The translations under genes were made by a program, and so were the position numbers. This document shows, one piece after another, positions 1 to 64,000 of a stretch of DNA of 64,000 nucleotides. Under the pieces are notes generated by a model. It saw only the letters and a program-made list of their open reading frames with translations. It was not told the origin of the DNA and ran no database searches. The DNA comes from Agarivorans albus (GTDB lineage: Bacteria > Pseudomonadota > Gammaproteobacteria > Enterobacterales > Celerinatantimonadaceae). Location: the NCBI RefSeq assembly GCF_019670105.1, contig NZ_AP023032.1:4472001-4536000 (forward strand). Direction: 5' to 3'. Position 1 is the first letter of the stretch. Each line of letters begins with the position of its first letter.

Positions 1-493
1 GCTCGATTTACTGTGGCAAGGCATTGGTCACTACGTGGCAGAAAACCCGCAGTATCACACTTTATTTGGTTGTGTGAGCATTTCCCAAGAGCATTCCGAG
101 CTGGCTCAAGCCTTTATCTCAGATTCGATGATTTCGGCTTTTCGTGCTGAGCAGCGCTATCTAAACGATGTTAAGCCTATTGTGCCTTTAAAGGTGAAAG
201 GCAAAGTATGGTCGAGCAAGGTACTCGCGTCGCTTAGCAACATTGCCATTCTTAATAAACTGGTGGGTCAATGTGAACCGGGTAAATCGATCCCCATTTT
301 GCTGCGTCACTACTTAGCGTTAAATGGCCGCTTTGTCTGTTTTTCAGTGAACAACAGCTTCAATCAGTCGCTAGATGGACTAATTATTGTTGATTTAAGA
401 AAAACCCCTGAGAAATATTTACGTCGTTACCTCGGTCAAACTGGTAGTGAACGCTTTTTAAATAAATGGAGAAACAATGAAGCAGCTGCGTGA
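1..493 (+). CDS. Hemolysin-like N-acyltransferase / lysophospholipid acyltransferase, C-terminal part (5' end outside window)
   Basis: The reading frame is open from base 2, so the gene begins before the window; the GTG at 35 is an internal codon. The visible part, about 163 residues, reads LDLLWQGIGHYV..NPQYHTLFGCVSIS and later DGLIIVDLRKTPEKYLRRYLG. This pattern is known from the GNAT-like domain (Acetyltransf_5, ornithine-lipid OlsB/hemolysin type) that often follows a PlsC domain in 550-600 residue proteins. The role would be acyl transfer to a lipid or amino-lipid at the inner membrane. Its stop overlaps the next start by 17 bases, which suggests translational coupling. The PlsC half cannot be seen here. 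Family is fairly sure; substrate is unknown. Confidence 0.75.
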   Translation, partial: LDLLWQGIGHYVAENPQYHTLFGCVSISQEHSELAQAFISDSMISAFRAEQRYLNDVKPIVPLKVKGKVWSSKVLASLSNIAILNKLVGQCEPGKSIPILLRHYLALNGRFVCFSVNNSFNQSLDGLIIVDLRKTPEKYLRRYLGQTGSERFLNKWRNNEAAA

Positions 494-989
494 CGCTACC
501 GTAGAAGCACTTCAGCAAGTGCAACAATTAGTAGAAGCGAGTGATGGAGCACTCTACAACCAGCCCTCTGTTCACAGTGAATCTGGCATTGGTCGCCATG
601 TACGACACATTCTAGATCACTTCTTAGCTCTACAGCATGGTTTGGATAAAGGCAGTATTGATTACAATTCACGCCACCGAGATAGCGATATAGAAAACGA
701 TCCAAGCCTAGCCTTACAACTGATTAATCAGCTGTGTAACTGGTTCCTTCACCCACAATCCAGCATTGATGAACGCCCGATTAAGGTGGAGTCAGAGATT
801 TCTTTAAAGCAGCAACAGAGCATGCAGTTTGATAGCAGTTTAAGCCGCGAATTATGCTACTTAATTAACCATACCGTGCACCATGTTGCTTATGCCAAAT
901 TAGTGGCAAAAGAGCTGGGCTTATCGGTAGATAATAACATGGGCATCGCACCTAGCACTGCGAGTTACCTGCGCCAACAAGGCAACTAA
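477..989 (+). CDS. DinB-like four-helix metal-binding protein
   Basis: This 170-residue all-alpha protein has His motifs typical of DinB/YfiT-like proteins: GRHVRHILDHF at about residues 39-49, a middle SRHRD, and INHTVHHVAYAKL near residue 135. These are the expected three-His metal site. Members bind a divalent metal, and some are thiol-dependent S-transferases; the reaction here is unknown. The ATG lies 5 bases after a GGAG motif and overlaps the end of the acyltransferase gene. The NRDE gene starts on the base after its stop, so it belongs to one transcription unit. No membrane segment or signal peptide is visible. The family assignment is from motifs only. Confidence 0.7.
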   Translation: MKQLRDATVEALQQVQQLVEASDGALYNQPSVHSESGIGRHVRHILDHFLALQHGLDKGSIDYNSRHRDSDIENDPSLALQLINQLCNWFLHPQSSIDERPIKVESEISLKQQQSMQFDSSLSRELCYLINHTVHHVAYAKLVAKELGLSVDNNMGIAPSTASYLRQQGN

Positions 990-1778
990 ATGTGTACTGT
1001 TAGTGTATTGCGTCTTGACCAGCAAACCGTAATTACCATGAACCGCGATGAAGCCCGTCATCGCCATGAAGCAGGCATAAAGCAACAGCATAAGGGTGAT
1101 ACGGTATTGGTTTACCCCGTTGATGGGCAAGCTGGCGGTACGTGGTTTGGCTTTAACAATCATGGAGTTGTATTAGCGCTATTAAATCGTTACCAAGATC
1201 CACAGCATGCAGGTGCGCCCACTCGTGGACAAATTATTCCCCAAGCCTTGGCGTTAGGCAGCAGCCAACACCTTGAGCAACATTTAGCCAAGCAAGATTA
1301 CCAGCACTTCAACCCTTTTGATCTATTAATGATATCAGCTAATGATTGCCAGCACTTTTCTTGGAATGGTAAACAGCTTAGCCATCATCATCTTAGCGAC
1401 AAGGCCATTCAGCTCAGTTCATCAGCCTTAAATACCCAACAAGTGTTGGCTAGCCGAAAACACCGCTTCCAACAATGGCTAGAACATAAACCTAGCTCTG
1501 CCGAACGAGTACTTAGCGATATTCACCTGCAGCAATGCCAAGAAAACCGCAGCCACTCAGTGCTTATGGACAGAGATGAAGCACACAGCAAAAGCATTTG
1601 CCAAGTACGCCTAAGTGCCCTAGATAGCGAGTTTGATTACTACCCAGAAGCTAGCCTACAAGCGTGGCGACAGCAACTTAGCCAAGCTAATCAGCCCTTA
1701 GACGCCGGCTTACTAGAGAAACAACAACGCCAACTTTCCATCATCCGTTCTGATTTAATCGACGAGGTAACCCTATGA
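990..1778 (+). CDS. NRDE family protein (TANGO2-like)
   Basis: The 262-residue product begins MCTVSVL and carries TMNRDEARHRHEAG at about residues 16-29, the motif that names the NRDE family, followed by GGTWFGFN near residue 50 and NRYQD. The conserved Cys2 and N-terminal layout resemble Ntn-hydrolase-like folds. Bacterial members are uncharacterised; the animal homologue TANGO2 is linked to lipid/CoA or heme metabolism, so no reaction is claimed. The start codon directly follows the stop of the DinB-like gene, and its own TGA overlaps the next ATG (ATGA), which fits an operon. The length is normal for the family. Confidence 0.8.
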   Translation: MCTVSVLRLDQQTVITMNRDEARHRHEAGIKQQHKGDTVLVYPVDGQAGGTWFGFNNHGVVLALLNRYQDPQHAGAPTRGQIIPQALALGSSQHLEQHLAKQDYQHFNPFDLLMISANDCQHFSWNGKQLSHHHLSDKAIQLSSSALNTQQVLASRKHRFQQWLEHKPSSAERVLSDIHLQQCQENRSHSVLMDRDEAHSKSICQVRLSALDSEFDYYPEASLQAWRQQLSQANQPLDAGLLEKQQRQLSIIRSDLIDEVTL

Positions 1779-2209
1779 AAAAGCTAATACTAGCCTTACT
1801 GTTTGTCTCCGGATACAGCTTTGCTGCAGATCCTATCTACACGTCTTGGTTTAATAACCTAGCCATCAAAGGTTACGATAGCGTGGCTTATTTTACTGAG
1901 AACAAACCAGTAGAAGGCAAAGAGAGTTTTGAATACGAATGGCAAGGTGCTACGTGGCGCTTTAGCAGTGCAGAAAACCTGGCTATGTTTAAAGCCGAGC
2001 CAGAAAAGTTTGCGCCACAATATGGTGGGTACTGCGCCTATGCGGTAGCCAAAGGCAAAACAGCCAGCATTGAACCAGAGCAGTTCACCGTGCTCGATGG
2101 CAAGCTTTACTTAAACTATAACGCCAGTGTGCAGCAAAAATGGACGGCTAATCGCGATGATTTCATTGTTAGTGCCGACAAAAACTGGCCAGCAGTGCTT
2201 AATGATTAA
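1775..2209 (+). CDS. Exported YHS-domain protein
   Basis: The 144-residue product has a signal peptide (about 17 residues, ending SFA-AD). A YHS-like core follows: AIKGYDSVAYF at about 32-42, WRFSSAENLAMFKAEPEKFAPQYGGYCAYAVAKG at about 65-98. YHS domains are short Cys-containing modules thought to bind metal and found with copper ATPases and monooxygenases; stand-alone exported versions occur in many marine gammaproteobacteria. Function is unknown, with a periplasmic metal or redox role as inference. It overlaps the NRDE gene by 4 bases and the following membrane gene by 8 bases. Confidence 0.8.
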   Translation: MKKLILALLFVSGYSFAADPIYTSWFNNLAIKGYDSVAYFTENKPVEGKESFEYEWQGATWRFSSAENLAMFKAEPEKFAPQYGGYCAYAVAKGKTASIEPEQFTVLDGKLYLNYNASVQQKWTANRDDFIVSADKNWPAVLND

Positions 2210-2594
2210 TAACTACCGCAAGCTAGTTAACCGGCTTAGCCCTTGGCAAATCGCCTTACTGGCAGCCTTGGTGTATGGCGCTTGGGCTGCCTTTGTGAAT
2301 AGCGAACACGGTAACCAAGTTGCCTTAAAAGCGGGCTTGGTTCAGGGCAGTTATGCTTTTGTATCAACCTGGTTAATTAGCTTTATCGCTAAATCAATGC
2401 TGGCTTATTGGGGTTATAGCCAAGGAGTGCGTTGGTCGGCGATGTCGGTATCTTGGTTAGTTATGCTGGCGATTCCAGTCTTGTTACATACTTGGCAGCA
2501 AACACCCGATTTATTAGAAGCCATTCTGCCTGGCCTCGCTATTGGTAGCCTCTACCTTTGGAGCTATTGCCAACAACTACAAGAACCCGCTTAA
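2202..2594 (+). CDS. Small four-helix inner-membrane protein
   Basis: The chosen ATG at 2202 gives a 130-residue protein starting MINNYRKLVNRLSPWQ; an upstream in-frame start at 2127 would add a tail lying wholly inside the YHS gene and is less likely. Hydrophobic stretches at roughly residues 14-32, 48-68, 80-98 and 105-122 suggest four membrane helices. The N-terminal lysines and arginines favour a cytoplasmic N-terminus. I do not recognise the family. It overlaps the YHS gene by 8 bases, so it is probably the last gene of the plus-strand cluster, and it converges on the minus-strand gene that ends at 2624. Confidence 0.65.
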   Translation: MINNYRKLVNRLSPWQIALLAALVYGAWAAFVNSEHGNQVALKAGLVQGSYAFVSTWLISFIAKSMLAYWGYSQGVRWSAMSVSWLVMLAIPVLLHTWQQTPDLLEAILPGLAIGSLYLWSYCQQLQEPA

Positions 2595-2623
2595 TCAAAT
2601 AACTTGATCTTGTAGTTTCAGGG

Positions 2624-3133
2624 CTAATGGCTCTCTTTGCCTAAGTGCTCAGCATGCTGCTCATTGGTTGGAGGCACAGCGTTTAAATAAGCATAATCAA
2701 TCTTATCTTGCTCTTCTTTGGCGCGGCGTCGTTGTATTTGATATTGCTGCAAGCGCTTCACTTTAGTGTTTTGTGGATTGGTCCAAGCAACATACACCAG
2801 TAAACCTAGGCTCATCATACTGGCCGCGCTAAACAAAGCCGCTATCGAAGACTCCACCAAACTGGTTGCAAAGATCATATTTAGGATATGCACGACCGCA
2901 ATCCCGGTAAGTAACAAGCGGCCATGTAAACTGTCGTGCAGTAAGGAGTAACTAGCCAGCAAGCTAAGAAACAGCAGCACTAAGGCAAACTCAAACCGTA
3001 AAGGAAAGATCCACACTCGCTGGATGATGTGATTATCAGAAAAGCCGCCACTGAAGGCGGTCGCCAAAAATGCCAATAAAGCACAAGCAACATAGGCACT
3101 TATCGCCAGTTTAAGCATTCTTGTATGGCTCAT
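2624..3133 (-). CDS. Unknown four-helix membrane protein
   Basis: The ATG at 3133 sits 7 bases after GAGGA and is preferred to the TTG two codons upstream. The protein is 169 residues. Hydrophobic segments lie at about residues 8-28, 45-63, 72-92 and 98-116, followed by a charged tail of about 50 residues (KRLQQYQIQRRRAKEEQDK) that is probably cytoplasmic and helical. I do not recognise a family. It stands alone between convergent genes on one side and a possible micro-ORF on the same strand upstream. There is nothing to indicate function. Confidence 0.6.
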   Translation of the reverse strand: MSHTRMLKLAISAYVACALLAFLATAFSGGFSDNHIIQRVWIFPLRFEFALVLLFLSLLASYSLLHDSLHGRLLLTGIAVVHILNMIFATSLVESSIAALFSAASMMSLGLLVYVAWTNPQNTKVKRLQQYQIQRRRAKEEQDKIDYAYLNAVPPTNEQHAEHLGKESH

Positions 3134-3237
3134 GTTCAAGTCCTCAATCCTTGTTAGCCATGTTTATATTATAAAACATAATTACCGACTTACTGACAAA
3201 TGAACAATTAAGAATGAAGCTGGCGCAAATTATCTGG

Positions 3238-3384
3238 CTATTCTGTGACCTCAGCTGCGAATACCAGTAGCAACTCTGCAGCCAGCGCGGTAGAGCATAG
3301 CGCCATGCCAGCTAATACAACAATACCTAAGTACTTAGTGAGAACAATGCTTAAAGCCAGAACGTTGAGTATGCCTTGGTTCAT
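3238..3384 (-). CDS. Possible 48-residue hydrophobic membrane peptide
   Basis: A 48-codon minus-strand frame starts at an ATG (3384) placed 7 bases after AGGGAG, a strong ribosome binding site. It encodes MNQGILNVLALSIVL.. and ends ..LLLVFAAEVTE, mostly hydrophobic from residue 5 to 43 with one or two potential membrane spans. The opposite strand also has a 66-codon frame here, but it lacks a comparable ribosome site and has a low-complexity Ser/Ala/Asn start. No family is recognised. It may be a small membrane protein; real expression is not shown by sequence alone. Confidence 0.4.
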   Translation of the reverse strand: MNQGILNVLALSIVLTKYLGIVVLAGMALCSTALAAELLLVFAAEVTE

Positions 3385-3563
3385 GGTATTTCTCCCTGCA
3401 AGCGGTCAGTACAATCACCATTGTGGAGAAAACAACCACCAATAAATGCGACCCACTTCACCGCTTTGTTGGGAGAAATTAAGATCCTCTGTAACTTTGA
3501 TTAGGAACAAACCAGGGCTCGGTAACTGCCAGAAAAGCTTATATTTTTGAACTAACGCAGTAC

Positions 3564-5387
3564 TTAAACATCCAGATCTAATACTGCTTGATTACGCCCC
3601 TGATGTTTTGCCTTATACAAACAGCTATCGGCAAGTTCTAACAGCTTGGTAGGGTCAATAACATCATCAGGTTCAATCAAAATACCACCGACACTAATTG
3701 TTAATACCGCGCTTACTTGCGAATCCGCATGTTCAATTTGTAGTTTGGCAACTTCTTTAACCACCTGCTCAGCCATTTTGGGCAGATCTTGTTGATTAGC
3801 ATCAGAGACTAAAATGGCAAACTCTTCACCGCCGACCCGTGCAACACAATCTTCACTTCGCTTTACCACCTCTGTTAGGGCTTTAGCCACCAGCTTTAAA
3901 GCTTCATCACCTTGCACATGCCCGTAGTGGTCGTTGTAAGCTTTGAAATAATCGATGTCGGCCATTAGCACTGCCAACTGGGTTTTGTGCCTTCTGGCAC
4001 TGGTTACAGCACGATTTAATTCTCGCTTAAACGGCCTACGGTTAACCAAACCTGTTAGCTCGTCGGTTTCGGCTAATACCTGCAAGCGCTCATTTACCTG
4101 AAGTAACTCATTTTGCAAACGGTTCATCGCCTGATCGTTTTTTTCGTTAATTAACAGACCACTAATGGCAGCGGCAAATTGACTTAACAATACTACTTGG
4201 TAGTCGTCCCAAATCGCGCAATAACTCAAGCTCACACAATTAAGTAAACCAAAGGCCTTATTACCATCACTTAAGGGAATACCTACAAAGGACTTTATCC
4301 CGTATTGTTTGAGTAGCTGATATTCGGCGGGAGCATGCCGTTTAAGCTTCTCCACATCACTCACTACTATTGGCGCTACACTCACCAAACGCCGCTTTAG
4401 CTCACTAAGTTGGCTTAAGTCCACCGGCTCTATAGGCGCTAAATGCCCTGGCACACTCCATACATCGCGATAAATCGCTTGCTGGCGCTCAAACTCCAAT
4501 ACCACCACCCGCTCTATCGGGAACAAACTGCCTATTGCGGAGGTGGCTCGCTGTAACAATGCCTTTGAATTGCTGGATGTTTGATTTAAAAAAGACAGGG
4601 AGATCTCGGACAGCAATTGATTAGCTTCGGTTTGCCAATTAAGCACCGAGGTGCGTTGTTCAACGGTTTCTTCTAACACCTGCCGGTGCTGGTGCAACTG
4701 TTGCTCGGCTTCTAAACGAGCATCTAAGCCACGTTGCAAACGTTGTTGTAGCTGTTGCATAGAGCTGGCCACTAAGCCAATTTCATCATTACGTTTTAGT
4801 AGCTTACTGGGCAACTGAACAATCTGTTGTTCTTCGGTAAATATCTGGTCTGCAGCCTCGGCTAAACGCCGTAAGTCGCCAGTCACAATCCGCCCTACAA
4901 GCAGTAAAATAATCAAACTCATTAAAAAGGTTTTTAAGCCATTAGTTAGCAGTATAACCAAGGCTTGGGCTTTTATATCTTGCTTGATCAAGGATAAGTC
5001 TAGGCCAACCGTAAGTTTGCCCAGCGCAGTACCTTGGTGGTCGAGTGAATAAACATAAAACTTCTGGCTTAAATCAGCTTCACCAACGCCCGAAGCCATA
5101 CCTTCGTCGGTAGAAAAATTTACCGACGACACATATTGCTGCTGCACAAAACCTTGCAGCAAATCATCCAGCAGCTGGTAATCAATTTCCCATACTGCTC
5201 GCTCAATCGCGCTCAAGTTTGCTTGGTTATATTCATCAACCCACTGCTCAGCATTTTTAACTGCGCCTGAAAAATTGAAAGCCAGTTGCACGGCCACAGA
5301 TAACAAAGCAAACAAGGTGCTAGCGCTTACAATTAATATGACCAAGCGTTTGGCAATAGGAGTGCGAAGTTTAAAAGCCCCTTTCAT
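3564..5387 (-). CDS. Membrane diguanylate cyclase (HAMP-GAF-GGDEF)
   Basis: The 607-residue protein makes c-di-GMP from two GTP. Order: membrane helix at about 12-34, periplasmic region to about 140, second helix at about 145-165, HAMP (about 165-220), coiled coil, GAF-like region (about 255-415), GGDEF domain (about 440-600). The active site is intact as RVGGEEF (GGEEF at 519-523) and the product-inhibition I-site RxxD is present as RSED at 510-513, five residues upstream. The gene follows the periplasmic binding-protein gene after 6 bases on the same strand, so the pair is likely cotranscribed and the binding protein may control the cyclase through the short periplasmic region. Confidence 0.9.
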   Translation of the reverse strand: MKGAFKLRTPIAKRLVILIVSASTLFALLSVAVQLAFNFSGAVKNAEQWVDEYNQANLSAIERAVWEIDYQLLDDLLQGFVQQQYVSSVNFSTDEGMASGVGEADLSQKFYVYSLDHQGTALGKLTVGLDLSLIKQDIKAQALVILLTNGLKTFLMSLIILLLVGRIVTGDLRRLAEAADQIFTEEQQIVQLPSKLLKRNDEIGLVASSMQQLQQRLQRGLDARLEAEQQLHQHRQVLEETVEQRTSVLNWQTEANQLLSEISLSFLNQTSSNSKALLQRATSAIGSLFPIERVVVLEFERQQAIYRDVWSVPGHLAPIEPVDLSQLSELKRRLVSVAPIVVSDVEKLKRHAPAEYQLLKQYGIKSFVGIPLSDGNKAFGLLNCVSLSYCAIWDDYQVVLLSQFAAAISGLLINEKNDQAMNRLQNELLQVNERLQVLAETDELTGLVNRRPFKRELNRAVTSARRHKTQLAVLMADIDYFKAYNDHYGHVQGDEALKLVAKALTEVVKRSEDCVARVGGEEFAILVSDANQQDLPKMAEQVVKEVAKLQIEHADSQVSAVLTISVGGILIEPDDVIDPTKLLELADSCLYKAKHQGRNQAVLDLDV

Positions 5388-5393
5388 AACAAC

Positions 5394-6449
5394 CTACTGA
5401 GCAAACTGAAAACTAAGCGGATTGCCGGCTTCTAGCAGCATGTTCTCAAACATTACTGCATCCCATTTCTTCTGTTTTACTTTTTCAAAGGCCTCTGTCC
5501 CTGGCTGCAACATTACAAACAAAGGGGCATTCACTTTACTTGGCAGTGCTTGCCCTTGAATATGTCGATGAATCAAACTTAGTCCCCAACCCGCCGCGGT
5601 AAAGTGACCACCCGCCAAGGCGCTAATTTCACCTTGCTCGCGCAACAACAAGGCTTGTTGTGAGGTATTTACGGTGCCAACAATCACATCCCTACCTGGT
5701 TGCTTTCCTAATTCTTTAATCGCTTTAATACTGCCAAAAGCCATGTGATCGTTAGCTGTCCACAGGTATTTCAAATCGGGGTAGCGTTTCAGCAAAACTT
5801 TAGTTTGTTGGTAGCTACGCTGTTCATCCCAATGGCCATAAATAACCTGTTTTAAGTCAATACCTGCTTGGTGTTGAAAGAAATCGACAGCGCCAGCTGT
5901 GCGCTCTACTGAAGCAGGAGTAGTTTTATCTCCCGAGATAATTACCGCTTCACCAGTCACTTGTTCGGCATTTAAGTACATGGATTGGGCCGTTTGGTAA
6001 CCCGCCCACAAGTTGTTAGGCACGATGCAAGACAGCAAGTAATTTTGCCAATGGGGGTTATTATTGCGAAGCTGTTGCTGTTCAACACTCACATCATTAA
6101 GCAACACCAATACATAAACCGATTGCCCTTCTAGCAGGCTAAGCATTCGAGGCAAGGCTTGCTTCTCGTTCACCAGCATGAGGTAATCGGGCAGCTGCTG
6201 ATTGTTGATCATCCATTCGATGTGCTTAATCATTGAGTAATGATTACGCTCTCCGTGAAAAGTACGGTAATCAAGCGCTAAACGCTTAGCGGCAGCATTA
6301 GCAAACATATCTACATCTTGCCAAAAGCTTTCTTCAGCTTTACCGGGGTTTATAAAAACCACCGACGCTTTTCCCCAAGCTAAAGGGCAAATAAACAACA
6401 AAAGTAGTAGGATCTTCACGTGATAACTACCAACGCGACTTAATTTCAC
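5394..6449 (-). CDS. Periplasmic sugar-type binding protein paired with a diguanylate cyclase
   Basis: The 351-residue product has a basic N-terminus and hydrophobic core (LLLLLFICPLAWG) typical of a signal peptide, then a Peripla_BP_4-like fold: SVVFINPGKAEESFWQDV at the start of lobe 1, a middle EAVIISGDKTTPASVERTAGAVDFF, and lobe 2 YLWTANDHMAFGSIKAIKELGKQPGRDVIVGTVN. These resemble ribose/galactose-type binding proteins. No ABC permease or ATPase gene lies nearby; the downstream partner, 6 bases away, is a membrane diguanylate cyclase. A sensing role is therefore more likely than transport. Both possible starts are GTG (6449 or 6419), neither with a strong ribosome site. The ligand is unknown. 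Confidence 0.8.
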   Translation of the reverse strand: MKLSRVGSYHVKILLLLLFICPLAWGKASVVFINPGKAEESFWQDVDMFANAAAKRLALDYRTFHGERNHYSMIKHIEWMINNQQLPDYLMLVNEKQALPRMLSLLEGQSVYVLVLLNDVSVEQQQLRNNNPHWQNYLLSCIVPNNLWAGYQTAQSMYLNAEQVTGEAVIISGDKTTPASVERTAGAVDFFQHQAGIDLKQVIYGHWDEQRSYQQTKVLLKRYPDLKYLWTANDHMAFGSIKAIKELGKQPGRDVIVGTVNTSQQALLLREQGEISALAGGHFTAAGWGLSLIHRHIQGQALPSKVNAPLFVMLQPGTEAFEKVKQKKWDAVMFENMLLEAGNPLSFQFAQ

Positions 6450-6526
6450 TTACTTAAAACTATAAACCACCCGCCAGATTTAGCGCGTCTAGTTAGCTAA
6501 AAAAACCGCTTAAGTGAAAATAAAAC

Positions 6527-6555
6527 TAAAAAAGCGCCAACTAGGCGCTTTTTTC
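6527..6555 (-). terminator. Rho-independent terminator of the Bcr/CflA gene
   Basis: Stem AAAAAAGCGCC / GGCGCTTTTTT with a 5-base loop lies 27 bases past the stop of the minus-strand exporter gene. A-rich and T-rich flanks make it potentially bidirectional, but no plus-strand gene ends here. Confidence 0.85.
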
Positions 6556-6581
6556 ATAAATACTACAGCTAATTCAACTAG

Positions 6582-7751
6582 CTAATTACTGGTTTCAAAC
6601 CGTAAGCCACTTTTGCAAATGGCTAGCGTCATGGCCGCAAATGGCAGCGCCATTAACAAGGCAAGTTGCTCCGTATTGGCTAAACCACTTACACCTAAGA
6701 TGCCCACTAAACTTGCAGAACCGGTCATTTGTACAAAGCCCAATAAAGCAGAAGCCGTGCCCGCTTTGTCACCAAAAGGCGCTAAAGCGCTGCCAGTTCC
6801 CACTGCAATTAACAGACAAAAACCAATGCTAGAGACAAATACCGGAGCCATAAACGCCAGCGGATGCAATACCTGCTGGCCTAGAACTAAGGCAATGGCC
6901 GCGCCTGCCATTAAACTTGCGCCAAGCCAAAGGCCTGCTGTTTGTCCGATCTGCTTAATTACTTGAGGAGCCAAAAATGCAGCCACAATGTTAATGGCAG
7001 CGTTGCAGCCAAACCACAAGGCATAGTCGGCACTAGATAGCTGCATATCCACCATTAAACGGCCAGCAGACTGCGAAACATAGCCAATAATCATCGCCAT
7101 CCCCAACATTACCAACAAGGAATAAAAACGAAAGCTAGCTACCGTAATAACCGAATAGTAACGACTAAAAGAATACAAGCGCCCAGTAAACACGTTAGCT
7201 TGAGGTTTAGTTTCTTTTAAACCAAATAGCAGCGCCAAAAATACCACCAGCGCAAATGCCACCATAAACCAAAAGTTTGCTGCCCATGACCACCAATGGG
7301 TGAGCACGCCACCTAACACGGGTGCCAATGCAGGGACAATGCAAATCACACCGTTTAAATAGCTAAATATATTTTTTGAGCGCTCGGCACCAAATACATC
7401 ACGCACCCCGGCAAACGCCGCCACCGACAAACAGCTAGCCGCAATGCCTTGAGCTAAGCGCGCGAGCATTAACAGTTCATAACTACTGGCTATCGCCGCC
7501 AAGGCAGAGCTTGCCAAATATAACAGCGCACCTACCAAAGCCAATGGTCTACGGCCATAGCGGTCGGCCAATGGGCCCACTAACAACTGGCCAATACCAA
7601 AAGAAAACAAAAACACCGGGATAGTTTGAGCAATCCACGCCACAGGCACATCAAAGGCCTGCGCCATTTGTGGAATAGCGGGTAAAAAGATATCAATCGC
7701 TAAGGGTGAGAACAGCACCATTAACATGAATAGGGGTAAAGGCTTCGACAT
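6582..7751 (-). CDS. Bcr/CflA family drug:proton antiporter (MFS)
   Basis: The 389-residue protein has about 12 membrane helices and the classical MFS motif A (GPLADRYGRRPLAL, about residues 56-69) after helix 2. The N-terminal FSPLAIDIFLPAIPQM is characteristic of Bcr/CflA exporters, which expel drugs such as bicyclomycin and chloramphenicol by proton exchange. The ATG at 7751 has GGAG 6 bases upstream and matches the family start; an ATG at 7778 with AGGA is also possible and would add nine residues. It is divergent from a LysR gene and is probably its target. Actual substrate is unknown. Confidence 0.85.
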   Translation of the reverse strand: MSKPLPLFMLMVLFSPLAIDIFLPAIPQMAQAFDVPVAWIAQTIPVFLFSFGIGQLLVGPLADRYGRRPLALVGALLYLASSALAAIASSYELLMLARLAQGIAASCLSVAAFAGVRDVFGAERSKNIFSYLNGVICIVPALAPVLGGVLTHWWSWAANFWFMVAFALVVFLALLFGLKETKPQANVFTGRLYSFSRYYSVITVASFRFYSLLVMLGMAMIIGYVSQSAGRLMVDMQLSSADYALWFGCNAAINIVAAFLAPQVIKQIGQTAGLWLGASLMAGAAIALVLGQQVLHPLAFMAPVFVSSIGFCLLIAVGTGSALAPFGDKAGTASALLGFVQMTGSASLVGILGVSGLANTEQLALLMALPFAAMTLAICKSGLRFETSN

Positions 7752-7796
7752 AGCATGCTCCAAAAACAAGGTGGGCATTGTAAGTCCTGCACTTTA

Positions 7797-7822
7797 TGAA
7801 TCATAATGATAGTTTAGATTCA
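7797..7822. promoter_or_regulatory. Candidate LysR-type operator between exporter and regulator
   Basis: TGAATC and GATTCA form a perfect 6-base inverted repeat separated by 14 bases, in the intergenic gap between divergent exporter and regulator genes. The site contains further AT-rich dyads. This is where a LysR protein normally binds to repress itself and activate its neighbour. Assignment is by position and symmetry only. Confidence 0.45.
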
Positions 7823-7845
7823 CTCATAGTCCTCACAGGAATATC

Positions 7846-8784
7846 ATGTCTCAGCAATACGATCTTAATCTACTGCGAGTTTTACTCACCTTGCTTGAAG
7901 AACGCAGTGTATCCAAAGCAGCAGATAAGCTATTCCTCACCCAATCGGCAGTGAGTAAGCAATTGGCCAAATTGCGTCAGCAGCTAAACGATCCTTTATT
8001 TATTCGCCATGCCAATGGCTTAAGCCCAACGCCAAGGGTGCGCAGCCTAGAACCTAAATTGCGGCAGTGGCTGCAAAGCGCTAATGAAATGATTGAAGCA
8101 GAAGGCTTTGAGCCAGCGATTAGCCAACGTAACTTTCGCTGCTGCCTTAATGAAACCTGCTTTGCTACCTTATTGCCACGTTTTTTTGGCAAATTGATGC
8201 AACAAGCACCCGGCCTAAAGCTGGATACTCACCGCCTAGAGCCAGGCAGTATCGAAGGTCTGCAAAAAGGGGAATTTGATTTAGCTATTGTGGCTCGCGA
8301 TAACGACGAACGCGCGCCAAGTCACTTTCAAGTTAAACAAGTGCCCGCTCAAATTCATAGCTTTGAGTTATTTAGAGACGACCATGTTTGTTTAGTGAGA
8401 AAAGACCACCCAGTGTTAAGCCAGCAATGGGATTTAGACTGCTACATGCAGCAAGCTCACCTAACCTGCGAATGTGAAGTTGGCGATCGTTGGTTATTGC
8501 ACTCGGTACTTGCAGAGCAAGGGCTGCATATTGAAAACAGCACTCTTACCGCCGATTTTTTTGCCGCAGCCTTGCTTTGTCAATCTAGCGACTTGGTGTT
8601 TACCTGCACCCGCAGCTTCGCCCAGCAAGTGATAAAAACTCACCAACTAGAGTTGCTGCCTTTGCCGATTTACATGGCCCCGTTTAGCTACTTACTCGCT
8701 TGGCCACAACACCTAGAAAACGACCCCGCACACAGCTGGCTGCGAGAGCTGATTATCGAGCATTGTCATAACACCAAGCCCTAG
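7846..8784 (+). CDS. LysR-family transcriptional regulator
   Basis: The 312-residue protein has the N-terminal winged HTH (residues about 5-64, with SVSKAADKLFLTQSAVSKQLAKLR and DPLFIR) and a C-terminal two-lobed effector domain (about 95-300). It is transcribed divergently from the Bcr/CflA exporter, 94 bases apart, which is the standard arrangement for a regulator of a neighbouring transporter. A CACAGGA ribosome site precedes the ATG. The effector is unknown. It converges with the antiporter gene, 27 bases apart. Confidence 0.9.
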   Translation: MSQQYDLNLLRVLLTLLEERSVSKAADKLFLTQSAVSKQLAKLRQQLNDPLFIRHANGLSPTPRVRSLEPKLRQWLQSANEMIEAEGFEPAISQRNFRCCLNETCFATLLPRFFGKLMQQAPGLKLDTHRLEPGSIEGLQKGEFDLAIVARDNDERAPSHFQVKQVPAQIHSFELFRDDHVCLVRKDHPVLSQQWDLDCYMQQAHLTCECEVGDRWLLHSVLAEQGLHIENSTLTADFFAAALLCQSSDLVFTCTRSFAQQVIKTHQLELLPLPIYMAPFSYLLAWPQHLENDPAHSWLRELIIEHCHNTKP

Positions 8785-8811
8785 TTCCAGCGAGTATTCG
8801 CTTAGGTTTGC

Positions 8812-10005
8812 CTATGATTCGCCTTGATTGAGTTGAAGTTTTTTCGCCAGCGGCTCGATAGCTGCACCTTGAATAAACACCGAATAAAGCACCACAAAAA
8901 ACACCATGTGCATCATCTCTAAAGCGCCTTCTACACCGGCCGCAGCGGGGATCAATGCAAATACAATCGGAGTAGCCCCTTTTAAACCAATGGATGAAAT
9001 AAACAAACGCTTCTTCCAAGTAGCTTGGCGAAATGGCAGATAACAAAGTTGCACTGCAAGAGGGCGGGCCACCAACATCAAAATAGCGCTTGGGACGATG
9101 GCCACCCACAATACATCTAGTAATTGTTGCGGGAAGATTTGCAGCCCTAGAATAATAAACATCACTGCTTGGGCTAACCACGACAAGCTATTAAAAAAGT
9201 GCTTATTCACTTCTTTACCACGCTTCAAGCCATTACCAATTACCACACCGCTCACGTAACAAGCTATTAGCACATTACCGCCAGCTAACTCACTGCCATA
9301 AGTCGCTAAGATAAAACAGGCCAATACAAATACTGGAATTAAGCCATATTCTTGCAAGCTAATTTTACTTAGGGCTAATACACATATCTTGCCCACAATA
9401 AAGCCAATCGCCAATCCGCCAATGACTTGAATCGCCAAAGTTTGGCTAATTTCCATAGCCGATACGCCGCTGTCAGGTGACAAAGACAAAGCGGTAAGAA
9501 TCACCACCATAATTAGCGCCACCGGGTCATTAGTGGCTGACTCAAACTCCAACACCGTATCGGTACTTTCTTTTAGTTTGAGCTTTTTCGATTCTAAAAT
9601 TGAGAATACCGCTGCAGCATCAGTGGACGACACAACCGCAGCAAACAGCAAGCAATAGACAAAGTCATAATCAAATATTAGGTAAAAAATAGCGGCAAAA
9701 ATAAACGAGGTGAACACCACCCCCAGTGAAGACAATACCCCACCTTCTTTATAAGCAACCTTAATACTTTGCAAAGGCGTATTTATACCGCCCACAAATA
9801 CAATGATGTTTAAGGCAAAAGATCCCACCAGCGAAGTAACCGCCAGATTATCGTAAACAAAATTGAATTCGCCATTACCAATGGATAAACCCACCCCCAT
9901 AAAAATCAGCAGCGAAGGAATACCTAAGGTGCGTGAAGGGTGATGTAATAAGATGCCAATAGCTATAAGACTAGCAAGGCCAAGTAAAATCCACTGATAG
10001 GGCAT
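8812..10005 (-). CDS. CPA1-type cation:proton antiporter, short NhaP2-like form
   Basis: The 397-residue protein contains about 12 membrane helices. SSTDAAAVFSIL (about residues 126-137) and FESATNDPVAL (about 153-163) match the Na+/H+ exchanger core with the ion-binding Asp. Sequence style is closest to NhaP2/CvrA K+(Na+)/H+ antiporters, which exchange cytoplasmic K+ or Na+ for protons. NhaP2 proteins usually continue to about 570 residues with TrkA-C and CorC-like domains; here the protein stops just after the membrane domain. The start has a good GGAGA site. It could be a natural short form, with ion specificity unresolved. Confidence 0.8.
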   Translation of the reverse strand: MPYQWILLGLASLIAIGILLHHPSRTLGIPSLLIFMGVGLSIGNGEFNFVYDNLAVTSLVGSFALNIIVFVGGINTPLQSIKVAYKEGGVLSSLGVVFTSFIFAAIFYLIFDYDFVYCLLFAAVVSSTDAAAVFSILESKKLKLKESTDTVLEFESATNDPVALIMVVILTALSLSPDSGVSAMEISQTLAIQVIGGLAIGFIVGKICVLALSKISLQEYGLIPVFVLACFILATYGSELAGGNVLIACYVSGVVIGNGLKRGKEVNKHFFNSLSWLAQAVMFIILGLQIFPQQLLDVLWVAIVPSAILMLVARPLAVQLCYLPFRQATWKKRLFISSIGLKGATPIVFALIPAAAGVEGALEMMHMVFFVVLYSVFIQGAAIEPLAKKLQLNQGES

Positions 10006-10152
10006 AGCGTCTCCGAATTTTTTGCCTATTTTATCATAGCTAAGACCATGAATTATTGTTGAAAAGCGTCTTTATTTTGCTATTGAGAGTGCCACCTTGC
10101 GCCGCTCTGCTATGGTTTACTTTATTGTTTACTGTTTCCAAGCGGAGCCACC

Positions 10153-12117
10153 ATGAATAGTTTAAAAATACTCCTTTTCACCTGCCTATTTATAAGCACC
10201 TATAGCTACGCTCACGACTCCACAATTAAGCTCAGAATCATCGAAACCACTGACATTCACGCTAACATAATGGACTTTGACTATTACAAGGATAAACCCT
10301 CCGCCAAAATAGGTTTAGTGCGTACCGCTACCCTCGTTAAACAAGCCCAAGCAGAAGTGGACAATAGCGTGCTGGTAGATAATGGCGACCTGATACAAGG
10401 CAGCCCAATGGGCGACTATATTGCTGACCGAGGGTTAGCTGGCCAACAAGTTCATCCGGTTTATCAGGCAATGAACAGCCTCGATTACGATGTCGGCAAT
10501 ATAGGTAATCATGAGTTTAATTATGGCTTAGGCTTTTTAGACAAAGCATTAGCAGGCGCGACCTTTCCCTACATCAATGCAAACGTAATCCGCAGCGACA
10601 ACCAGCAAAACTACTTTAGTCCTTACCTAATAAAAGACTACAGCTTTAAAGATACAGCCGGTCAAAGCCAAAACCTCAAAATTGGCTACATTGGTTTTGT
10701 TCCCCCGCAAATTATGATTTGGGATAAAGCCAATTTAGAAGGCAAAGTAAGCGCGCAAGACATCAAGCAAAGTGCCGAACTGTGGGTGCCAAAAATGAAG
10801 GCCGAAGGCGCCGATATTATTGTTGCCATTCCCCATTCAGGCCTATCTACCGATCCTTACAAGATCATGGCCGAAAACTCGGTTTACTATTTATCTGAAG
10901 TCGCAGACATTGATGCCATTGCCTTTGGTCATGCGCATACGGTGTTCCCCGGAAAAGGCTTTGATAACTTGCCAGGTGTAGATAACCAAAGCGGCACTAT
11001 TAATGGGGTGGCGGCAGTAATGCCGGGGCGTTGGGGCAGCCATGTTGGCATTATCGACTTAGAGCTACAGCATACCCAAGCAGGCTGGCAGGTGACTAAA
11101 AGCCAATCCACCAACCGAGCTATCTTTGACAGCGCCAATAAAAAATCTCTGGCAAAGGCTGATTCAGCCATGGTGGCCGCTGTAGCCGAAGATCACCAAG
11201 CCACCCGTGATTTTGTCAACCAGCCTTTGGGTAAATCTAGCGACGTGATGTACAGCTTTTTAGCCTTAGTTCAGGACGACCCCACCATTCAAATTGTTAA
11301 CTTAGCGCAAACCGATTACGTAAAAACCTTAATTCAAGGTGACCCCGATTTAGCCGATTTACCGGTGCTATCGGCCGCAGCCCCCTTTAAAGCAGGCGGA
11401 CGTAAAAACGACCCTAGCAACTATACCGAAGTAGAAGCCGGCGAACTCACCTTTAGAAATGCTGCCGATTTATATTTATACCCCAATACTCTGGTGGTAT
11501 TAAAAGTTACCGGTGCTGAAGTTAAAGACTGGCTAGAATGCTCGGCTGGGCAGTTCAACCAAATAGACCCAAACCAAGCCACCCCGCAAGCGTTAATCAA
11601 TTGGGACGAGTTTAGAACCTATAATTTTGATGTCATCGACGGTGTTACTTACCAAATTGACGTAAGCCAAGCCGCCCGTTTTGACGCAGACTGCAAACCA
11701 CTCAACCCAGAGTCTGAACGTATCAAACAACTTCATTACGCTGGCAAAGCGATTGACCCAAGCCAAGAGTTTTTAATGGCAACAAACAACTATCGCGCCT
11801 ATAGCGGCGGCTTTGCCGGCACCGGCGAAGACAAAGTGGTGATTCAAGCACCCGACGAAAACCGCAGTGTATTAGCCAACTACATTAAGCGAGTAAGCAA
11901 GGAAACAGGGCAAATTAGCCCTAGCGCCGACAACAACTGGCGCTTTAGCCCTCTTGAATCAAAAACTAAAGCCAAGTTAAACATTTTCTTTGAAACCTCC
12001 CCCAGCGACAAAGCTGCCGCGTTTATCGCCGAAAAAGCCATTTATCCAATGCAAAAGCTTTCTGTCGATGATGTTGGCTTTGCCCTTTATCAAATAGATC
12101 TTCAAAGCCAGCCTTAG
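10153..12117 (+). CDS. cpdB: Periplasmic 2',3'-cyclic-nucleotide 2'-phosphodiesterase/3'-nucleotidase
   Basis: The 654-residue protein starts with a signal peptide (ending SYSYA-HD). Metallophosphatase motifs are all present: ETTDIHANI (about 32-40), [10 protein letters not shown] (about 76-85), GNHEFNYG (about 118-125), PHSG near 225 and [10 protein letters not shown] near 258. The C-terminal 5'-nucleotidase domain follows (about 360-600). The enzyme opens 2',3'-cyclic nucleotides and removes 3'-phosphate, letting cells scavenge RNA breakdown products. Length matches E. coli CpdB (about 647). It is monocistronic, with GGAG before the ATG and a strong hairpin 23 bases after the stop. Confidence 0.92.
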
Positions 12118-12139
12118 ATATAGGTTCTGCCGTTTTACT

Positions 12140-12163
12140 CCGCTGCTGTTCAACCAGCAGCGG
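12140..12163 (+). terminator. Hairpin after cpdB
   Basis: A perfect 9-base stem CCGCTGCTG / CAGCAGCGG with a 6-base loop lies just after cpdB. The following AACTATTACTTTT is only moderately T-rich, so termination strength is uncertain. Confidence 0.5.
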
Positions 12164-12309
12164 AACTATTACTTTTAACCCCATCAGGGCTATGCAAAAT
12201 GCGATGAAAGTAAAAATTTTACTTGTTGTTCAATAATATGTGAGGAAAGTTGAGCGCCAGATTCAAAAGTATGAGATTGTAGCGACAGACGGGTTCATGG
12301 AGGACAATA

Positions 12310-13557
12310 ATGGCAACACTGTCGTTTAAATTAAAACTACTTATTAGCATCACCCTATTATTTATATGCGTGCTTACTAGCATGTTGATGTTTGGTAGCG
12401 CTTCACTTAGCGCCGAACAAGCCGCTGCTGCCACTCAGCTAAATGCAACTGAACTACAAGCTCTGTTTGCAGAAACAGCAGCAGAAGCTCGCGGCACCAT
12501 GATCTTAGTGTCTGCCGTTGTGGTTATCATTGCGCTGTTTATTGTGTCGCAACTGGTGCAAGGTTTCTTAGAGCCTTTAAGCCAAATCACCCGTCGGATC
12601 GGTTACCTTGCCGGAAATGATGGCGATTTAACCATGAAGCTAGACGTGCAAAAGCACCAAGAGCTGGTAGCCATGGCAACCCAATTTAACGCCTTTACCG
12701 AAAAACTACGGGTAATGGTAAATCAGCTACAACAGCAATCAAATCAACTTACCAATGGCTCACAAACTCTGGCTAAAAATGCCGAATCGGCGGGAGAAGC
12801 AAGCCGCTTACAACGCAACGACACCGACAGCGTGGCAGCCGCAGTAAATGAAATGTCATCGACTGCTAGCGACGTAGCAGAGCTGGCCAATGGCACCGCA
12901 ACCAACGCTCAAGAAGCTGAGAAACAGTTAAGCCAAACTCAGCAAGAGTTCCAAAGCTCTGTTGAACAAATTCGCGATATCTCTGGCAGTATGGAAGGCA
13001 TTAGCGAACGAATCACTCAAGTAGCGGGTCGTAGCCAAGACATTAACAGCATCTTAGAGACCATTCGTGGTATTGCCGAGCAAACCAACTTACTGGCATT
13101 AAACGCAGCAATTGAAGCAGCGCGCGCCGGAGAACAAGGCCGAGGCTTCGCGGTAGTTGCAGACGAAGTAAGAAACCTAGCTGGCAGAACTCAAAGCTCT
13201 ACCGAAGAAATTAATCAACTGATTCAAGCACTACAAAGTGATGTAAATGCTACGGTAGACTTAATTAGCACCAGCCGAGAAAAAGTGAATACCACCGCGG
13301 TAGACACCGAAGCCAGCTACGAGCAGCTGCATAAAGTGGTAGAAAGCATTTCGGTAATTAACGACAACGCAGCCCAAGTTGCCACTGCCGCTCATCAACA
13401 AAGCCATGTAAGCGAAGATATTAACCGCAATATTAATGGCATTGGCGAAGCTGCAGGCGTACAGAATAGTTTGGCTCACGATATCGAAAGTATTAGCGCT
13501 GAATTATCGCAAGTAGCGCAGGCACTTGATACTCAGCTATCAACACTTAAAGCCTAA
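12310..13557 (+). CDS. Methyl-accepting chemotaxis protein without a sensor domain
   Basis: This 415-residue receptor has one helix at about 8-28, only some 35 periplasmic residues, a second helix at about 58-78, HAMP (about 79-135) and a full MCP signalling domain. The hairpin tip is intact ([20 protein letters not shown], about 257-276). No room exists for Cache, 4HB or PAS sensing modules. Such receptors may sense through membrane or cytoplasmic cues such as proton motive force or pH, or act by mixing with other receptors; that part is inference. A GGAGG site precedes the ATG and a strong terminator follows, so the gene is monocistronic. Confidence 0.88.
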
Positions 13558-13575
13558 ATTGCGCTTCATCTCGTC

Positions 13576-13602
13576 AAAGGCTGCCATGGCAGCCTTTTTT
13601 AT
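13576..13602 (+). terminator. Rho-independent terminator of the chemoreceptor gene
   Basis: AAAGGCTGCC / GGCAGCCTTTTTT forms a perfect stem followed by six T residues, 19 bases after the receptor stop codon. Confidence 0.85.
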
Positions 13603-13744
13603 TTCTTTCAAAACCTAAACCACTCCATCTCACGCTTATTCCATTTATTTGAAAGCCTTAAGAACTCCGTTAACTAAGCCACACATTCACATCCGCAGCT
13701 GAACTACACTTTACCTAGGCCTTGTTTGAAGAGGGACTGATATC

Positions 13745-15181
13745 ATGACCATGACCTTACAGTTTCTTGGTGCAGCGGAAGAAGTTACCGGCTCCTGCCA
13801 CTTGCTTACGGTAAACGATAAACAAGTGCTATTAGATTGCGGGCTGATTCAAGGCAGCAAAGCCGATGCAATGCGCAACTACCAAGCGTTCCGATTTGAG
13901 CCTTCACAGATTGATGCGGTTATTCTTAGCCACGCTCACATAGACCATTCCGGCAGAATACCGCAGTTAGTAAAGTCTGGCTTTAAGGGTCCTATTTATA
14001 CTCATAAAGCCTCGGCAGAGCTTTGTGCCATTATGCTAAAAGACGCCGCCATGCTGCAGCAGCGTGACACCGAACGGCTTAACAAAAAGCGTTTAAAAAA
14101 GGGCCTTGAGCCACTGCAAGCCTTGTTTGATGAACAAGACGTAGAGCAAACTATCCAGCAATTTAAACCGCTCAACTATGGCGAAAGCATCCAGGTACTT
14201 CCTCAACTCACCCTGCAGCTCTCCGATGCTGGACATATTCTTGGCTCGGCCATTGTTGAGTTATGGATAAGTGAAATAGGCACCCGCAAAAAAATTGTAT
14301 TTAGTGGTGACTTAGGCCGCGAAGGCATGCCTATTTTGGATGATCCTGAAATTATCAAAACAGCCGATTTAGTATTGATGGAAAGCACCTATGGCAATCG
14401 CTTACACCGCAGCTGGCAGCAAACCATCGATGAACTGGAGCAAATATTTGCAGCAGCAATTAGCGGTAGCCAGGGCAATATTCTATTGCCTGCTTTTTCG
14501 GTAGGGCGCGCCCAAGAACTACTCTATTTATTTCATCTCTACGCCAAGCAATGGGACCTTTCGCGCTGGAGAATTTGTTTAGATAGCCCCATGGCTATCG
14601 AAGCCACCAAGGTATATATCAACAATTACCCGGTGATGGATGACGATTTTAAGCGTTTTACTCAACAGCACCCCGGTGAGCATCCACTGCTATCTAATGT
14701 CGAGTTTATTCAAAGCACCGAACAATCCATGGAGCTTAATGAAATAAACCAAGGCCTAATAATTATCGCTGGCAGTGGCATGTGTAATGGCGGGCGGATC
14801 CGCTGTCACCTTGAGCACAACCTATGGCGCCCTGAATGTGATGTCATCATTTGTGGCTACCAAGCCATTAGCACCCCTGGGCGTATGCTAGTAGATGGGG
14901 CCGACTATCTCACTATTCGCGGCAAACCGGTTAAAGTTGCTGCCAAGCTGCACACCGTTGGGGGGCTTTCCGCTCATGCCGACCAAGCCGAATTGATCCA
15001 CTGGTACCAACAATTCGATAACGCTCCTCCACTAATATTGGTGCATGGAGAACAGCAAGTACAACAAGATCTACTGGCAGCCATTCAAGCTTCTTTTGCT
15101 CAACCCGCCGTAATGCTTGCGGCCAAACAAGGTGACAAGTTGGATTTAAGCGCCTTGCCAGAACTGGTTTGGTTGACGTAA
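13745..15181 (+). CDS. Beta-CASP metallo-beta-lactamase protein (RNA-processing exonuclease type)
   Basis: The 478-residue protein has the MBL metal motif SHAHIDHSGRIP (about residues 60-71), GHILGSA near 162, a beta-CASP region in the middle, GSGMCNGGRI near 345 and GGLSAHADQ near 405. This order matches the CPSF-73/Ysh1-like YSH1/EXO family, which acts on RNA in archaea and eukaryotes. In bacteria the homologues are poorly studied; an RNA or nucleic-acid hydrolase is the likely activity. No signal peptide is visible, so it is cytosolic. A GAGGGA site precedes the start. It appears to be a single-gene unit. Confidence 0.88.
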   Translation: MTMTLQFLGAAEEVTGSCHLLTVNDKQVLLDCGLIQGSKADAMRNYQAFRFEPSQIDAVILSHAHIDHSGRIPQLVKSGFKGPIYTHKASAELCAIMLKDAAMLQQRDTERLNKKRLKKGLEPLQALFDEQDVEQTIQQFKPLNYGESIQVLPQLTLQLSDAGHILGSAIVELWISEIGTRKKIVFSGDLGREGMPILDDPEIIKTADLVLMESTYGNRLHRSWQQTIDELEQIFAAAISGSQGNILLPAFSVGRAQELLYLFHLYAKQWDLSRWRICLDSPMAIEATKVYINNYPVMDDDFKRFTQQHPGEHPLLSNVEFIQSTEQSMELNEINQGLIIIAGSGMCNGGRIRCHLEHNLWRPECDVIICGYQAISTPGRMLVDGADYLTIRGKPVKVAAKLHTVGGLSAHADQAELIHWYQQFDNAPPLILVHGEQQVQQDLLAAIQASFAQPAVMLAAKQGDKLDLSALPELVWLT

Positions 15182-15392
15182 AGGGCCTTACTAGTTGTTA
15201 CATTTTATGCAGTGTTACAAACTGAACTCTAATATCCAATTCAGTTATTTCGCATGATTTTTTTGGTGAAACAGTTTATATTCCATTCAATTGAAGTCGA
15301 TGACTAATTCTTTGAATAAGTAACTGAACTATTCAAACGAAAATTAGCTAACATCGAATAGAACTAGTTTGTATTAAAAAGAATGGATTCTT

Positions 15393-18300
15393 ATGGCACT
15401 TCCTAGATGTACGTTTCTAATTACAACTCTAATATTTCTATCAGCATGCGGAGGAGGAGGGACAAGTTCCGAGGATAATTCTCCTCCCGAAGAACCAAGA
15501 ACTCAAATCAGCATTTCAAGGAAGGATGCTCCTAAAGTTTTGTTTGATACTATGGAAATCATAGATAACGCCTCCCGCTTAGGCAATGATAACACCAACA
15601 GCATTTTTTCAACTGGCGGGTTACTAGACTTGGACTTGGGCAGTTTAATTAGTGACAGCGAAGAGTTCTGTTTAGATAGTGGTAACTTCGAGCTCATAAA
15701 TCCCACCATTGATGAGACTTCAATAAAGGGGCAACTTAAATTCAACAATTGTAAGACTGGCTCAATTATTTTTAATGGCTCTATATATCTTACCGAAAAG
15801 CTACTAGAAAATGGGTCAGAAAATCTCAAATTAGAATTAAAAAACTGGAAAATCTCTTTTGAAGGTAAAGATGGAGAATTTAATTACAATGGTGATGTTA
15901 ACATTTTAGTTGAAGACACAGAAGAACATCACATATTTAATTTATCTATTAGCGACACCTTTAATAATAGAGAGCTTAGATACAACAATTTCAACTTATT
16001 TTACAATCAAAACTCTATAGAAGAGTTCAATGGAAGCATTGCCTTAAATGAAATTAATTTTGTTGATATTAGCAGTTCTAAAAATTTCAACCAAGATAGA
16101 AGCTTTAAAGTAGAGGGTTTTGAATCAACCATTGATGCTATAGTTAAAGCAAGGGTCGTTGAATTTTCTTTAGCTATAAAAGATGAAGAGATAGGTAAAA
16201 TTACAACCTCCATGTCTGTACTAAAATCAGGACCCCATCAGAAAAACACCGCACCGACCTTCGATGAAGACTCAGAGTCACATCAAGTAAATAAACAAGA
16301 AATTCTAGATATTATCTTAGATGGCCGTGATGAAAATGGTGATCTATTAGATTATGACTATGTATTGTTGGATAAGCCGAACGATGCAACAGTTTCACTA
16401 ACTCAAGATGGAAATAACCGAGTTCGCTTTGAGGCAAATCAGTCCGGCGACTATCAGATAAAAGTAACCGCTAAGGACTATTCTTTAAGTTCCTTCAAAA
16501 CTGTTAACATTTACATTCGTCAGGGAAAGCCCAGTTTTTCAATTGAAAACTTTCCTGAAGAAATACCAGCAGGAGATCTCTTTGAATTTAACGTCACCAA
16601 CAACTCTCCGAATAACGATGGACCGCTCAACTATAGTATTGACTATGGCCCAGTAGGATTGACGATTAATGAAACGGGAATGATTGAATGGGAGCTCACG
16701 ACACCTCTAGGCTTAGACGCTACTTTTAACTTCGGAATTAATGCAAATAATAGAGACCATTCTACTAAAGTTTCACATCAAGCTAGTGTAAAAGGAAAAG
16801 GTATTACAGGTGTCTCAAATCGCCCAAATTGGAAACTGATTAGCGCCTCGATCTTGGCTGATATAGACGATGATGGAAAGAAAGAGATCATCACAGCGAG
16901 TGAAGGAAGTTTAATAGCTTTCAGTCTAAATGAAGAAAGTAAAAGTCTTCAAATAAAGAAAGAGAGTTTAAGAATAATTCCAGAAGGTATTATTGGTCTA
17001 AGCTATCATGACAACAACTTCATAATTCAATCTCCTAAGGGCATCTACAAAACCAATTTTGAACTTTCTGAGCGAACTCTGTTAATTGAATTCCCTTCCT
17101 CTATAAAAGCATTTGGTACAGAAGAAATGACAATTGCCGACATTGAAGGTAATGGAAGCTCTATGTTGGTGTTTTATTCAGGAGATGGTCTATATCAGAC
17201 AATGGATCTAACTACAGGTGAAGTTTCGACTCTTGAACAAATATCGATAAACCATCCATCAACGGTGCCAGTTAAAGTAACTCGGATAGATGAATCTCCT
17301 ATATATGTAGTGCAAGATCATAGAGACATTGTCATTTTTGATGAGCAGAATAGCTACACCATAACTCTAGAGGCTGAACAGATAAATGACTTCCGTATAG
17401 TCAATAATGGAGGTGCCCAGGAATTAAACGTCCTTTACAAACACTGGCTATCCGATAATATAAGTTTAGCCCGTATTAATCTAAACAATGGCTTAACTAT
17501 AAGCGATGTCGAACTTGATGGATTTTGGTTTTCTAGTCCTTATTTAGTAAAAAGAAACAACCTCTCAAATATTGACATTGTTAGCCGAGGTATAACTTGC
17601 GAGCATGATTCTAGTAGTTATACATGCTCAACATTAGTAAAAGATGATCATAACTATTACTACGGAAATTCTTTACTACACGTAATTGATATAGACGAAG
17701 ATGGTGTTGAAGAAGTCATATTCCAAGATATAGATAAACATAGTATTCTTTGGGCCGACAACCAGAGCTGGATTTTTTCAAGCTCAAACTTAGGGCATAT
17801 TCCTAAAGTCGCCAAATTGAATAGCGAAAGAATATATTCTTTATCTGAATCCCAGCTTTTTGCTGAAGAGAATGGTCAACTAGCTTCAATTACTCAAATC
17901 ACTCCTGAACACTCTTTAGATTTGGTAATCGAGCATGAGACTGGATTATTTCTGTTTCAATGCCAGTATAGCCAACCATGTTTGCTCACAGATTCATTAA
18001 GTGCTGAATTGTGGCGGGAGAAGAATATAAGCAGAGTCAGTGCTGCTAGCGTAGAGAGAGGACATATTGCCACATCAGATGGAACGGGCAGAATAACAGT
18101 ATACAATCTAGCTGGAAATACTATACCTGTAGAGCAAAGAAATATATCTTCTTTGATAATTGACAGAATAGAGTTCAAGAGTCTAGGGAATGAGACCTAT
18201 ATAACTCTCTTTACTGATCATAAAGTAGGAATATGGCACTTTTCCGATAACGAATATAAATTTGTAACTCAGGTAGATTTACATACTCAAGCTACGGTTC

Positions 18301-18725
18301 TAAAAAACTCGCGTATTAAAGAGGTGTTTTTCTCTAAGTCTCCGCATACAAATGAAAACACGGTCTCAGTGATTTACAATAACGGTACAGAATCTATGCG
18401 TATTTTAGGGGTATCATTAAGTACTAACCAAGTAACTAATGACCTAGAGATTACAGGGCAAGCTAAACATAGCTATATAAGTGCCTATAGTTACTCTCTG
18501 TTTGCAGAGCAAAAGAAATCTGATGGAAATAAAAATATTTTGTTCACTTATCGCCCAGAGATTAGAGAAAGTGATGACTTATGCTCATTCGATCTTGCAA
18601 ATGGTAAAGTAATTTGGTGCGTAAAAGAAATTAAAGGTTCAATAAATCATAACTCTAAATTTTATTCATTAGAAAATGGAACTCAATTGATAACAGATTT
18701 AGCAATTTACTACCTTTCACACTAG
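15393..18725 (+). CDS. Large AT-rich surface/periplasmic lipoprotein with FG-GAP-like repeats
   Basis: The 1110-residue protein has a lipoprotein signal with lipobox LSAC (Cys19) followed by GGGG and a Ser/Glu/Pro linker. A cadherin-like stretch begins near residue 288 (NTAPTFDEDSE) and the second half carries FG-GAP/VCBS-like Asp-rich loops such as ILADIDDDGKKEI (near 486), IADIEGNG (near 579) and VIDIDEDGVEEVIF (near 763), which are potential calcium sites in a beta-propeller. Base composition is clearly more AT-rich than most neighbours and there is no convincing ribosome site. I do not know its function; surface adhesion or recognition is possible. Confidence 0.75.
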   Translation: MALPRCTFLITTLIFLSACGGGGTSSEDNSPPEEPRTQISISRKDAPKVLFDTMEIIDNASRLGNDNTNSIFSTGGLLDLDLGSLISDSEEFCLDSGNFELINPTIDETSIKGQLKFNNCKTGSIIFNGSIYLTEKLLENGSENLKLELKNWKISFEGKDGEFNYNGDVNILVEDTEEHHIFNLSISDTFNNRELRYNNFNLFYNQNSIEEFNGSIALNEINFVDISSSKNFNQDRSFKVEGFESTIDAIVKARVVEFSLAIKDEEIGKITTSMSVLKSGPHQKNTAPTFDEDSESHQVNKQEILDIILDGRDENGDLLDYDYVLLDKPNDATVSLTQDGNNRVRFEANQSGDYQIKVTAKDYSLSSFKTVNIYIRQGKPSFSIENFPEEIPAGDLFEFNVTNNSPNNDGPLNYSIDYGPVGLTINETGMIEWELTTPLGLDATFNFGINANNRDHSTKVSHQASVKGKGITGVSNRPNWKLISASILADIDDDGKKEIITASEGSLIAFSLNEESKSLQIKKESLRIIPEGIIGLSYHDNNFIIQSPKGIYKTNFELSERTLLIEFPSSIKAFGTEEMTIADIEGNGSSMLVFYSGDGLYQTMDLTTGEVSTLEQISINHPSTVPVKVTRIDESPIYVVQDHRDIVIFDEQNSYTITLEAEQINDFRIVNNGGAQELNVLYKHWLSDNISLARINLNNGLTISDVELDGFWFSSPYLVKRNNLSNIDIVSRGITCEHDSSSYTCSTLVKDDHNYYYGNSLLHVIDIDEDGVEEVIFQDIDKHSILWADNQSWIFSSSNLGHIPKVAKLNSERIYSLSESQLFAEENGQLASITQITPEHSLDLVIEHETGLFLFQCQYSQPCLLTDSLSAELWREKNISRVSAASVERGHIATSDGTGRITVYNLAGNTIPVEQRNISSLIIDRIEFKSLGNETYITLFTDHKVGIWHFSDNEYKFVTQVDLHTQATVLKNSRIKEVFFSKSPHTNENTVSVIYNNGTESMRILGVSLSTNQVTNDLEITGQAKHSYISAYSYSLFAEQKKSDGNKNILFTYRPEIRESDDLCSFDLANGKVIWCVKEIKGSINHNSKFYSLENGTQLITDLAIYYLSH

Positions 18726-18736
18726 TATGTATCTAA

Positions 18737-18766
18737 TTGGTACTGCAAGCCCATTTGCAGTACCAA
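18737..18766 (+). terminator. Hairpin after the large lipoprotein gene
   Basis: A perfect 12-base stem TTGGTACTGCAA / TTGCAGTACCAA with a 6-base loop lies 11 bases after the stop. No T run follows, so it may stabilise the 3' end rather than terminate. Confidence 0.45.
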
Positions 18767-18898
18767 CTAACCATTTGACTAAATAGTCTTCAATTAATCT
18801 CGGCCTTACTTATAATTAAAGGCACCTACATTTACATTTGACCACCACAATAGATAAGTGATAAAAAAGTAAGTAAGTTATCTCTGTTTGGCACCACA

Positions 18899-19309
18899 AT
18901 GAATCTTTCCATTTTCCTACTGCCATTTTTATTAACCAGCGGCTTACTGCATGCCCAAGATGCAATAAATCCAGATTCGCTAATTGGTTTGTGGGGAAGC
19001 TCTGAAGATCAAGGCCAATCCATTTGGGGTTACGACCAATACAATGCCGACGGCACCATTATCAGCTGGGGTACCTTTCCCGACAGCATTGCTGATTTTA
19101 GAATAGATGGCCGTTACGAGATTTCTGGTGATTTGGGTACGACGATTTGCTTAACCATTAGCCGAACATCACACCCAGAAATATTGCCAGTTGGTACACA
19201 ATGGTGTGACCAAATCATTTCGATTAGTGAAGATGAATTTGTGTACCAAGATCCCGATGGCGAGCAACATGTGGTTTATCGCCAAAAGGTAGGCGAGGCA
19301 TATTATTAA
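18899..19309 (+). CDS. Small secreted protein of unknown function
   Basis: The 136-residue protein starts with a signal peptide (MNLSIFLLPFLLTSGLLHA-QD). The mature part is rich in Trp, Gly and acidic residues (SLIGLWGSSEDQGQSIWGYDQYNADGT) with two Cys that could form a disulphide (TTICLT and TQWCDQ). The alternation of short strands suggests a lipocalin-like beta fold, but I do not recognise a family. The ribosome site is weak. It converges with trhA with only 23 bases between stops and seems to be its own unit. Confidence 0.6.
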   Translation: MNLSIFLLPFLLTSGLLHAQDAINPDSLIGLWGSSEDQGQSIWGYDQYNADGTIISWGTFPDSIADFRIDGRYEISGDLGTTICLTISRTSHPEILPVGTQWCDQIISISEDEFVYQDPDGEQHVVYRQKVGEAYY

Positions 19310-19332
19310 TATCGAGCTGACTAAGTTAAGCG

Positions 19333-19962
19333 CTAAACGATATAGCCGTACACCGTAGCAAAATGGCAAGCACAACCTGCAACTACAAAAACATGCCAGA
19401 TAGCATGGGTGTATGGTTTGTGCTTGGCCACATAAAACAGCGCACCCACGCTAAACAATACTCCGCCGGCAGCTAATAGCCATAAACCTTCGCCCGCAAT
19501 ATGCTGATACATGGGATAAGCTAACGCCAAAGACAACCACCCCATCGCCAAATAAGTACTCAGTGATACTTTGGGAAAACGGGTGCCAGTGAGCAACTTA
19601 AAGCCCACGCCAAAAGCCGCTAGCGTCCAAATTACAATCATCGAAATTAGCGATAACCAACCGTCAAAAGACACCAGTAATATTGGTGTATAAGTGCCGG
19701 CTATTAACAGATAAATCGCAGAGTGATCAAACAGCTTTAAGCCAGCTTTCCAGGCACTATGGCTAACCGCATGGTAAAGAGAAGAGGCCAAAAACAACAA
19801 GACTAAAGACCCGCCATAAATACTTACAGCCACCACTTCAGTTAGGCCTTCGGCTTTGCTCAGTAACATAAACAAACCCACCACTGAGATAAGCAAACCA
19901 ATGAGGTGAGAAACTACATTCAGTAATTCTTCTTTCGCGCTGTAGTGCTTTGCAGCCTGCAT
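19333..19962 (-). CDS. trhA: TrhA/hemolysin III family membrane protein (PAQR type)
   Basis: The ATG at 19962 follows TAGGT and gives 209 residues; a TTG seven codons upstream is less likely. Seven membrane helices are visible. The PAQR/hemolysin III metal motif is present: SLYHAVSHSAWK plus FDHSAIYLLIAGTYTPI in the first half and THAIWHVFVVAGCACHF at the end. E. coli TrhA (YqfA) maintains membrane energetics together with unsaturated fatty acid homeostasis. A near-perfect palindrome resembling the FabR operator lies 41 bases upstream of the ATG, which supports the link to lipid metabolism. Confidence 0.88.
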   Translation of the reverse strand: MQAAKHYSAKEELLNVVSHLIGLLISVVGLFMLLSKAEGLTEVVAVSIYGGSLVLLFLASSLYHAVSHSAWKAGLKLFDHSAIYLLIAGTYTPILLVSFDGWLSLISMIVIWTLAAFGVGFKLLTGTRFPKVSLSTYLAMGWLSLALAYPMYQHIAGEGLWLLAAGGVLFSVGALFYVAKHKPYTHAIWHVFVVAGCACHFATVYGYIV

Positions 19963-20002
19963 GTTGTTACCTAAATTTAACAAGTCGCCGACCAGCTTAT
20001 TA

Positions 20003-20028
20003 TTTCAGCGTACACTTGTACACTGAAA
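20003..20028. promoter_or_regulatory. Candidate FabR-type operator upstream of trhA
   Basis: A 26-base dyad has half sites TTTCAGCGTACA and TGTACACTGAAA around a CT centre; the halves are complementary except at one position. From memory, FabR, the TetR-family repressor of unsaturated fatty acid genes, recognises roughly AGCGTACA-N2-TGTACGCT, and the E. coli trhA homologue yqfA is in its regulon. The site is placed to repress trhA. No FabR gene is in this window, so the assignment is by motif and known regulon. Confidence 0.6.
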
Positions 20029-20285
20029 AATTGTAATGCTTTTATTATAAGCTGGTTCACTTTAACCAAAGCAGCGCTTTTAAGGCTTAAACTCACTTTG
20101 TTAAGCCTCAGAAAGGCTTCCACTTTTAGTGTTTTACTTTCCATTTACATGCAAAGACCAAGCGCTGCCAGTTTTTGTTTCAAGCAAGCAGCATTAATCC
20201 GCGCGTCGCAAGTTCATCACCTATAATCAAATAGCCGTGCAAGTCTTACTTATTTCTTTTTGGATTAAGCAAACAAGGATCGTCA

Positions 20286-21434
20286 ATGAGCAAACAGTTA
20301 CCTCTTGCCTTAGCAAAATCGCTTGCCTTAAGTGAAGATCTTGACCAGCTTCAATTTCATCACTTACTAGAAAACATTAGCCAAGATCCACAACTAAAGC
20401 AGTTTGCTCCAGACGGCGTTTGTCAAATTGATCCACGCAACGGTAACTTAGTGATTTATAACTCTGCCCGCGCTAAAAGGGTTCACACTACAGCGCAACC
20501 TACTGCAGTTAAAGAAGATGAGCATTGCCCTATTTGTGAAGGGAAAAGCGCCGATATTCTCGACATAACCGAGCACAGCGAGGGATTTACTTTTATCAAC
20601 AAAAACCTCTACCCCATTTTTCACCCTATCGAAGATATTCCTTTAGAAAACGCCGACTACTTCCTCCACCAAGACCCAGAACACCAAGGCCGTGCATCCT
20701 ATGGTTTTCACCTATTGCAGTGGACTTCTTCGTTACACGATAAAGACTGGCATAACCTACCATTCTCCGATGCGCTGATTAGCTTTCAGCGTTTAGCAAA
20801 CTTAGAAAAGAATCTGTTATGCCAACCCACCGACTTTATGGCGCGCTCTGAAACCAAAGTGAATCAAGACGTAGTTAGTGGCTACGTGTCTATTATCAAA
20901 AACTTTGGCGCTACCGCTGGTGCTTCTTTAGTACATGGCCACCAGCAAATTGCCTATAGCAACATTTTGCCGCAGCACTTTTTCAATAACTTGCGCTTTA
21001 GAAAACGCCACAACAAATCCTTTAGTCGCTACATGTTGGAAGAGAACCCCAGCGAGTTACTGGTAAAAGACTATGGTGAATTGCAGCTAATCGTACCGTA
21101 CTTTATGAAGCGACCTTTAGACATGCTGCTAATTGTGAAAGACAGCGACAAACGCTACTTGCATCAGCTCAACAGCATAGAGCAGCAACAATTGGTGGAA
21201 GGCATGCAGCAAGCCATACAAGCTATTCTGCACCTCATGGAGCAAATGGGTATTCCGCCTGCCTACAATATGATCATCAACAATGGGCCAGGCTGTGGGT
21301 TGTATCTTGAGTTTTTACCTAAAACTCAAATGATGGGTGGTTATGAGCAAATAGGCCTATTTGTTTGCCAAGCCAATGCAGCCGACTCGGCTGAGTTGTT
21401 GCGTCAGCACATTTGCCTACCCAAAGATAAGTAA
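20286..21434 (+). CDS. GalT-like nucleotidyltransferase of the HIT superfamily
   Basis: The 382-residue protein has a zinc-type CPIC pair (about residues 81-84), a long alpha/beta core, and NFGATAGASLVHGHQQI (about 206-222), which contains the HxHxQ nucleotide-transfer motif of galactose-1-phosphate uridylyltransferase and ATP adenylyltransferase. A second domain includes MIINNGPGCGLYLEFLPK. Classical GalT is about 350 residues with HPHxQ; this one is divergent and no galactose genes are nearby. It probably transfers a nucleotide to or from a phosphorylated substrate through a His intermediate, but that substrate is unknown. An AAGGA site precedes the ATG. The 323-base gap upstream holds the trhA operator and otherwise nothing I recognise. 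Confidence 0.65.
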   Translation: MSKQLPLALAKSLALSEDLDQLQFHHLLENISQDPQLKQFAPDGVCQIDPRNGNLVIYNSARAKRVHTTAQPTAVKEDEHCPICEGKSADILDITEHSEGFTFINKNLYPIFHPIEDIPLENADYFLHQDPEHQGRASYGFHLLQWTSSLHDKDWHNLPFSDALISFQRLANLEKNLLCQPTDFMARSETKVNQDVVSGYVSIIKNFGATAGASLVHGHQQIAYSNILPQHFFNNLRFRKRHNKSFSRYMLEENPSELLVKDYGELQLIVPYFMKRPLDMLLIVKDSDKRYLHQLNSIEQQQLVEGMQQAIQAILHLMEQMGIPPAYNMIINNGPGCGLYLEFLPKTQMMGGYEQIGLFVCQANAADSAELLRQHICLPKDK

Positions 21435-21657
21435 CAAAATTTTTCACTGTATAAATACTAATGCAGCGCTCAATAATACAGCCCTAAGATCAAGAAAAAG
21501 TCATGAAAATCAAAGCAATGATATTTTTTTAAATATTATAATAATCTTTAGTTTAAGCGCATTGTTAGTGTAATATTCTTCCCGCAAAATCTGCATTGGT
21601 GGGCGTTTACCGTCCATATTTTGAGTTAACTAGACCAATTGCAGTAGCGAGAACAGA

Positions 21658-22425
21658 ATGGAAACATCTCACCCAACCACCATTAGAGTGGGTAAAAATG
21701 ACTATGACTTCAATATTATTTCAGTAACCAAAACCTATGGTGGTTCTAAACACTTTAGTGATGGAATCAACATATATTTAGAAGACAACAATGGCAAAGT
21801 GGAAACAATGGGCGTCGATTTTAAGCCTGATATTCCACCAACCACTCAGCATATTTCAACCCTGTGGGGCGAAGACAAAAAAACCAAGAAAACTTTTCGT
21901 TTTGGCTACTTCCTTCACTCCAATGATTTCTTGGGTTATACCACGCAAGTAAACCTTCTTACGGCAGCCAAACGCATTATTCCGCTACAAGGCTTTGCCG
22001 CAAAATTAGAAAAATGGAGCCCGCTAATTACTGGCTTTTTGGCACTACTGTTTGCTTGGTGTGCGTTTTGGGCGGGTTCGGGTATCAGTCGTTACGGGAT
22101 CGCGTCATTCTTTCAATCAATGCCATATATATTGCTCGACACTCCTCACTTAATTGCCAATTTTGCAGATGCAGCACGCTATAACAACGTAAGTTATGGC
22201 TGGGCGTTTATGGGCGCGATTGTCGGCTTTATTCTCAGCAAACTATTTGTAGGCATTCCTCTGGGTCGCTTACGCAACAAAATGCGCTTAGCCTTTGGCC
22301 AGACCATAAGACAACAGTTAACCACTGCCTTTGCCAATACCACCCAAGCGGCACCGTCCCCTATTTCTGGCTCTTCAAGTGCAGAACCTAAAACCGACGC
22401 CGACGGCTACCAAACTCTTATTTAA
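21658..22425 (+). CDS. Unknown membrane protein, first gene of a two-gene operon
   Basis: The 255-residue protein has a soluble N-terminal region of about 120 residues (starting METSHPTTIRVGKNDYDF, beta-rich), then membrane segments at about 122-144, 150-168 and 180-202, and a Ser/Ala/Pro-rich tail. No family is recognised. The next gene starts 27 bases after its stop on the same strand with its own good ribosome site, and both encode membrane proteins of unknown role, so they probably work together. The start has only a weak site (GAGAACAGA); the coding phase is secure but the exact start is less so. Confidence 0.65.
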   Translation: METSHPTTIRVGKNDYDFNIISVTKTYGGSKHFSDGINIYLEDNNGKVETMGVDFKPDIPPTTQHISTLWGEDKKTKKTFRFGYFLHSNDFLGYTTQVNLLTAAKRIIPLQGFAAKLEKWSPLITGFLALLFAWCAFWAGSGISRYGIASFFQSMPYILLDTPHLIANFADAARYNNVSYGWAFMGAIVGFILSKLFVGIPLGRLRNKMRLAFGQTIRQQLTTAFANTTQAAPSPISGSSSAEPKTDADGYQTLI

Positions 22426-22451
22426 ACCAAGATATCGTTTAAGGAACTAAC

Positions 22452-24431
22452 ATGTCTTTTGAACATGGCTCACTCGACTTAGGGATCCGCAATCCCTTCC
22501 GTTTTGAAGGCACCCTGCGTGCCATTCGAGGCGGCATCACAGCGCTGCTAGGTTTACTCTCATTATTAAACGTAGCAAGTGCAGTACAAACCCACCCAAT
22601 TACCGGATGGACCTTCGCCATCATCGGCTTTGTGTTGATGGCCAACGGCCTATGGACACTAGGGCGTGGCTTAATGCAGGTAATGCGTTTTTACGTGGGA
22701 CGCTCAGCGCCTACTTCACTGTCTTATAACCATGCAAGCTCTGAGCAAGACAGTGCTAAGCGTGAGCAACGCGACGTAGCCTACGACCAACAACAAATTG
22801 AATCGATGTTGGTGGGCAGTAAAAACTACACCTTTAAAGAACCCGTGGGTTTAGTAGCCAGAATGCTGCACACCCTATTCCCCAAAATCACTTTTGTGCC
22901 TTACCCAATTCAGAACTTGGCGCAGCGCATTGTTGGGGCACTAGTACAAACCTTAGTGGCGCTATTTGCTTTTGCCATTTTAAGCTTTGTAACGTCGGTA
23001 GGTTTAGCTGGCGATAAAGCCACTATCTTGATGCCATTCTTTGCCTTTACCTTACTCTGCTACGTAGCCTTAGTATGGTTTAAAGCTGGCCGCCCACTTA
23101 ACCGCAGCTTAGGTCGTGGTATCGAAACCGTTAGCGCTTTTGGCTTTGTTAAAATGGTGGCGGTATGTGTAAGTGTGCCAGTACTGGTTAACATGCTTCT
23201 AGGCAAACTCTTTGCTTACGAGCTAGGCCAGTACCAAGATGTTATTGCCGCTCAACTACGTGGTTTAGAGATAGAAGCAGAGCTAAGCGAAGGCATGACT
23301 TGGGCAACCCAAATGCTAGATTTGGCCTACAACAGCTATAGTAACTCTACCTGGTTAGGCTTAATTTTTGTCTTCTCTGTAATTAGCTGTGCCTTGGTAT
23401 TGGGTTTAACCGCCTTGCGTGCCAAACAAGCTAACCCAACGACCGAGATCACCGACAAACTGCCTCGCACCAGCGAAGTAGGTGCTCGCCCAATGGATAT
23501 ATTCAACGAGTTTACCCACCAAGTGATGGAGCGTCGTCGCTACAAAAAGGTGCCAAACCGTGTTTATAAACCTTTGAGTGCTCGCCAAAACCCTAACAAT
23601 GGCGAATTTGATGGTGAACTGATTCAAGAAACTCAACCAAAAACTGTTGAGAAAAACGACGAACCAGTAAGCAAAAAAATGCGTATTGCTTCAACCAGTT
23701 TGGCTCAGGCTTTACTGCTAATCGCCAGCTTATTAGTGTTTTACGCACTCACTCCGCTAACCACTTATACCAGCTTCTTCGACGGTGTAGTGTTTGAGCT
23801 ACTGGATGATGAAACCGGACCAGCATTTGTTCAAACTACCATTGAAAGCTTCTTTACCATTCTTACCTTGCTAGTTGCTGCCACCATTTGTGCCATTTTT
23901 GGCCGTTTGCTTAGCAACTTAAGCCATCCGTTTTGGAGCGAAATCCAGTTTGAATCAAGCTTGGTTTACTTCAAGTGTAAAGGCACGGTAAAAGAAGATA
24001 CGCGCACCTTTGGTAAAGGGTATAACGACAGCACTAGCCTAGAAACCAGCGTGTTCACCTCAACCATTCAGCCACGTTTGTTTGTAACGCGAGTCATTAG
24101 CTCTACCTTTGCTGGCATTGGTAGCACTAACTTAATGTTCCCTCGCCATATTATGACCATGCACGGTGACGAGAACTTAGCCGACGAACTTCATCACGAA
24201 CTAATGCACAGCATTGGCAACCGCGCAGGCACTGCTGCTATGAACGACGAGCAGCGTAAAGTAGTAGATGAATACAACAGCTCTAACCTGCAAATGAAAG
24301 CAGAATCGGCCCCAGAGCGCTTAGCCAACCGCAGCAGCGAGCTAAGCCTAGACGCGCCCAAAGCTCAAGCCGCGCTAGCGCAAAAAGAAGACCATGAGGC
24401 AGAAGCCAATAGTGAAATTGAAATTCAGTAA
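22452..24431 (+). CDS. Unknown polytopic membrane protein, second gene of the operon
   Basis: The 659-residue protein has hydrophobic segments near residues 28-46, 52-72, 158-182, 190-210, 232-252, 300-322, 415-436 and 460-485, thus about eight helices. Long charged cytoplasmic-type loops lie at about 85-130 and 325-410, the latter with ERRRYKKVPNRVYKPLS. The C-terminal 170 residues are soluble and end with a Glu/Ala-rich helix. A His-rich stretch ADELHHELMHSIGN near 570 could bind metal but is not a proven HExxH protease site. AAGGA precedes the ATG. A strong terminator follows. I do not know the function. Confidence 0.65.
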   Translation: MSFEHGSLDLGIRNPFRFEGTLRAIRGGITALLGLLSLLNVASAVQTHPITGWTFAIIGFVLMANGLWTLGRGLMQVMRFYVGRSAPTSLSYNHASSEQDSAKREQRDVAYDQQQIESMLVGSKNYTFKEPVGLVARMLHTLFPKITFVPYPIQNLAQRIVGALVQTLVALFAFAILSFVTSVGLAGDKATILMPFFAFTLLCYVALVWFKAGRPLNRSLGRGIETVSAFGFVKMVAVCVSVPVLVNMLLGKLFAYELGQYQDVIAAQLRGLEIEAELSEGMTWATQMLDLAYNSYSNSTWLGLIFVFSVISCALVLGLTALRAKQANPTTEITDKLPRTSEVGARPMDIFNEFTHQVMERRRYKKVPNRVYKPLSARQNPNNGEFDGELIQETQPKTVEKNDEPVSKKMRIASTSLAQALLLIASLLVFYALTPLTTYTSFFDGVVFELLDDETGPAFVQTTIESFFTILTLLVAATICAIFGRLLSNLSHPFWSEIQFESSLVYFKCKGTVKEDTRTFGKGYNDSTSLETSVFTSTIQPRLFVTRVISSTFAGIGSTNLMFPRHIMTMHGDENLADELHHELMHSIGNRAGTAAMNDEQRKVVDEYNSSNLQMKAESAPERLANRSSELSLDAPKAQAALAQKEDHEAEANSEIEIQ

Positions 24432-24445
24432 TAGCTAAACTGACT

Positions 24446-24471
24446 CTGCCGCTCTATAGAGCGGCAGTTTC
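24446..24471 (+). terminator. Terminator of the two-gene membrane operon
   Basis: CTGCCGCTC / GAGCGGCAG with a TATA loop, followed by TTTCATTT, lies 15 bases after the second membrane gene. Confidence 0.7.
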
Positions 24472-24693
24472 ATTTGATAGACCATTCAAATACTCTTTCC
24501 CTTCCATGAAATGCAGTAGATTTACCGTATAGCAAGGCACTCATTTCTGTAATGATAAGTCGGCTCGCTCAAGAGCCTTTTGTGTCCTTAGAACACTTAA
24601 CCTGTGATAAACCAAGCCTGTTTATTTGCTCGCATTTATAAACAGAGTTTGAACTAGCTTTTAGGGACTTTTTCTACATGATGAGGGATTAAT

Positions 24694-26115
24694 ATGTACC
24701 CACGACTGTTCACTAGTTTACTCGCCACCACCGTACTCTTCGCTTGTGGTGGCGGAGGCGATGATAGTACTCCTAGTAATACCCAGTTGTCTGGTCTCGC
24801 TATCGATGGTTATATTAGCGGAGCAACAGCCTTTCTCGACATTAACTTCAACGGCCAATTTGATGCTGGCGAACCTAGCGCACTAACCAACGAGAACGGC
24901 CAGTACGACCTAGCTTTAACTGGTAGCGATGCAGATTGCGCAGACTATGCCCCAATAATTATTGATGTACCAGTAGGCGCGATTGATAGCGATTATGGTG
25001 AAGTAGAGGAAGCTTATCAACTTAGTTACCCACCTGCCTTCGCAATACTCAGTGAGGATGATCTCAAAGCGACTACACCGCTAACCAGCATAGTATGGAA
25101 CAGCGTTGAAGCTGAGTTAGTTGAGAGGGGTGAAGCAACTACCTGTGCAGAGCTAAAAGCCAATTACAGTTTGCAGGAAGATATAACCAAGCGTTTAGAG
25201 GAACAAGAATGGCGGGTAGCTCGTCGCTACAACATCACCGTAGAAGAGCTTTACAGTGACTATATCGCGGAAGAAAACGCTGAGTTACATGCTTTCGCTC
25301 AAGAGCTCGTGCCAGGCTTGCAAAAGTCTTATGAGGACACAGCAGACCTTTACCAAAGCTACCCCGATGCTTTCTACGTATACGTAGAGTATTACTTGGG
25401 TAAATGGTTTGACGACGAAAATGAAGCGCAAGCTTGGTACCGCGAAGAATTTGTCGCCTACGATAACTCTAACGTTAGAATGGTAAATGCAATGAGCCCA
25501 GACCTTGAAGTTTTAGGGCAAATGATGAGCTACTCAAGCATGGAAATGCATAGCAATGAACAGATAGAGTATGAAATTGTTCACGATGTATCTCGTCAGC
25601 GAGACAATATGTTGCTATGTAACACTCTCGAGTTTTACGAACAAAACCGTCCTACTCGCTATGCTGTAGTCAATCAATATCAAGATACTCAAGCAGAACA
25701 ACTTGACTGCTTTACCGGAGGTTTTGAACAAGCTTTAGTCAACCAAACCGCCCATACCAAAGTATTCGATAGCAATGGTGATTTGGCCACCTATTCCTAC
25801 CATGTATATAACAACTATGAAACGCTCGGTTTAAGTTCATTGATTGGCTTATATGGTAATATCGACCAGCTTGATGGCAGTGAACTAGACGTGCTTAACT
25901 TCATATCTACTGATTTTGAAAACACCGATGACTACGAAGCTGATAGCTGGACTCGCCACAAAAATAGCTTTAACCAAGGCGAGCAAGTGGCTACCCAGCA
26001 TGACAGTGACGGTTTGTGGATTGAAACAACTCTCCATGAAAATGGCACTTACAGCATAAGCTGCGGACCACAACAAGCTATGCAGGTAGTTGAATCTGTA
26101 GAACTGTGTTACTAA
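24694..26115 (+). CDS. Lipoprotein with EF-hand-like repeat, unknown function
   Basis: The 473-residue protein has a lipobox LFAC (Cys18) followed by GGGGDD. Next comes AIDGYISGATAFLDINFNGQFDAGEPSALTNENGQYDL (about 37-74), a pattern seen in many marine bacterial lipoproteins where a calcium-loop-like DINFNGQFDAGE is followed by a beta module. The remainder is acidic and helical, with four or more Cys. No enzyme motif is seen. A GAGGGA site precedes the ATG. It is probably anchored in the outer membrane; function unknown. Confidence 0.7.
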   Translation: MYPRLFTSLLATTVLFACGGGGDDSTPSNTQLSGLAIDGYISGATAFLDINFNGQFDAGEPSALTNENGQYDLALTGSDADCADYAPIIIDVPVGAIDSDYGEVEEAYQLSYPPAFAILSEDDLKATTPLTSIVWNSVEAELVERGEATTCAELKANYSLQEDITKRLEEQEWRVARRYNITVEELYSDYIAEENAELHAFAQELVPGLQKSYEDTADLYQSYPDAFYVYVEYYLGKWFDDENEAQAWYREEFVAYDNSNVRMVNAMSPDLEVLGQMMSYSSMEMHSNEQIEYEIVHDVSRQRDNMLLCNTLEFYEQNRPTRYAVVNQYQDTQAEQLDCFTGGFEQALVNQTAHTKVFDSNGDLATYSYHVYNNYETLGLSSLIGLYGNIDQLDGSELDVLNFISTDFENTDDYEADSWTRHKNSFNQGEQVATQHDSDGLWIETTLHENGTYSISCGPQQAMQVVESVELCY

Positions 26116-26217
26116 AACGTATTCTTTGATGAAGGTCTCAGCAGACCTTCATCAGCTGAAGATTTGCTACTATTTAGTGATAAAACAATTATTCCCAACA
26201 ATGCACCAATAGACAGA

Positions 26218-27006
26218 ATGTCACAAACAACGCACCCTAGAACTCCTTTCGAAGAATTATTGCTTGAGCAATCAGAGCAGCTAATGCAGACAGGTCCTGC
26301 CCAATTCACCACTGTTTGGCAACATTTAGCCGACCCTGCCTTAACGTTTTTTGGGCTAGATCGCGTTACTTTGTTCCCTAATTCAATGATATTAGTGAAT
26401 GCAGAAAACACCTTGCATCATGCAGTTGACTGGTTAAACCCTGCAACTATTAATGACTACATAGACGACAACGATAGACACCTAGACTACTTAAAGAAGG
26501 TAGAGCAAGCCAAAGAGCCAGTTCTTTTTAATGAAGTAGAGTTAGCTTCTAGCAATGATTTTGTTCTGCAAAAGCTGTATCAAGAAGGAGCGTGTTTGCA
26601 CTATATTGTGCCGCTATCACTACACGGTGAGCGCTGGGGTGCTTTGGCATCAAGCATGTTTAAAAAAACACTCTGTAATTGCTCACAACCCTCGACAGAT
26701 ATTGAACAGCTAAAACTTATTGGTAACTTATGGCTTAGCCACTGGCAACACGCCAAAGTGCTAAGTAGCGTAAGTGAAAATGCTCCTTCCCGCACCGCCG
26801 ATCACCATAAGGTTCTTAAGCTCAGTCCAAAGCAGGTTAAGGTTCTATCATTATTGGCCCAAGGCTATTCGGCAAAACAGGCTGGAAAAATGCTAAATTT
26901 AAGCCCGCGCACCGTTGAGTCACACAAGTATCGCTTAATGGCCCAGCTAGAATTACACAGCCCAATGGAGATGGTGCTATTTGCAGTACGAAATCACCTC
27001 ATCTAG
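26218..27006 (+). CDS. LuxR-type transcriptional regulator with N-terminal sensor region
   Basis: The ATG at 26218 gives 262 residues starting MSQTTHPRTPFEELL; a TTG 18 codons upstream is possible but unlikely. The N-terminal 170 residues look like a GAF or autoinducer-binding-like alpha/beta domain (LHYIVPLSLHGERWGALASS). The C-terminal HTH is clear: LSPKQVKVLSLLAQGYSAKQAGKMLNLSPRTVESHKYRL (about 197-235). It binds DNA and likely responds to a small ligand. No LuxI synthase is nearby, so a cell-to-cell signal cannot be claimed. The ribosome site is weak. The target genes are unknown, although the sodium channel gene follows at 70 bases. Confidence 0.8.
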   Translation: MSQTTHPRTPFEELLLEQSEQLMQTGPAQFTTVWQHLADPALTFFGLDRVTLFPNSMILVNAENTLHHAVDWLNPATINDYIDDNDRHLDYLKKVEQAKEPVLFNEVELASSNDFVLQKLYQEGACLHYIVPLSLHGERWGALASSMFKKTLCNCSQPSTDIEQLKLIGNLWLSHWQHAKVLSSVSENAPSRTADHHKVLKLSPKQVKVLSLLAQGYSAKQAGKMLNLSPRTVESHKYRLMAQLELHSPMEMVLFAVRNHLI

Positions 27007-27075
27007 TGCTTGAGTTCGCCCACCAGTATGCGGCAAAATTGCTAACAGCATTTCATAACACCGCAGTAACAAACA

Positions 27076-27888
27076 TTGAACACTAATAGCCAAAACCTGC
27101 AAACCCAATTTGAACGCCTTAAACGTAACAAGCTGTTTGAGTTGTTTGTAATTTCGGTGATTTTAATTTCAGCCTTACTTATTGGCGCAAAAACCTACTC
27201 ACTGCCGCCTAAAGTTATTACTGCCACCATCATACTCGACTACCTCATCACCCTGTTTTTTGTGGTCGAAATTAGCATTCGCTTTATTGCCGAGCCCAAT
27301 AAAAAGCACTTCTTTAATAACTTCTGGAATGTCTTCGATACCCTAATTGTATTGGTAAGCCTAGTCCCTATCGAAAACTCTGAACTAGCCGTAGTTGGTC
27401 GCCTAATTCGGGTATTTAGGGTACTGCGAATGGTGTCTATTATTCCCGAGCTGCGTATCTTGCTTACCTCGCTGGTTAAAGCCCTGCCGCAGCTGGGTTA
27501 CGTAATGCTGCTAATGTTCATCATCTTCTACATCTACGCCGCCATTGGCAGCACCTTATTCGAAACCATTAACCCAACATTGTGGGGCGACATTGCCATC
27601 TCCATGCTCACCTTGTTCCGGGTGATGACCTTCGAAGATTGGACCGACGTAATGTACGAAACCATGCAGGTATACAGCCTAAGTTGGATTTACTTCCTTA
27701 GCTTTATCTTCCTGTCGGCGTTTGCCTTTCTTAACATGGTGATTGGCATTGTGGTAAATGTGATGGAACAAGAACACGCTAAAGTACGTGAAGAAAAAAG
27801 CCTCGCCGAAGGCACCAACGAGCCGAGTCTGCGAGAATTACAGCAAGAGCTAAGCGAGATAAAAGCGCTGCTTAGGCAGCAAAAATAG
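27076..27888 (+). CDS. Voltage-gated cation channel of the bacterial Nav (NaChBac) family
   Basis: The 270-residue protein has six membrane helices. S4 carries four regularly spaced Arg (GRLIRVFRVLRM, about residues 111-122). The pore loop reads LFRVMTFEDWTDV with the filter TFEDW at about 185-189, unlike the TLESW of NaChBac and NavAb; FED-W with an extra acid recalls calcium-channel repeats. A C-terminal coiled coil (LRELQQELSEIKALLRQ) fits tetramer assembly. It likely conducts Na+ or Ca2+ for motility or pH control. The start is a TTG, since no ATG is available before the first helix. A strong terminator follows. Confidence 0.85.
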   Translation: MNTNSQNLQTQFERLKRNKLFELFVISVILISALLIGAKTYSLPPKVITATIILDYLITLFFVVEISIRFIAEPNKKHFFNNFWNVFDTLIVLVSLVPIENSELAVVGRLIRVFRVLRMVSIIPELRILLTSLVKALPQLGYVMLLMFIIFYIYAAIGSTLFETINPTLWGDIAISMLTLFRVMTFEDWTDVMYETMQVYSLSWIYFLSFIFLSAFAFLNMVIGIVVNVMEQEHAKVREEKSLAEGTNEPSLRELQQELSEIKALLRQQK

Positions 27889-27902
27889 TAGCGTAATAAG
27901 CG

Positions 27903-27936
27903 AGCTTAAGGGCAGATAAGCCCTTAAGCTTTTTTG
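27903..27936 (+). terminator. Terminator of the channel gene
   Basis: A perfect 11-base stem AGCTTAAGGGC / GCCCTTAAGCT with a 6-base loop is followed by TTTTTG, 14 bases after the channel stop. Confidence 0.85.
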
Positions 27937-27989
27937 TTCCAATAAGGGAAAGCGAACAAACCTCAAACAAAACCTTGCTCCAAACTCAA

Positions 27990-28014
27990 TGATAGTTAAT
28001 GATAACTATTCGCA
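27990..28014 (+). promoter_or_regulatory. Candidate Fur box upstream of a small gene
   Basis: TGATAGTTAATGATAACTATTCGCA contains a perfect dyad ATAGTTA-N4-TAACTAT and, shifted, a copy of the 7-1-7 Fur pattern (TGATAACTATTCGCA against TGATAAT-N-ATTATCA). It lies 20 bases upstream of the 77-residue gene. This supports iron control of that gene; no binding data exist. Confidence 0.5.
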
Positions 28015-28034
28015 ATAAGTGTTTGGACATTACC

Positions 28035-28268
28035 ATGAAACATCACTCTTCAACATCACCAAGGATCCAGCTAAGCCTCTCGGTAGATAAGCTACAACAA
28101 TTGCTTGCTCAGGGAGCAATTTGTATAAATGACTTGGCCGATATACAGCCAGAAGCCAAGCACGTGCTATGGAAGCTTTGCCTGCAAAACTGCAAATCCG
28201 GCGCATGTGAGCGGCGAGCAAAAGCAGTGAATGATGAAGAAAGGCTTAAGGTTAAGAACCTCGATTAA
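28035..28268 (+). CDS. Small Cys-containing protein behind a Fur-like box
   Basis: The ATG at 28035 gives 77 residues (MKHHSSTSPRIQ..). The C-terminal half has LWKLCLQNCKSGACERRAK, with three Cys spaced 4 and 5 residues apart and basic residues, which could bind a metal or an Fe-S cluster. No family is recognised. The Fur-like box just upstream suggests it is derepressed under low iron. It is a single small gene between two terminated units; expression and function are not proven. Confidence 0.6.
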   Translation: MKHHSSTSPRIQLSLSVDKLQQLLAQGAICINDLADIQPEAKHVLWKLCLQNCKSGACERRAKAVNDEERLKVKNLD

Positions 28269-28356
28269 CTGCTAATGGCCTAAAGTTTGCGACGGCATAA
28301 CCAAGTTAATAATCAAGAGCTAGCTTGTGGCCATTTGAACGAATAATATCCTTTAA

Positions 28357-28479
28357 TACTTCTCCGAAACCCTGCAATATTTAAACAATGCTATTAAATA
28401 CGAAAGGTGGAGACCTTCAATGTTTACTACAGATCCCGATGCATTCGATTTAGATTCAAGGAAATACTATGGCCAATAA
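28357..28479 (+). pseudogene. Possible C-terminal remnant of a polymorphic toxin
   Basis: An open stretch of 40 codons after a TAA encodes YFSETLQYLNNAIKYERW.. and ends DAFDLDSRKYYGQ. Its stop overlaps the start of the Tsi6-like immunity gene by 11 bases, as toxin tails commonly do. A start inside it (ATG at 28420) also has a GGTGGAGA site, so a 19-residue leader peptide is the alternative. No toxin domain can be recognised from such a short piece; this is inference from context. Confidence 0.3.
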
Positions 28480-28801
28480 TTTCATGACGGAAGAACAAAA
28501 AAAACTTTGGATAGATGAAGCTATAGCTATTACAAACAATCGCTTAGATAGCAATTACAAAAATTCAGATTTATATAAGTATATTATGAATCAGTTAAAC
28601 TATATAAATGATTGTATTTCAGGTGAGTCTTCGGGGGAGAAATTGTCCAAAATAAATATTGGGAATATAGCAGTTAGAGAGATATCTCCTAACGACGAAG
28701 TATATAGCACAGCTTTAACAAAGGCTTATTTTATAGCGTCATATATGGATAAAGGTAAAGAGGTTCCGTTAGTAGATGAACACGGAAACATTAAGGAATA
28801 G
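28469..28801 (+). CDS. Tsi6-like immunity protein (orphan)
   Basis: The 110-residue soluble protein resembles the Tsi6 immunity family of type VI secretion effectors: an N-terminal helical part with LYKYIMNQLNYINDCISG, followed by LSKINIGNIAVREISPNDE and ALTKAYFIASYMDKGKEVPL. Tsi6 of Pseudomonas binds the NAD(P)-hydrolysing toxin Tse6; similar proteins pair with varied effectors. AAGGAAA precedes the ATG. No cognate toxin gene is intact in the window, only a possible remnant that overlaps the start. The gene is AT-rich against its neighbours, pointing to acquisition. The family match is from recalled sequence patterns. Confidence 0.65.
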   Translation: MANNFMTEEQKKLWIDEAIAITNNRLDSNYKNSDLYKYIMNQLNYINDCISGESSGEKLSKINIGNIAVREISPNDEVYSTALTKAYFIASYMDKGKEVPLVDEHGNIKE

Positions 28802-28890
28802 AAAATATGTTAAAGATAATTTTGACGCTTAATACAAAGATAAAAATATAGAGCACTCGTAGGGCCAACATCGCAAGGAAATACTAGATA

Positions 28891-29259
28891 ATGAGTAGTA
28901 ATAAAGAGGAAGACACAACCTTTTTTGACATCTTTTCTCGCCGAGAAAAGGGGCCTTGGATATTACTATTGATAAACTTCGGGATATCTTTTTTGCAATT
29001 TTTTTTAGGCAATATAGCGGATGACAAGTATGGAAAAATGCCGAACTTTATAGCGTTAACCGTAATTACATTCATACTCACTTTATTATCTGTGAATGTA
29101 TATCTAAAAATGTCAGGAAGAGGCTTTTTTGTTGGTGGCTCTCAGGGGCGATACACTGAAAAGAAATATGATAAAAAGGGTTATATAGCCACACTATATA
29201 TAACTACTTGTGGCATCGTATATTTAACTTTAGCTATACAGCTTCTGTTTTATCCTTAA
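28891..29259 (+). CDS. Small membrane protein in the AT-rich islet
   Basis: The 122-residue protein has a charged N-terminus (SSNKEEDTTFFDIFSRREKG) and hydrophobic segments at about 22-40, 52-72 and 98-119, so three membrane helices. No family is recognised. It is AT-rich like the preceding Tsi6-like gene, and both are preceded by the same 13-base string CAAGGAAATACTA. A second immunity protein, against a membrane-acting effector, is one possibility; this is inference from location only. Confidence 0.5.
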   Translation: MSSNKEEDTTFFDIFSRREKGPWILLLINFGISFLQFFLGNIADDKYGKMPNFIALTVITFILTLLSVNVYLKMSGRGFFVGGSQGRYTEKKYDKKGYIATLYITTCGIVYLTLAIQLLFYP

Positions 29260-29321
29260 AAAAGAATAAACACGCTAAGCAGCTAACGGTTACAAAATGA
29301 ATCCTTGATAAGTGAACCAGC

Positions 29322-29348
29322 ACAAAAAAAGCCGCTCTAGTGAGCGGC
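29322..29348 (-). terminator. Terminator of the urtABCDE operon
   Basis: On the minus strand GCCGCTC / GAGCGGC with a 4-base loop is followed by seven T residues, 25 bases after the urtE stop. Confidence 0.85.
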
Positions 29349-29372
29349 CATATCATTAACGCGAGTTAAGAT

Positions 29373-30068
29373 CTAAACACTCATCCAACGTTTTACATCG
29401 GCTTCATCTACTTCGTCTTTGCTGCCCTGCAATACCACATTGCCGCGATCTAGTACGGTGTAGTTGTCGGCAAGCGCTACAGCAAAATCAAAATACTGTT
29501 CTACTAATACAATCGCCATTTCGCCGCGATCGCGCAGTAGTGCCAATACCTTTTGGATGTCTTTAATAATGGAGGGCTGAATCCCTTCGGTAGGCTCGTC
29601 TAGCATTAATAATTTAGGGCGCATGATTAAAGCGCGCGCTATCGCTAATTGCTGCTGCTGGCCACCCGATAAATCGCCGCCACGGCGCGCCAGCATTTGC
29701 TTTAGCACCGGGAACAAACGAAAGATTTCGTCGGGAATAAAACGCTCCGATTTAGGCAATACCGAGAACCCAGTTTTAAGATTTTCCAGCACCGTTAGTT
29801 GACCAAATATCTCACGCCCTTGCGGTACAATCGCAATGCCTTGCTTGGCGCGTTGCGCCGCCGACATTTTGCTAATGTCTTTACCGTTAAACATAATGCT
29901 GCCGGCGCTAATGCTTTGCTGACCCGCTAGCGCTTTTAGCAGCGTGGTTTTACCCACGCCGTTGCGCCCGAGTACACAGCTTATTTTGCCCGGCTCGGCA
30001 CTTAGGCCTACATTGTAAAGCGCTTGGCTAGCCCCGTAATGACTATCTACTTTAGAAAGTTCTAACAT
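29373..30068 (-). CDS. urtE: Urea ABC transporter ATPase UrtE
   Basis: The 231-residue ATPase has Walker A GRNGVGKTT (about 36-44), signature LSGGQQQQLAIARAL (about 134-148) and Walker B LLMLDEPTEG. These match LivF-type subunits of HAAT transporters. With UrtD it drives urea import through UrtBC. A strong AGGAGG site precedes the ATG. It is the last gene of urtABCDE, with a terminator just downstream. The five-gene order and the adjacent urease genes identify the substrate as urea rather than amino acids. Confidence 0.92.
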   Translation of the reverse strand: MLELSKVDSHYGASQALYNVGLSAEPGKISCVLGRNGVGKTTLLKALAGQQSISAGSIMFNGKDISKMSAAQRAKQGIAIVPQGREIFGQLTVLENLKTGFSVLPKSERFIPDEIFRLFPVLKQMLARRGGDLSGGQQQQLAIARALIMRPKLLMLDEPTEGIQPSIIKDIQKVLALLRDRGEMAIVLVEQYFDFAVALADNYTVLDRGNVVLQGSKDEVDEADVKRWMSV

Positions 30069-30079
30069 TCCGTCGCCTC

Positions 30080-30838
30080 CTAGCGCCCTAAGTAAACTTC
30101 GATGACTTGCTGATTTTGCTGCACTTGCTCAAGAGTGCCTTGGGCCAATACCGAACCTTCGTGCAATACCGTTACTGGACAATCTAGTGCTTTTACAAAA
30201 TCCATGTCGTGCTCTACCACCACTAAAGAGTGCTTTTTAGCTAGCTCTTTAAACAGCTCGGCGGTGAGGGCGGTTTCTTCATCGGTCATTCCGGCGGCGG
30301 GTTCATCAATGAGCAATAACTGCGGCTCTTGCATAATTAACATGCCAATCTCTAGCCACTGTTTTTGACCATGCGACAAAGAGCCAGCTAACCATTCTTG
30401 CTTATCTGCTAAACGAATCAGCGCCAAGGTGTCGCCAATTTGTTTATTGTCGCTAGAGGACAATTTATGCATCAAAGATTCAAACACTCCACGACGTCCG
30501 GCCAAGGCTAACTCTAAGTTTTCAAATACCGTTAGGTTTTCGATTACCGAGGGTTTTTGAAACTTACGACCAATGCCAATGTTGGCAATTTCGGCTTCGT
30601 CGTGCTGGGTTAAATCGATATCGTTATTAAAAAATACCGTGCCTTCATCGGGACGAAGCTTGCCAGTAATTACGTCCATCATAGTGGTTTTACCGGCACC
30701 ATTGGGGCCAATAATTGCGCGCATTTGGCCAGGCTCTAAAATTAACGACAAGCTATTTAAGGCTTTAAAACCATCGAAGCTTTTGGTTACACCATCTACA
30801 TACAAGATGGTGTCTTGAGGAATATGTACACTACGCAT
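30080..30838 (-). CDS. urtD: Urea ABC transporter ATPase UrtD
   Basis: The 252-residue LivG-type ATPase has Walker A GPNGAGKTTMMD (about 39-50), signature LSHGQKQWLEIGM and Walker B LLLIDEPAAGM. UrtD forms the ATPase heterodimer with UrtE, and its SHGQKQWLEIG form of the signature is typical of UrtD. Its start overlaps the end of urtC by 8 bases and 11 bases separate it from urtE, so the operon is translationally tight. Confidence 0.92.
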   Translation of the reverse strand: MRSVHIPQDTILYVDGVTKSFDGFKALNSLSLILEPGQMRAIIGPNGAGKTTMMDVITGKLRPDEGTVFFNNDIDLTQHDEAEIANIGIGRKFQKPSVIENLTVFENLELALAGRRGVFESLMHKLSSSDNKQIGDTLALIRLADKQEWLAGSLSHGQKQWLEIGMLIMQEPQLLLIDEPAAGMTDEETALTAELFKELAKKHSLVVVEHDMDFVKALDCPVTVLHEGSVLAQGTLEQVQQNQQVIEVYLGR

Positions 30839-32036
30839 TTACTGCACCCTCCGCTGGATCGGCTTTATCGGCTTTTTTCTCTGTTGCTGGAGTTGGCTCA
30901 GTGACAGCAGCAGTGCTTACCTTAGTTGCTGCTCTTTCTTGCAACTTAGCTTTGATACTGCCATACAAACCCACCACGCCTTTTGGCAACCACAAAGTCG
31001 TTACCACAAACAAAGCGCCTAAGAAGAACAACCAAAGCTCTGGGAATGCACCGGTAAACCAAGATTTACCAAAGTTAACCAGCAGCGCACCAAATACCGC
31101 ACCAAACAAAGTGCCTCGGCCACCAACGGCTACCCAAACAATGCTTTCGATGGAGTTAAGCGGCGCAAATTCGCCAGGGTTAATAATGCCCACTTGCGGC
31201 ACATACAAAGCGCCAGCTACGCCAGCTAACATGGCCGAAACTACAAACACAAATAGCTTAAAGCGCTCTACGCGGTAACCGATAAAACGGGTACGGCTTT
31301 CGCTGTCGCGCACGGCAATTAATACTCGACCAAGTTTTGAGTTCACAATCCAGCGGCACAATACATAAGCGCCAGCTAAGGCTAGTGCACTTAAGGCAAA
31401 CAACACCGCTCGGGTTGAATCTGCTTGCAAGCTAAAGCCTAGAATGTCTTTAAAATCGGTTAAGCCGTTGTTACCACCAAAACCCATGTCGTTACGGAAA
31501 AACGCCAACATCAGCGCATAAGTAAGGGCTTGGGTAATAATCGACAAGTACACACCGGTTACTCGCGAACGGAAGGCCAAGTAACCAAAGATAAAGGCCA
31601 AAATGCCCGGTGCCAAAAACACCATCAACATGGCAAAGGGGAACATATCAAAACCCAGCCAATACCAAGGTAATTCCGACCAATCGAGGAATACCATAAA
31701 GTCTGGCAATTCTGGGTTAGCGTATACACCGCGGTCGCCAATTTGGCGCATTAAGTACATGCCCATGGCGTAGCCGCCCAGTGCAAAAAAAGCACCGTGA
31801 CCCAAACTTAAAATACCGCAATACCCCCACACTAAATCCACTGCAATGGCGAGCAAGGCATAACACAGGTATTTACCCAACAAGGTTACCCAGTAAGAAC
31901 TTAAGTGCAAAGGGTTCTCGGGGCTAAGCGCCAAACTCATTAACGGCACTAAAATCGCCGACAATAACAAAGCCAGCAACATGGCGTTGCCCACTTTGTC
32001 TTTTACTAAAAATCGAACTAATACAGACTTAGGCAT
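30831..32036 (-). CDS. urtC: Urea ABC transporter permease UrtC
   Basis: The 401-residue LivM-type permease has about 10 membrane helices (for example LLALLLSAILVPLMSL, YLCYALLAIAVDLVWGYCGILSLGHGAFFALGGYAMGMY). SLGHGAFFALG is the conserved BPD_transp_2 loop. The C-terminus has a soluble tail rich in Ala/Thr/Lys of some 45 residues. It forms the channel with UrtB in the inner membrane. It lies 3 bases downstream of urtB and overlaps urtD by 8 bases. Confidence 0.92.
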   Translation of the reverse strand: MPKSVLVRFLVKDKVGNAMLLALLLSAILVPLMSLALSPENPLHLSSYWVTLLGKYLCYALLAIAVDLVWGYCGILSLGHGAFFALGGYAMGMYLMRQIGDRGVYANPELPDFMVFLDWSELPWYWLGFDMFPFAMLMVFLAPGILAFIFGYLAFRSRVTGVYLSIITQALTYALMLAFFRNDMGFGGNNGLTDFKDILGFSLQADSTRAVLFALSALALAGAYVLCRWIVNSKLGRVLIAVRDSESRTRFIGYRVERFKLFVFVVSAMLAGVAGALYVPQVGIINPGEFAPLNSIESIVWVAVGGRGTLFGAVFGALLVNFGKSWFTGAFPELWLFFLGALFVVTTLWLPKGVVGLYGSIKAKLQERAATKVSTAAVTEPTPATEKKADKADPAEGAVNA

Positions 32037-32039
32037 GCT

Positions 32040-33674
32040 TTAGTCCTCCACCGTACGACCTTTCAAGGCAAACAAGCCTCGAGGACGTTTTTGAATAAAT
32101 AGAATGATGAACACTAGAACCAAGATTTTGGCTAATACGGCACCGGCAAACGGTTCCATTAGCTTGTTCGCCACACCTAAAGTAAGTGCGCCAATCACGG
32201 TACCAAATAGGTTACCCACGCCGCCAAATACCACCACCATGAAGGAATCGATAATGTAGTTTTGGCCCAAGTTTGGTCCCACGTTGGTTAACTGACTTAA
32301 AGCCACACCAGCAATACCGGCAATGCCAGAGCCTAAACCAAAGGTCATGGCGTCTACCCAGCTTGAACGAATACCCATAGAGTTAGCCATTGGGCGATTC
32401 TGAGTTACCGCACGCATTTGCAAACCAAAGAAGGTTTTACGCAAAATTGTCCACAGTAGTGCCACTACCATAAAGCTGAAAATGATGATGTAGAGACGGT
32501 TGTAAGTAAGTGACAACACGCCGTTTATCTCTAGCGAGCCGCTCATCCATTGAGGCGTAATTACTGCTTGGTTTAGCGGACCAAAAATACTGCGAACCGC
32601 CTGCTGTAAAATAAGGCTTAAACCAAAAGTGGCTAATAGTGTTTCTAGCGGGCGACCGTATAAGAAACGAATCACGCCACGCTCAATTAATACACCTACC
32701 AAACCAGACACTAAAAAGGCGGCAGGAATTGCCACCAGCAACGACCATTCAATATTATTTGGCATTAATTGCTGCACCACATAGGTGGTGTAAGCACCCA
32801 GCATGATCATTTCGCCGTGGGCCATGTTAATCACGCCCATCACACCAAAGGTAATCGCAAGGCCTACCGCTGCCAACAACAGCACTGCACCTAAGCTCAA
32901 ACCAAAGTAGATGTTCTCGGCCACGCTGTTTATTTGTAACAGCTGATCATTAGTGGCAATGGCTTTATCAATGGCGGCTAATACTTGAGGCTCTTGCTCG
33001 CTAGCTTGCTGCTTAACTAATACGTTACGAGAGGCCGGGTCTAATTGGCCAGCCAGTAGCTCGGCCGCAGCCAAACGCTCAGCAGTTTCGCCAAATTGCA
33101 GATTAATAATCGCCTGCATTTCTTTAAGTTTGGCAATTACCTTTTCATCTTGCTCGGCAACGAGGCGCTGCTCGATTAACGGCGTGTGAGATTGGTCAGC
33201 GGTATTCATTAATGAACGAATCGCGGCAATTCGAGCGCTAGACTCATCGGCGTTTAAACCAATTAGTGCTAAACCACTACGCAGCTGACGACGGATTTTG
33301 TTGTTAACCGAGATTTTCTTAATAAGAGATTTTTTAACGCTACCTAAATCAGCGCCATCAACTACAGAACTTAAGTTATAAAGGCTGCCTTCTTTTACCG
33401 CTACTACCACTTTTTTATCTGATTTTTGGTAGTACAAATTGGCGCTTAATAAGCTTTCGAAGATCAAACTGTTACGTTTGTCTCCGCTAGCAATTAGCTG
33501 TTCAATAGCTTGTTGTTTTTGACTATTTTTTTTTGCAGTTAAGGCCTGCACTGCCTGCTCCCAATCACTTGCAGCAGCTGGTAATACCCAAAGCATGAGT
33601 AAAACACCGGCCAACAAGCGTGCGAAGCGAGATATGTATATGCTCAAAACAATCCCTACTCTTGATTGATTCAA
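32040..33674 (-). CDS. urtB: Urea ABC transporter permease UrtB with periplasmic N-terminal domain
   Basis: The 544-residue protein starts with a signal-like helix (ending LPAAAS), then about 220 residues with helical HEAT-like character (ALTAKKNSQKQQAIEQLIASGDK), then the LivH-type permease from about residue 250 (IYFGLSLGAVLLLAAVGLAITFGVMGVINMAHGEMIMLGAY). This two-part plan is usual for UrtB and makes it longer than LivH. The permease carries VMGVINMAHGE, the conserved cytoplasmic loop. It is separated from urtA by a hairpin-rich spacer. Confidence 0.92.
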   Translation of the reverse strand: MNQSRVGIVLSIYISRFARLLAGVLLMLWVLPAAASDWEQAVQALTAKKNSQKQQAIEQLIASGDKRNSLIFESLLSANLYYQKSDKKVVVAVKEGSLYNLSSVVDGADLGSVKKSLIKKISVNNKIRRQLRSGLALIGLNADESSARIAAIRSLMNTADQSHTPLIEQRLVAEQDEKVIAKLKEMQAIINLQFGETAERLAAAELLAGQLDPASRNVLVKQQASEQEPQVLAAIDKAIATNDQLLQINSVAENIYFGLSLGAVLLLAAVGLAITFGVMGVINMAHGEMIMLGAYTTYVVQQLMPNNIEWSLLVAIPAAFLVSGLVGVLIERGVIRFLYGRPLETLLATFGLSLILQQAVRSIFGPLNQAVITPQWMSGSLEINGVLSLTYNRLYIIIFSFMVVALLWTILRKTFFGLQMRAVTQNRPMANSMGIRSSWVDAMTFGLGSGIAGIAGVALSQLTNVGPNLGQNYIIDSFMVVVFGGVGNLFGTVIGALTLGVANKLMEPFAGAVLAKILVLVFIILFIQKRPRGLFALKGRTVED

Positions 33675-33676
33675 TA

Positions 33677-33736
33677 CAAAAAAGGCGCTACCGATATTAC
33701 TCAGCCGCGCCTTTTAAAAAGTGCCCGTAGGCACTT
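33677..33736 (-). terminator. Tandem attenuator-like hairpins between urtA and urtB
   Basis: On the minus strand the first hairpin, AGTGCC-TACG-GGCACT, is followed by TTTTT. The second has AAAAGGCGC pairing with GCGCCTTTTTT around an 18-base loop. They probably let most transcripts stop after urtA, giving more binding protein than permease, which is common in ABC operons. Confidence 0.65.
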
Positions 33737-33803
33737 AGCTGTTTACGCGTACCTAGGTTCTATTTGTCTTTTGGGCTGTTGAGCTCAAAAGCGCAACAGT
33801 TCC

Positions 33804-35099
33804 TTAGTAGTTTTGACCAGAACATTGGCCAGTTTTGATGTTGAAGTTGCCACACTTAATTGGGGCAGTCCAATCAGCAACAATAGTGGCTGATTCAGTT
33901 AGGTGGTCTGTCCAAGCATCACCAATTACGCCGCCGCTTGTTTGCCATACAGTGTCGAATTGACCGTCAGCTTGAATCTCACCAATAAGCACTGGCTTAG
34001 TTAAGTGGTGGTTAGTGTTCATTACTGCGTAACCGCCAGTTAAGTTAGGAACAGTGATACCGTACATTGCGTCACGCACTGGATCGGTGTCTGTAGTACC
34101 CGCTTTTTCAACTGCTTCAGCCCACATTTGGAAACCAATGTAAGTTGCTTCCATTGGGTCGTTAGTTACGCGCTTGTCGTCGCCAGTGTAGGCTTTCCAA
34201 GCTGCAATAAACTCTTCGTTAGCTTCGCTGTCTGCGCTTTGGAAGTAGTTCCAAGCTGCTAAGTGACCCACTAGAGGAGCAGTATCAAAACCAGATAGCT
34301 CTTCTTCACCTACAGAGAAAGCAACTACTGGAATGTCTTCTGCCGAAATACCTTGGTTAGCTAGCTCTTTGTAGAAAGGAACGTTTGCGTCACCGTTAAT
34401 GGTAGAAACAACCGCTGTTTTCTTACCTGCACCACCAAATTTCTTCACATCAGAAACGATTGTTTGCCAATCAGAGTGACCAAATGGCGTGTAGTTAATC
34501 ATGATGTCGGCTTCAGCTACGCCTTTAGACTTAAGGTAAGCTTCTAAGATTTTGTTAGTTGTACGTGGGTATACGTAGTCGGTTCCGGCTAGTACCCAAC
34601 GTTCTACACCTTCTTCTTCCATTAGGTAATCAACCGCTGGAATCGCTTGCTGGTTTGGCGCAGCGCCAGTGTAGAATACGTTTTTAGAGCTTTCTTCACC
34701 TTCGTACTGAACTGGGTAGAAAAGCATACCGTTTAGCTCTTCAATTACAGGAAGTACTGATTTACGAGATACCGAAGTCCAACAACCGAAGATAACGTCT
34801 ACTTGCTCTTTATCTAGTAGCTCACGTGCTTTCTCGGCAAATAAAGGCCAGTTAGATGCTGGGTCAACCACTACAGGTTCTAGCTTCTTACCTAATAAAC
34901 CACCCTTTTTGTTTTGCTCTTCAATCATCATAAGCACTGTGTCTTTCAGTGTTGTTTCACTGATAGCCATGGTGCCTGATAACGAGTGCAATACGCCTAC
35001 TTTAATGGTTTCTGCGGCTTGGGCTGCATTCATTGAGAAGGCAAGTGCTACACCACTTGCAACCGTTGCGATCTTCTTCCATTTGCTATGTTGTGTCAT
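33804..35099 (-). CDS. urtA: Periplasmic urea-binding protein UrtA
   Basis: The 431-residue protein has a signal peptide (VALAFSMNAAQA-AE) and a Peripla_BP_5 fold starting KVGVLHSLSGTMAISE. The motifs PASNWPLFAEKARELLDKEQVDVIFGCWTS and YPVQYEGEESSKNVFYTGAAPNQQAIPAVDYL are typical of UrtA/AmiC-type binding proteins. It delivers urea to UrtBC. It is the first gene of urtABCDE, divergent from ureD across a 383-base regulatory gap with sigma-54 and NtrC-like sites. Length agrees with UrtA. Confidence 0.93.
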   Translation of the reverse strand: MTQHSKWKKIATVASGVALAFSMNAAQAAETIKVGVLHSLSGTMAISETTLKDTVLMMIEEQNKKGGLLGKKLEPVVVDPASNWPLFAEKARELLDKEQVDVIFGCWTSVSRKSVLPVIEELNGMLFYPVQYEGEESSKNVFYTGAAPNQQAIPAVDYLMEEEGVERWVLAGTDYVYPRTTNKILEAYLKSKGVAEADIMINYTPFGHSDWQTIVSDVKKFGGAGKKTAVVSTINGDANVPFYKELANQGISAEDIPVVAFSVGEEELSGFDTAPLVGHLAAWNYFQSADSEANEEFIAAWKAYTGDDKRVTNDPMEATYIGFQMWAEAVEKAGTTDTDPVRDAMYGITVPNLTGGYAVMNTNHHLTKPVLIGEIQADGQFDTVWQTSGGVIGDAWTDHLTESATIVADWTAPIKCGNFNIKTGQCSGQNY

Positions 35100-35166
35100 T
35101 GCTATATTTCCTATTTTTTATAGTCCTTTAGAGCATGCGGTACCTCATGCAATGCTAAGGTAGCTA

Positions 35167-35184
35167 GAGCATCGACTATGCCAA
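35167..35184 (-). promoter_or_regulatory. urtA: Sigma-54 promoter candidate for urtA
   Basis: Reading the minus strand, TTGGCATAGTCGATGCT places GG and GC 10 bases apart and matches TGGCA-N-TGC of -24/-12 promoters. Transcription would start about 58 bases upstream of the urtA ATG. Confidence 0.6.
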
Positions 35185-35248
35185 GTAGAAAATAACAATT
35201 AAAAACAATAACTTAATGAAATGATTTATATATCATTAGTAATTCGAC

Positions 35249-35354
35249 GCACAAAACATGAGCGTTTGCCTCAAATAAACGCACCAAAATGATCGTACAA
35301 TAAACAAACACCAAACAAACGCACCAATTTGGCCATCGCGCACCAAAATGATCC
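35249..35354. promoter_or_regulatory. Repeated NtrC-like sites
   Basis: GCACCAAAATGATC occurs exactly at 35281 and 35340. GCACCAATTTGG at 35321 and GCACAAAACATGAGCG at 35249 are looser copies. The left half GCACCA-N3-TG agrees with the known NtrC consensus TGCACCA-N3-TGGTGCA, but the right half is degenerate. The spacing between the exact copies is 59 bases. They lie upstream of both sigma-54 candidates, as enhancers should. Confidence 0.55.
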
Positions 35355-35417
35355 ACCCCAAGCTGCTGATTTTGCGCTATTTTGAATAGGAGCCGCTCTT
35401 AGGTTAGCTCGATAAAA

Positions 35418-35434
35418 CTGGTTTAGTTCTTGCT
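35418..35434 (+). promoter_or_regulatory. ureD: Sigma-54 promoter candidate for ureD
   Basis: CTGGTTTAGTTCTTGCT has GG and GC 10 bases apart (35420-35421 and 35432-35433) and the TTGCT -12 element. The predicted start is about 40 bases upstream of ureD. The -24 element CTGGTTT is weaker than CTGGCAC. Confidence 0.55.
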
Positions 35435-35482
35435 CTATTAAGCAGAGGAAAATTCACTTCCAGCCATGAAAGAAGGATAACA

Positions 35483-36367
35483 GTGAGTCAGCAAGAGCAA
35501 ACCGCATGCAGCAATTCGCACGCCCCCATTAAGCAAGGTTGGGTAGCCACCCTTGATTTGGGCTTTGCCCCTATCGCTAATAAAACTCGCTTAACCTTAA
35601 ACCAAAGCCAAGGCCCCTTGCGGGTACAACGCCCTTTTCACCCAGAGCTGGCTGCACCAGATTGTTGCCACGTGTATTTATTACACCCACCCGGCGGCTT
35701 GGTGGCGGGTGATCACCTGCTGATGAATGTGGAATGTTTGGCTGGCAGTAAAGTGGTACTTACTACCCCAGCATCAGGCAAATTGTATCGCTCTAACTTG
35801 GCACGCCAGCAGCAACGCCAAGAGCAGCGATTTCATTTACAAGACAACAGCAGCTTAGAGTGGCTGCCGCCAGAAACCATTGTATTTAATGGCGCGCAAG
35901 GCCGCTTAGACAGTCACTTCATGTTGCAAGGTAATGCTCAACTAATCGCTTGGGAAATTACTTGTTTAGGCCGCAAAGCCAGCGACGAAGACTTTGACCA
36001 CGGCGAGTTGATGCAATCCATCAAGGTGTATCGCGAACAGCGCCCATTGCTGATTGAGAATACTCGCATCGATAACGCCAATACTGCTGCTAACCCAGCA
36101 GCATTGGCTGGCAAACACGTATACGCCTGCATGCTAGCCACAGTAGATTTACTCAGCGAATTAGCCCAAAAGCAGTTATTAGAAGATTTACGCGAACAAC
36201 TAGCGTGTGCAGAGGTGGGCATCACATTAGTGCGCGGCCTTATCATTTTGCGCTATTTAGGGGACAACGCCGAACAAGTAAGGCAAGAGTTTGAAGCGGC
36301 TTGGGCGCTTATTCGCCCGGTTACGCTTGGTCACCCAGCGGTTCGCCCCCGAATTTGGAATACTTAA
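35483..36367 (+). CDS. ureD: Urease accessory protein UreD
   Basis: The 294-residue protein starts at GTG 6 bases after AAGGA. It contains the UreD family segments RPFHPELAAPDCCHVYLLHPPGGLVAGD (about 49-76) and LTTPASGKLYRSN (about 91-103), and DNSSLEWLPPETIVFNGAQ. UreD acts with UreF and UreG to load Ni2+ and CO2 into urease. It heads the ureDABCEFG-hupE operon, as in Klebsiella and many marine bacteria. A 20-base gap leads to ureA. Confidence 0.92.
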   Translation: MSQQEQTACSNSHAPIKQGWVATLDLGFAPIANKTRLTLNQSQGPLRVQRPFHPELAAPDCCHVYLLHPPGGLVAGDHLLMNVECLAGSKVVLTTPASGKLYRSNLARQQQRQEQRFHLQDNSSLEWLPPETIVFNGAQGRLDSHFMLQGNAQLIAWEITCLGRKASDEDFDHGELMQSIKVYREQRPLLIENTRIDNANTAANPAALAGKHVYACMLATVDLLSELAQKQLLEDLREQLACAEVGITLVRGLIILRYLGDNAEQVRQEFEAAWALIRPVTLGHPAVRPRIWNT

Positions 36368-36387
36368 TTTAATACTACGAGGCAGAC

Positions 36388-36690
36388 ATGGAATTAACCC
36401 CAAGAGAGAAAGACAAGTTATTGCTGTTCACCGCCTTTTTGGTCGCCGAGCGACGTAAAAACAAAGGGCTAAAACTTAACTACCCCGAAACCGTGGCTTA
36501 TCTCTCGGCCAGCATCGTAGAAGGCGCGCGCGAAGGGCGCAGTGTTGCCGAGCTAATGAGCTGGGGACGCACCTTGCTAAGCCGTGACGATGTAATGGAT
36601 GGCATTGCCGAAATGGTCCACGAAGTACAGGTGGAAGCCACCTTCCCCGATGGCACCAAACTGGTCACCGTGCATAACCCAATCCCTTAG
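36388..36690 (+). CDS. ureA: Urease gamma subunit UreA
   Basis: The 100-residue subunit matches the family length exactly. Start [23 protein letters not shown] and the motifs [13 protein letters not shown] and [20 protein letters not shown] are diagnostic. It forms the (UreABC)3 holoenzyme with UreB and UreC in the cytoplasm. The ribosome site is GAGGC, 5 bases upstream. Confidence 0.95.
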
Positions 36691-36712
36691 GCTACTTGTA
36701 GAGGAACAGCAA

Positions 36713-37036
36713 ATGATACCCGGAGAACTAATCATTGATGATGGTGACATTGAGCTAAACAAAGGTTTAGCCACTGTAACTGTAGATGTTGCCAACAGCG
36801 GCGATCGCCCAGTGCAAGTAGGCTCACATTACCACTTCGCCGAAACTAACCCCGCCCTGCATTTTGACCGTAAAGCCGCTTTAGGTTTTCGTCTTAATAT
36901 TGCCGCCGGCACCGCAGTACGTTTTGAGCCAGGCCAAAGCCGCCGCGTAGAACTGGTGGCCTTAAGTGGCAAGCGCGAGGTATACGGTTTTAGAGGGGAA
37001 GTAATGGGCAAACTAAGTGACGAGGAACAAGCATGA
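36713..37036 (+). CDS. ureB: Urease beta subunit UreB
   Basis: The ATG at 36713, with AGAGGAA upstream, gives 107 residues starting [18 protein letters not shown], as the family requires; an open frame reaching back to 36599 lies inside ureA and is not used. Motifs [19 protein letters not shown] and [17 protein letters not shown] are typical. The gene ends in ATGA overlap with ureC. Confidence 0.94.
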
Positions 37037-38739
37037 GCAAAATGGATAAACGCGCCTATGCCGAAATGTTTGGCCCAACCGTGGGTGACAAAGTACGCCT
37101 TGGCGATACCGAGCTAATCATTCAAGTAGAAAAAGACTACGCCCAATATGGCAGCGAAGTTAAATTTGGTGGTGGTAAAGTAATACGTGATGGCATGGGG
37201 CAAAGCCAAGCCAGCTGCGCCATGGTGCCAGATACCGTGATTACCAACGCCCTTATTTTGGATCACTGGGGTATTGTAAAGGCCGACATTGCACTTAAAG
37301 ACGGCCGTATTCAAGCCATAGGTAAAGCGGGTAATCCCGATATTCAAGACAACATTGATATCGAGGTTGGTGCAGGTACCGAGGTAATTGCAGGTGAAGG
37401 CCAAATTGTGACTGCTGGCGGGGTCGACTCACATATTCACTATATTTGCCCGCAGCAAATTGAAGAAGCCTTAATGTCGGGCACTACCACCATGTTAGGG
37501 GGTGGCACCGGACCCGCAACCGGAACCAATGCAACTACATGTACCCCTGGCGCCTTTCACTTAGGCAAAATGCTGCAGTCGGCAGATTGTTTCCCAATGA
37601 ACCTAGGCTTCTTGGGCAAGGGCAACGCCAGCTTACCGCGTCCCTTAGAAGAACAACTAATGGCCGGTGCCATGGGCTTAAAACTGCACGAAGATTGGGG
37701 TACCACTCCGATGTCTATCGACAACTGTTTAACCGTTGCCGAAAACTACGACGTACAAGTGGCCATTCATACCGACACCTTAAATGAATCAGGTTTTGTA
37801 GAAGATACTATCGCCGCCTTTAAAGGCCGAGTAATTCATACCTACCACACCGAAGGCGCAGGTGGCGGCCACGCACCCGATATTATTACTGCCTGTGGTT
37901 TAGATAATGTGTTGCCATCATCTACTAACCCAACTCGCCCCTACACCATTAATACCGTAGACGAGCACTTAGACATGCTAATGGTATGTCACCACCTTGA
38001 TCCGGCTATTCCTGAAGATGTTGCTTTTGCTGATTCGCGGATCCGTAAAGAAACCATCGCCGCCGAAGACATCTTGCACGATTTAGGCGCATTCTCGATG
38101 ATCGCCTCAGATTCGCAAGCCATGGGCCGAGTAGGCGAAGTGATTACCCGTACTTGGCAAACCGCCCACAAAATGAAAGTGCAGCGTGGTTTATTGCCAG
38201 AAGATAAAGAAATTGGCTGCGATAACTTCCGCGCCAAACGCTACATTGCCAAATACACCATTAACCCGGCCATAACCCATGGTATTGCCCATGAAGTAGG
38301 CTCGGTTGAAGTGGGTAAACTGGCAGATTTAGTATTGTGGAAGCCTGCCTTTTTTGGCGCTAAACCCTCGTTAATTATTAAAGGGGGCGCGATTGCAGCC
38401 GCACCTATGGGCGACCCTAATGCGTCGATCCCCACGCCACAACCGGTGCATTACCGCCCAATGTTTGGCGCTTACGGCAAGGCGATGAGCGAAACCCGCG
38501 TCACCTTTGTAAGCCAAGCGGCTTTAGATGCAAAAATTGATGAAACCCTAGGCCTAACTAGCCGCCTAGTGGCGTGTAAAAATACCCGCAGCATTAAAAA
38601 GCAAGACATGGTGCACAACCACTACCAACCGCATATGGAAGTGGATTCGCAAACCTATGAAGTGCGCGCCGATGGCCAATTGCTTGAATGTGAACCCGCT
38701 GCCGAGCTACCACTCGCTCAGCGTTACTTTTTATTTTAA
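37033..38739 (+). CDS. ureC: Urease alpha subunit UreC (catalytic)
   Basis: The 568-residue subunit carries the bi-nickel active site. Visible motifs are HIHYICPQQ (metal His pair), [12 protein letters not shown] with the Lys that becomes carbamylated (about residue 217), [16 protein letters not shown], and [16 protein letters not shown] with the active-site flap nearby (MVCHHLD). It hydrolyses urea to ammonia and carbamate. The length equals the usual 567-570. It overlaps ureB by 4 bases, and ureE follows after 11 bases. Confidence 0.96.
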
Positions 38740-38750
38740 GGAGAGAATGA

Positions 38751-39197
38751 ATGTTAAAGGTGTATCAAACCCTCCATCACTACCACGGCCCAGTGCATCA
38801 CCAAGTGGTTTTGAGTTACGAGTTACGTAAAAAAGCGCGTATTAAAGCGCAAACCGAAACCAAGCAAGATATCGGCTTTTTCTTAGAGCGTGGACAAGTG
38901 CTACAAAATGGCCAAATGCTAGAAGCCGATAATGGCGAAGTGGTTGAGATTAAAAGTGCCGACGAGTTGGTAACCACCGCCTATAGCGATGATCCACTAA
39001 TGTTCGCCAAGGTCTGCTACCACTTAGGTAACCGCCATACACCACTGCAAATTGGTGAAGGTTGGGTACGCTTTCAGCCAGACCATGTATTGCAAGACTT
39101 AGTAGAGCTTTATGGGCTACGAGTAGAACAGCACCAAGGTCCATTTGACCCAGAAACCGGTGCTTATCACAGCCACTTGCCAGGACATAGCCACTAA
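38751..39197 (+). CDS. ureE: Urease nickel metallochaperone UreE
   Basis: The 148-residue protein has the two-domain UreE plan: an N-terminal part with LSYELRKKARIKAQTETKQDIGFFLERGQVL, and a C-terminal metal-binding part with VCYHLGNRHTPLQI (interfacial His) and HQGPFDPETGAYHSHLPGHSH. The tail has four His but not the long poly-His of Klebsiella. UreE delivers Ni2+ to UreG and the apo-urease. GAGAG precedes the start, and its stop overlaps the next ATG (TAATG). Confidence 0.93.
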   Translation: MLKVYQTLHHYHGPVHHQVVLSYELRKKARIKAQTETKQDIGFFLERGQVLQNGQMLEADNGEVVEIKSADELVTTAYSDDPLMFAKVCYHLGNRHTPLQIGEGWVRFQPDHVLQDLVELYGLRVEQHQGPFDPETGAYHSHLPGHSH

Positions 39198-39865
39198 TGA
39201 CTAGCATGGCGCAACTTCAGCTAATGCGTTTGGTTAGCCCCAGCTTACCGGTAGGTGGTTTTGCTTATTCGCAAGGCTTGGAATACGCAATAGAAAACGG
39301 CTGGGTGAATAATCCTCAGCAGCTAAAAAGCTGGATTAGCGGTTGTTTAGAGGCAGGGCTAGCCTGCCTCGATATTCCGATGCTGGCGGCACTTTATCAA
39401 GCTTGCAAAGCGCAAGACTTTGCTAAGTTTGAGAGCCTAAATTTAGAACTTATTGCCAGCCGAGAAACCCTCGAGTTGGAGCTAGAAGATGTGCAAATGG
39501 GCAACGCCTTACGTACCTTGCTTAGCCAACTCGATGAGTCATTTACCGCATCGCTCAGCCAAGAATCGATGAGCTGGACAAGCATGTTTGCTTTGGCTGG
39601 TGTGCATTGGCAAGTAGCGCTTGATGAATTAGCCGACGGCTACCTATGGACTTGGTTAGAAAACCAATTGGCGGTAGCCGGTAAAACCCTACCGCTTGGG
39701 CAAACGGCCTGCCAAAAACTACTTAGCGAGTTACTGCCGCTGCTGCCACCAGCACGCGAGTCGGGCTTAACTTTACCTTTTGATCAAATAAGCGGGTCGT
39801 TACCAGCATTAAGCTTGGCTAGCGCCCTTCACGAAACCCAATATTGTCGGCTGTTTCGCTCTTAG
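39197..39865 (+). CDS. ureF: Urease accessory protein UreF
   Basis: The 222-residue, all-helical protein has the conserved opening LMRLVSPSLPVGGFAYSQGLEYAIENGWV (about 10-38) and a conserved C-terminal region. UreF couples UreG GTPase activity to nickel insertion in the UreDFG complex. It overlaps ureE by one base, and ureG begins 26 bases downstream. Confidence 0.92.
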   Translation: MTSMAQLQLMRLVSPSLPVGGFAYSQGLEYAIENGWVNNPQQLKSWISGCLEAGLACLDIPMLAALYQACKAQDFAKFESLNLELIASRETLELELEDVQMGNALRTLLSQLDESFTASLSQESMSWTSMFALAGVHWQVALDELADGYLWTWLENQLAVAGKTLPLGQTACQKLLSELLPLLPPARESGLTLPFDQISGSLPALSLASALHETQYCRLFRS

Positions 39866-39891
39866 CGTAGCCACAAAAAAGAGGAACCATA

Positions 39892-40526
39892 ATGAGCATA
39901 AAACAAACCTTACGTGTAGGTGTCGGCGGCCCGGTAGGCTCAGGCAAAACAGCCTTACTTACAGCGCTATGTCGCGAGCTAAAAGACCGTTTCAACCTAG
40001 CGGTTGTGACCAACGACATTTATACCAAAGAAGATGCCCAATTTTTGCTGCGCAATGACGCCCTCGCTGAAGACCGCATTTTGGGTGTAGAAACCGGCGG
40101 CTGCCCGCACACCGCCATTCGCGAAGATGCATCGATGAATTTAGCGGCGATTGCCGAGCTTAATCGCCGCCATCAAAGTTTAGATTTAGTGCTAGTAGAA
40201 AGCGGCGGCGATAATCTAAGTGCTACTTTTAGTCCCGAGTTAAGTGACTTAACCCTTTACGTAATCGACGTAAGTGCTGGTGACAAAATTCCCCGTAAAG
40301 GTGGCCCAGGCATTACTAAATCTGACTTATTGATCATCAATAAAACCGATTTAGCCCCACATGTTGGTGCCTCGCTAGAAGTCATGGATCGCGACGCTAA
40401 AAAATGCGCGGCGAACGCCCATTTGTATTTAGTAACCTTAAAACCAGCGAAGGCTTACAAACCATTATCAACTTTATTATTGAGCAAGGCATGCTAGAAG
40501 AATCTAGCCCTGCTACTCCCAACTAG
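39892..40526 (+). CDS. ureG: Urease accessory GTPase UreG, apparent frameshift near the 3' end
   Basis: The frame has the UreG GTPase motifs: P-loop [14 protein letters not shown] (about 10-23), [26 protein letters not shown] (metal-binding CPH), [15 protein letters not shown] and [10 protein letters not shown]. UreG supplies GTP hydrolysis for nickel insertion. After DAKK the reading frame breaks: it ends at 40497 with a 201-residue product and an odd tail. If the A6 run at 40399-40404 had one more A, it would read on as [24 protein letters not shown] to the TAG at 40524-40526, the normal ending, giving 211 residues. Possible causes are a sequencing error, a real mutation or slippage on the A run. 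The interval given covers the complete gene. Confidence 0.9.
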
Positions 40527-40549
40527 TTTTAAATTACAAGGAACCTACC

Positions 40550-41113
40550 ATGAAAAAACTACTTACTTTGGCTGCAGGCCTACTCATTAGCTTGCCCAGC
40601 TTTGCCCACGAAGGACACCACCATGGCTTAAGTGAAGGCTTGTTACATCCACTTACTGGTTTAGACCACCTAATTGCCTTAAGCCTAATTGGTTTATTAG
40701 CTAGCCAAACTGGCAAACTTAAGTTGAGCTTGGCGCAAAGTGTGTTTGCGTTGATTGTGGCAGCGGTTGTTGCCAGCATGGGTTTTGTACCACCAATGTT
40801 AGAGACAGGCTTGGCTATTTCTTTACTGGTTATGGCGGTATTAGTGGCTAAGGTATTGCCAAAAGCAGCTAGCCTAGCTGGTTTAGCAGTATGTTTAGTG
40901 GCAGCCTTACACGGCGCAGCCCATGGTAACGAAGTGCCTGCAGGCGCAGACATGAAGCTATTCTTTGCAGGCTTTATTGCTAGCTCAATTGCCCTTATTA
41001 GCGGCGGTTACTTACTAGGTAAAGCTGTGCAAAAGTCGACTTACGGCCAAAAAATCACACGTACTATTGCCGGTTTCGCTGGTGCCTTTGGTGTAACTGC
41101 ACTGGTTGCATAA
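40550..41113 (+). CDS. hupE: HupE/UreJ nickel transporter
   Basis: The 187-residue membrane protein has a signal-like start, then HEGHHHGLSEGLLHPLTGLDHLIA, which holds the HupE/UreJ metal motif HPxxGxDH (about 32-40). Six or so helices follow. HupE proteins admit Ni2+ or Co2+ across the inner membrane. Its place directly after ureG, 23 bases away, fits a nickel supply for urease in the absence of nikABCDE in the window. AAGGAA precedes the ATG. A hairpin lies just after the stop. Confidence 0.88.
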   Translation: MKKLLTLAAGLLISLPSFAHEGHHHGLSEGLLHPLTGLDHLIALSLIGLLASQTGKLKLSLAQSVFALIVAAVVASMGFVPPMLETGLAISLLVMAVLVAKVLPKAASLAGLAVCLVAALHGAAHGNEVPAGADMKLFFAGFIASSIALISGGYLLGKAVQKSTYGQKITRTIAGFAGAFGVTALVA

Positions 41114-41130
41114 GCCCCCAAAAAAACTGC

Positions 41131-41159
41131 GTCGCTGGCGATATTTGCCAGCGGCGACA
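41131..41159. terminator. Hairpin between hupE and the MenE-like gene
   Basis: GTCGCTGGC pairs with GCCAGCGGC (one G-T pair) around a 7-base loop. The A run on its left side gives T residues on the minus strand only, so termination of the plus-strand ure operon by this hairpin is uncertain. Confidence 0.4.
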
Positions 41160-41188
41160 AGCTTCACAATTTGCGGCATAATGCTGCT

Positions 41189-42595
41189 ATGAGCACCCAT
41201 TCTTTGTCTACCCACGCACTTCAACTGCAAAGCCAAATTCGCCCAGAACATATTGCCCTGAGCATTGGCCAACAGCAGCTTAGCTATCAGCAGCTTTATG
41301 TCATGGTAAAAGCCACGGCTGAACAGTTGCGTCTGCAAGGCGTGACACAAGGCTCTAGAGTGTGCTGCTTTGGCGAAGATCCACTGCGTATGCTGTTGTT
41401 GCAGCTAGCTAGTTTGGAACTAGCCTATATCTTTTGCCCGCTTAATCATCATCACCCGCTCTCACAATTACAGGCTTTAAGTGACACCGTAAACTGCCAG
41501 TTTTATTGGAGTGATTTAGATTGCAGCTTACAGCAAGCTAAGCGAGTAGAGTTTAACCCGCACCAAGAGCTTAGCTACTCTGTCGGTATTGAGCTCGATA
41601 GCGAAGCCCCAATGAGTATGGTGTTTACCTCTGGCAGCAGTGGCCCGCCTAAAGCCGTGGTGCACTGCTGGCGAAATCACTACTACAGTGCTCAGGGCTC
41701 GCAAGCGATGATTCCTCTCAAGCACCAAGACCAATGGTTATTGTCTTTACCGCTTTACCATATTGGCGGCCAGGCCATTGTATGGCGCTGCCTACTAGCT
41801 GGCGCGCGCATAGTTGTGGCACAAAACAAAGGGCGAGTATTTCCTGATTTACTGGGCAGCGACACCACCCATGTATCGTTGGTGCCAACTCAACTTTATC
41901 GGCTACTCACCCAAGCAAAATTTTGGGCGCATAGCCTTAAACTCAAACACATCTTAATTGGTGGCGCAGCTTGTAACGACAGTTTATTGGAAGAAGCCAT
42001 TAGCCGCGGCTTTCAAGTTTATAGCTCCTATGGCAGCAGTGAAATGAGCTCGCAAATCGCTACCCGCCATCACCGCTTAGGCCAAAGTGCTTATCAAATT
42101 TTGCCGCATCGCCGCGCCAAGATACATCAAGGCGAGATTTACCTACGCGGTAAAACCTTGTTCTTGGGTTACTGGAAAAATGGCGAAATTTTAAAAGCCT
42201 GTGAACCTGATGGCTGGTTTAACAGCGGTGATAGAGGGTTAATCGAAGGCGCGCACTTACACACTCTGGGGCGTAGCAATAACATGTTTATTTGTGCCGG
42301 TGAAAACATTCAACCGGAAGAAATAGAGCTGGCATTATTACAACACCCAATGATCAATCAAGCGGTGGTGGTGGCACAACAAAACAGAGAATACGGCCAA
42401 TGTCCGGTGGCGTTTATTAACGCAGAACAAAAGCTTAGTAAGCAGCAGCTGAATCTGTTTTTACGTCAGCAGCTTGCGGCGATCAAACTACCGATCGCCT
42501 ATTTTGAATTACCAGCTCACAACTCGCTGAAACCTTCGCGCAACGAGTTGAGCACCTTGGCTAATCACAAGTCTAGTTGTTGTGACCAGTGTTGA
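41189..42595 (+). CDS. menE: MenE-like o-succinylbenzoate-CoA ligase (acyl-adenylate-forming)
   Basis: The ATG at 41189 gives 468 residues; a TTG six codons upstream has no better site. The AMP-binding P-loop SMVFTSGSSGPPKAVVH (about 144-160) and later YSSYGSSEMSSQI, FNSGDRGLIEG and GRSNNMFICAGENIQPEEIE are complete. The compact C-terminus ends SLKPSRNEL with the catalytic-type Lys. The size and motifs fit MenE, which makes OSB-CoA in menaquinone synthesis. No other men gene is nearby, so a different acid substrate is possible. It starts 75 bases after hupE and is probably a separate unit. Confidence 0.65.
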   Translation: MSTHSLSTHALQLQSQIRPEHIALSIGQQQLSYQQLYVMVKATAEQLRLQGVTQGSRVCCFGEDPLRMLLLQLASLELAYIFCPLNHHHPLSQLQALSDTVNCQFYWSDLDCSLQQAKRVEFNPHQELSYSVGIELDSEAPMSMVFTSGSSGPPKAVVHCWRNHYYSAQGSQAMIPLKHQDQWLLSLPLYHIGGQAIVWRCLLAGARIVVAQNKGRVFPDLLGSDTTHVSLVPTQLYRLLTQAKFWAHSLKLKHILIGGAACNDSLLEEAISRGFQVYSSYGSSEMSSQIATRHHRLGQSAYQILPHRRAKIHQGEIYLRGKTLFLGYWKNGEILKACEPDGWFNSGDRGLIEGAHLHTLGRSNNMFICAGENIQPEEIELALLQHPMINQAVVVAQQNREYGQCPVAFINAEQKLSKQQLNLFLRQQLAAIKLPIAYFELPAHNSLKPSRNELSTLANHKSSCCDQC

Positions 42596-42774
42596 AGTTC
42601 GGAAATGCTAATCCAAGATTGTTGATAGGCGTGTTGTAAGGCACTGTGTTGCTGCTCTTTAAGGCTTAAGTGGGAATCAGGAACAAAGCAGCATGCTCCT
42701 TTAAAGAATTGTTCTCTTTCTGCTAAGTAACGGCTTAACAACCCGGTATTGGCGAACGCTTGTTCTGTTCTCAT
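42565..42774 (-). CDS. Small protein overlapping the end of the MenE-like gene
   Basis: The ATG at 42774 has a very good AAGGAG site 5 bases upstream and encodes 69 residues starting MRTEQAFANTGLLSRYLAEREQFF. It is charged, with one Cys pair (GACCFVP), and a HxxxQxxW-like helix at the end (ALQHAYQQSWISISELQHW). No family is recognised, although size and basic style recall small stress proteins. Its last 31 bases lie inside the plus-strand ligase gene, an antisense overlap. Confidence 0.55.
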   Translation of the reverse strand: MRTEQAFANTGLLSRYLAEREQFFKGACCFVPDSHLSLKEQQHSALQHAYQQSWISISELQHWSQQLDL

Positions 42775-43060
42775 AAGCACTCCTTACGACTAAAAATAGC
42801 TAGCGCTTAGAAGCTGAAGAGCCAAATAAAATCGCTCTCAACAACTTCATAAAGTAGCCGACCAACAATTGGAAACAACCACTTACCTTACATTTAGCAC
42901 GCATTTACCCCCTCAACAAGCACTATTTCGCAGCATTTAGCCAAATTAGCTTAGCCTGTCACGATATCTGGGCAGGGCTGTCGATAAAAGCAACAGCCCA
43001 GTGGTTTACCTTGTGATGAGCTATCTCTAGAATGCTCGACAAACAATAAATGAGGTAACT

Positions 43061-43444
43061 ATGAAAATTGCAGTATTTGGTGCTGGAGCACTTTGTTTAG
43101 TGGCATTTTCGAGCAATGCTAATCCTGAGCTTGGGGTAATGGTAGGCAGCGACAATGGTATTAGTGCTCAGTTTAACGATATTCGAGTGAACCTAGGACT
43201 TAACGACTTCTCTTTAAGTGGCGATAAAATCATTGGTTTTCCTGAGCAACAATACTTTTATTACGGCTTTGGCGGCAAATGGAGCGATCACCACCATCAT
43301 AAGCTAGGTGCTCGTGCAGTGTTTGGCGCGCATACTGTGGTTGATAAGTTTCGTTTCTTTGCCGAGCTACAACCGATTGTGTATGTGATTGACGACCTTG
43401 AAGTGAAGCTCGAAGCCAGTGCAGGTGTTCGCTACATGTTCTAA
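43061..43444 (+). CDS. Small exported beta-rich protein, possibly outer-membrane barrel type
   Basis: The 127-residue protein has a signal peptide (LVAFSSNA-NP). The rest is alternating beta strands (ELGVMVGSDNGISAQF, KVKLEASAGVRYMF) ending in Phe, as outer membrane beta-barrels do. Five consecutive His (DHHHHK) sit near residue 78 and may bind metal. Length is small for a barrel, so it may be a short eight-strand or a lipid-binding type. GAGG precedes the ATG. Family unrecognised. The 286-base gap upstream of it holds one short hairpin (42975-42999) and nothing else I can name. Confidence 0.6.
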   Translation: MKIAVFGAGALCLVAFSSNANPELGVMVGSDNGISAQFNDIRVNLGLNDFSLSGDKIIGFPEQQYFYYGFGGKWSDHHHHKLGARAVFGAHTVVDKFRFFAELQPIVYVIDDLEVKLEASAGVRYMF

Positions 43445-43493
43445 CAGCTCAGCCATTCTCTGCTAGCCTTAAAAGACACTAAGATCATGGCCT

Positions 43494-44351
43494 ATGAGAA
43501 TGCAGCACACGGATATTGGCTTGCTCAGCCGGTTTGTTAAAGCCTATGAGCAACGCCACCATTACCCAGAGATGACCAGCTCTAGTAGTAGAAGAAAGAT
43601 TTTCTCCGACTTAGAGCAATCATTAAACTGCACGCTATTCGACCCCGACTACAGCCGCTTAAACGAACAAGGCCAGCAGCTTTACCAGCGCGCTAAGCAA
43701 CTACAACTGCAACTAGATAACTTTCTGCAAAGCCCGGTAGATAAACCACAACCTCAACAAATCGTGATTGGTTTAGATGAATTTGTACCTAGCCAAAGCT
43801 TATTACAATGTTACCCGCGCTTTATTAGCGAGCTCTCACTGCAACAACTAAAACTAGTGCAATTAAGTAGCCGCCAACTCCAGCAGCAATTGGTTAATGG
43901 TAATATCGACATAGCACTGCGAGTGGCGCAGCAAAACAAGCCGCCTAAAACTCATTCGCGTCGCTACTGTAATTTAAGTTTGGCTCTGGCCTGCGCTGCT
44001 CGCCATAGTTTGAGCAAACATCAGCAGCTCAGCGCCGAGCAGCTACAGCGCCATCGTCAACTGTGTTTAAGCCATTTGCCCTTAGAGTTACAACTTAATC
44101 GAGTAAGCTGCTGGCAGCTCAGTCACCGTGAAATGCTGCACGATTTGCTAGTACTTGGAATGGGCTGGGCCATCGCTCCACGTCATTGGTTGGAGTCCAG
44201 TTTTCGTAATGGCAGCTTAATAGAATTACACCTAAGTAATTACTTCTCACCAACCAAGTTAGAAATAGAAATCCTTTGGCTAAATAGCCAGCACGACAGC
44301 CAAGTAGCGCAGTGCTTAAACCTGTTAAGTTTGAGTGCCTATGATGGATGA
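43494..44351 (+). CDS. Divergent LysR-like regulator, first of a tandem pair
   Basis: The 285-residue protein has a poor HTH at about 18-60 (SSSSRRKIFSDLEQSLNCTLFDPDYSRL) that only loosely follows the LysR pattern, then a PBP-like effector region with ITVGLDEFVPSQSLLQ, and NGNIDIALRVAQQ (lobe 1 signature). The Gln-rich composition is notable. Start and ribosome site are weak. It overlaps the next gene, also LysR-like, by 11 bases. The two may form a heteromeric or regulatory pair. Targets are unknown. Confidence 0.6.
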   Translation: MRMQHTDIGLLSRFVKAYEQRHHYPEMTSSSSRRKIFSDLEQSLNCTLFDPDYSRLNEQGQQLYQRAKQLQLQLDNFLQSPVDKPQPQQIVIGLDEFVPSQSLLQCYPRFISELSLQQLKLVQLSSRQLQQQLVNGNIDIALRVAQQNKPPKTHSRRYCNLSLALACAARHSLSKHQQLSAEQLQRHRQLCLSHLPLELQLNRVSCWQLSHREMLHDLLVLGMGWAIAPRHWLESSFRNGSLIELHLSNYFSPTKLEIEILWLNSQHDSQVAQCLNLLSLSAYDG

Positions 44352-45138
44352 ACAAGCCAAACAAGCAGCCTTAGAAGCCTTTGTTTGCCTCGCCAAACAT
44401 GGCAATTTAATAAAGTGTGCCGAGCAGCTTAAGTGCACCGAAATACAGGTAATACAGCGGATTGACCAACTAGAAAAGCAACTCGCCTGCTGCTTGTTCA
44501 ACCAACACGCGGCACCTTTTCCACTTAGCTCTGCGGGGCTTGCCTTAATAGAGCAGGCTGAGTTGATAGTAAGCCGCTACCACGAACTGCAGCGCCACTG
44601 CCGCCATTTACAGTTAGGCAAGAGCCTCAAGTTAAGCATTAGCTATCAAGCCTGGTTTCCTAGCCCGTGGCTTACCTTACTAGCCAACCAATTACAGCGT
44701 TTTGATCCCTTACTGGATTTGCATTTCAGCGGTAATAGTCAGCAACATGTTCACTTTAGCTTTTCGGCGCAAAGCCAACAGAACAATACTCAAGTGCTTA
44801 GTTGGCGCCCTGCCAAGTTGATAAAAGTAGCCCACCCCAAGTTGGTTAATCATCAGCAACGCTTTGATGGCCACTTGAAGCTGTTTGATATTCGCGAGCC
44901 GCAGCAAAGTAATTTGTTTATCGGAGAGACCTTATTGCTGGATGCGTTAGAAGCCGCTTTAGGCTGGGCAATTTTGCCACAAATAAGTGTCGAATCCCGG
45001 CTCGCCGAAGGACAACTTAAAGCTTGGTCTGATTTAATCGCAGAGTTACCGACCTACTTACACTTGTCTCATCACTGCCCAGAAGACATTAAGAGCTGGC
45101 TACTTCAACAACAGGCAGAGTATTGTGAATTACCCTAA
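44341..45138 (+). CDS. Divergent LysR-like regulator, second of a tandem pair
   Basis: The ATG at 44341 gives 265 residues. The HTH reads ALEAFVCLAKHGNLIKCAEQLKCTEIQVIQRIDQLEKQLACCLFNQ (about 10-55), LysR-like but degenerate. The effector part is short, with the lobe boundary recognisable at ALEAALGWAILPQISVESRLAEG. Total length is below the usual 295-310 residues. It overlaps the first regulator by 11 bases and is followed by the DTW gene after 44 bases. The pair resembles a duplication with divergence. Function is not inferable. Confidence 0.6.
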   Translation: MMDEQAKQAALEAFVCLAKHGNLIKCAEQLKCTEIQVIQRIDQLEKQLACCLFNQHAAPFPLSSAGLALIEQAELIVSRYHELQRHCRHLQLGKSLKLSISYQAWFPSPWLTLLANQLQRFDPLLDLHFSGNSQQHVHFSFSAQSQQNNTQVLSWRPAKLIKVAHPKLVNHQQRFDGHLKLFDIREPQQSNLFIGETLLLDALEAALGWAILPQISVESRLAEGQLKAWSDLIAELPTYLHLSHHCPEDIKSWLLQQQAEYCELP

Positions 45139-45182
45139 ACAATAGCTTATAATTAGCCCGCCTTTATTAAACTAAGAGATCA

Positions 45183-45797
45183 ATGAGTCGAGTTCGTTGC
45201 CAGCGCTGCTTGCGCCCTCAAAGTCACTGCTTATGCGCAAACATCCCCAGCTGTTCACATCGTCATCCGGTGATTATTTTGCAGCACCCCAGCGAACAAC
45301 AACATGCTAAAAGCACCGCTCATCTAGCGTGTTTAGCTCTGGATAATGCAACGATAATAGTGGGTGAAAATGCCGACGATTTTGCCGATTTAAAACAGCA
45401 AGTGGAACAAGCTCCACATCAATTTTTGCTGATTTACCCTAGTCAAACTAGCCAAGCTTTAGAGCGGCTAAGCAATACTCAAAAAGCGGCTTACACCGCA
45501 GACAGCTCCCCCGCCACAATATTGCTACTTGATGGCACCTGGCGAAAAGCCAAAAAATTATGGCACCTCAATCCCTGGCTACAAAGTTTAGAACAATTTC
45601 ATTTCGAGCACGCCCCGCAAGGGCAATATAAAATACGAAAAACCTCGATAGATAAAGGCTTATCCACCATAGAGGCTGTTGGATACACTCTAAATCAGTT
45701 AGAAATGTTTGACCCTACTCCTTTAGTGGGTATACTACGCGCCCTTGCAAACCAGCAACTTTCAGCAATGCCAGCGGCGGTAAAAAAACGCTACTAA
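45183..45797 (+). CDS. tapT: DTW-domain tRNA-uridine aminocarboxypropyltransferase (TapT-like)
   Basis: The 204-residue protein has a zinc-like CxxC..CxC cluster at the start (VRCQRCLRPQSHCLCANI), then VIILQHPSEQQHAKSTAHLACLALDNA and the DTW block LLLDGTWRKAKKLWHLNPWL near residue 118. RKTSIDKGLSTIEAVG follows. TapT (YfiP) transfers the 3-amino-3-carboxypropyl group of S-adenosylmethionine to U47 of tRNA to form acp3U. The family is clear; the exact tRNA position is inferred from E. coli. Confidence 0.85.
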   Translation: MSRVRCQRCLRPQSHCLCANIPSCSHRHPVIILQHPSEQQHAKSTAHLACLALDNATIIVGENADDFADLKQQVEQAPHQFLLIYPSQTSQALERLSNTQKAAYTADSSPATILLLDGTWRKAKKLWHLNPWLQSLEQFHFEHAPQGQYKIRKTSIDKGLSTIEAVGYTLNQLEMFDPTPLVGILRALANQQLSAMPAAVKKRY

Positions 45798-45914
45798 ATT
45801 GCTGCTGCTCAGTGACACAGATAAGCACAAAAAACAGCGGTGAAACTGGTCAAACTTACATATCAAGACTAAGTTAAATTTATATACATAACATTAATGT
45901 AGGAGTGCTTTTGC

Positions 45915-46085
45915 ATGTCTAAGAATAATGTGGTGGAAGACAGCCCCAGCAAAATGGATGAGTGGAAGGTATTTCTATTTATCGCCGTTGTGCTTTTTCC
46001 TATTTTGGCAGTGGTCACCGTAGGCGGTTATGGCTTTATCGTTTGGATGCTCCAGATAATGATGGGCCCGCCAGGACACGGTTAA
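45915..46085 (+). CDS. torE: TorE, small membrane subunit of the TMAO respiratory system
   Basis: This 56-codon gene encodes MSKNNVVEDSPSKMDEWKVF, one membrane helix (FLFIAVVLFPILAVVTVGGYGFIVWM, about 20-45) and GPPGHG at the end. NapE/TorE proteins have this form. GTAGGAGTG precedes the ATG. It begins the torECAD operon, before torC. TorE is small and its function is not fully known; it is likely a companion to TorC. Upstream there are no clear TorR boxes that I could confirm. Confidence 0.8.
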   Translation: MSKNNVVEDSPSKMDEWKVFLFIAVVLFPILAVVTVGGYGFIVWMLQIMMGPPGHG

Positions 46086-46144
46086 TAACTCTGCTCTTTC
46101 TTTGTTTAATAACTAAATAATTCGCAGCAATGTGAGACACCACC

Positions 46145-47326
46145 ATGAAAAATATGCTGAAGAAATTTTGGTCAATAGTGAGCAAACCAAGCGTACATTT
46201 AAGCTTTGGTTTTTTGACTATTGGCGGATTTGTTGCTGGTATCATTTTCTGGGGCGGCTTTAATACCGCACTAGAAGCCACCAATACCGAAGAGTTCTGT
46301 ATTGGCTGCCACGAAATGGCCGACAACGTTTATGTAGAACTGCAAGACACGGTGCACTGGAAAAACAACTCAGGTGTACGTGCCACTTGTCCAGATTGTC
46401 ACGTACCGCATAATTGGACTGACAAAATTGCTCGCAAAATGCAGGCGTCTAAAGAAGTATACGGCGCAATATTTGGCACCATTAATACCCGTGAGAAGTT
46501 CTTAGAAAAACGCGGTGAACTAGCCCAACACGAATGGGACCGTTTCACAGCCAATAACTCCTTAGAATGTAAAAACTGTCACAACTACAACAGCATGGAC
46601 TTTGACTCCATGTCTGAGCGCGCCCAAGTGCAAATGAAAATGGCCGCCGAGCGCGACCAAAGCTGTATCGATTGCCACAAAGGTATTGCCCACGAACTCC
46701 CAGAAAACATGAATTCGGGCGAAGGCACCCTAGCCAAACTCGAAGAGATGGCAACATCGGGCTACAAAAAGGGCGAAACTTACTACAGCGTGCGTCAACT
46801 GCCAATGTTCACCAACGCCGAACTTAGTGAAGAAGCTGGCCAACTTAATGCAGCCACTGCAGTAAAAGTTCTCGACATTAAAGGCGATGCAATTCAGGTA
46901 GAAATAGACGGCTGGCGTAAAACCAAAGGTTTTGGTCGCGTGCTGTTTGAAGACTTTGCCATGAACATTAACGATGGCTTCTTAACCAAAGAAGTGGCTC
47001 AAAACGACAGCATTATGCAAAAAGGCGAAACCAAAGAAGATGACCTAACTGGTTTGCCGTGGCAGAAAGTATCAATCACGCTATGGATGCGTAACGGTTC
47101 ACTGACCGACTCACGCGATACCCTCTGGCAGTTTGCCAAAACCACTTATGATACGGCCTGTAGTGTATGTCATACCCAGCCTGCCGAAAATCACTTCGAC
47201 ACCAACACCTGGCCAGGTATGTTTAACGGTATGTTGTCGTTTGTGAATTTAGACGGTGATACTCAAGCGCTGGTATTGAAATACCTTCAAAAACATTCAT
47301 CAGATTTTTCTGACGCTGGCCACTAA
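46145..47326 (+). CDS. torC: Pentaheme c-type cytochrome TorC
   Basis: The 393-residue protein has an N-terminal anchor helix ([17 protein letters not shown], about 20-37), a NapC/NirT domain with four CxxCH hemes (CIGCH, CPDCH, CKNCH, CIDCH) and a C-terminal fifth heme (CSVCH near residue 340). TorC passes electrons from menaquinol to TorA in the periplasm. It matches the TorC length of E. coli (390). torA begins 13 bases downstream with a strong site. Confidence 0.94.
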
Positions 47327-47339
47327 CAAGGAGATTAAC

Positions 47340-49808
47340 ATGGCAATTACTCGTCGCGGTTTTCTCAAAGGCATTTTAGCCACCAGCGCTAGTACTTTGA
47401 TCGGCCCAAGTTTATTGGCAGTATCTAACGATGCAGCCGCTGCTGAAACAGCCGGAAGCTGGAAGGTTTCAGGCTCACACTGGGGCGCGTTTCGTGCCCG
47501 CGTGTATGCAGGCAAAGTGCAAGAAATAAAACCCTTTGAAGCAGATAAATACCCCACCGAAATGCTCAAGGGCATTAAAGGTATTTTGTATAGTCCTTCT
47601 CGTATTCGCTACCCAATGGTGCGCTACGATTGGTACCTAAAACGCAACAAAAGCGATACCTCGCAGCGCGGTGATAATCGCTTTATTCGCGTCACTTGGG
47701 ACGAAGCTCTAGACCTGTTCTACCAAGAGCTAGAACGCGTACAAAAAGACTATGGCCCTTGGGCCTTGCATGCCGGCCAAACTGGCTGGCGTCAAACCGG
47801 CCAAGTTCACTCCTGCGGTAACCACATGCAACGCGCAGTAGCCATGCATGGCTTCTCGGTGAATAAAGTGGGCGACTACTCTACCGGTGCAGGGCAAACC
47901 ATTATGCCTTATGTACTTGGTACTACCGAGGTATACGCGCAAGGTACTTCTTGGCCTTTAATTTTAGATAACAGTAAAACGGTTGTCTTATGGGCCACCG
48001 ATTTGATGAAAAACCTACAGGTAGGTTGGGCCTGTGAGACTCACGAATCCTTTGAATATTTAGAGCAACTTAAAGACAAAGTTGCTAACAAACAAATTCG
48101 GGTAATTAGTGTTGACCCAGTTCGCACCAAAACTCAAAAGTACCTCGATTGTGAGCAGCGTTACGTGAATCCACAAGCCGATGTCCCGTTTATGCTGGCC
48201 ATCGCCCACACGCTTTATACCGAAGAGCTGTACGACAAGGAATTCCTCAATACCTATGCCTTGGGTTTTGAAGACTTTATTCCTTATGTAACTGGCGAAT
48301 CTAAAGACAAAGTAGAAAAAACACCAGAATGGGCAGAAGCTATTTGTGGTGTACCAGCCGATGAAATTAGAGAATTTGCCCGTTTATTGGCTAGCGACCG
48401 TACCCAGCTTATTTTTGGCTGGTGTATTCAACGTCAGCAACATGGCGAGCAGCCTTATTGGATGGGCGCGGTTATCGCAGCCATGTTAGGGCAAATTGGC
48501 TTACCGGGTGGTGGGGTTTCTTATGCTCACCACTACAGCTCTATTGGCGTACCGTCTACCGGTGCGGCAGCGCCTGGTGCGTTCCCACGTAATCCAGATA
48601 AACCTAATGAACGGGTTCATATGAACCAAGACTTTAAAGGCTATAGCAGCACCATTCCGGTAGCGCGCTGGATTGATGCCATTATGGAACCCGGCAAAGT
48701 GATAAATGCTAATGGCGCCAAAATCACCTTACCCGACATCAAGATGATGGTGTTCTCTGGCTGTAACCCTTGGCATCATCACCAAGATCGCAACCGCATG
48801 AAGAAGGCCTTCCAAAAGCTGGAAACCGTGGTCTCGATAGATTTTACTTGGACCGCCAGTTGCCGCTTCTCAGATATTGTATTGCCAGCGTGTACCCAAT
48901 GGGAGCGTAACGATTTAGATCTGTACGGTTCTTACAGCAACCGCGGCATTATTGCCATGCACAAGTTGGTTGACCCACTGTATCAATCTAAAACCGATTT
49001 TGAGATTTTCACCTTACTTACCCAACGCTTTGGTAAGAGTAAAGAATACACCCAAGGTAAATCCGAAATGGAATGGGTGAAGCAACTTTATGATGAGTGC
49101 GCCGCGGCCAACAAAGCTAAGTTTGATATGCCAGACTTCATGACCTTTTGGAAAGAAGGCTGGGTAGACTTTGGCAAAGGCAAAAACTGGACCCGCCAAG
49201 CAGACTTCAGAGAAGATCCTGAAATTAACGCTTTAGGCACGCCATCCGGCTTCATTGAGATATTTAGCCGCAAAATCGATCGCTACGGCTACGATGATTG
49301 CCAAGGCCACCCAATGTGGTTCGAAAAAGCCGAACGCTCGCACGGCGGCCCAGGCTCTGAAGAATTCCCCATTTGGCTGCAGTCTTGTCACCCCGACAAA
49401 CGCCTGCACTCACAAATGTGTGACTCAGAAGAGTTTCGCGCGACCTATGCGGTGCAAGGCCGCGAGCCACTGTATATCAACCCAGAAGATGCCAAGAAGC
49501 GTGGCATTAAAGATGGTGATTTAGTTCGAGTATTTAACAAACGTGGGCAATTGCTGGCTGGCGCGGTAGTGTCTGAAGACTACGCCAAAGGTGTTGCTCG
49601 CCTGCAAGAGGGTGCTTGGTATGGCCCTGTGGATGAAACCATTGGCGCATTAGATACCTATGGCGATCCTAATACCCTAACCATGGATATAGGCAGCTCG
49701 CAATTAGCTCAAGCCACCAGCGCAAATACCTGTTTGGTTGAATACGAGAAATTCACCGGTAAAGCACCTGCGGTAAGCTCCTTTGGCGGCCCTAAGGAGA
49801 TGTCGTAG
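47340..49808 (+). CDS. torA: Trimethylamine-N-oxide reductase TorA (molybdoenzyme)
   Basis: The 822-residue protein has a Tat signal (TRRGFLKG at residues 4-11, cleavage after AAAAE region). The body has typical molybdopterin-bis-MGD DMSO-reductase motifs: [42 protein letters not shown], and dinucleotide domain at the C-terminus (QVHSQMC-type [22 protein letters not shown]). It has no Fe-S Cys motif, which agrees with TorA. It reduces TMAO in the periplasm for anaerobic respiration. GGAG precedes the ATG. Folding is helped by TorD, next gene. Confidence 0.95.
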
Positions 49809-50426
49809 ATGACAATCGCCGCTAGTGTTAGCCAAGAGAACGAAATCCGTGCCAGCATCTATTGGTGGTTTGCAACGGTTTTTACCAAAGAGCTTGATAA
49901 GCAACAGCTTGCTTCTTATACCTCTGGTGAAGGAGCACAGTTGCTAAAGCAATTAGCAGACACGGCCGAGCTAAGCTCGGCAGTTACCATGATTAAAAAT
50001 AATCTGGCAAAGTTGAGCGCCTTTAAACACCCGGAGCTAGAACTAGCAGCAGATTTTTGCCAGCAATTCTTGAGTGACAGCAAAGTAGGTGCACCACCTT
50101 ATGCCTCGGTTTACCTGTCGGCCAACAAGCTGATGTTTCAAGAGCCACATGAAAAAATGCGCGCCTTGCTAGTAAGCCAAGGCCTGCAAGTTGACCCTAA
50201 TTTTAATGAGCCAGCGGATCATCTTGCGATTCAGCTCGATTACCTTGGCAATTTAATTTTGCGCGAAGCGCCTGCTCAGCAACAAGCTGATTTTATTAAT
50301 CAGCACCTGCTGTGTTGGTTGCCACTATGGCTTGATGCATTACGCAAGGTTAGCAAGGGCGGCTTTTACCAAGGCTTCGCCGAATTACTCGTTGGCTACT
50401 TAAAATTAGAACTAAGCGAGTTATAA
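49809..50426 (+). CDS. torD: TorA-specific chaperone TorD
   Basis: The 205-residue helical protein starts directly after the torA stop, with its AAGGAGA site inside torA. Family features include YWWFATVFTKEL near residue 18 and EPADHLAIQLDYLGNL near 138. TorD binds the TorA signal and apoenzyme, protecting cofactor insertion before Tat export. Length and context agree with E. coli TorD (199). Confidence 0.93.
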   Translation: MTIAASVSQENEIRASIYWWFATVFTKELDKQQLASYTSGEGAQLLKQLADTAELSSAVTMIKNNLAKLSAFKHPELELAADFCQQFLSDSKVGAPPYASVYLSANKLMFQEPHEKMRALLVSQGLQVDPNFNEPADHLAIQLDYLGNLILREAPAQQQADFINQHLLCWLPLWLDALRKVSKGGFYQGFAELLVGYLKLELSEL

Positions 50427-50433
50427 GTTAAAC

Positions 50434-50456
50434 GCGACTAGTATCTAGCTAGTCGC
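50434..50456 (+). terminator. Hairpin after torD
   Basis: GCGACTAG / CTAGTCGC with a 7-base loop lies 7 bases after the torD stop, followed by TCACTTAAAG without a clear T run, so termination is only possible. Confidence 0.45.
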
Positions 50457-50589
50457 TCACTTAAAGCCATTACTCTTTTTATAGCTATAGTAAGTCCTGT
50501 TGCCCGCTGTTGATATTTCATACACTTAGCCGAGCAAATGACACCAAGTTAACATTTTCACAACATTTATCTCGCATTAAAGGCAAACT

Positions 50590-50740
50590 ATTTTATAGTT
50601 AAATTAAGTCGGTTGTCGCTTCTAGATGCCTGGGCGGTAATACCTCAACTGTTAGGCGTTACGCCCCTCCTATCTTTTAGCGGTGCCGGCTGGCCTATTT
50701 CTAACGCCCCATAAAGCAACAATCTATCTACATTCCTTTA
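50590..50740 (+). ncRNA. Unexplained structured leader-like element upstream of maeA
   Basis: In the 536-base gap before maeA, GGGC-G-GTAA (50632-50640) pairs with TTACGCCC (50659-50666) around an inner CCT/AGG stem. The GGCGTTA at 50655-50661 alternatively pairs with TAACGCC at 50702-50708, and the two pairings exclude each other. A GCCGG..GGCC hairpin lies between. No known riboswitch family is recognised. The rest of the gap shows nothing I can name. Confidence 0.3.
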
Positions 50741-50962
50741 GTTTAGTACCAATCACACTAAGTAAGTGATCAGAAATATCGCAGGAAAAACACTCGAGAA
50801 TAAGGCAGGATTTTTCGATAAGTAGTTATTCTACAATCAAAAATTCTAACGCGGTTATCGAGTATTTTAACTAGATAGAATGAACAGTTACTTCGTACAA
50901 TTGGTATAGTTCATGACCTAAACACAAATCTGTGAAAAAATAGCGCTTCTTAGCCGCAGCAG

Positions 50963-52663
50963 ATGAGCTTTACCATGGATGATAAGAAACGCCCGCTCTA
51001 TATTCCTTACGCAGGTCCAGCATTACTTGAGACCCCCTTATTAAATAAAGGCAGCGCCTTTAACCAAGAAGAGCGTATTTTCTTCAATTTAGAAGGGCTG
51101 CTGCCAGAGACCATCGAGAGCATCGATGAACAAACTGAGCGTGCTTATCTGCAATATCAAAGCTTTACTAATGACTTAGACCGCCATATTTACCTGCGCA
51201 ACATTCAAGATACTAACGAAACCTTGTTTTACCGTTTAGTGGAAGATCACATCACCGAAATGATGCCGATTATCTACACGCCTACCGTGGGTGCGGCCTG
51301 TGAGCAGTTCTCTAATATTTACCGCCGCTCGCGTGGTTTATTTATTTCTTACCCTAACCGCCACCGTATCGACGAGCTGCTAAACAATGCCACTCGCCAC
51401 AATGTGAAAATCATTGTAGTGACCGACGGCGAGCGGATCCTAGGCTTAGGCGACCAAGGCATCGGCGGCATGGGCATTCCTATTGGTAAACTATCACTGT
51501 ACACGGCTTGTGGCGGCATCAGCCCAGCTTATACTCTGCCAATTGTGTTAGATGTAGGCACCGACAACCAGCAACTACTCAATGACCCCATGTATATGGG
51601 CTGGCGCCATCAACGAATTAGCGGCGATGAATATAGCGAATTTGTAGAATTATTCATGCAAGCGGTTAAAGTCCGCTGGCCAGATGCGCTGATTCAATTT
51701 GAAGATTTCGCCCAAAAAAATGCCATGCCTTTATTGCAGCGTTACAAAGATCAATTCTGCTGTTTTAATGATGATATTCAAGGCACAGCGGCAGTAACCG
51801 TTGGCTCATTATTGGCAGCTTGTAAGGCAGCTGGATCTAACTTAGCAGAACAGCGTGTTACCTTTGTTGGCTCCGGCTCAGCAGGGTGCGGTATTGCCGA
51901 GGCGATAGTGCGAGCAATGGTGGAAGAGGGCATTAGCGAAGCGCAAGCCCGCAGCCAAATCTTCATGGTTGACCGTTGGGGCTTATTACAAGACAACATG
52001 CCTAATCTACTCGACTTCCAACAAGCTTTGGCGCAATCAGCCGATATTCAGCAAAAATGGGGACTTAATAGCGATGCTTTGTCGCTGTTAGATGTAGTAG
52101 AGCATGGCAAGCCTACAGTACTTATTGGTGTATCTGGTGCACCAGGCGTGTTTACTCAGCAAGTGATTGAAGGCATGCATCAGCACTGCAAGAAACCTAT
52201 CGTATTACCACTATCCAATCCCACCAGCCGGGTTGAAGCCTTACCTGAAGACATACTGCGTTGGACCAATGGCGAAGCCTTGGTCGCGACTGGTAGTCCG
52301 TTCTCGCCGGTGAAGCTAGGTGAAGAGACCTTCCCTATCGCCCAGTGTAACAACAGCTATATTTTCCCAGGTATAGGCTTAGGCGTACTAGCCTGTCAGG
52401 CCACTAGGGTGAGTGACGAAATGCTCATCGCCAGCAGCCGCGCCTTAGCCGAATGCTCGCCACTAGCTAACGATGGTGAGGGAGCGTTACTGCCACCGCT
52501 TGAAGAAATTCAGCTAGTTAGCAAGCACATCGCTTACGCGGTAGCCAAAACTGCCATGCAACAAGGCTTAGCGGTAAACACTACCGACGAAGTGCTAATG
52601 CAAACTATTGAAGCCAGCTTTTGGAAACCTGAGTATCGCCACTACAAACGAACTTCTTTTTAA
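50963..52663 (+). CDS. maeA: NAD-dependent malic enzyme (malate dehydrogenase, decarboxylating)
   Basis: The 566-residue protein oxidatively decarboxylates malate to pyruvate. [21 protein letters not shown] starts the family N-domain; [45 protein letters not shown] and [17 protein letters not shown] are the conserved malate- and metal-site segments, and [16 protein letters not shown] the NAD site. The homologous start is probably the ATG at 50975 ([12 protein letters not shown]), 12 bases downstream, as neither has a clear ribosome site. The length agrees with E. coli MaeA (565). Confidence 0.93.
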
Positions 52664-52712
52664 CTACACTTAACTTCATAGTTTTCACAAAGCTACAGAT
52701 TTTAAACGTATG

Positions 52713-52740
52713 CGCTGGCAGCAACTTAGCCAGCGTAATC
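52713..52740 (+). terminator. Hairpin after maeA
   Basis: CGCTGGC / GCCAGCG with a 9-base loop lies 50 bases after maeA; the downstream TAATCATTTT is moderately T-rich. Confidence 0.45.
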
Positions 52741-52798
52741 ATTTTAAGTTTCCATCCTATGTTACTAGCGATTGCCCATTGGCAAGCAAGGAGAGGTA

Positions 52799-54712
52799 AT
52801 GTTCTTCAACCAACTCACTATTCGTAAAAAGCTTACGATCACTATTGTGTTAGCAGTACTAGCTTCCACCAGCATTATCGGGGTATTCAGCCAGAATCAG
52901 GCGCAAAACATCATCGAACGCCGAATGGTTGATAAAGAACTACCCGCTCTGCTCAAGCAAATTCGCAATAGAATTGATAAAGAAGTAACAGTGCTGTTGC
53001 AAGCAGCAGAGCAGCTAGCTAACAATACTTTTGTTGAAGAGCGAGTGCTGAAATCCAGTAAACCCGACTCAGAAACACAATTAGTAGAATTACTTACACG
53101 CCTAAAGCAACAATATGGCTTAGCTGATGCGTCTGTATCCAACCGTAAAAATGCCAATTACTGGAATCAAAATGGCTTTTTAAGACAACTCTACCCCGAG
53201 CGTGATGGCTGGTTTTTTAAGTTTAGAGAATCTGGACAAGAAACCATGGTAAGTGTTTACACCTCTTCAACTGAAGAAACCAAGCTGTTTTTAAACTACC
53301 AACAATTAAATGGCCATGTTATGTCGGGGGTGTCAAAAACCATGGAAGAGATGATCGTTTTTCTCGACAGTTTTAAGATTGAGAAAAGCGGTTTTGTATT
53401 CCTTAGTGATGGTGAGGGTGTGATTCGCCTGCATCGCAACAACGAGCTTGTTGGCAAGCTCAAACTCACCGATGAATTTGGTCAAGCCACCTCCTCGTTA
53501 CTCAACAAACAAGGCTTTAATTTGGTAGAAGTAAACTACCAAGGCCAGCAATTGTTACTAAGCTCTAGCTACATCGAGTCTATGGACTGGTACTTAATTG
53601 CCCAAGTGCCAAAAGCTGAAGTATTTGAAGAACTCAATCGTTCACGCTACTACATGATTGTCACCACCTTACTGGTGATAGGCGTCTTTTTGTTAGTCGC
53701 CGTATGGTTAGCAGGCACTATTACGCGACCAATTGCTAAACTGGCCGATGTATTCCAAAACTTAGGTGAAGGAGAAGGTGATTTACGCCAACGTTTAGAT
53801 ACCGAAAGTAACGATGAAATGGCCAAACTCGCCAAAGGGTTTAACAGTTTTATCGAAAAAATCCATCGCTCGGTGAGCTCCGTAGCGCAAACTGGCGAAA
53901 ACCTAGGAGATGCCTCACGCTCGGTCGCCAATCAGTCACAACGCACCCTAGAAAATACCCAACATCAACAAGATAGGGTAACTCAAGTAGCCACTGCAAT
54001 TAACCAAATGGGCTCCACCGTTAACGAAATTGCCAGTAACGCGTCTCAAGCGGCAGATGCAGCACAAGATGCCGAACAAGAGTCTAATAAAGGCCAACAA
54101 GTGGTGCTGCGAGCGCGCGACAACATCATGCGCTTAGCCGAAGAAATGCAACAAGTAGCTACTGTGGTCTCTTCATTAGCCGAAAGCAGTCAATCAATTG
54201 GTGGTATTTTAGACGTTATTAGAGGCATCTCAGAGCAAACCAACCTGCTTGCACTTAACGCAGCCATTGAAGCAGCACGAGCCGGTGAACAAGGCCGCGG
54301 CTTTGCGGTGGTAGCAGACGAAGTGCGTAACTTAGCGGGTAGAACTGCCGAGTCCACCGATGAAATTCAGCAGATGATTAACAACTTGCAGGAACAAGCC
54401 AGCCAAGCAGTTAGTGCCATTGAACAAAGCAGTGGAATGAGCAGCCAAGGCGCCGAAGAAGCCGGGCATGCTTATTCAGCCCTACAAGAGATCTCTAAAC
54501 GAGTAACCTTGATTTCTGACATGAACATTCAAGTGGCAACGGCTACCGAAGAGCAGTCTTCAGTCGTTAGTGAGCTAAACGGCAACGTTGAAGAAATTAA
54601 CTTGAGTACGCAGCAGGCTACCGATACAGCTTCAGAGCTTTCTCAAGCTAGCGAGTCCTTAAAACAGCTCGCCGACAAGCTGGCAGATTTGGTGGGTACG
54701 TTTAAGCTTTAA
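52799..54712 (+). CDS. Methyl-accepting chemotaxis protein with dCache sensor
   Basis: The ATG at 52799 follows AAGGAGAGGTA and gives 637 residues; an in-frame TTG upstream lacks this site. Helix 1 is at about 10-30, then a large periplasmic dCache-type sensor (about 35-280, with [10 protein letters not shown] and [20 protein letters not shown]), helix 2 near 285-305, HAMP, and the MCP signalling domain with the hairpin tip [20 protein letters not shown] at about 479-498. The ligand is unknown, although dCache domains often bind amino acids or organic acids. It is monocistronic and ends at a bidirectional terminator. Confidence 0.88.
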
Positions 54713-54730
54713 ACTAAACTCTACGCAAAT

Positions 54731-54758
54731 AAAAAGAGGCCCTTGGGCCTCTTTTTTG
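54731..54758. terminator. Bidirectional terminator between the chemoreceptor and dctM
   Basis: AAAAAGAGGCCC / GGGCCTCTTTTTT is a strong symmetric hairpin with A and T tails, serving the chemoreceptor on the plus strand and dctM on the minus strand. Confidence 0.85.
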
Positions 54759-54773
54759 TTAACTCACTATGCA

Positions 54774-56066
54774 CTACATGCCAAAGCCGTAGAAGTCTGG
54801 GAACATCAATATCGAGGCTAATACCAATATTTGCAAAATAATAAATGGCATTACGCCTTTGTAGATATCGGTAGTTTGTACCTCGGGCGGGGCAACACCT
54901 TTGAGATAGAACAGACTAAACCCAAAGGGCGGTGTGAGGAACGAAGTCTGCAAGTTCATCGCAATTAAAATCGCAAACCAGGTTAAATCGATGCCCAAAA
55001 TCTCGGCTACTGGGTACAACATAGGCACCACAATAAATGAGATTTCAACAAAGTCGATAAAGAAGCCCAAAATCAAAATCACAATCATGGTTAAGATTAA
55101 GAAGCCCCATTTCTCACCCGGTAAGCTAGTCATAACTTCTTCAATAACTTCTTCACCACCAGTGTACGAGAAAACCATAGAGAAGGCCGTTGCACCAATG
55201 AAGATAGCAAATACCATCGAGGTAACTTTTACCGTTTCAATAGCCGCTTCGTAGATAATCTTCCAAGAAAACTGGCGATAAATAATCGATAAAAGAATTG
55301 CACCAATGCCGCCAATAGCAGAAGACTCGGTTGGCGTAGCAATACCGTAAAAAATCGAGCCAAGTACTGCAATCATTAGAGCTAAGGGTGGAGCAATGGC
55401 TTTAAAGGCATTCCAACAAGGTTGCACGCCATGACCTGCAGCTTCATCTTTAGGTAAAGCAGGAGCGGCTTCTGGGCGAATAAACGATACGCCTAGAACA
55501 TAGATGATGAAGGCACCTACCAACACTGCGCCAGGCAGTAGTGCAGCTTTAAACAAATCGCCTACTGGCACGCCCATTACATCACCAAGAATGATCAAGA
55601 TGATAGAGGGAGGAATAATTTGTCCAAGCGTACCAGAGGCACAAATAACCCCGGTGGCTAAGCGCTTATCGTATTTATATTTGAGCATTACCGGCAAGGA
55701 GATAACCCCCATTGCCACTACAGACGCACCTACCACACCGGTAGATGCAGCAAGTAGCGCGCCTACCAAAATAGTCGATACAGCCAAACCTCCTCGCACT
55801 CGACCAAACAATTGGCCCATGGCTTCGAGCAGCTGTTCAGCAAGGCGGGTTTTCTGCAATACAATGCCCATGAAAATGAACAGTGGCACGGCCATTAGTA
55901 CCGAGTTTTGCATGATGCTCATTATGCGATAAGGCATAAAAGCAAATAAGTCGATACCTTCGGCAAAGATACCAAATACTAGTGCCACACCGCCAAATAC
56001 AAAGGCGACTGGAAAACCAGTGAGCAGCATTAGCAAGGCCACGAAAAACATGACAATCCCAATCAT
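54774..56066 (-). CDS. dctM: TRAP transporter large permease DctM
   Basis: The 430-residue protein has about 12 membrane helices and DctM motifs such as GAFIIYVLGVSFI, VVGASVVAMGVISLPVMLKYKYDKRLATGVICASGTLGQIIPPSIILI near the middle. It makes the ion-coupled transport pore with DctQ. The gene follows dctQ after 25 bases and completes dctPQM. The terminator lies 16 bases past the stop. Confidence 0.92.
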   Translation of the reverse strand: MIGIVMFFVALLMLLTGFPVAFVFGGVALVFGIFAEGIDLFAFMPYRIMSIMQNSVLMAVPLFIFMGIVLQKTRLAEQLLEAMGQLFGRVRGGLAVSTILVGALLAASTGVVGASVVAMGVISLPVMLKYKYDKRLATGVICASGTLGQIIPPSIILIILGDVMGVPVGDLFKAALLPGAVLVGAFIIYVLGVSFIRPEAAPALPKDEAAGHGVQPCWNAFKAIAPPLALMIAVLGSIFYGIATPTESSAIGGIGAILLSIIYRQFSWKIIYEAAIETVKVTSMVFAIFIGATAFSMVFSYTGGEEVIEEVMTSLPGEKWGFLILTMIVILILGFFIDFVEISFIVVPMLYPVAEILGIDLTWFAILIAMNLQTSFLTPPFGFSLFYLKGVAPPEVQTTDIYKGVMPFIILQILVLASILMFPDFYGFGM

Positions 56067-56091
56067 GACAACTTCCTTTTCTTGTTATGAG

Positions 56092-56592
56092 CTAGGCGTT
56101 ATTTCGCAGCTGAATGAGGTTTTTGAGTAACATTCCAAAGCCACTTATGGCGAGGCATATAGCCGAAATTGGAATCATTGATTTAATTATCCAGCGGTAG
56201 GGTAAGCCACCCGGATCGCCGCTGGTTTCTCCTAAGTTGTATGCTTCTAAGGCAAAGTCGTAACCGTACCAAGCAATCAAGCCACAAAAAGGGAACAAGA
56301 AAAATACGACGCCTAGGCTGTCAATCCAAGCGCGTTTACGCGCCGCTAACTTGTCGTAGATAATATCTACCCGCACATGGCCTTCGGCCTGCAGCGTAGA
56401 TGCAATTCCTAATAAAAACATGGCAGCAAACAAGTGCCATTCTAACTCTTGCATACCAATAGAACTGGAGCGAAAAAAGTAACGCATGACTACGTCATAA
56501 AAAATGTTTACTAACATTAGCAGCATTAACACCGCGGTGAGGCCTGCTATACCCTTGGAAAATCCATCTACCGCTCGTTGCAAACGCAACAT
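56092..56592 (-). CDS. dctQ: TRAP transporter small permease DctQ
   Basis: The ATG at 56592 follows GGGAGG at 8 bases and gives 166 residues; a TTG 18 bases upstream is not favoured. Four membrane helices are seen, plus the QELEWHLFAAMFLLG motif typical of DctQ. It binds DctM and stabilises the transporter. It lies between dctP and dctM in the expected order. Confidence 0.9.
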   Translation of the reverse strand: MLRLQRAVDGFSKGIAGLTAVLMLLMLVNIFYDVVMRYFFRSSSIGMQELEWHLFAAMFLLGIASTLQAEGHVRVDIIYDKLAARKRAWIDSLGVVFFLFPFCGLIAWYGYDFALEAYNLGETSGDPGGLPYRWIIKSMIPISAICLAISGFGMLLKNLIQLRNNA

Positions 56593-56670
56593 CCCTAGCC
56601 TCCCAAGCAAAGTAATTGCTTTTTTGGTTTAGCTGATGGAGCTACAGCCACGCTGCAGCTCCATTCTCTA

Positions 56671-57744
56671 CTACAAACCTTCAGTACTGTTTAAGTAACC
56701 TTGTTCTGAAATTGCTGTGTAGGCGCGAACTTGTTTCATGTATTGCTGTTGTGACTCAATGATCTTAGCGGCCATTGGATCTGCAGCAGCCTTCTCTTTT
56801 AACAAGTCATCATTAGCGTTTTTAAGTGCTTTGATCACTTCTGCAGGGAAAGTTTTAACCTGAATATTCGGGTATTCTTGCAACATGGTTTGCCAATTTT
56901 TAGCGCTTTCTGCATAGGAATGAATAAACATATCGTAAGCTGCTTTACGCATTGCAACCGCTAAAATTGCCTGTAAATCTTCTGGCATTTTTTCGAGTTT
57001 TTTCTTGTTAGCAATAAACATCAACTCGGTAGCTGGCTCGTGCCAACCCATGTAGTAGTAAGGGGCGATTTTGTGAAAGCCCATGCGTAGATCTAGAGAA
57101 GGACCAACCCACTCAAGTGCGTCGATAGTATTACGCTCAAGTGCGGTATATAACTCACCTGGCGGAATGTTTACTGGCGTTGCGCCAAGCTTAGCTAATA
57201 CTTCGCCGGCAAAACCTGGAATACGCATTTTTAGGTTTTGCAGGTCTTCAACTGAGTTAATCTCTTTACGGAACCAACCGCCCATTTGCACCCCAGTGTT
57301 ACCGCCAGGGAAAGGTACCAGGTTATGCTCAGCGTATACTTGATTCATCAAGTCTTGTCCGCCACCATACTGCAGCCACGCGTGTTGCTCTGGTGCATTC
57401 ATACCAAATGGCATGGTAGTGAAGTAAAGAGTGTTTGGCACCTTACCTTTATAGTAATAAGACGCGGTGTGGCCTAAGTCGTACTGGCCACTTTTAACCA
57501 AATCAAATACACCGAAAGGTGCTTTGTGTTTGTTTGAAGAGTCAACGCGGATCTTTAAACGGCCGTTAGACATTTCATCGGCCATTTTCACCATGTTTTT
57601 TACTGCATCACCAAAAACTGGGAAGTTAGGGCCCCAGGTTTCAGCCAATTTTAGTTTGTATACTTTGTCGGCAGCTACGGCAGCCGAACTAAACGCAATA
57701 ATCGCAGAAGCCAGCAGGGTTTTACTGCAGAGGGACTTAAGCAT
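56671..57744 (-). CDS. dctP: TRAP transporter substrate-binding protein DctP, 2-oxoacid type
   Basis: The 357-residue protein has a signal peptide (AIIAFSSAAVA-AD) and a DctP fold. LEWVGPSLDLRMGFHKIAPYYYMGWHEPATELMF resembles TakP, the alpha-keto-acid binding TRAP protein of Rhodobacter, and PPGELYTALERNTIDA precedes it. The Arg at IPGF-flank (MRIPGFAGE) likely binds the carboxylate. Pyruvate and other 2-oxoacids are therefore the probable ligands, but this is by similarity. AAGGGAG precedes the ATG. The gene is divergent from a Cache histidine kinase. Confidence 0.88.
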   Translation of the reverse strand: MLKSLCSKTLLASAIIAFSSAAVAADKVYKLKLAETWGPNFPVFGDAVKNMVKMADEMSNGRLKIRVDSSNKHKAPFGVFDLVKSGQYDLGHTASYYYKGKVPNTLYFTTMPFGMNAPEQHAWLQYGGGQDLMNQVYAEHNLVPFPGGNTGVQMGGWFRKEINSVEDLQNLKMRIPGFAGEVLAKLGATPVNIPPGELYTALERNTIDALEWVGPSLDLRMGFHKIAPYYYMGWHEPATELMFIANKKKLEKMPEDLQAILAVAMRKAAYDMFIHSYAESAKNWQTMLQEYPNIQVKTFPAEVIKALKNANDDLLKEKAAADPMAAKIIESQQQYMKQVRAYTAISEQGYLNSTEGL

Positions 57745-57990
57745 GTTGTTCTCCCTTTCGTTGTTTTTTCCATTGTTGGTTAGATGTTTTAAATGTAAAC
57801 CAACTGCTTAATGGTCACCTTTAATGTTAGCGAGTTGTTACAATAAAACCTATCCGGCAATACACGGTTTTTTTCTACGTAAGATCACGTACAGGCTAGA
57901 CTTTGGTAGAAGCGAGAGCTAGATCACTATTTTTGAAAAATCGCATAGATTAACATATAGTTAACATTCTCTTAGTTAGGCCGTCACGAG

Positions 57991-59424
57991 ATGTGGTCCC
58001 TCAAATTTAAAATTATCCTGTTATCTATTGTTCCTTTGCTTTGTGTTACCGCACTAATTGCCACCTTGGTTTTTAAGCAATCTTCCATCCTAACTGAGCA
58101 ACAATTAGCGCTGATTAAAGAAAACATCATGCGCAGCAAAACCCTAGAGCTGCAAAACCACATTGACCAAGCTTTTGCCAGCATTCGTGACATATACGAA
58201 CCTGCAGCAGCCGATGATGAGAGAGCCAAACAACAGGTAAGAGAATTGCTCAACCGTTTACGCTTTGCCGAAGACGGTTACTTCTTTGCTTACACCCTTA
58301 AAGGCGTCAACTTGGTTCACCCCATTCAGCCGGAATTAGTGGGCCAAAATTTGTGGGACTTTAAGGATTCTGAGGGCACCTACCTCATTCAAGACTTAAT
58401 TGCACAAGCCAAAGCAGGCGGCGGTTTTAGTAACTATTTGTGGGAAAAACCTAGCACCGGAAAGCGAACTAAGAAACTGGGTTACGTAGTGATGCTAGAT
58501 AAATGGCAATGGATGTTTGGCACCGGCGTGTACTTAGACGATGTAGATGTAGAGCTGGCAAAACTTGAAGCGCAAACCCAAAACAACATTAATCGCACTT
58601 TTATTTGGTTATTCATAATTACCACCATTTCGGGAATTTTAATCGCCTTTTTGGGGGCATCTTTGAATATTTCGGAGCACAAGCTGGCCGACAAAAAGCT
58701 CAAAGAACTCACCCAACGAATTATTGATTCACAAGAGCAAGAACGCCAACGGGTATCTCGTGAACTGCATGATGGTATTAACCAATTATTGGTTTCCATT
58801 AAGTATCGCTTAGAAAGCGCCACAGAATGTAACAGCACCCCTAGCTCGGTCAGTGACAGCCTCAATCAAGGATTACACACCATTAACGAAGCGATTGGTG
58901 AGATACGTCGGATTTCAAAAGACCTCCGCCCCAGCGTACTGGATGACTTAGGTTTAGCCGCCGCATTGGGAGGTTTTTGCCAGGAATTTGAACACCGTAC
59001 AGGAATAGATGTGTTTTTAGAGTGCGACATTGATAATCTAAACCTTCCATCTACCGTGGAAACAACCTTCTATCGGATTACCCAAGAAGCCTTACAAAAT
59101 GTCGAAAAACATGCGCAAGCAGATACAGTAGACATAGTGCTAAGCCAGCAAGCCAAACTGTTGGTGATGAAAATTAGGGACAATGGCACTGGTTTTGTAA
59201 TGGGTAAAAAGGTACGACGCCATTCGATAAAAGAGCTTACTCGGCGCCCAGAGCTGGCCAGTAGCGGTTTGGGTTTACGCAATATTTTTGAACGGATTGC
59301 CCACATCGATGGTCAAGTAGATGTAGATAGCAAATTAGGAGAAGGGACACTGATCACCATAAAAGTACCGCTATATGAAGTAGAGAAAACTATACCCGCC
59401 ACAATTCAAGAGCAAACGGTATGA
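57991..59424 (+). CDS. Cache-domain sensor histidine kinase (NarL-type HisKA_3)
   Basis: The 477-residue kinase has membrane helices at about 5-28 and 205-225 and a single-Cache (sCache_2-like) periplasmic sensor between (about 30-200, including EDGYFFAYTLKGVNLVHPIQPELVGQNLW). The dimerisation domain ERQRVSRELHDGINQLL holds the phosphorylated His (about 260). HATPase motifs DNGTGF and GLGLRNIFERI follow. It sits divergently to the 2-oxoacid TRAP operon and overlaps its regulator by 4 bases. It likely senses a carboxylate and controls the transporter; this is inference by location. Confidence 0.88.
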   Translation: MWSLKFKIILLSIVPLLCVTALIATLVFKQSSILTEQQLALIKENIMRSKTLELQNHIDQAFASIRDIYEPAAADDERAKQQVRELLNRLRFAEDGYFFAYTLKGVNLVHPIQPELVGQNLWDFKDSEGTYLIQDLIAQAKAGGGFSNYLWEKPSTGKRTKKLGYVVMLDKWQWMFGTGVYLDDVDVELAKLEAQTQNNINRTFIWLFIITTISGILIAFLGASLNISEHKLADKKLKELTQRIIDSQEQERQRVSRELHDGINQLLVSIKYRLESATECNSTPSSVSDSLNQGLHTINEAIGEIRRISKDLRPSVLDDLGLAAALGGFCQEFEHRTGIDVFLECDIDNLNLPSTVETTFYRITQEALQNVEKHAQADTVDIVLSQQAKLLVMKIRDNGTGFVMGKKVRRHSIKELTRRPELASSGLGLRNIFERIAHIDGQVDVDSKLGEGTLITIKVPLYEVEKTIPATIQEQTV

Positions 59425-60044
59425 CCTCAATTCTATTGGTGGACGATCACCCCTTAGTACAAGATGGCCTCAAAATGCGACTAGAGGCTAACCCTGGCTT
59501 TTCCGTTGTAGGTACAGCAGCTGACGGCGAGCAAGCGCTTACCATGGCGCAACAACTGAACCCAGACATAGTATTAACCGACATTAATATGCCTAAATTA
59601 AATGGCATTCAGCTGTTAGAGGCTCTTTCAGAGCAAAGTCCTAACAGCAAAGTGGTGATGTTAAGCATGCACGACAATAAAGAATATGTGCAAAACGCCA
59701 TGCGTAATGGCGCTAAGGGTTACTTGCTCAAAGATATTGCGTCTAGTGAACTGATTAGCGCATTGGAAGCAATCGCCAATGGTGGACGCTACATTAGTGC
59801 TGGTGTGTCGAAGCTGTTATTTGATAACGAGCCTAGTGCTAGCAAAGCGAGTTTAACCAAGCGCGAGCAGCAGGTATTACGTTTACTGGCCACAGGTTGT
59901 GGCAATAAGAAAATCGCTGATAGCCTGTCGATAAGCATTCGAACCGTAGAAACCCATACTTTAAAAATTCGTAGAAAGCTGGAATTAGATAGCAGTGCAG
60001 CCATGATTAAATACGCCATAGAGCACTATGGTAGCGAGAGTTAA
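59421..60044 (+). CDS. NarL-family response regulator
   Basis: The 207-residue regulator has a receiver domain with LVDDHPLVQDGL, phospho-Asp in VLTDINMPKLNG (about 54) and KGYLLKDIASSEL, then a LuxR-type HTH (LTKREQQVLRLLATGCGNKKIADSLSISIRTVETHTLKIRRKL, about 143-185). It overlaps the kinase gene by 4 bases (ATGA), a cognate pair. It probably regulates dctPQM across the divergent gap. Confidence 0.9.
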   Translation: MTSILLVDDHPLVQDGLKMRLEANPGFSVVGTAADGEQALTMAQQLNPDIVLTDINMPKLNGIQLLEALSEQSPNSKVVMLSMHDNKEYVQNAMRNGAKGYLLKDIASSELISALEAIANGGRYISAGVSKLLFDNEPSASKASLTKREQQVLRLLATGCGNKKIADSLSISIRTVETHTLKIRRKLELDSSAAMIKYAIEHYGSES

Positions 60045-60066
60045 TTAAGCACTTAAAGGGGCAAGC

Positions 60067-60252
60067 TTGAATCAATCCGTAAAAATTAGGCCACAGTTTG
60101 AAGAGCCACCAGTTACCCAGCAGCCAAAGCAGCAAGTTCACTTCGTGAGTGGGTCTTGTAAAGCAAGCGCCAGCAATACTCTCGCTTGTGACTTTAGCAC
60201 CACCCTAGAGCTGGCTTTACGTTGTTTAGAAAAACACAAAAAATACAACTAG
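60067..60252 (+). CDS. Possible small protein after the response regulator
   Basis: A TTG start preceded by AAAGGGG at 5 bases gives 61 residues (MNQSVKIRPQFEEPPVTQQPKQQ..). It has a Pro/Gln-rich opening and two Cys (GSCKASASNTLACDF). No family is recognised. It overlaps the end of the convergent DUF2789 gene by four bases. Real translation is uncertain because of the TTG start. Confidence 0.35.
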   Translation: MNQSVKIRPQFEEPPVTQQPKQQVHFVSGSCKASASNTLACDFSTTLELALRCLEKHKKYN

Positions 60253-60479
60253 CGCAGCATTACATCCAGTTGGTCTACAAGTTCTGCCCAGTCAGCATCT
60301 TGCTGCACTGCTTCTAATAAAAATGCTGCCTGAGTGGGTGTCCAAAAAGCCGCTTGATGTAATGGCACTTCACTCGGTATCGGGGCATGCTCTGCCACAA
60401 ACTCAGCGATGGCATTAATGGAAGGATCTAAACCAAGCTGGGCGAACAAATCACTTAAGGTGTGAATAGCAGATTCCAT
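60249..60479 (-). CDS. DUF2789 family protein
   Basis: The 76-residue protein starts at ATG (60479) 8 bases after AGGAG. HTLSDLFAQLGLDPSINAIAEFV, APFWTPTQ-type AAFWTPTQAAFLLEAV and DADWAELVDQLDVML match the DUF2789 pattern known from many Pseudomonas and marine gammaproteobacteria. Function is unknown. It is placed 37 bases downstream of the cysteine desulfhydrase gene on the same strand. Confidence 0.85.
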   Translation of the reverse strand: MESAIHTLSDLFAQLGLDPSINAIAEFVAEHAPIPSEVPLHQAAFWTPTQAAFLLEAVQQDADWAELVDQLDVMLR

Positions 60480-60516
60480 CACTTACTCTCCTTTCTCTTA
60501 TCAAATTTAGTTGGCA

Positions 60517-61494
60517 TTAAGATAACAAGTCGTCAGCATAAGCGAACAATGCGGGTGTTCCACCGGTGTGCCAAAACAATATGTTTTGATCAGATCTATA
60601 AGCCCCTTGGCGCACTCTAGAAATTAAACCCGCCATCGCTTTAGCGGTATAAACTGGGTCTAATAAAATGCCTTCGGTTTCAGCCAGTAGCATAATCGCT
60701 TCGCGTTCTGCGTCGCCAATGATGCCGTACCCTTCACCGAGGTAATTGTCATCTAAACAAACCTCACTAGCAGTAAAACTCTTATCCAAGGCAACTTGTT
60801 TAGCCGCACTATTGGCTAAATCGGCAATAGTTTGATTAAAGCTTTGCTGCCCATGATTTAGCTTGTCGATATTAATGCCACGCAAGTTTACCTCTAAACC
60901 TAACTCAGCCTTAGCCAACATTAAACCTGCATGGGTTGCACCTGAGCTAGAAGCAAATACTATTTCATCCAGTTCATCAATTTGCTGTTGCAGTTCATGC
61001 AATGCGGCTGTAAACCCCAAGCTGCCTAAGGCATCAGAGCCACCGTAAGGAACAACATAGGGATTCATACCTTTTTGCATAAGTTGCTGTGCTAGCTCTT
61101 CAATGCCCTCGCCTTTACGCTGTTGGCCAGCCCAAATAATGGTTGCGCCGAAAAGCTTGTCTAACAACACATTACCTTGAGCGAGGGTTGGTGCACTGCC
61201 ACCTAGCAACAAATAACAGGGTAAATTAAGCTTAGCCGCAGCAGCGGCCGTTTGACGACAGTGATTGGATTGAGCTGCGCCTGCAGTAATGATGCAATCG
61301 GCCTTCTGCTGCATGGCATCGCCTAACAAAAACTCCAGCTTACGCACTTTGTTTCCACCCAAGGCTAGGCCACTTAAGTCATCGCGTTTTATATAGATTT
61401 GCGGACCGGCAAGATGCGCGGAGAGGTTGCTTAATGGATGAACAGGCGTGGGAAAGAAGCCTAAAGATTGTCTGGGCTGATGTTGCCAATTCAT
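60517..61494 (-). CDS. dcyD: D-cysteine desulfhydrase / ACC deaminase family (PLP enzyme)
   Basis: The 325-residue enzyme has YIKRDDLSGLALGGNKVRKLEFL, in which the GGNK Lys (about 49) binds pyridoxal phosphate, SNHCRQTAAAAAKLNLPCYLLLGG and SSGATHAGLMLA. It breaks D-cysteine to pyruvate, ammonia and H2S; ACC deaminase is a close alternative that needs checking of active-site residues. It has an AAAGGGA site. It lies downstream of fapA on the same strand, after 57 bases. Confidence 0.82.
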   Translation of the reverse strand: MNWQHQPRQSLGFFPTPVHPLSNLSAHLAGPQIYIKRDDLSGLALGGNKVRKLEFLLGDAMQQKADCIITAGAAQSNHCRQTAAAAAKLNLPCYLLLGGSAPTLAQGNVLLDKLFGATIIWAGQQRKGEGIEELAQQLMQKGMNPYVVPYGGSDALGSLGFTAALHELQQQIDELDEIVFASSSGATHAGLMLAKAELGLEVNLRGINIDKLNHGQQSFNQTIADLANSAAKQVALDKSFTASEVCLDDNYLGEGYGIIGDAEREAIMLLAETEGILLDPVYTAKAMAGLISRVRQGAYRSDQNILFWHTGGTPALFAYADDLLS

Positions 61495-61551
61495 GCTATT
61501 TCCCTTTTGTTAGATTAACCTTACTTAAGCCGTTAAAAGGGAAAAGAGCAA

Positions 61552-63231
61552 CTATTTTTTTCCGGGGGTTAAAGGCGTGAAAGTCATTTTCCCGTCTTCA
61601 TATTTAGTTTCGGTTGGCCCATATTCACGGTTAGTAAATAGCTTATGACCAACTATGTCTAAGCGTACATTGGGATGCAGCTCTTTTTTAACCGTAAGCC
61701 TCGCATTAGAGAAGAACTGATCTTCCATCTGCTGGTTGTAATCGAGGGCAAAGTCTATTTGCACTAACTCTTGACGAGTATGATGCAAAGTAGCTGAGAG
61801 CTTGTCGGCCATGCCCTCTTCGCGATCTTCTTGCTTAGTTGAGCCCAACTTCATTTGAGCATCGAGTACCTTGCTCAGCTTATCATGCAAGGTGTGTTTG
61901 ATATTGTTTAGGCTACGTCGCTCTTCTTGAATATCATCAAAATCACCAGAGATAGTAAGTTGCGTGGCAGTACCCGCTGTGGCGCCTAATACCACTGCGC
62001 TAATCTCTCCACCGGCATCAATTGAGCCACCAACCAAAGTGCCACGTAGGCCACTGGCATCGCTCACGGTGACTTTGCCATCGGTTTCTATTTTACTATG
62101 CAGAAGTTGGCTGGTAATAGTGACATCTTTACCTGCATCAATATGTGAATACTGAACAAAAGTAGCGTGTAACTCGCCCTTAGCATTAATGGTGCAAGAG
62201 TAATTTTCATCGCCTTCCATCAAACGATGACCAATCACTCCTTTGCCAACTACCACATCGCCACCGGCGGTAATACTAGCTGACTCTACAAAGCCATTAA
62301 TGTGCACGTCGCCTGAGGCCTTTACTTTCATGCCGTCACCAACATTACCAGTAATCAACACGCTCCCGGCAAAATCAACGTGTCCGTAGCTTACATCGAC
62401 ACTCTTAATCGACAATACATCGTCGACTTTCATGCCATTTTCTATCTCAAGCGGTAAGCCGGTTCTATCGGCCAGCAATAAATTCGCGTCATTTACGGCA
62501 ATCTTGGTGCCTTCGCCTACAGTGAAGGGCACTTCATGCCCTTGCTTAAAGGGAAGTTCCTCACCACAAACATTTTTGCCCGCCTGACCATGAGTATGAG
62601 GATGTCGACGCATTAGCTCTACATCAGGCTCTACCGTTTCCAAATTACCTAAGTCGCGCATGTCTACACGACCATCTTCGGTTTCTTTAGGTTTTAATAA
62701 ACGTTCTTTAGGGGTAGCGACAAATCGTTCAAAGCGGCTGTCTTCGCCATCTACAGATTGGCGGCCAAGGGCAACCACTTTCTTAATTTTCACCCCGGGA
62801 TCAGCTTGTTTGGCCGCAGCTAACAAGGCCAAGGCTCGTTTTTTTTGTAAACCAAACACCACGCCAGCTTCTTGCATGGCGCTAACTAAATCACCCTGAG
62901 AAATAGGATTACCACCATAAGCAGCAGTAATGGTGGCTCGCGCTACCATTTTATCTTCAGAAACATCGATAGTGACTTCGGCATTGCGAATGTTGGCTAA
63001 CTTAACAAAAGTCTGCCCCCATTGCTCAATTAGGTCTGGAGATTCACGTAATTCAGCAAACTTAGCGACGGCATCATCTATCGCCTCTTCATCAACTAAG
63101 TAATCACCAAAATTAGAGCGAAGAATTAAAGCTTTCACGTCGCTAACACTTACGTGTGATTCTTGAGGTGTTATCTCAATTAGTGCCGCTAATTTATCTT
63201 GGGATAAACGTAAACAGCTTAACTCCAGCAT
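61552..63231 (-). CDS. fapA: FapA family (DUF342) polymer-like cytoplasmic protein
   Basis: The 559-residue protein has an N-terminal alpha/beta domain, then a DUF342 beta-helix (GNVGDGMKVKASGDVHINGFVESASITAGGDVVVGKGVIGHRL.., about 285-430) and a long charged coiled coil (DIQEERRSLNNIKHTLHDKL, about 440-500). FapA of Vibrio vulnificus links glucose phosphotransferase EIIA to flagellar pole assembly, and related proteins occur in many marine bacteria. Here no flagellar gene is adjacent, so function is by homology. A good AAGGGG site precedes the ATG. Confidence 0.85.
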   Translation of the reverse strand: MLELSCLRLSQDKLAALIEITPQESHVSVSDVKALILRSNFGDYLVDEEAIDDAVAKFAELRESPDLIEQWGQTFVKLANIRNAEVTIDVSEDKMVARATITAAYGGNPISQGDLVSAMQEAGVVFGLQKKRALALLAAAKQADPGVKIKKVVALGRQSVDGEDSRFERFVATPKERLLKPKETEDGRVDMRDLGNLETVEPDVELMRRHPHTHGQAGKNVCGEELPFKQGHEVPFTVGEGTKIAVNDANLLLADRTGLPLEIENGMKVDDVLSIKSVDVSYGHVDFAGSVLITGNVGDGMKVKASGDVHINGFVESASITAGGDVVVGKGVIGHRLMEGDENYSCTINAKGELHATFVQYSHIDAGKDVTITSQLLHSKIETDGKVTVSDASGLRGTLVGGSIDAGGEISAVVLGATAGTATQLTISGDFDDIQEERRSLNNIKHTLHDKLSKVLDAQMKLGSTKQEDREEGMADKLSATLHHTRQELVQIDFALDYNQQMEDQFFSNARLTVKKELHPNVRLDIVGHKLFTNREYGPTETKYEDGKMTFTPLTPGKK

Positions 63232-63568
63232 TCAATCCCCTTAACTTAATCCTTAGCTGCCAAATAATTGATTACTTAAGACAGCGCTTTCAACCTCATT
63301 ATGCCTTGCAGCAGGTTGTTAACCAATACTAGCCTAAGCTTTAGTTTTCAACTAATTGAACTAGATCTGAATTTACTAATTTGAATTCTCACACTACCGC
63401 AAAAATGCTCAAGCACAAACAAATTCAGTAATTTGTATGTCAAATATGATAATGAATGAGCAGGCTTGTTTATAACACCATGCAGCATTACACAAATAAG
63501 CACCGGCTAGTTGACAAAACGATAAACAGCGGCCTTGCGCACTAGAGCGCAAGGCCTATAAGGAAAGA
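63232..63568. other. 337-base gap between fapA and the cut-off gene
   Basis: It holds the presumed fapA promoter side and, at its end, the hairpin at 63531-63556. I see no gene and no other site in it. Confidence 0.5.
63531..63556 (-). terminator. Hairpin after the cut-off secreted protein gene
   Basis: GGCCTTGCGC / GCGCAAGGCC is a perfect 10-base stem with a 6-base loop, 12 bases past the stop of the minus-strand gene. The downstream T run is weak. Confidence 0.6.
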
Positions 63569-64000
63569 CTATTGCTTGAGCAGCTTATAGTTTAAAACCT
63601 GGTTTGTGAGGTCTTCGGTGGTGATAGGCTCAACACTTAAACTTAAACCAGAGGTTTCTTCAGTAACCAGAATTGGCGTGACGTCGTTACGAACTGGGTA
63701 AGCCCCACATAACTCACCTTCGTCACAAATACGGTAATCATTGTCATGATCACTGCCCACTGTTAACTCATATTCACCAGAAAGCACCTCGGCGAAGCTA
63801 AAGCTAAACTCACCGTTATTCATGTTCACCGATTGCTCATAATGGGTAGAGCCTGTTTCTGGGTCAGACAACAGTACATACACTAAACCGCTGTCGCCGG
63901 CCTGAACGTTGCTCACATTCATTGAAACACCGAGATTCAGCTCACTACCATTAGATACGCTAAACACCACACTGGCGCCATAATTGCCGTCGCTTAAACC
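63569..64000 (-). CDS. C-terminal end of a secreted protein, possibly an S8 subtilase (5' end outside window)
   Basis: The minus-strand frame is open to base 64000, with GLSDGNYGAS before the GTG at 63970, so the start is outside. The 143 visible residues are beta-rich with a calcium-type acidic loop (TVGSDHDNDYRICDEGELCGAYP) and YVLLSDPETG. This resembles the C-terminal extension of S8 serine peptidases of marine gammaproteobacteria, from memory; the catalytic part is not visible. The last residues QVLNYKLLKQ end before a hairpin. The family is tentative. Confidence 0.5.
   Translation of the reverse strand, partial: GLSDGNYGASVVFSVSNGSELNLGVSMNVSNVQAGDSGLVYVLLSDPETGSTHYEQSVNMNNGEFSFSFAEVLSGEYELTVGSDHDNDYRICDEGELCGAYPVRNDVTPILVTEETSGLSLSVEPITTEDLTNQVLNYKLLKQ

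Follow-up and report, generated by a model that had tools for sequence, protein, structure and literature searches.

A one-base frame break in ureG within an otherwise intact urease cluster of Agarivorans albus

In the deposited genome of Agarivorans albus (a single contig of 4,792,255 bases, completeness 100, contamination 0.5), the gene for the urease accessory GTPase UreG loses its reading frame at a run of six adenines, and the remaining C-terminal coding sequence continues in the next frame. This raises the question of whether the strain has recently lost UreG by mutation, whether the deposited sequence is one base short, or whether full-length UreG is still made across the break. We addressed it by combining profile searches, alignments with relatives and a survey of the assembly around the locus. 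The window referred to below is the whole analysed stretch of 64,000 nucleotides.

The frame break and the cluster around it

The window holds a urease cluster, ureD-A-B-C-E-F-G-J, at 35483-41113, with urtA divergent from it. The features are given in window coordinates, and the reference for comparison is the nearest congener, G003 (96% identical).

33804..35099, - strand: urtA, binding protein of a urea ABC transporter, pointing away from the ure cluster (TIGR03407)
35483..36367, + strand: ureD, intact (PF01774)
36388..36690, + strand: ureA, urease gamma, intact (TIGR00193)
36704..37036, + strand: ureB, urease beta, intact (NF009682)
37033..38739, + strand: ureC, urease alpha, intact (TIGR01792)
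38751..39197, + strand: ureE, intact (NF009751, over its cut-off)
39197..39865, + strand: ureF, intact (PF01730)
39892..40497, + strand: ureG as frame 0 reads, UreG residues 1-171 plus 30 out-of-frame residues (TIGR00101 to profile position 180)
40399..40404, + strand: A6 run and frame break (one-base gap in the alignment with G003)
40404..40526, + strand: UreG C-terminal coding sequence in the next frame, with the normal stop (122/123 bases as in G003)
40550..41113, + strand: ureJ/hupE nickel permease-like gene, intact (PF04955)

An earlier note, made from the sequence of this stretch, had described ureG as broken by a one-base loss in the A6 run with its C-terminus intact in the next frame, and open reading frames, profile matches and the alignment with G003 all agree with this description. 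Read directly, the run lies at 40399-40404 on the + strand, within GACGCTAAAAAATGCGCGG. The frame 0 ORF that starts at 39892 stops at 40495-40497 after 201 aa, and its UreG sense is lost at the run: after DAKK the product continues with 30 residues unlike UreG. The unrelated tail had been seen before, at a length of 28 residues, which we correct to 30. The tail in the next frame is open from 40404 to 40526 and ends at the normal UreG stop (40524-40526), as had been proposed. In the own genome, the TIGR00101 profile finds two separate ureG pieces in different frames, the first (304.5 bits, about 305) ending at profile position 180 of 199, the second (26.8 bits) covering profile positions 165-196. 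The first score lies above the curated family cut-off (204.2), and in the ureG of the window the GTPase domain does not run whole to its C-terminus in one frame. Because the run in G003 is exactly one base longer and the 123-base tail matches that genome at 122 positions, the break is more than a chance arrangement. A split protein starting at ATG 40404 was considered and set aside, as no Shine-Dalgarno-like sequence was seen upstream by eye and frame 0 runs through.

All other ure genes had been reported to look intact, and the comparison bears this out: ureD, A, B, C, E, F and ureJ match their families and contain no internal stop or gap relative to G003. On the - strand at 37186-37468, antisense to the start of ureC, the window also matches Rfam RF02514 (5' ureB sRNA) with 100.8 bits (gathering score 40); this match may come from the conserved coding sequence of ureC and not from an RNA. 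Elsewhere in the genome (loci L131, L162:10393-12666 and L130) we observed two agarase-like genes (cf. PDB 4bq2, 5z6p) with a further PF02449 match near them, as well as one GH167-like protein whose end resembles a lectin. A GH50-like agarase in this genome resembles solved agarases, and the organism is probably an agar degrader.

The site in relatives

ureG was found in all genus genomes searched (7/7, own genome included). In the six congeners, G001-G006, UreG runs in one open frame to profile position 196 without a stop (6/6); these open frames come from a profile search independent of the alignment of the site, in which three rows of opposite orientation were read by eye as reverse complements. 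At the site itself, G003 and G005 carry A7, synonymous codons interrupt the A run in the other four, and none has A6. The earlier note had held that A7 in reads or relatives would make the break a sequencing error. This pattern is present in two of the six congeners, whereas the other four have different in-frame codons; since the congeners are other species, their A7 is no proof that the sequence of this strain is in error.

Across the order, 197 genomes were searched, and 55 had a ureG match over the family cut-off (56 rows). Nearly all of these rows (55/56) reach at least profile position 192, while the ureG of the window stops at 180. In two order relatives from another family, G032 and G072, the ureG matches are partial and stay under the cut-off, and one of the pieces contains an internal stop, so that ureG may have been lost or may be decaying elsewhere in the order too, independently in these two genomes. 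Among named ureG loci, we kept the best 80 of 588 confirmed ones, and none of these 80 has a frame shift at the site; one locus ends at a contig edge shortly after the site and one meets unknown bases after the tail. A distant-mode search further returned 91 plasmid records with a similar ureG (for the top-ranked one, 71.0% identity with 93% of the query covered), and a near-mode search of the phage collection returned none.

As the break occurs only in the own genome, it is a singleton and not a conserved recoding site. This bears on the possibility, also raised by the earlier note, that the break is real and full-length UreG is nevertheless made at a reduced level, because the RNA polymerase slips or the ribosome shifts frame on the A run. 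For such rescue, either the transcript would have to gain an A or the ribosome would have to make a -1 shift. The break does lie exactly in the A run with a clean tail behind it, and according to PMC1088944 slippage may, in some bacteria, extend to runs of fewer than nine. Nine is, however, the length at which the same source describes selection against runs in many genomes, and an A6 run falls below it. It is also below the threshold described for E. coli RNA polymerase, which shows no detectable slippage on runs of fewer than seven T's or eight A's (PMC6260861), although a threshold from E. coli may not be that of this host. By the E. coli threshold the run is too short for a gene corrected by poly-A slippage, and the break is not conserved (0/6 congeners broken); A7 is present in two of the six and the run is interrupted in four. 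A canonical -1 frameshift heptamer reads X XXY YYZ in phase; the frame 0 phase at the ureG run is GCT AAA AAA TGC, with T AAA AAA as the in-phase letters. Two stretches downstream of the run fold no better than shuffles (z 0.60 and -0.17), and the run thus has neither the in-phase heptamer nor the downstream stimulator of a programmed -1 frameshift. With run length, conservation, phase and folding all against them, slippage rescue and programmed frameshifting were set aside, and we regard rescue as very unlikely. The other two explanations offered with it, recent decay and assembly error, both stand.

A reversible switch between A7 and A6, with both run lengths coexisting and urea use being phase-variable, appears more improbable still: six or seven A's are short for a switching tract, and A7 occurs in only two of the six congeners.

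Recent mutation or residual consensus error

Differences from G003 in the ure genes are almost exclusively synonymous. Counted as synonymous and nonsynonymous, they amount to 62 and 1 in ureC, 32 and 2 in ureD, 31 and 7 in ureF, 29 and 3 in ureE, 12 and 3 in ureB, 6 and 0 in ureA, and 21 and 1 in ureG before the break; the ureG tail has a single difference in 123 bases, which is nonsynonymous. Judged from this strong constraint, any loss of ureG is recent. A break confined to the own genome, in a gene that is otherwise constrained, has the sequence features of a recent pseudogene or singleton frameshift.

The same observations are also what one would expect if the strain's ureG were intact and the deposited run one base short. 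Homopolymers are a usual place for sequencing errors, ureG is unbroken in the relatives examined, strong constraint acts on the rest of the cluster, and the downstream tail has only one difference from G003. A run of six or seven A's is, on the other hand, short for a polished assembly to miscall. To look at the quality of the assembly, we compared 444 kb of the own genome, a sample that contains the window and 5,000 N's, with 420 kb of G003; 308 kb aligned.

Of the 334 ORFs of at least 120 aa that G003 contains in this sample, 268 match the own sample at 70% identity or more. Most of these matches (256/268) are complete and uninterrupted, and ureG alone (1/268) appears as two pieces that lie in different frames. 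The remaining 11 comprise five whose in-frame stop is close to one end of the aligned stretch (in four of them within the first 29 aligned residues, in the fifth within the last three), three that begin 16 to 45 residues late, one that leaves the sample, one that ends at a masked stretch and one that matches 54/136 residues. With the two genomes exchanged, 258/270 are full length, six were marked because an in-frame stop lies close to one end, and G003 has one gene in split form. The converse of the ureG case was observed at locus L107 (near 4568213-4568307 of the own contig, G000:C1), where a 192-aa gene is open in the own genome and split in G003, with two small indels nearby.

Run lengths gave a similar picture. 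ORFs of at least 150 aa in G003 contain 224 runs of at least six bases, of which 163 are the same in the own genome, 59 differ by substitution and one has an adjacent nine-base insertion; the ureG run is the sole one of the 224 that is one base shorter. Outside ORFs, clean one-base run differences are symmetrical (9 shorter, 9 longer in the own genome), which indicates that the sampled assembly has no run-shortening bias. Inside ORFs of at least 120 aa, two runs are shorter, ureG being one of them, and one is longer. The longer run is found about 40 bases after the beginning of a 356-aa ORF, perhaps ahead of the true start. The second shorter run lies in a 139-aa ORF (L122, G000:C1 4322800-4323219). 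Here the own ORF reads through a hydrophobic stretch in one frame, whereas G003, with a run one base longer, has an ORF of 110 aa, and for this reason we take G003 to be the altered genome. The case falls below the ORF sizes of both the survey of matched ORFs and that of the 224 runs. In the aligned sample, 69 isolated indels were listed between the two genomes, mostly outside ORFs. The sampled assembly is thus not riddled with run-length errors, and a lone error is compatible with it.

Both readings draw on these data. For a real mutation speak the intact site in 6/6 congeners, in 55/56 order matches over the cut-off and in 80/80 of the best 80 of 588 named loci, together with an assembly that is otherwise clean. 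Against it, one event per about 300 kb aligned also fits a good but imperfect consensus. The GeneTack authors, as stated in PMC3711429, expect lone frameshifts with intact homologues to be mostly sequencing errors, the class to which this case belongs, and consider breaks near the 3' end to lean towards real mutation. We put the chance that the deposited run is in error somewhat below even. About even, in our assessment, is the chance of a recent contraction of the poly-A run by replication slippage, in this genome only, that inactivates UreG; here we infer both the presence of the change in the strain's DNA and the inactivity of the product. Either way, the case is an ordinary one, a recent mutation or a leftover sequencing error, and no new mechanism is needed.

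Consequences for urease and comparison with known systems

If the run was indeed shortened by one base through replication slippage, UreG would be cut after residue 171 and its last 40 residues would be replaced, including the guanine contacts around the G5 motif; the last part of the UreG fold would presumably be lost too. In H. pylori UreG, the guanine is contacted by Ile-178 and Arg-179, according to PMC3792862. Query residue 170 pairs with residue 165 of the H. pylori protein in the alignment, which places the equivalents of these two residues beyond the break. Since the break comes after the P-loop, the CPH metal motif, ESGGDNL and NKTD, one could imagine that the truncated protein with its new 30-residue tail is itself functional. 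Given that the guanine-contacting residues are lost and that the sequence past the site is kept in 55/56 order matches and in the best 80 of 588 named loci, we consider the chance of this negligible, and a dead product is likely.

A second ureG or a HypB that might compensate was also considered and set aside: in the own genome, the UreG profile matched only the two pieces of the window gene and no second UreG- or HypB-like sequence, and it does match HypB-containing control genomes, e.g. E. coli. With the guanine contacts gone and no second match of this kind, urease would probably be inactive if the sequence is right. Urease activation in vitro requires GTP hydrolysis by UreG, as described in PMC3792862. 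The truncated GTPase would probably fail to deliver nickel, and the apo-urease would stay inactive while the other ure genes are still clean. If the loss is real, a single base in a maturation gene would make urease-negative a marine bacterium that has agarase-like genes, a gene for a urea transporter and an otherwise complete urease cluster, and its use of urea would be misjudged by annotation from gene presence. An error would instead amount to a small correction to one record.

No report of the case appears in the titles and abstract beginnings of the papers listed for ureG, frameshift and urease. The gene itself resembles the known urease accessory GTPase (TIGR00101) in that the piece before the break scores far over the cut-off and aligns with the solved UreG proteins PDB 4hi0 chain E and 5xkt (query 7-170 and 4-169, respectively); it differs in that its frame breaks before the C-terminus and the true C-terminus lies in another frame. 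Poly-A frameshifts with possible transcriptional correction are described for Blochmannia in PMC3017870, and share with ureG the one-base change in an A run of an otherwise intact gene. Those, however, concern AT-rich endosymbionts with numerous long tracts (at least 9 bases), compared to six bases, a 4.8 Mb genome and one case in the sample here. A sporadic and recent hit in a ure cluster is likewise described for Klebsiella pneumoniae in PMC8269217, where the insertion element IS5075 lies in ureC and a urease-negative phenotype was shown, whereas the change in A. albus is a single base in ureG.
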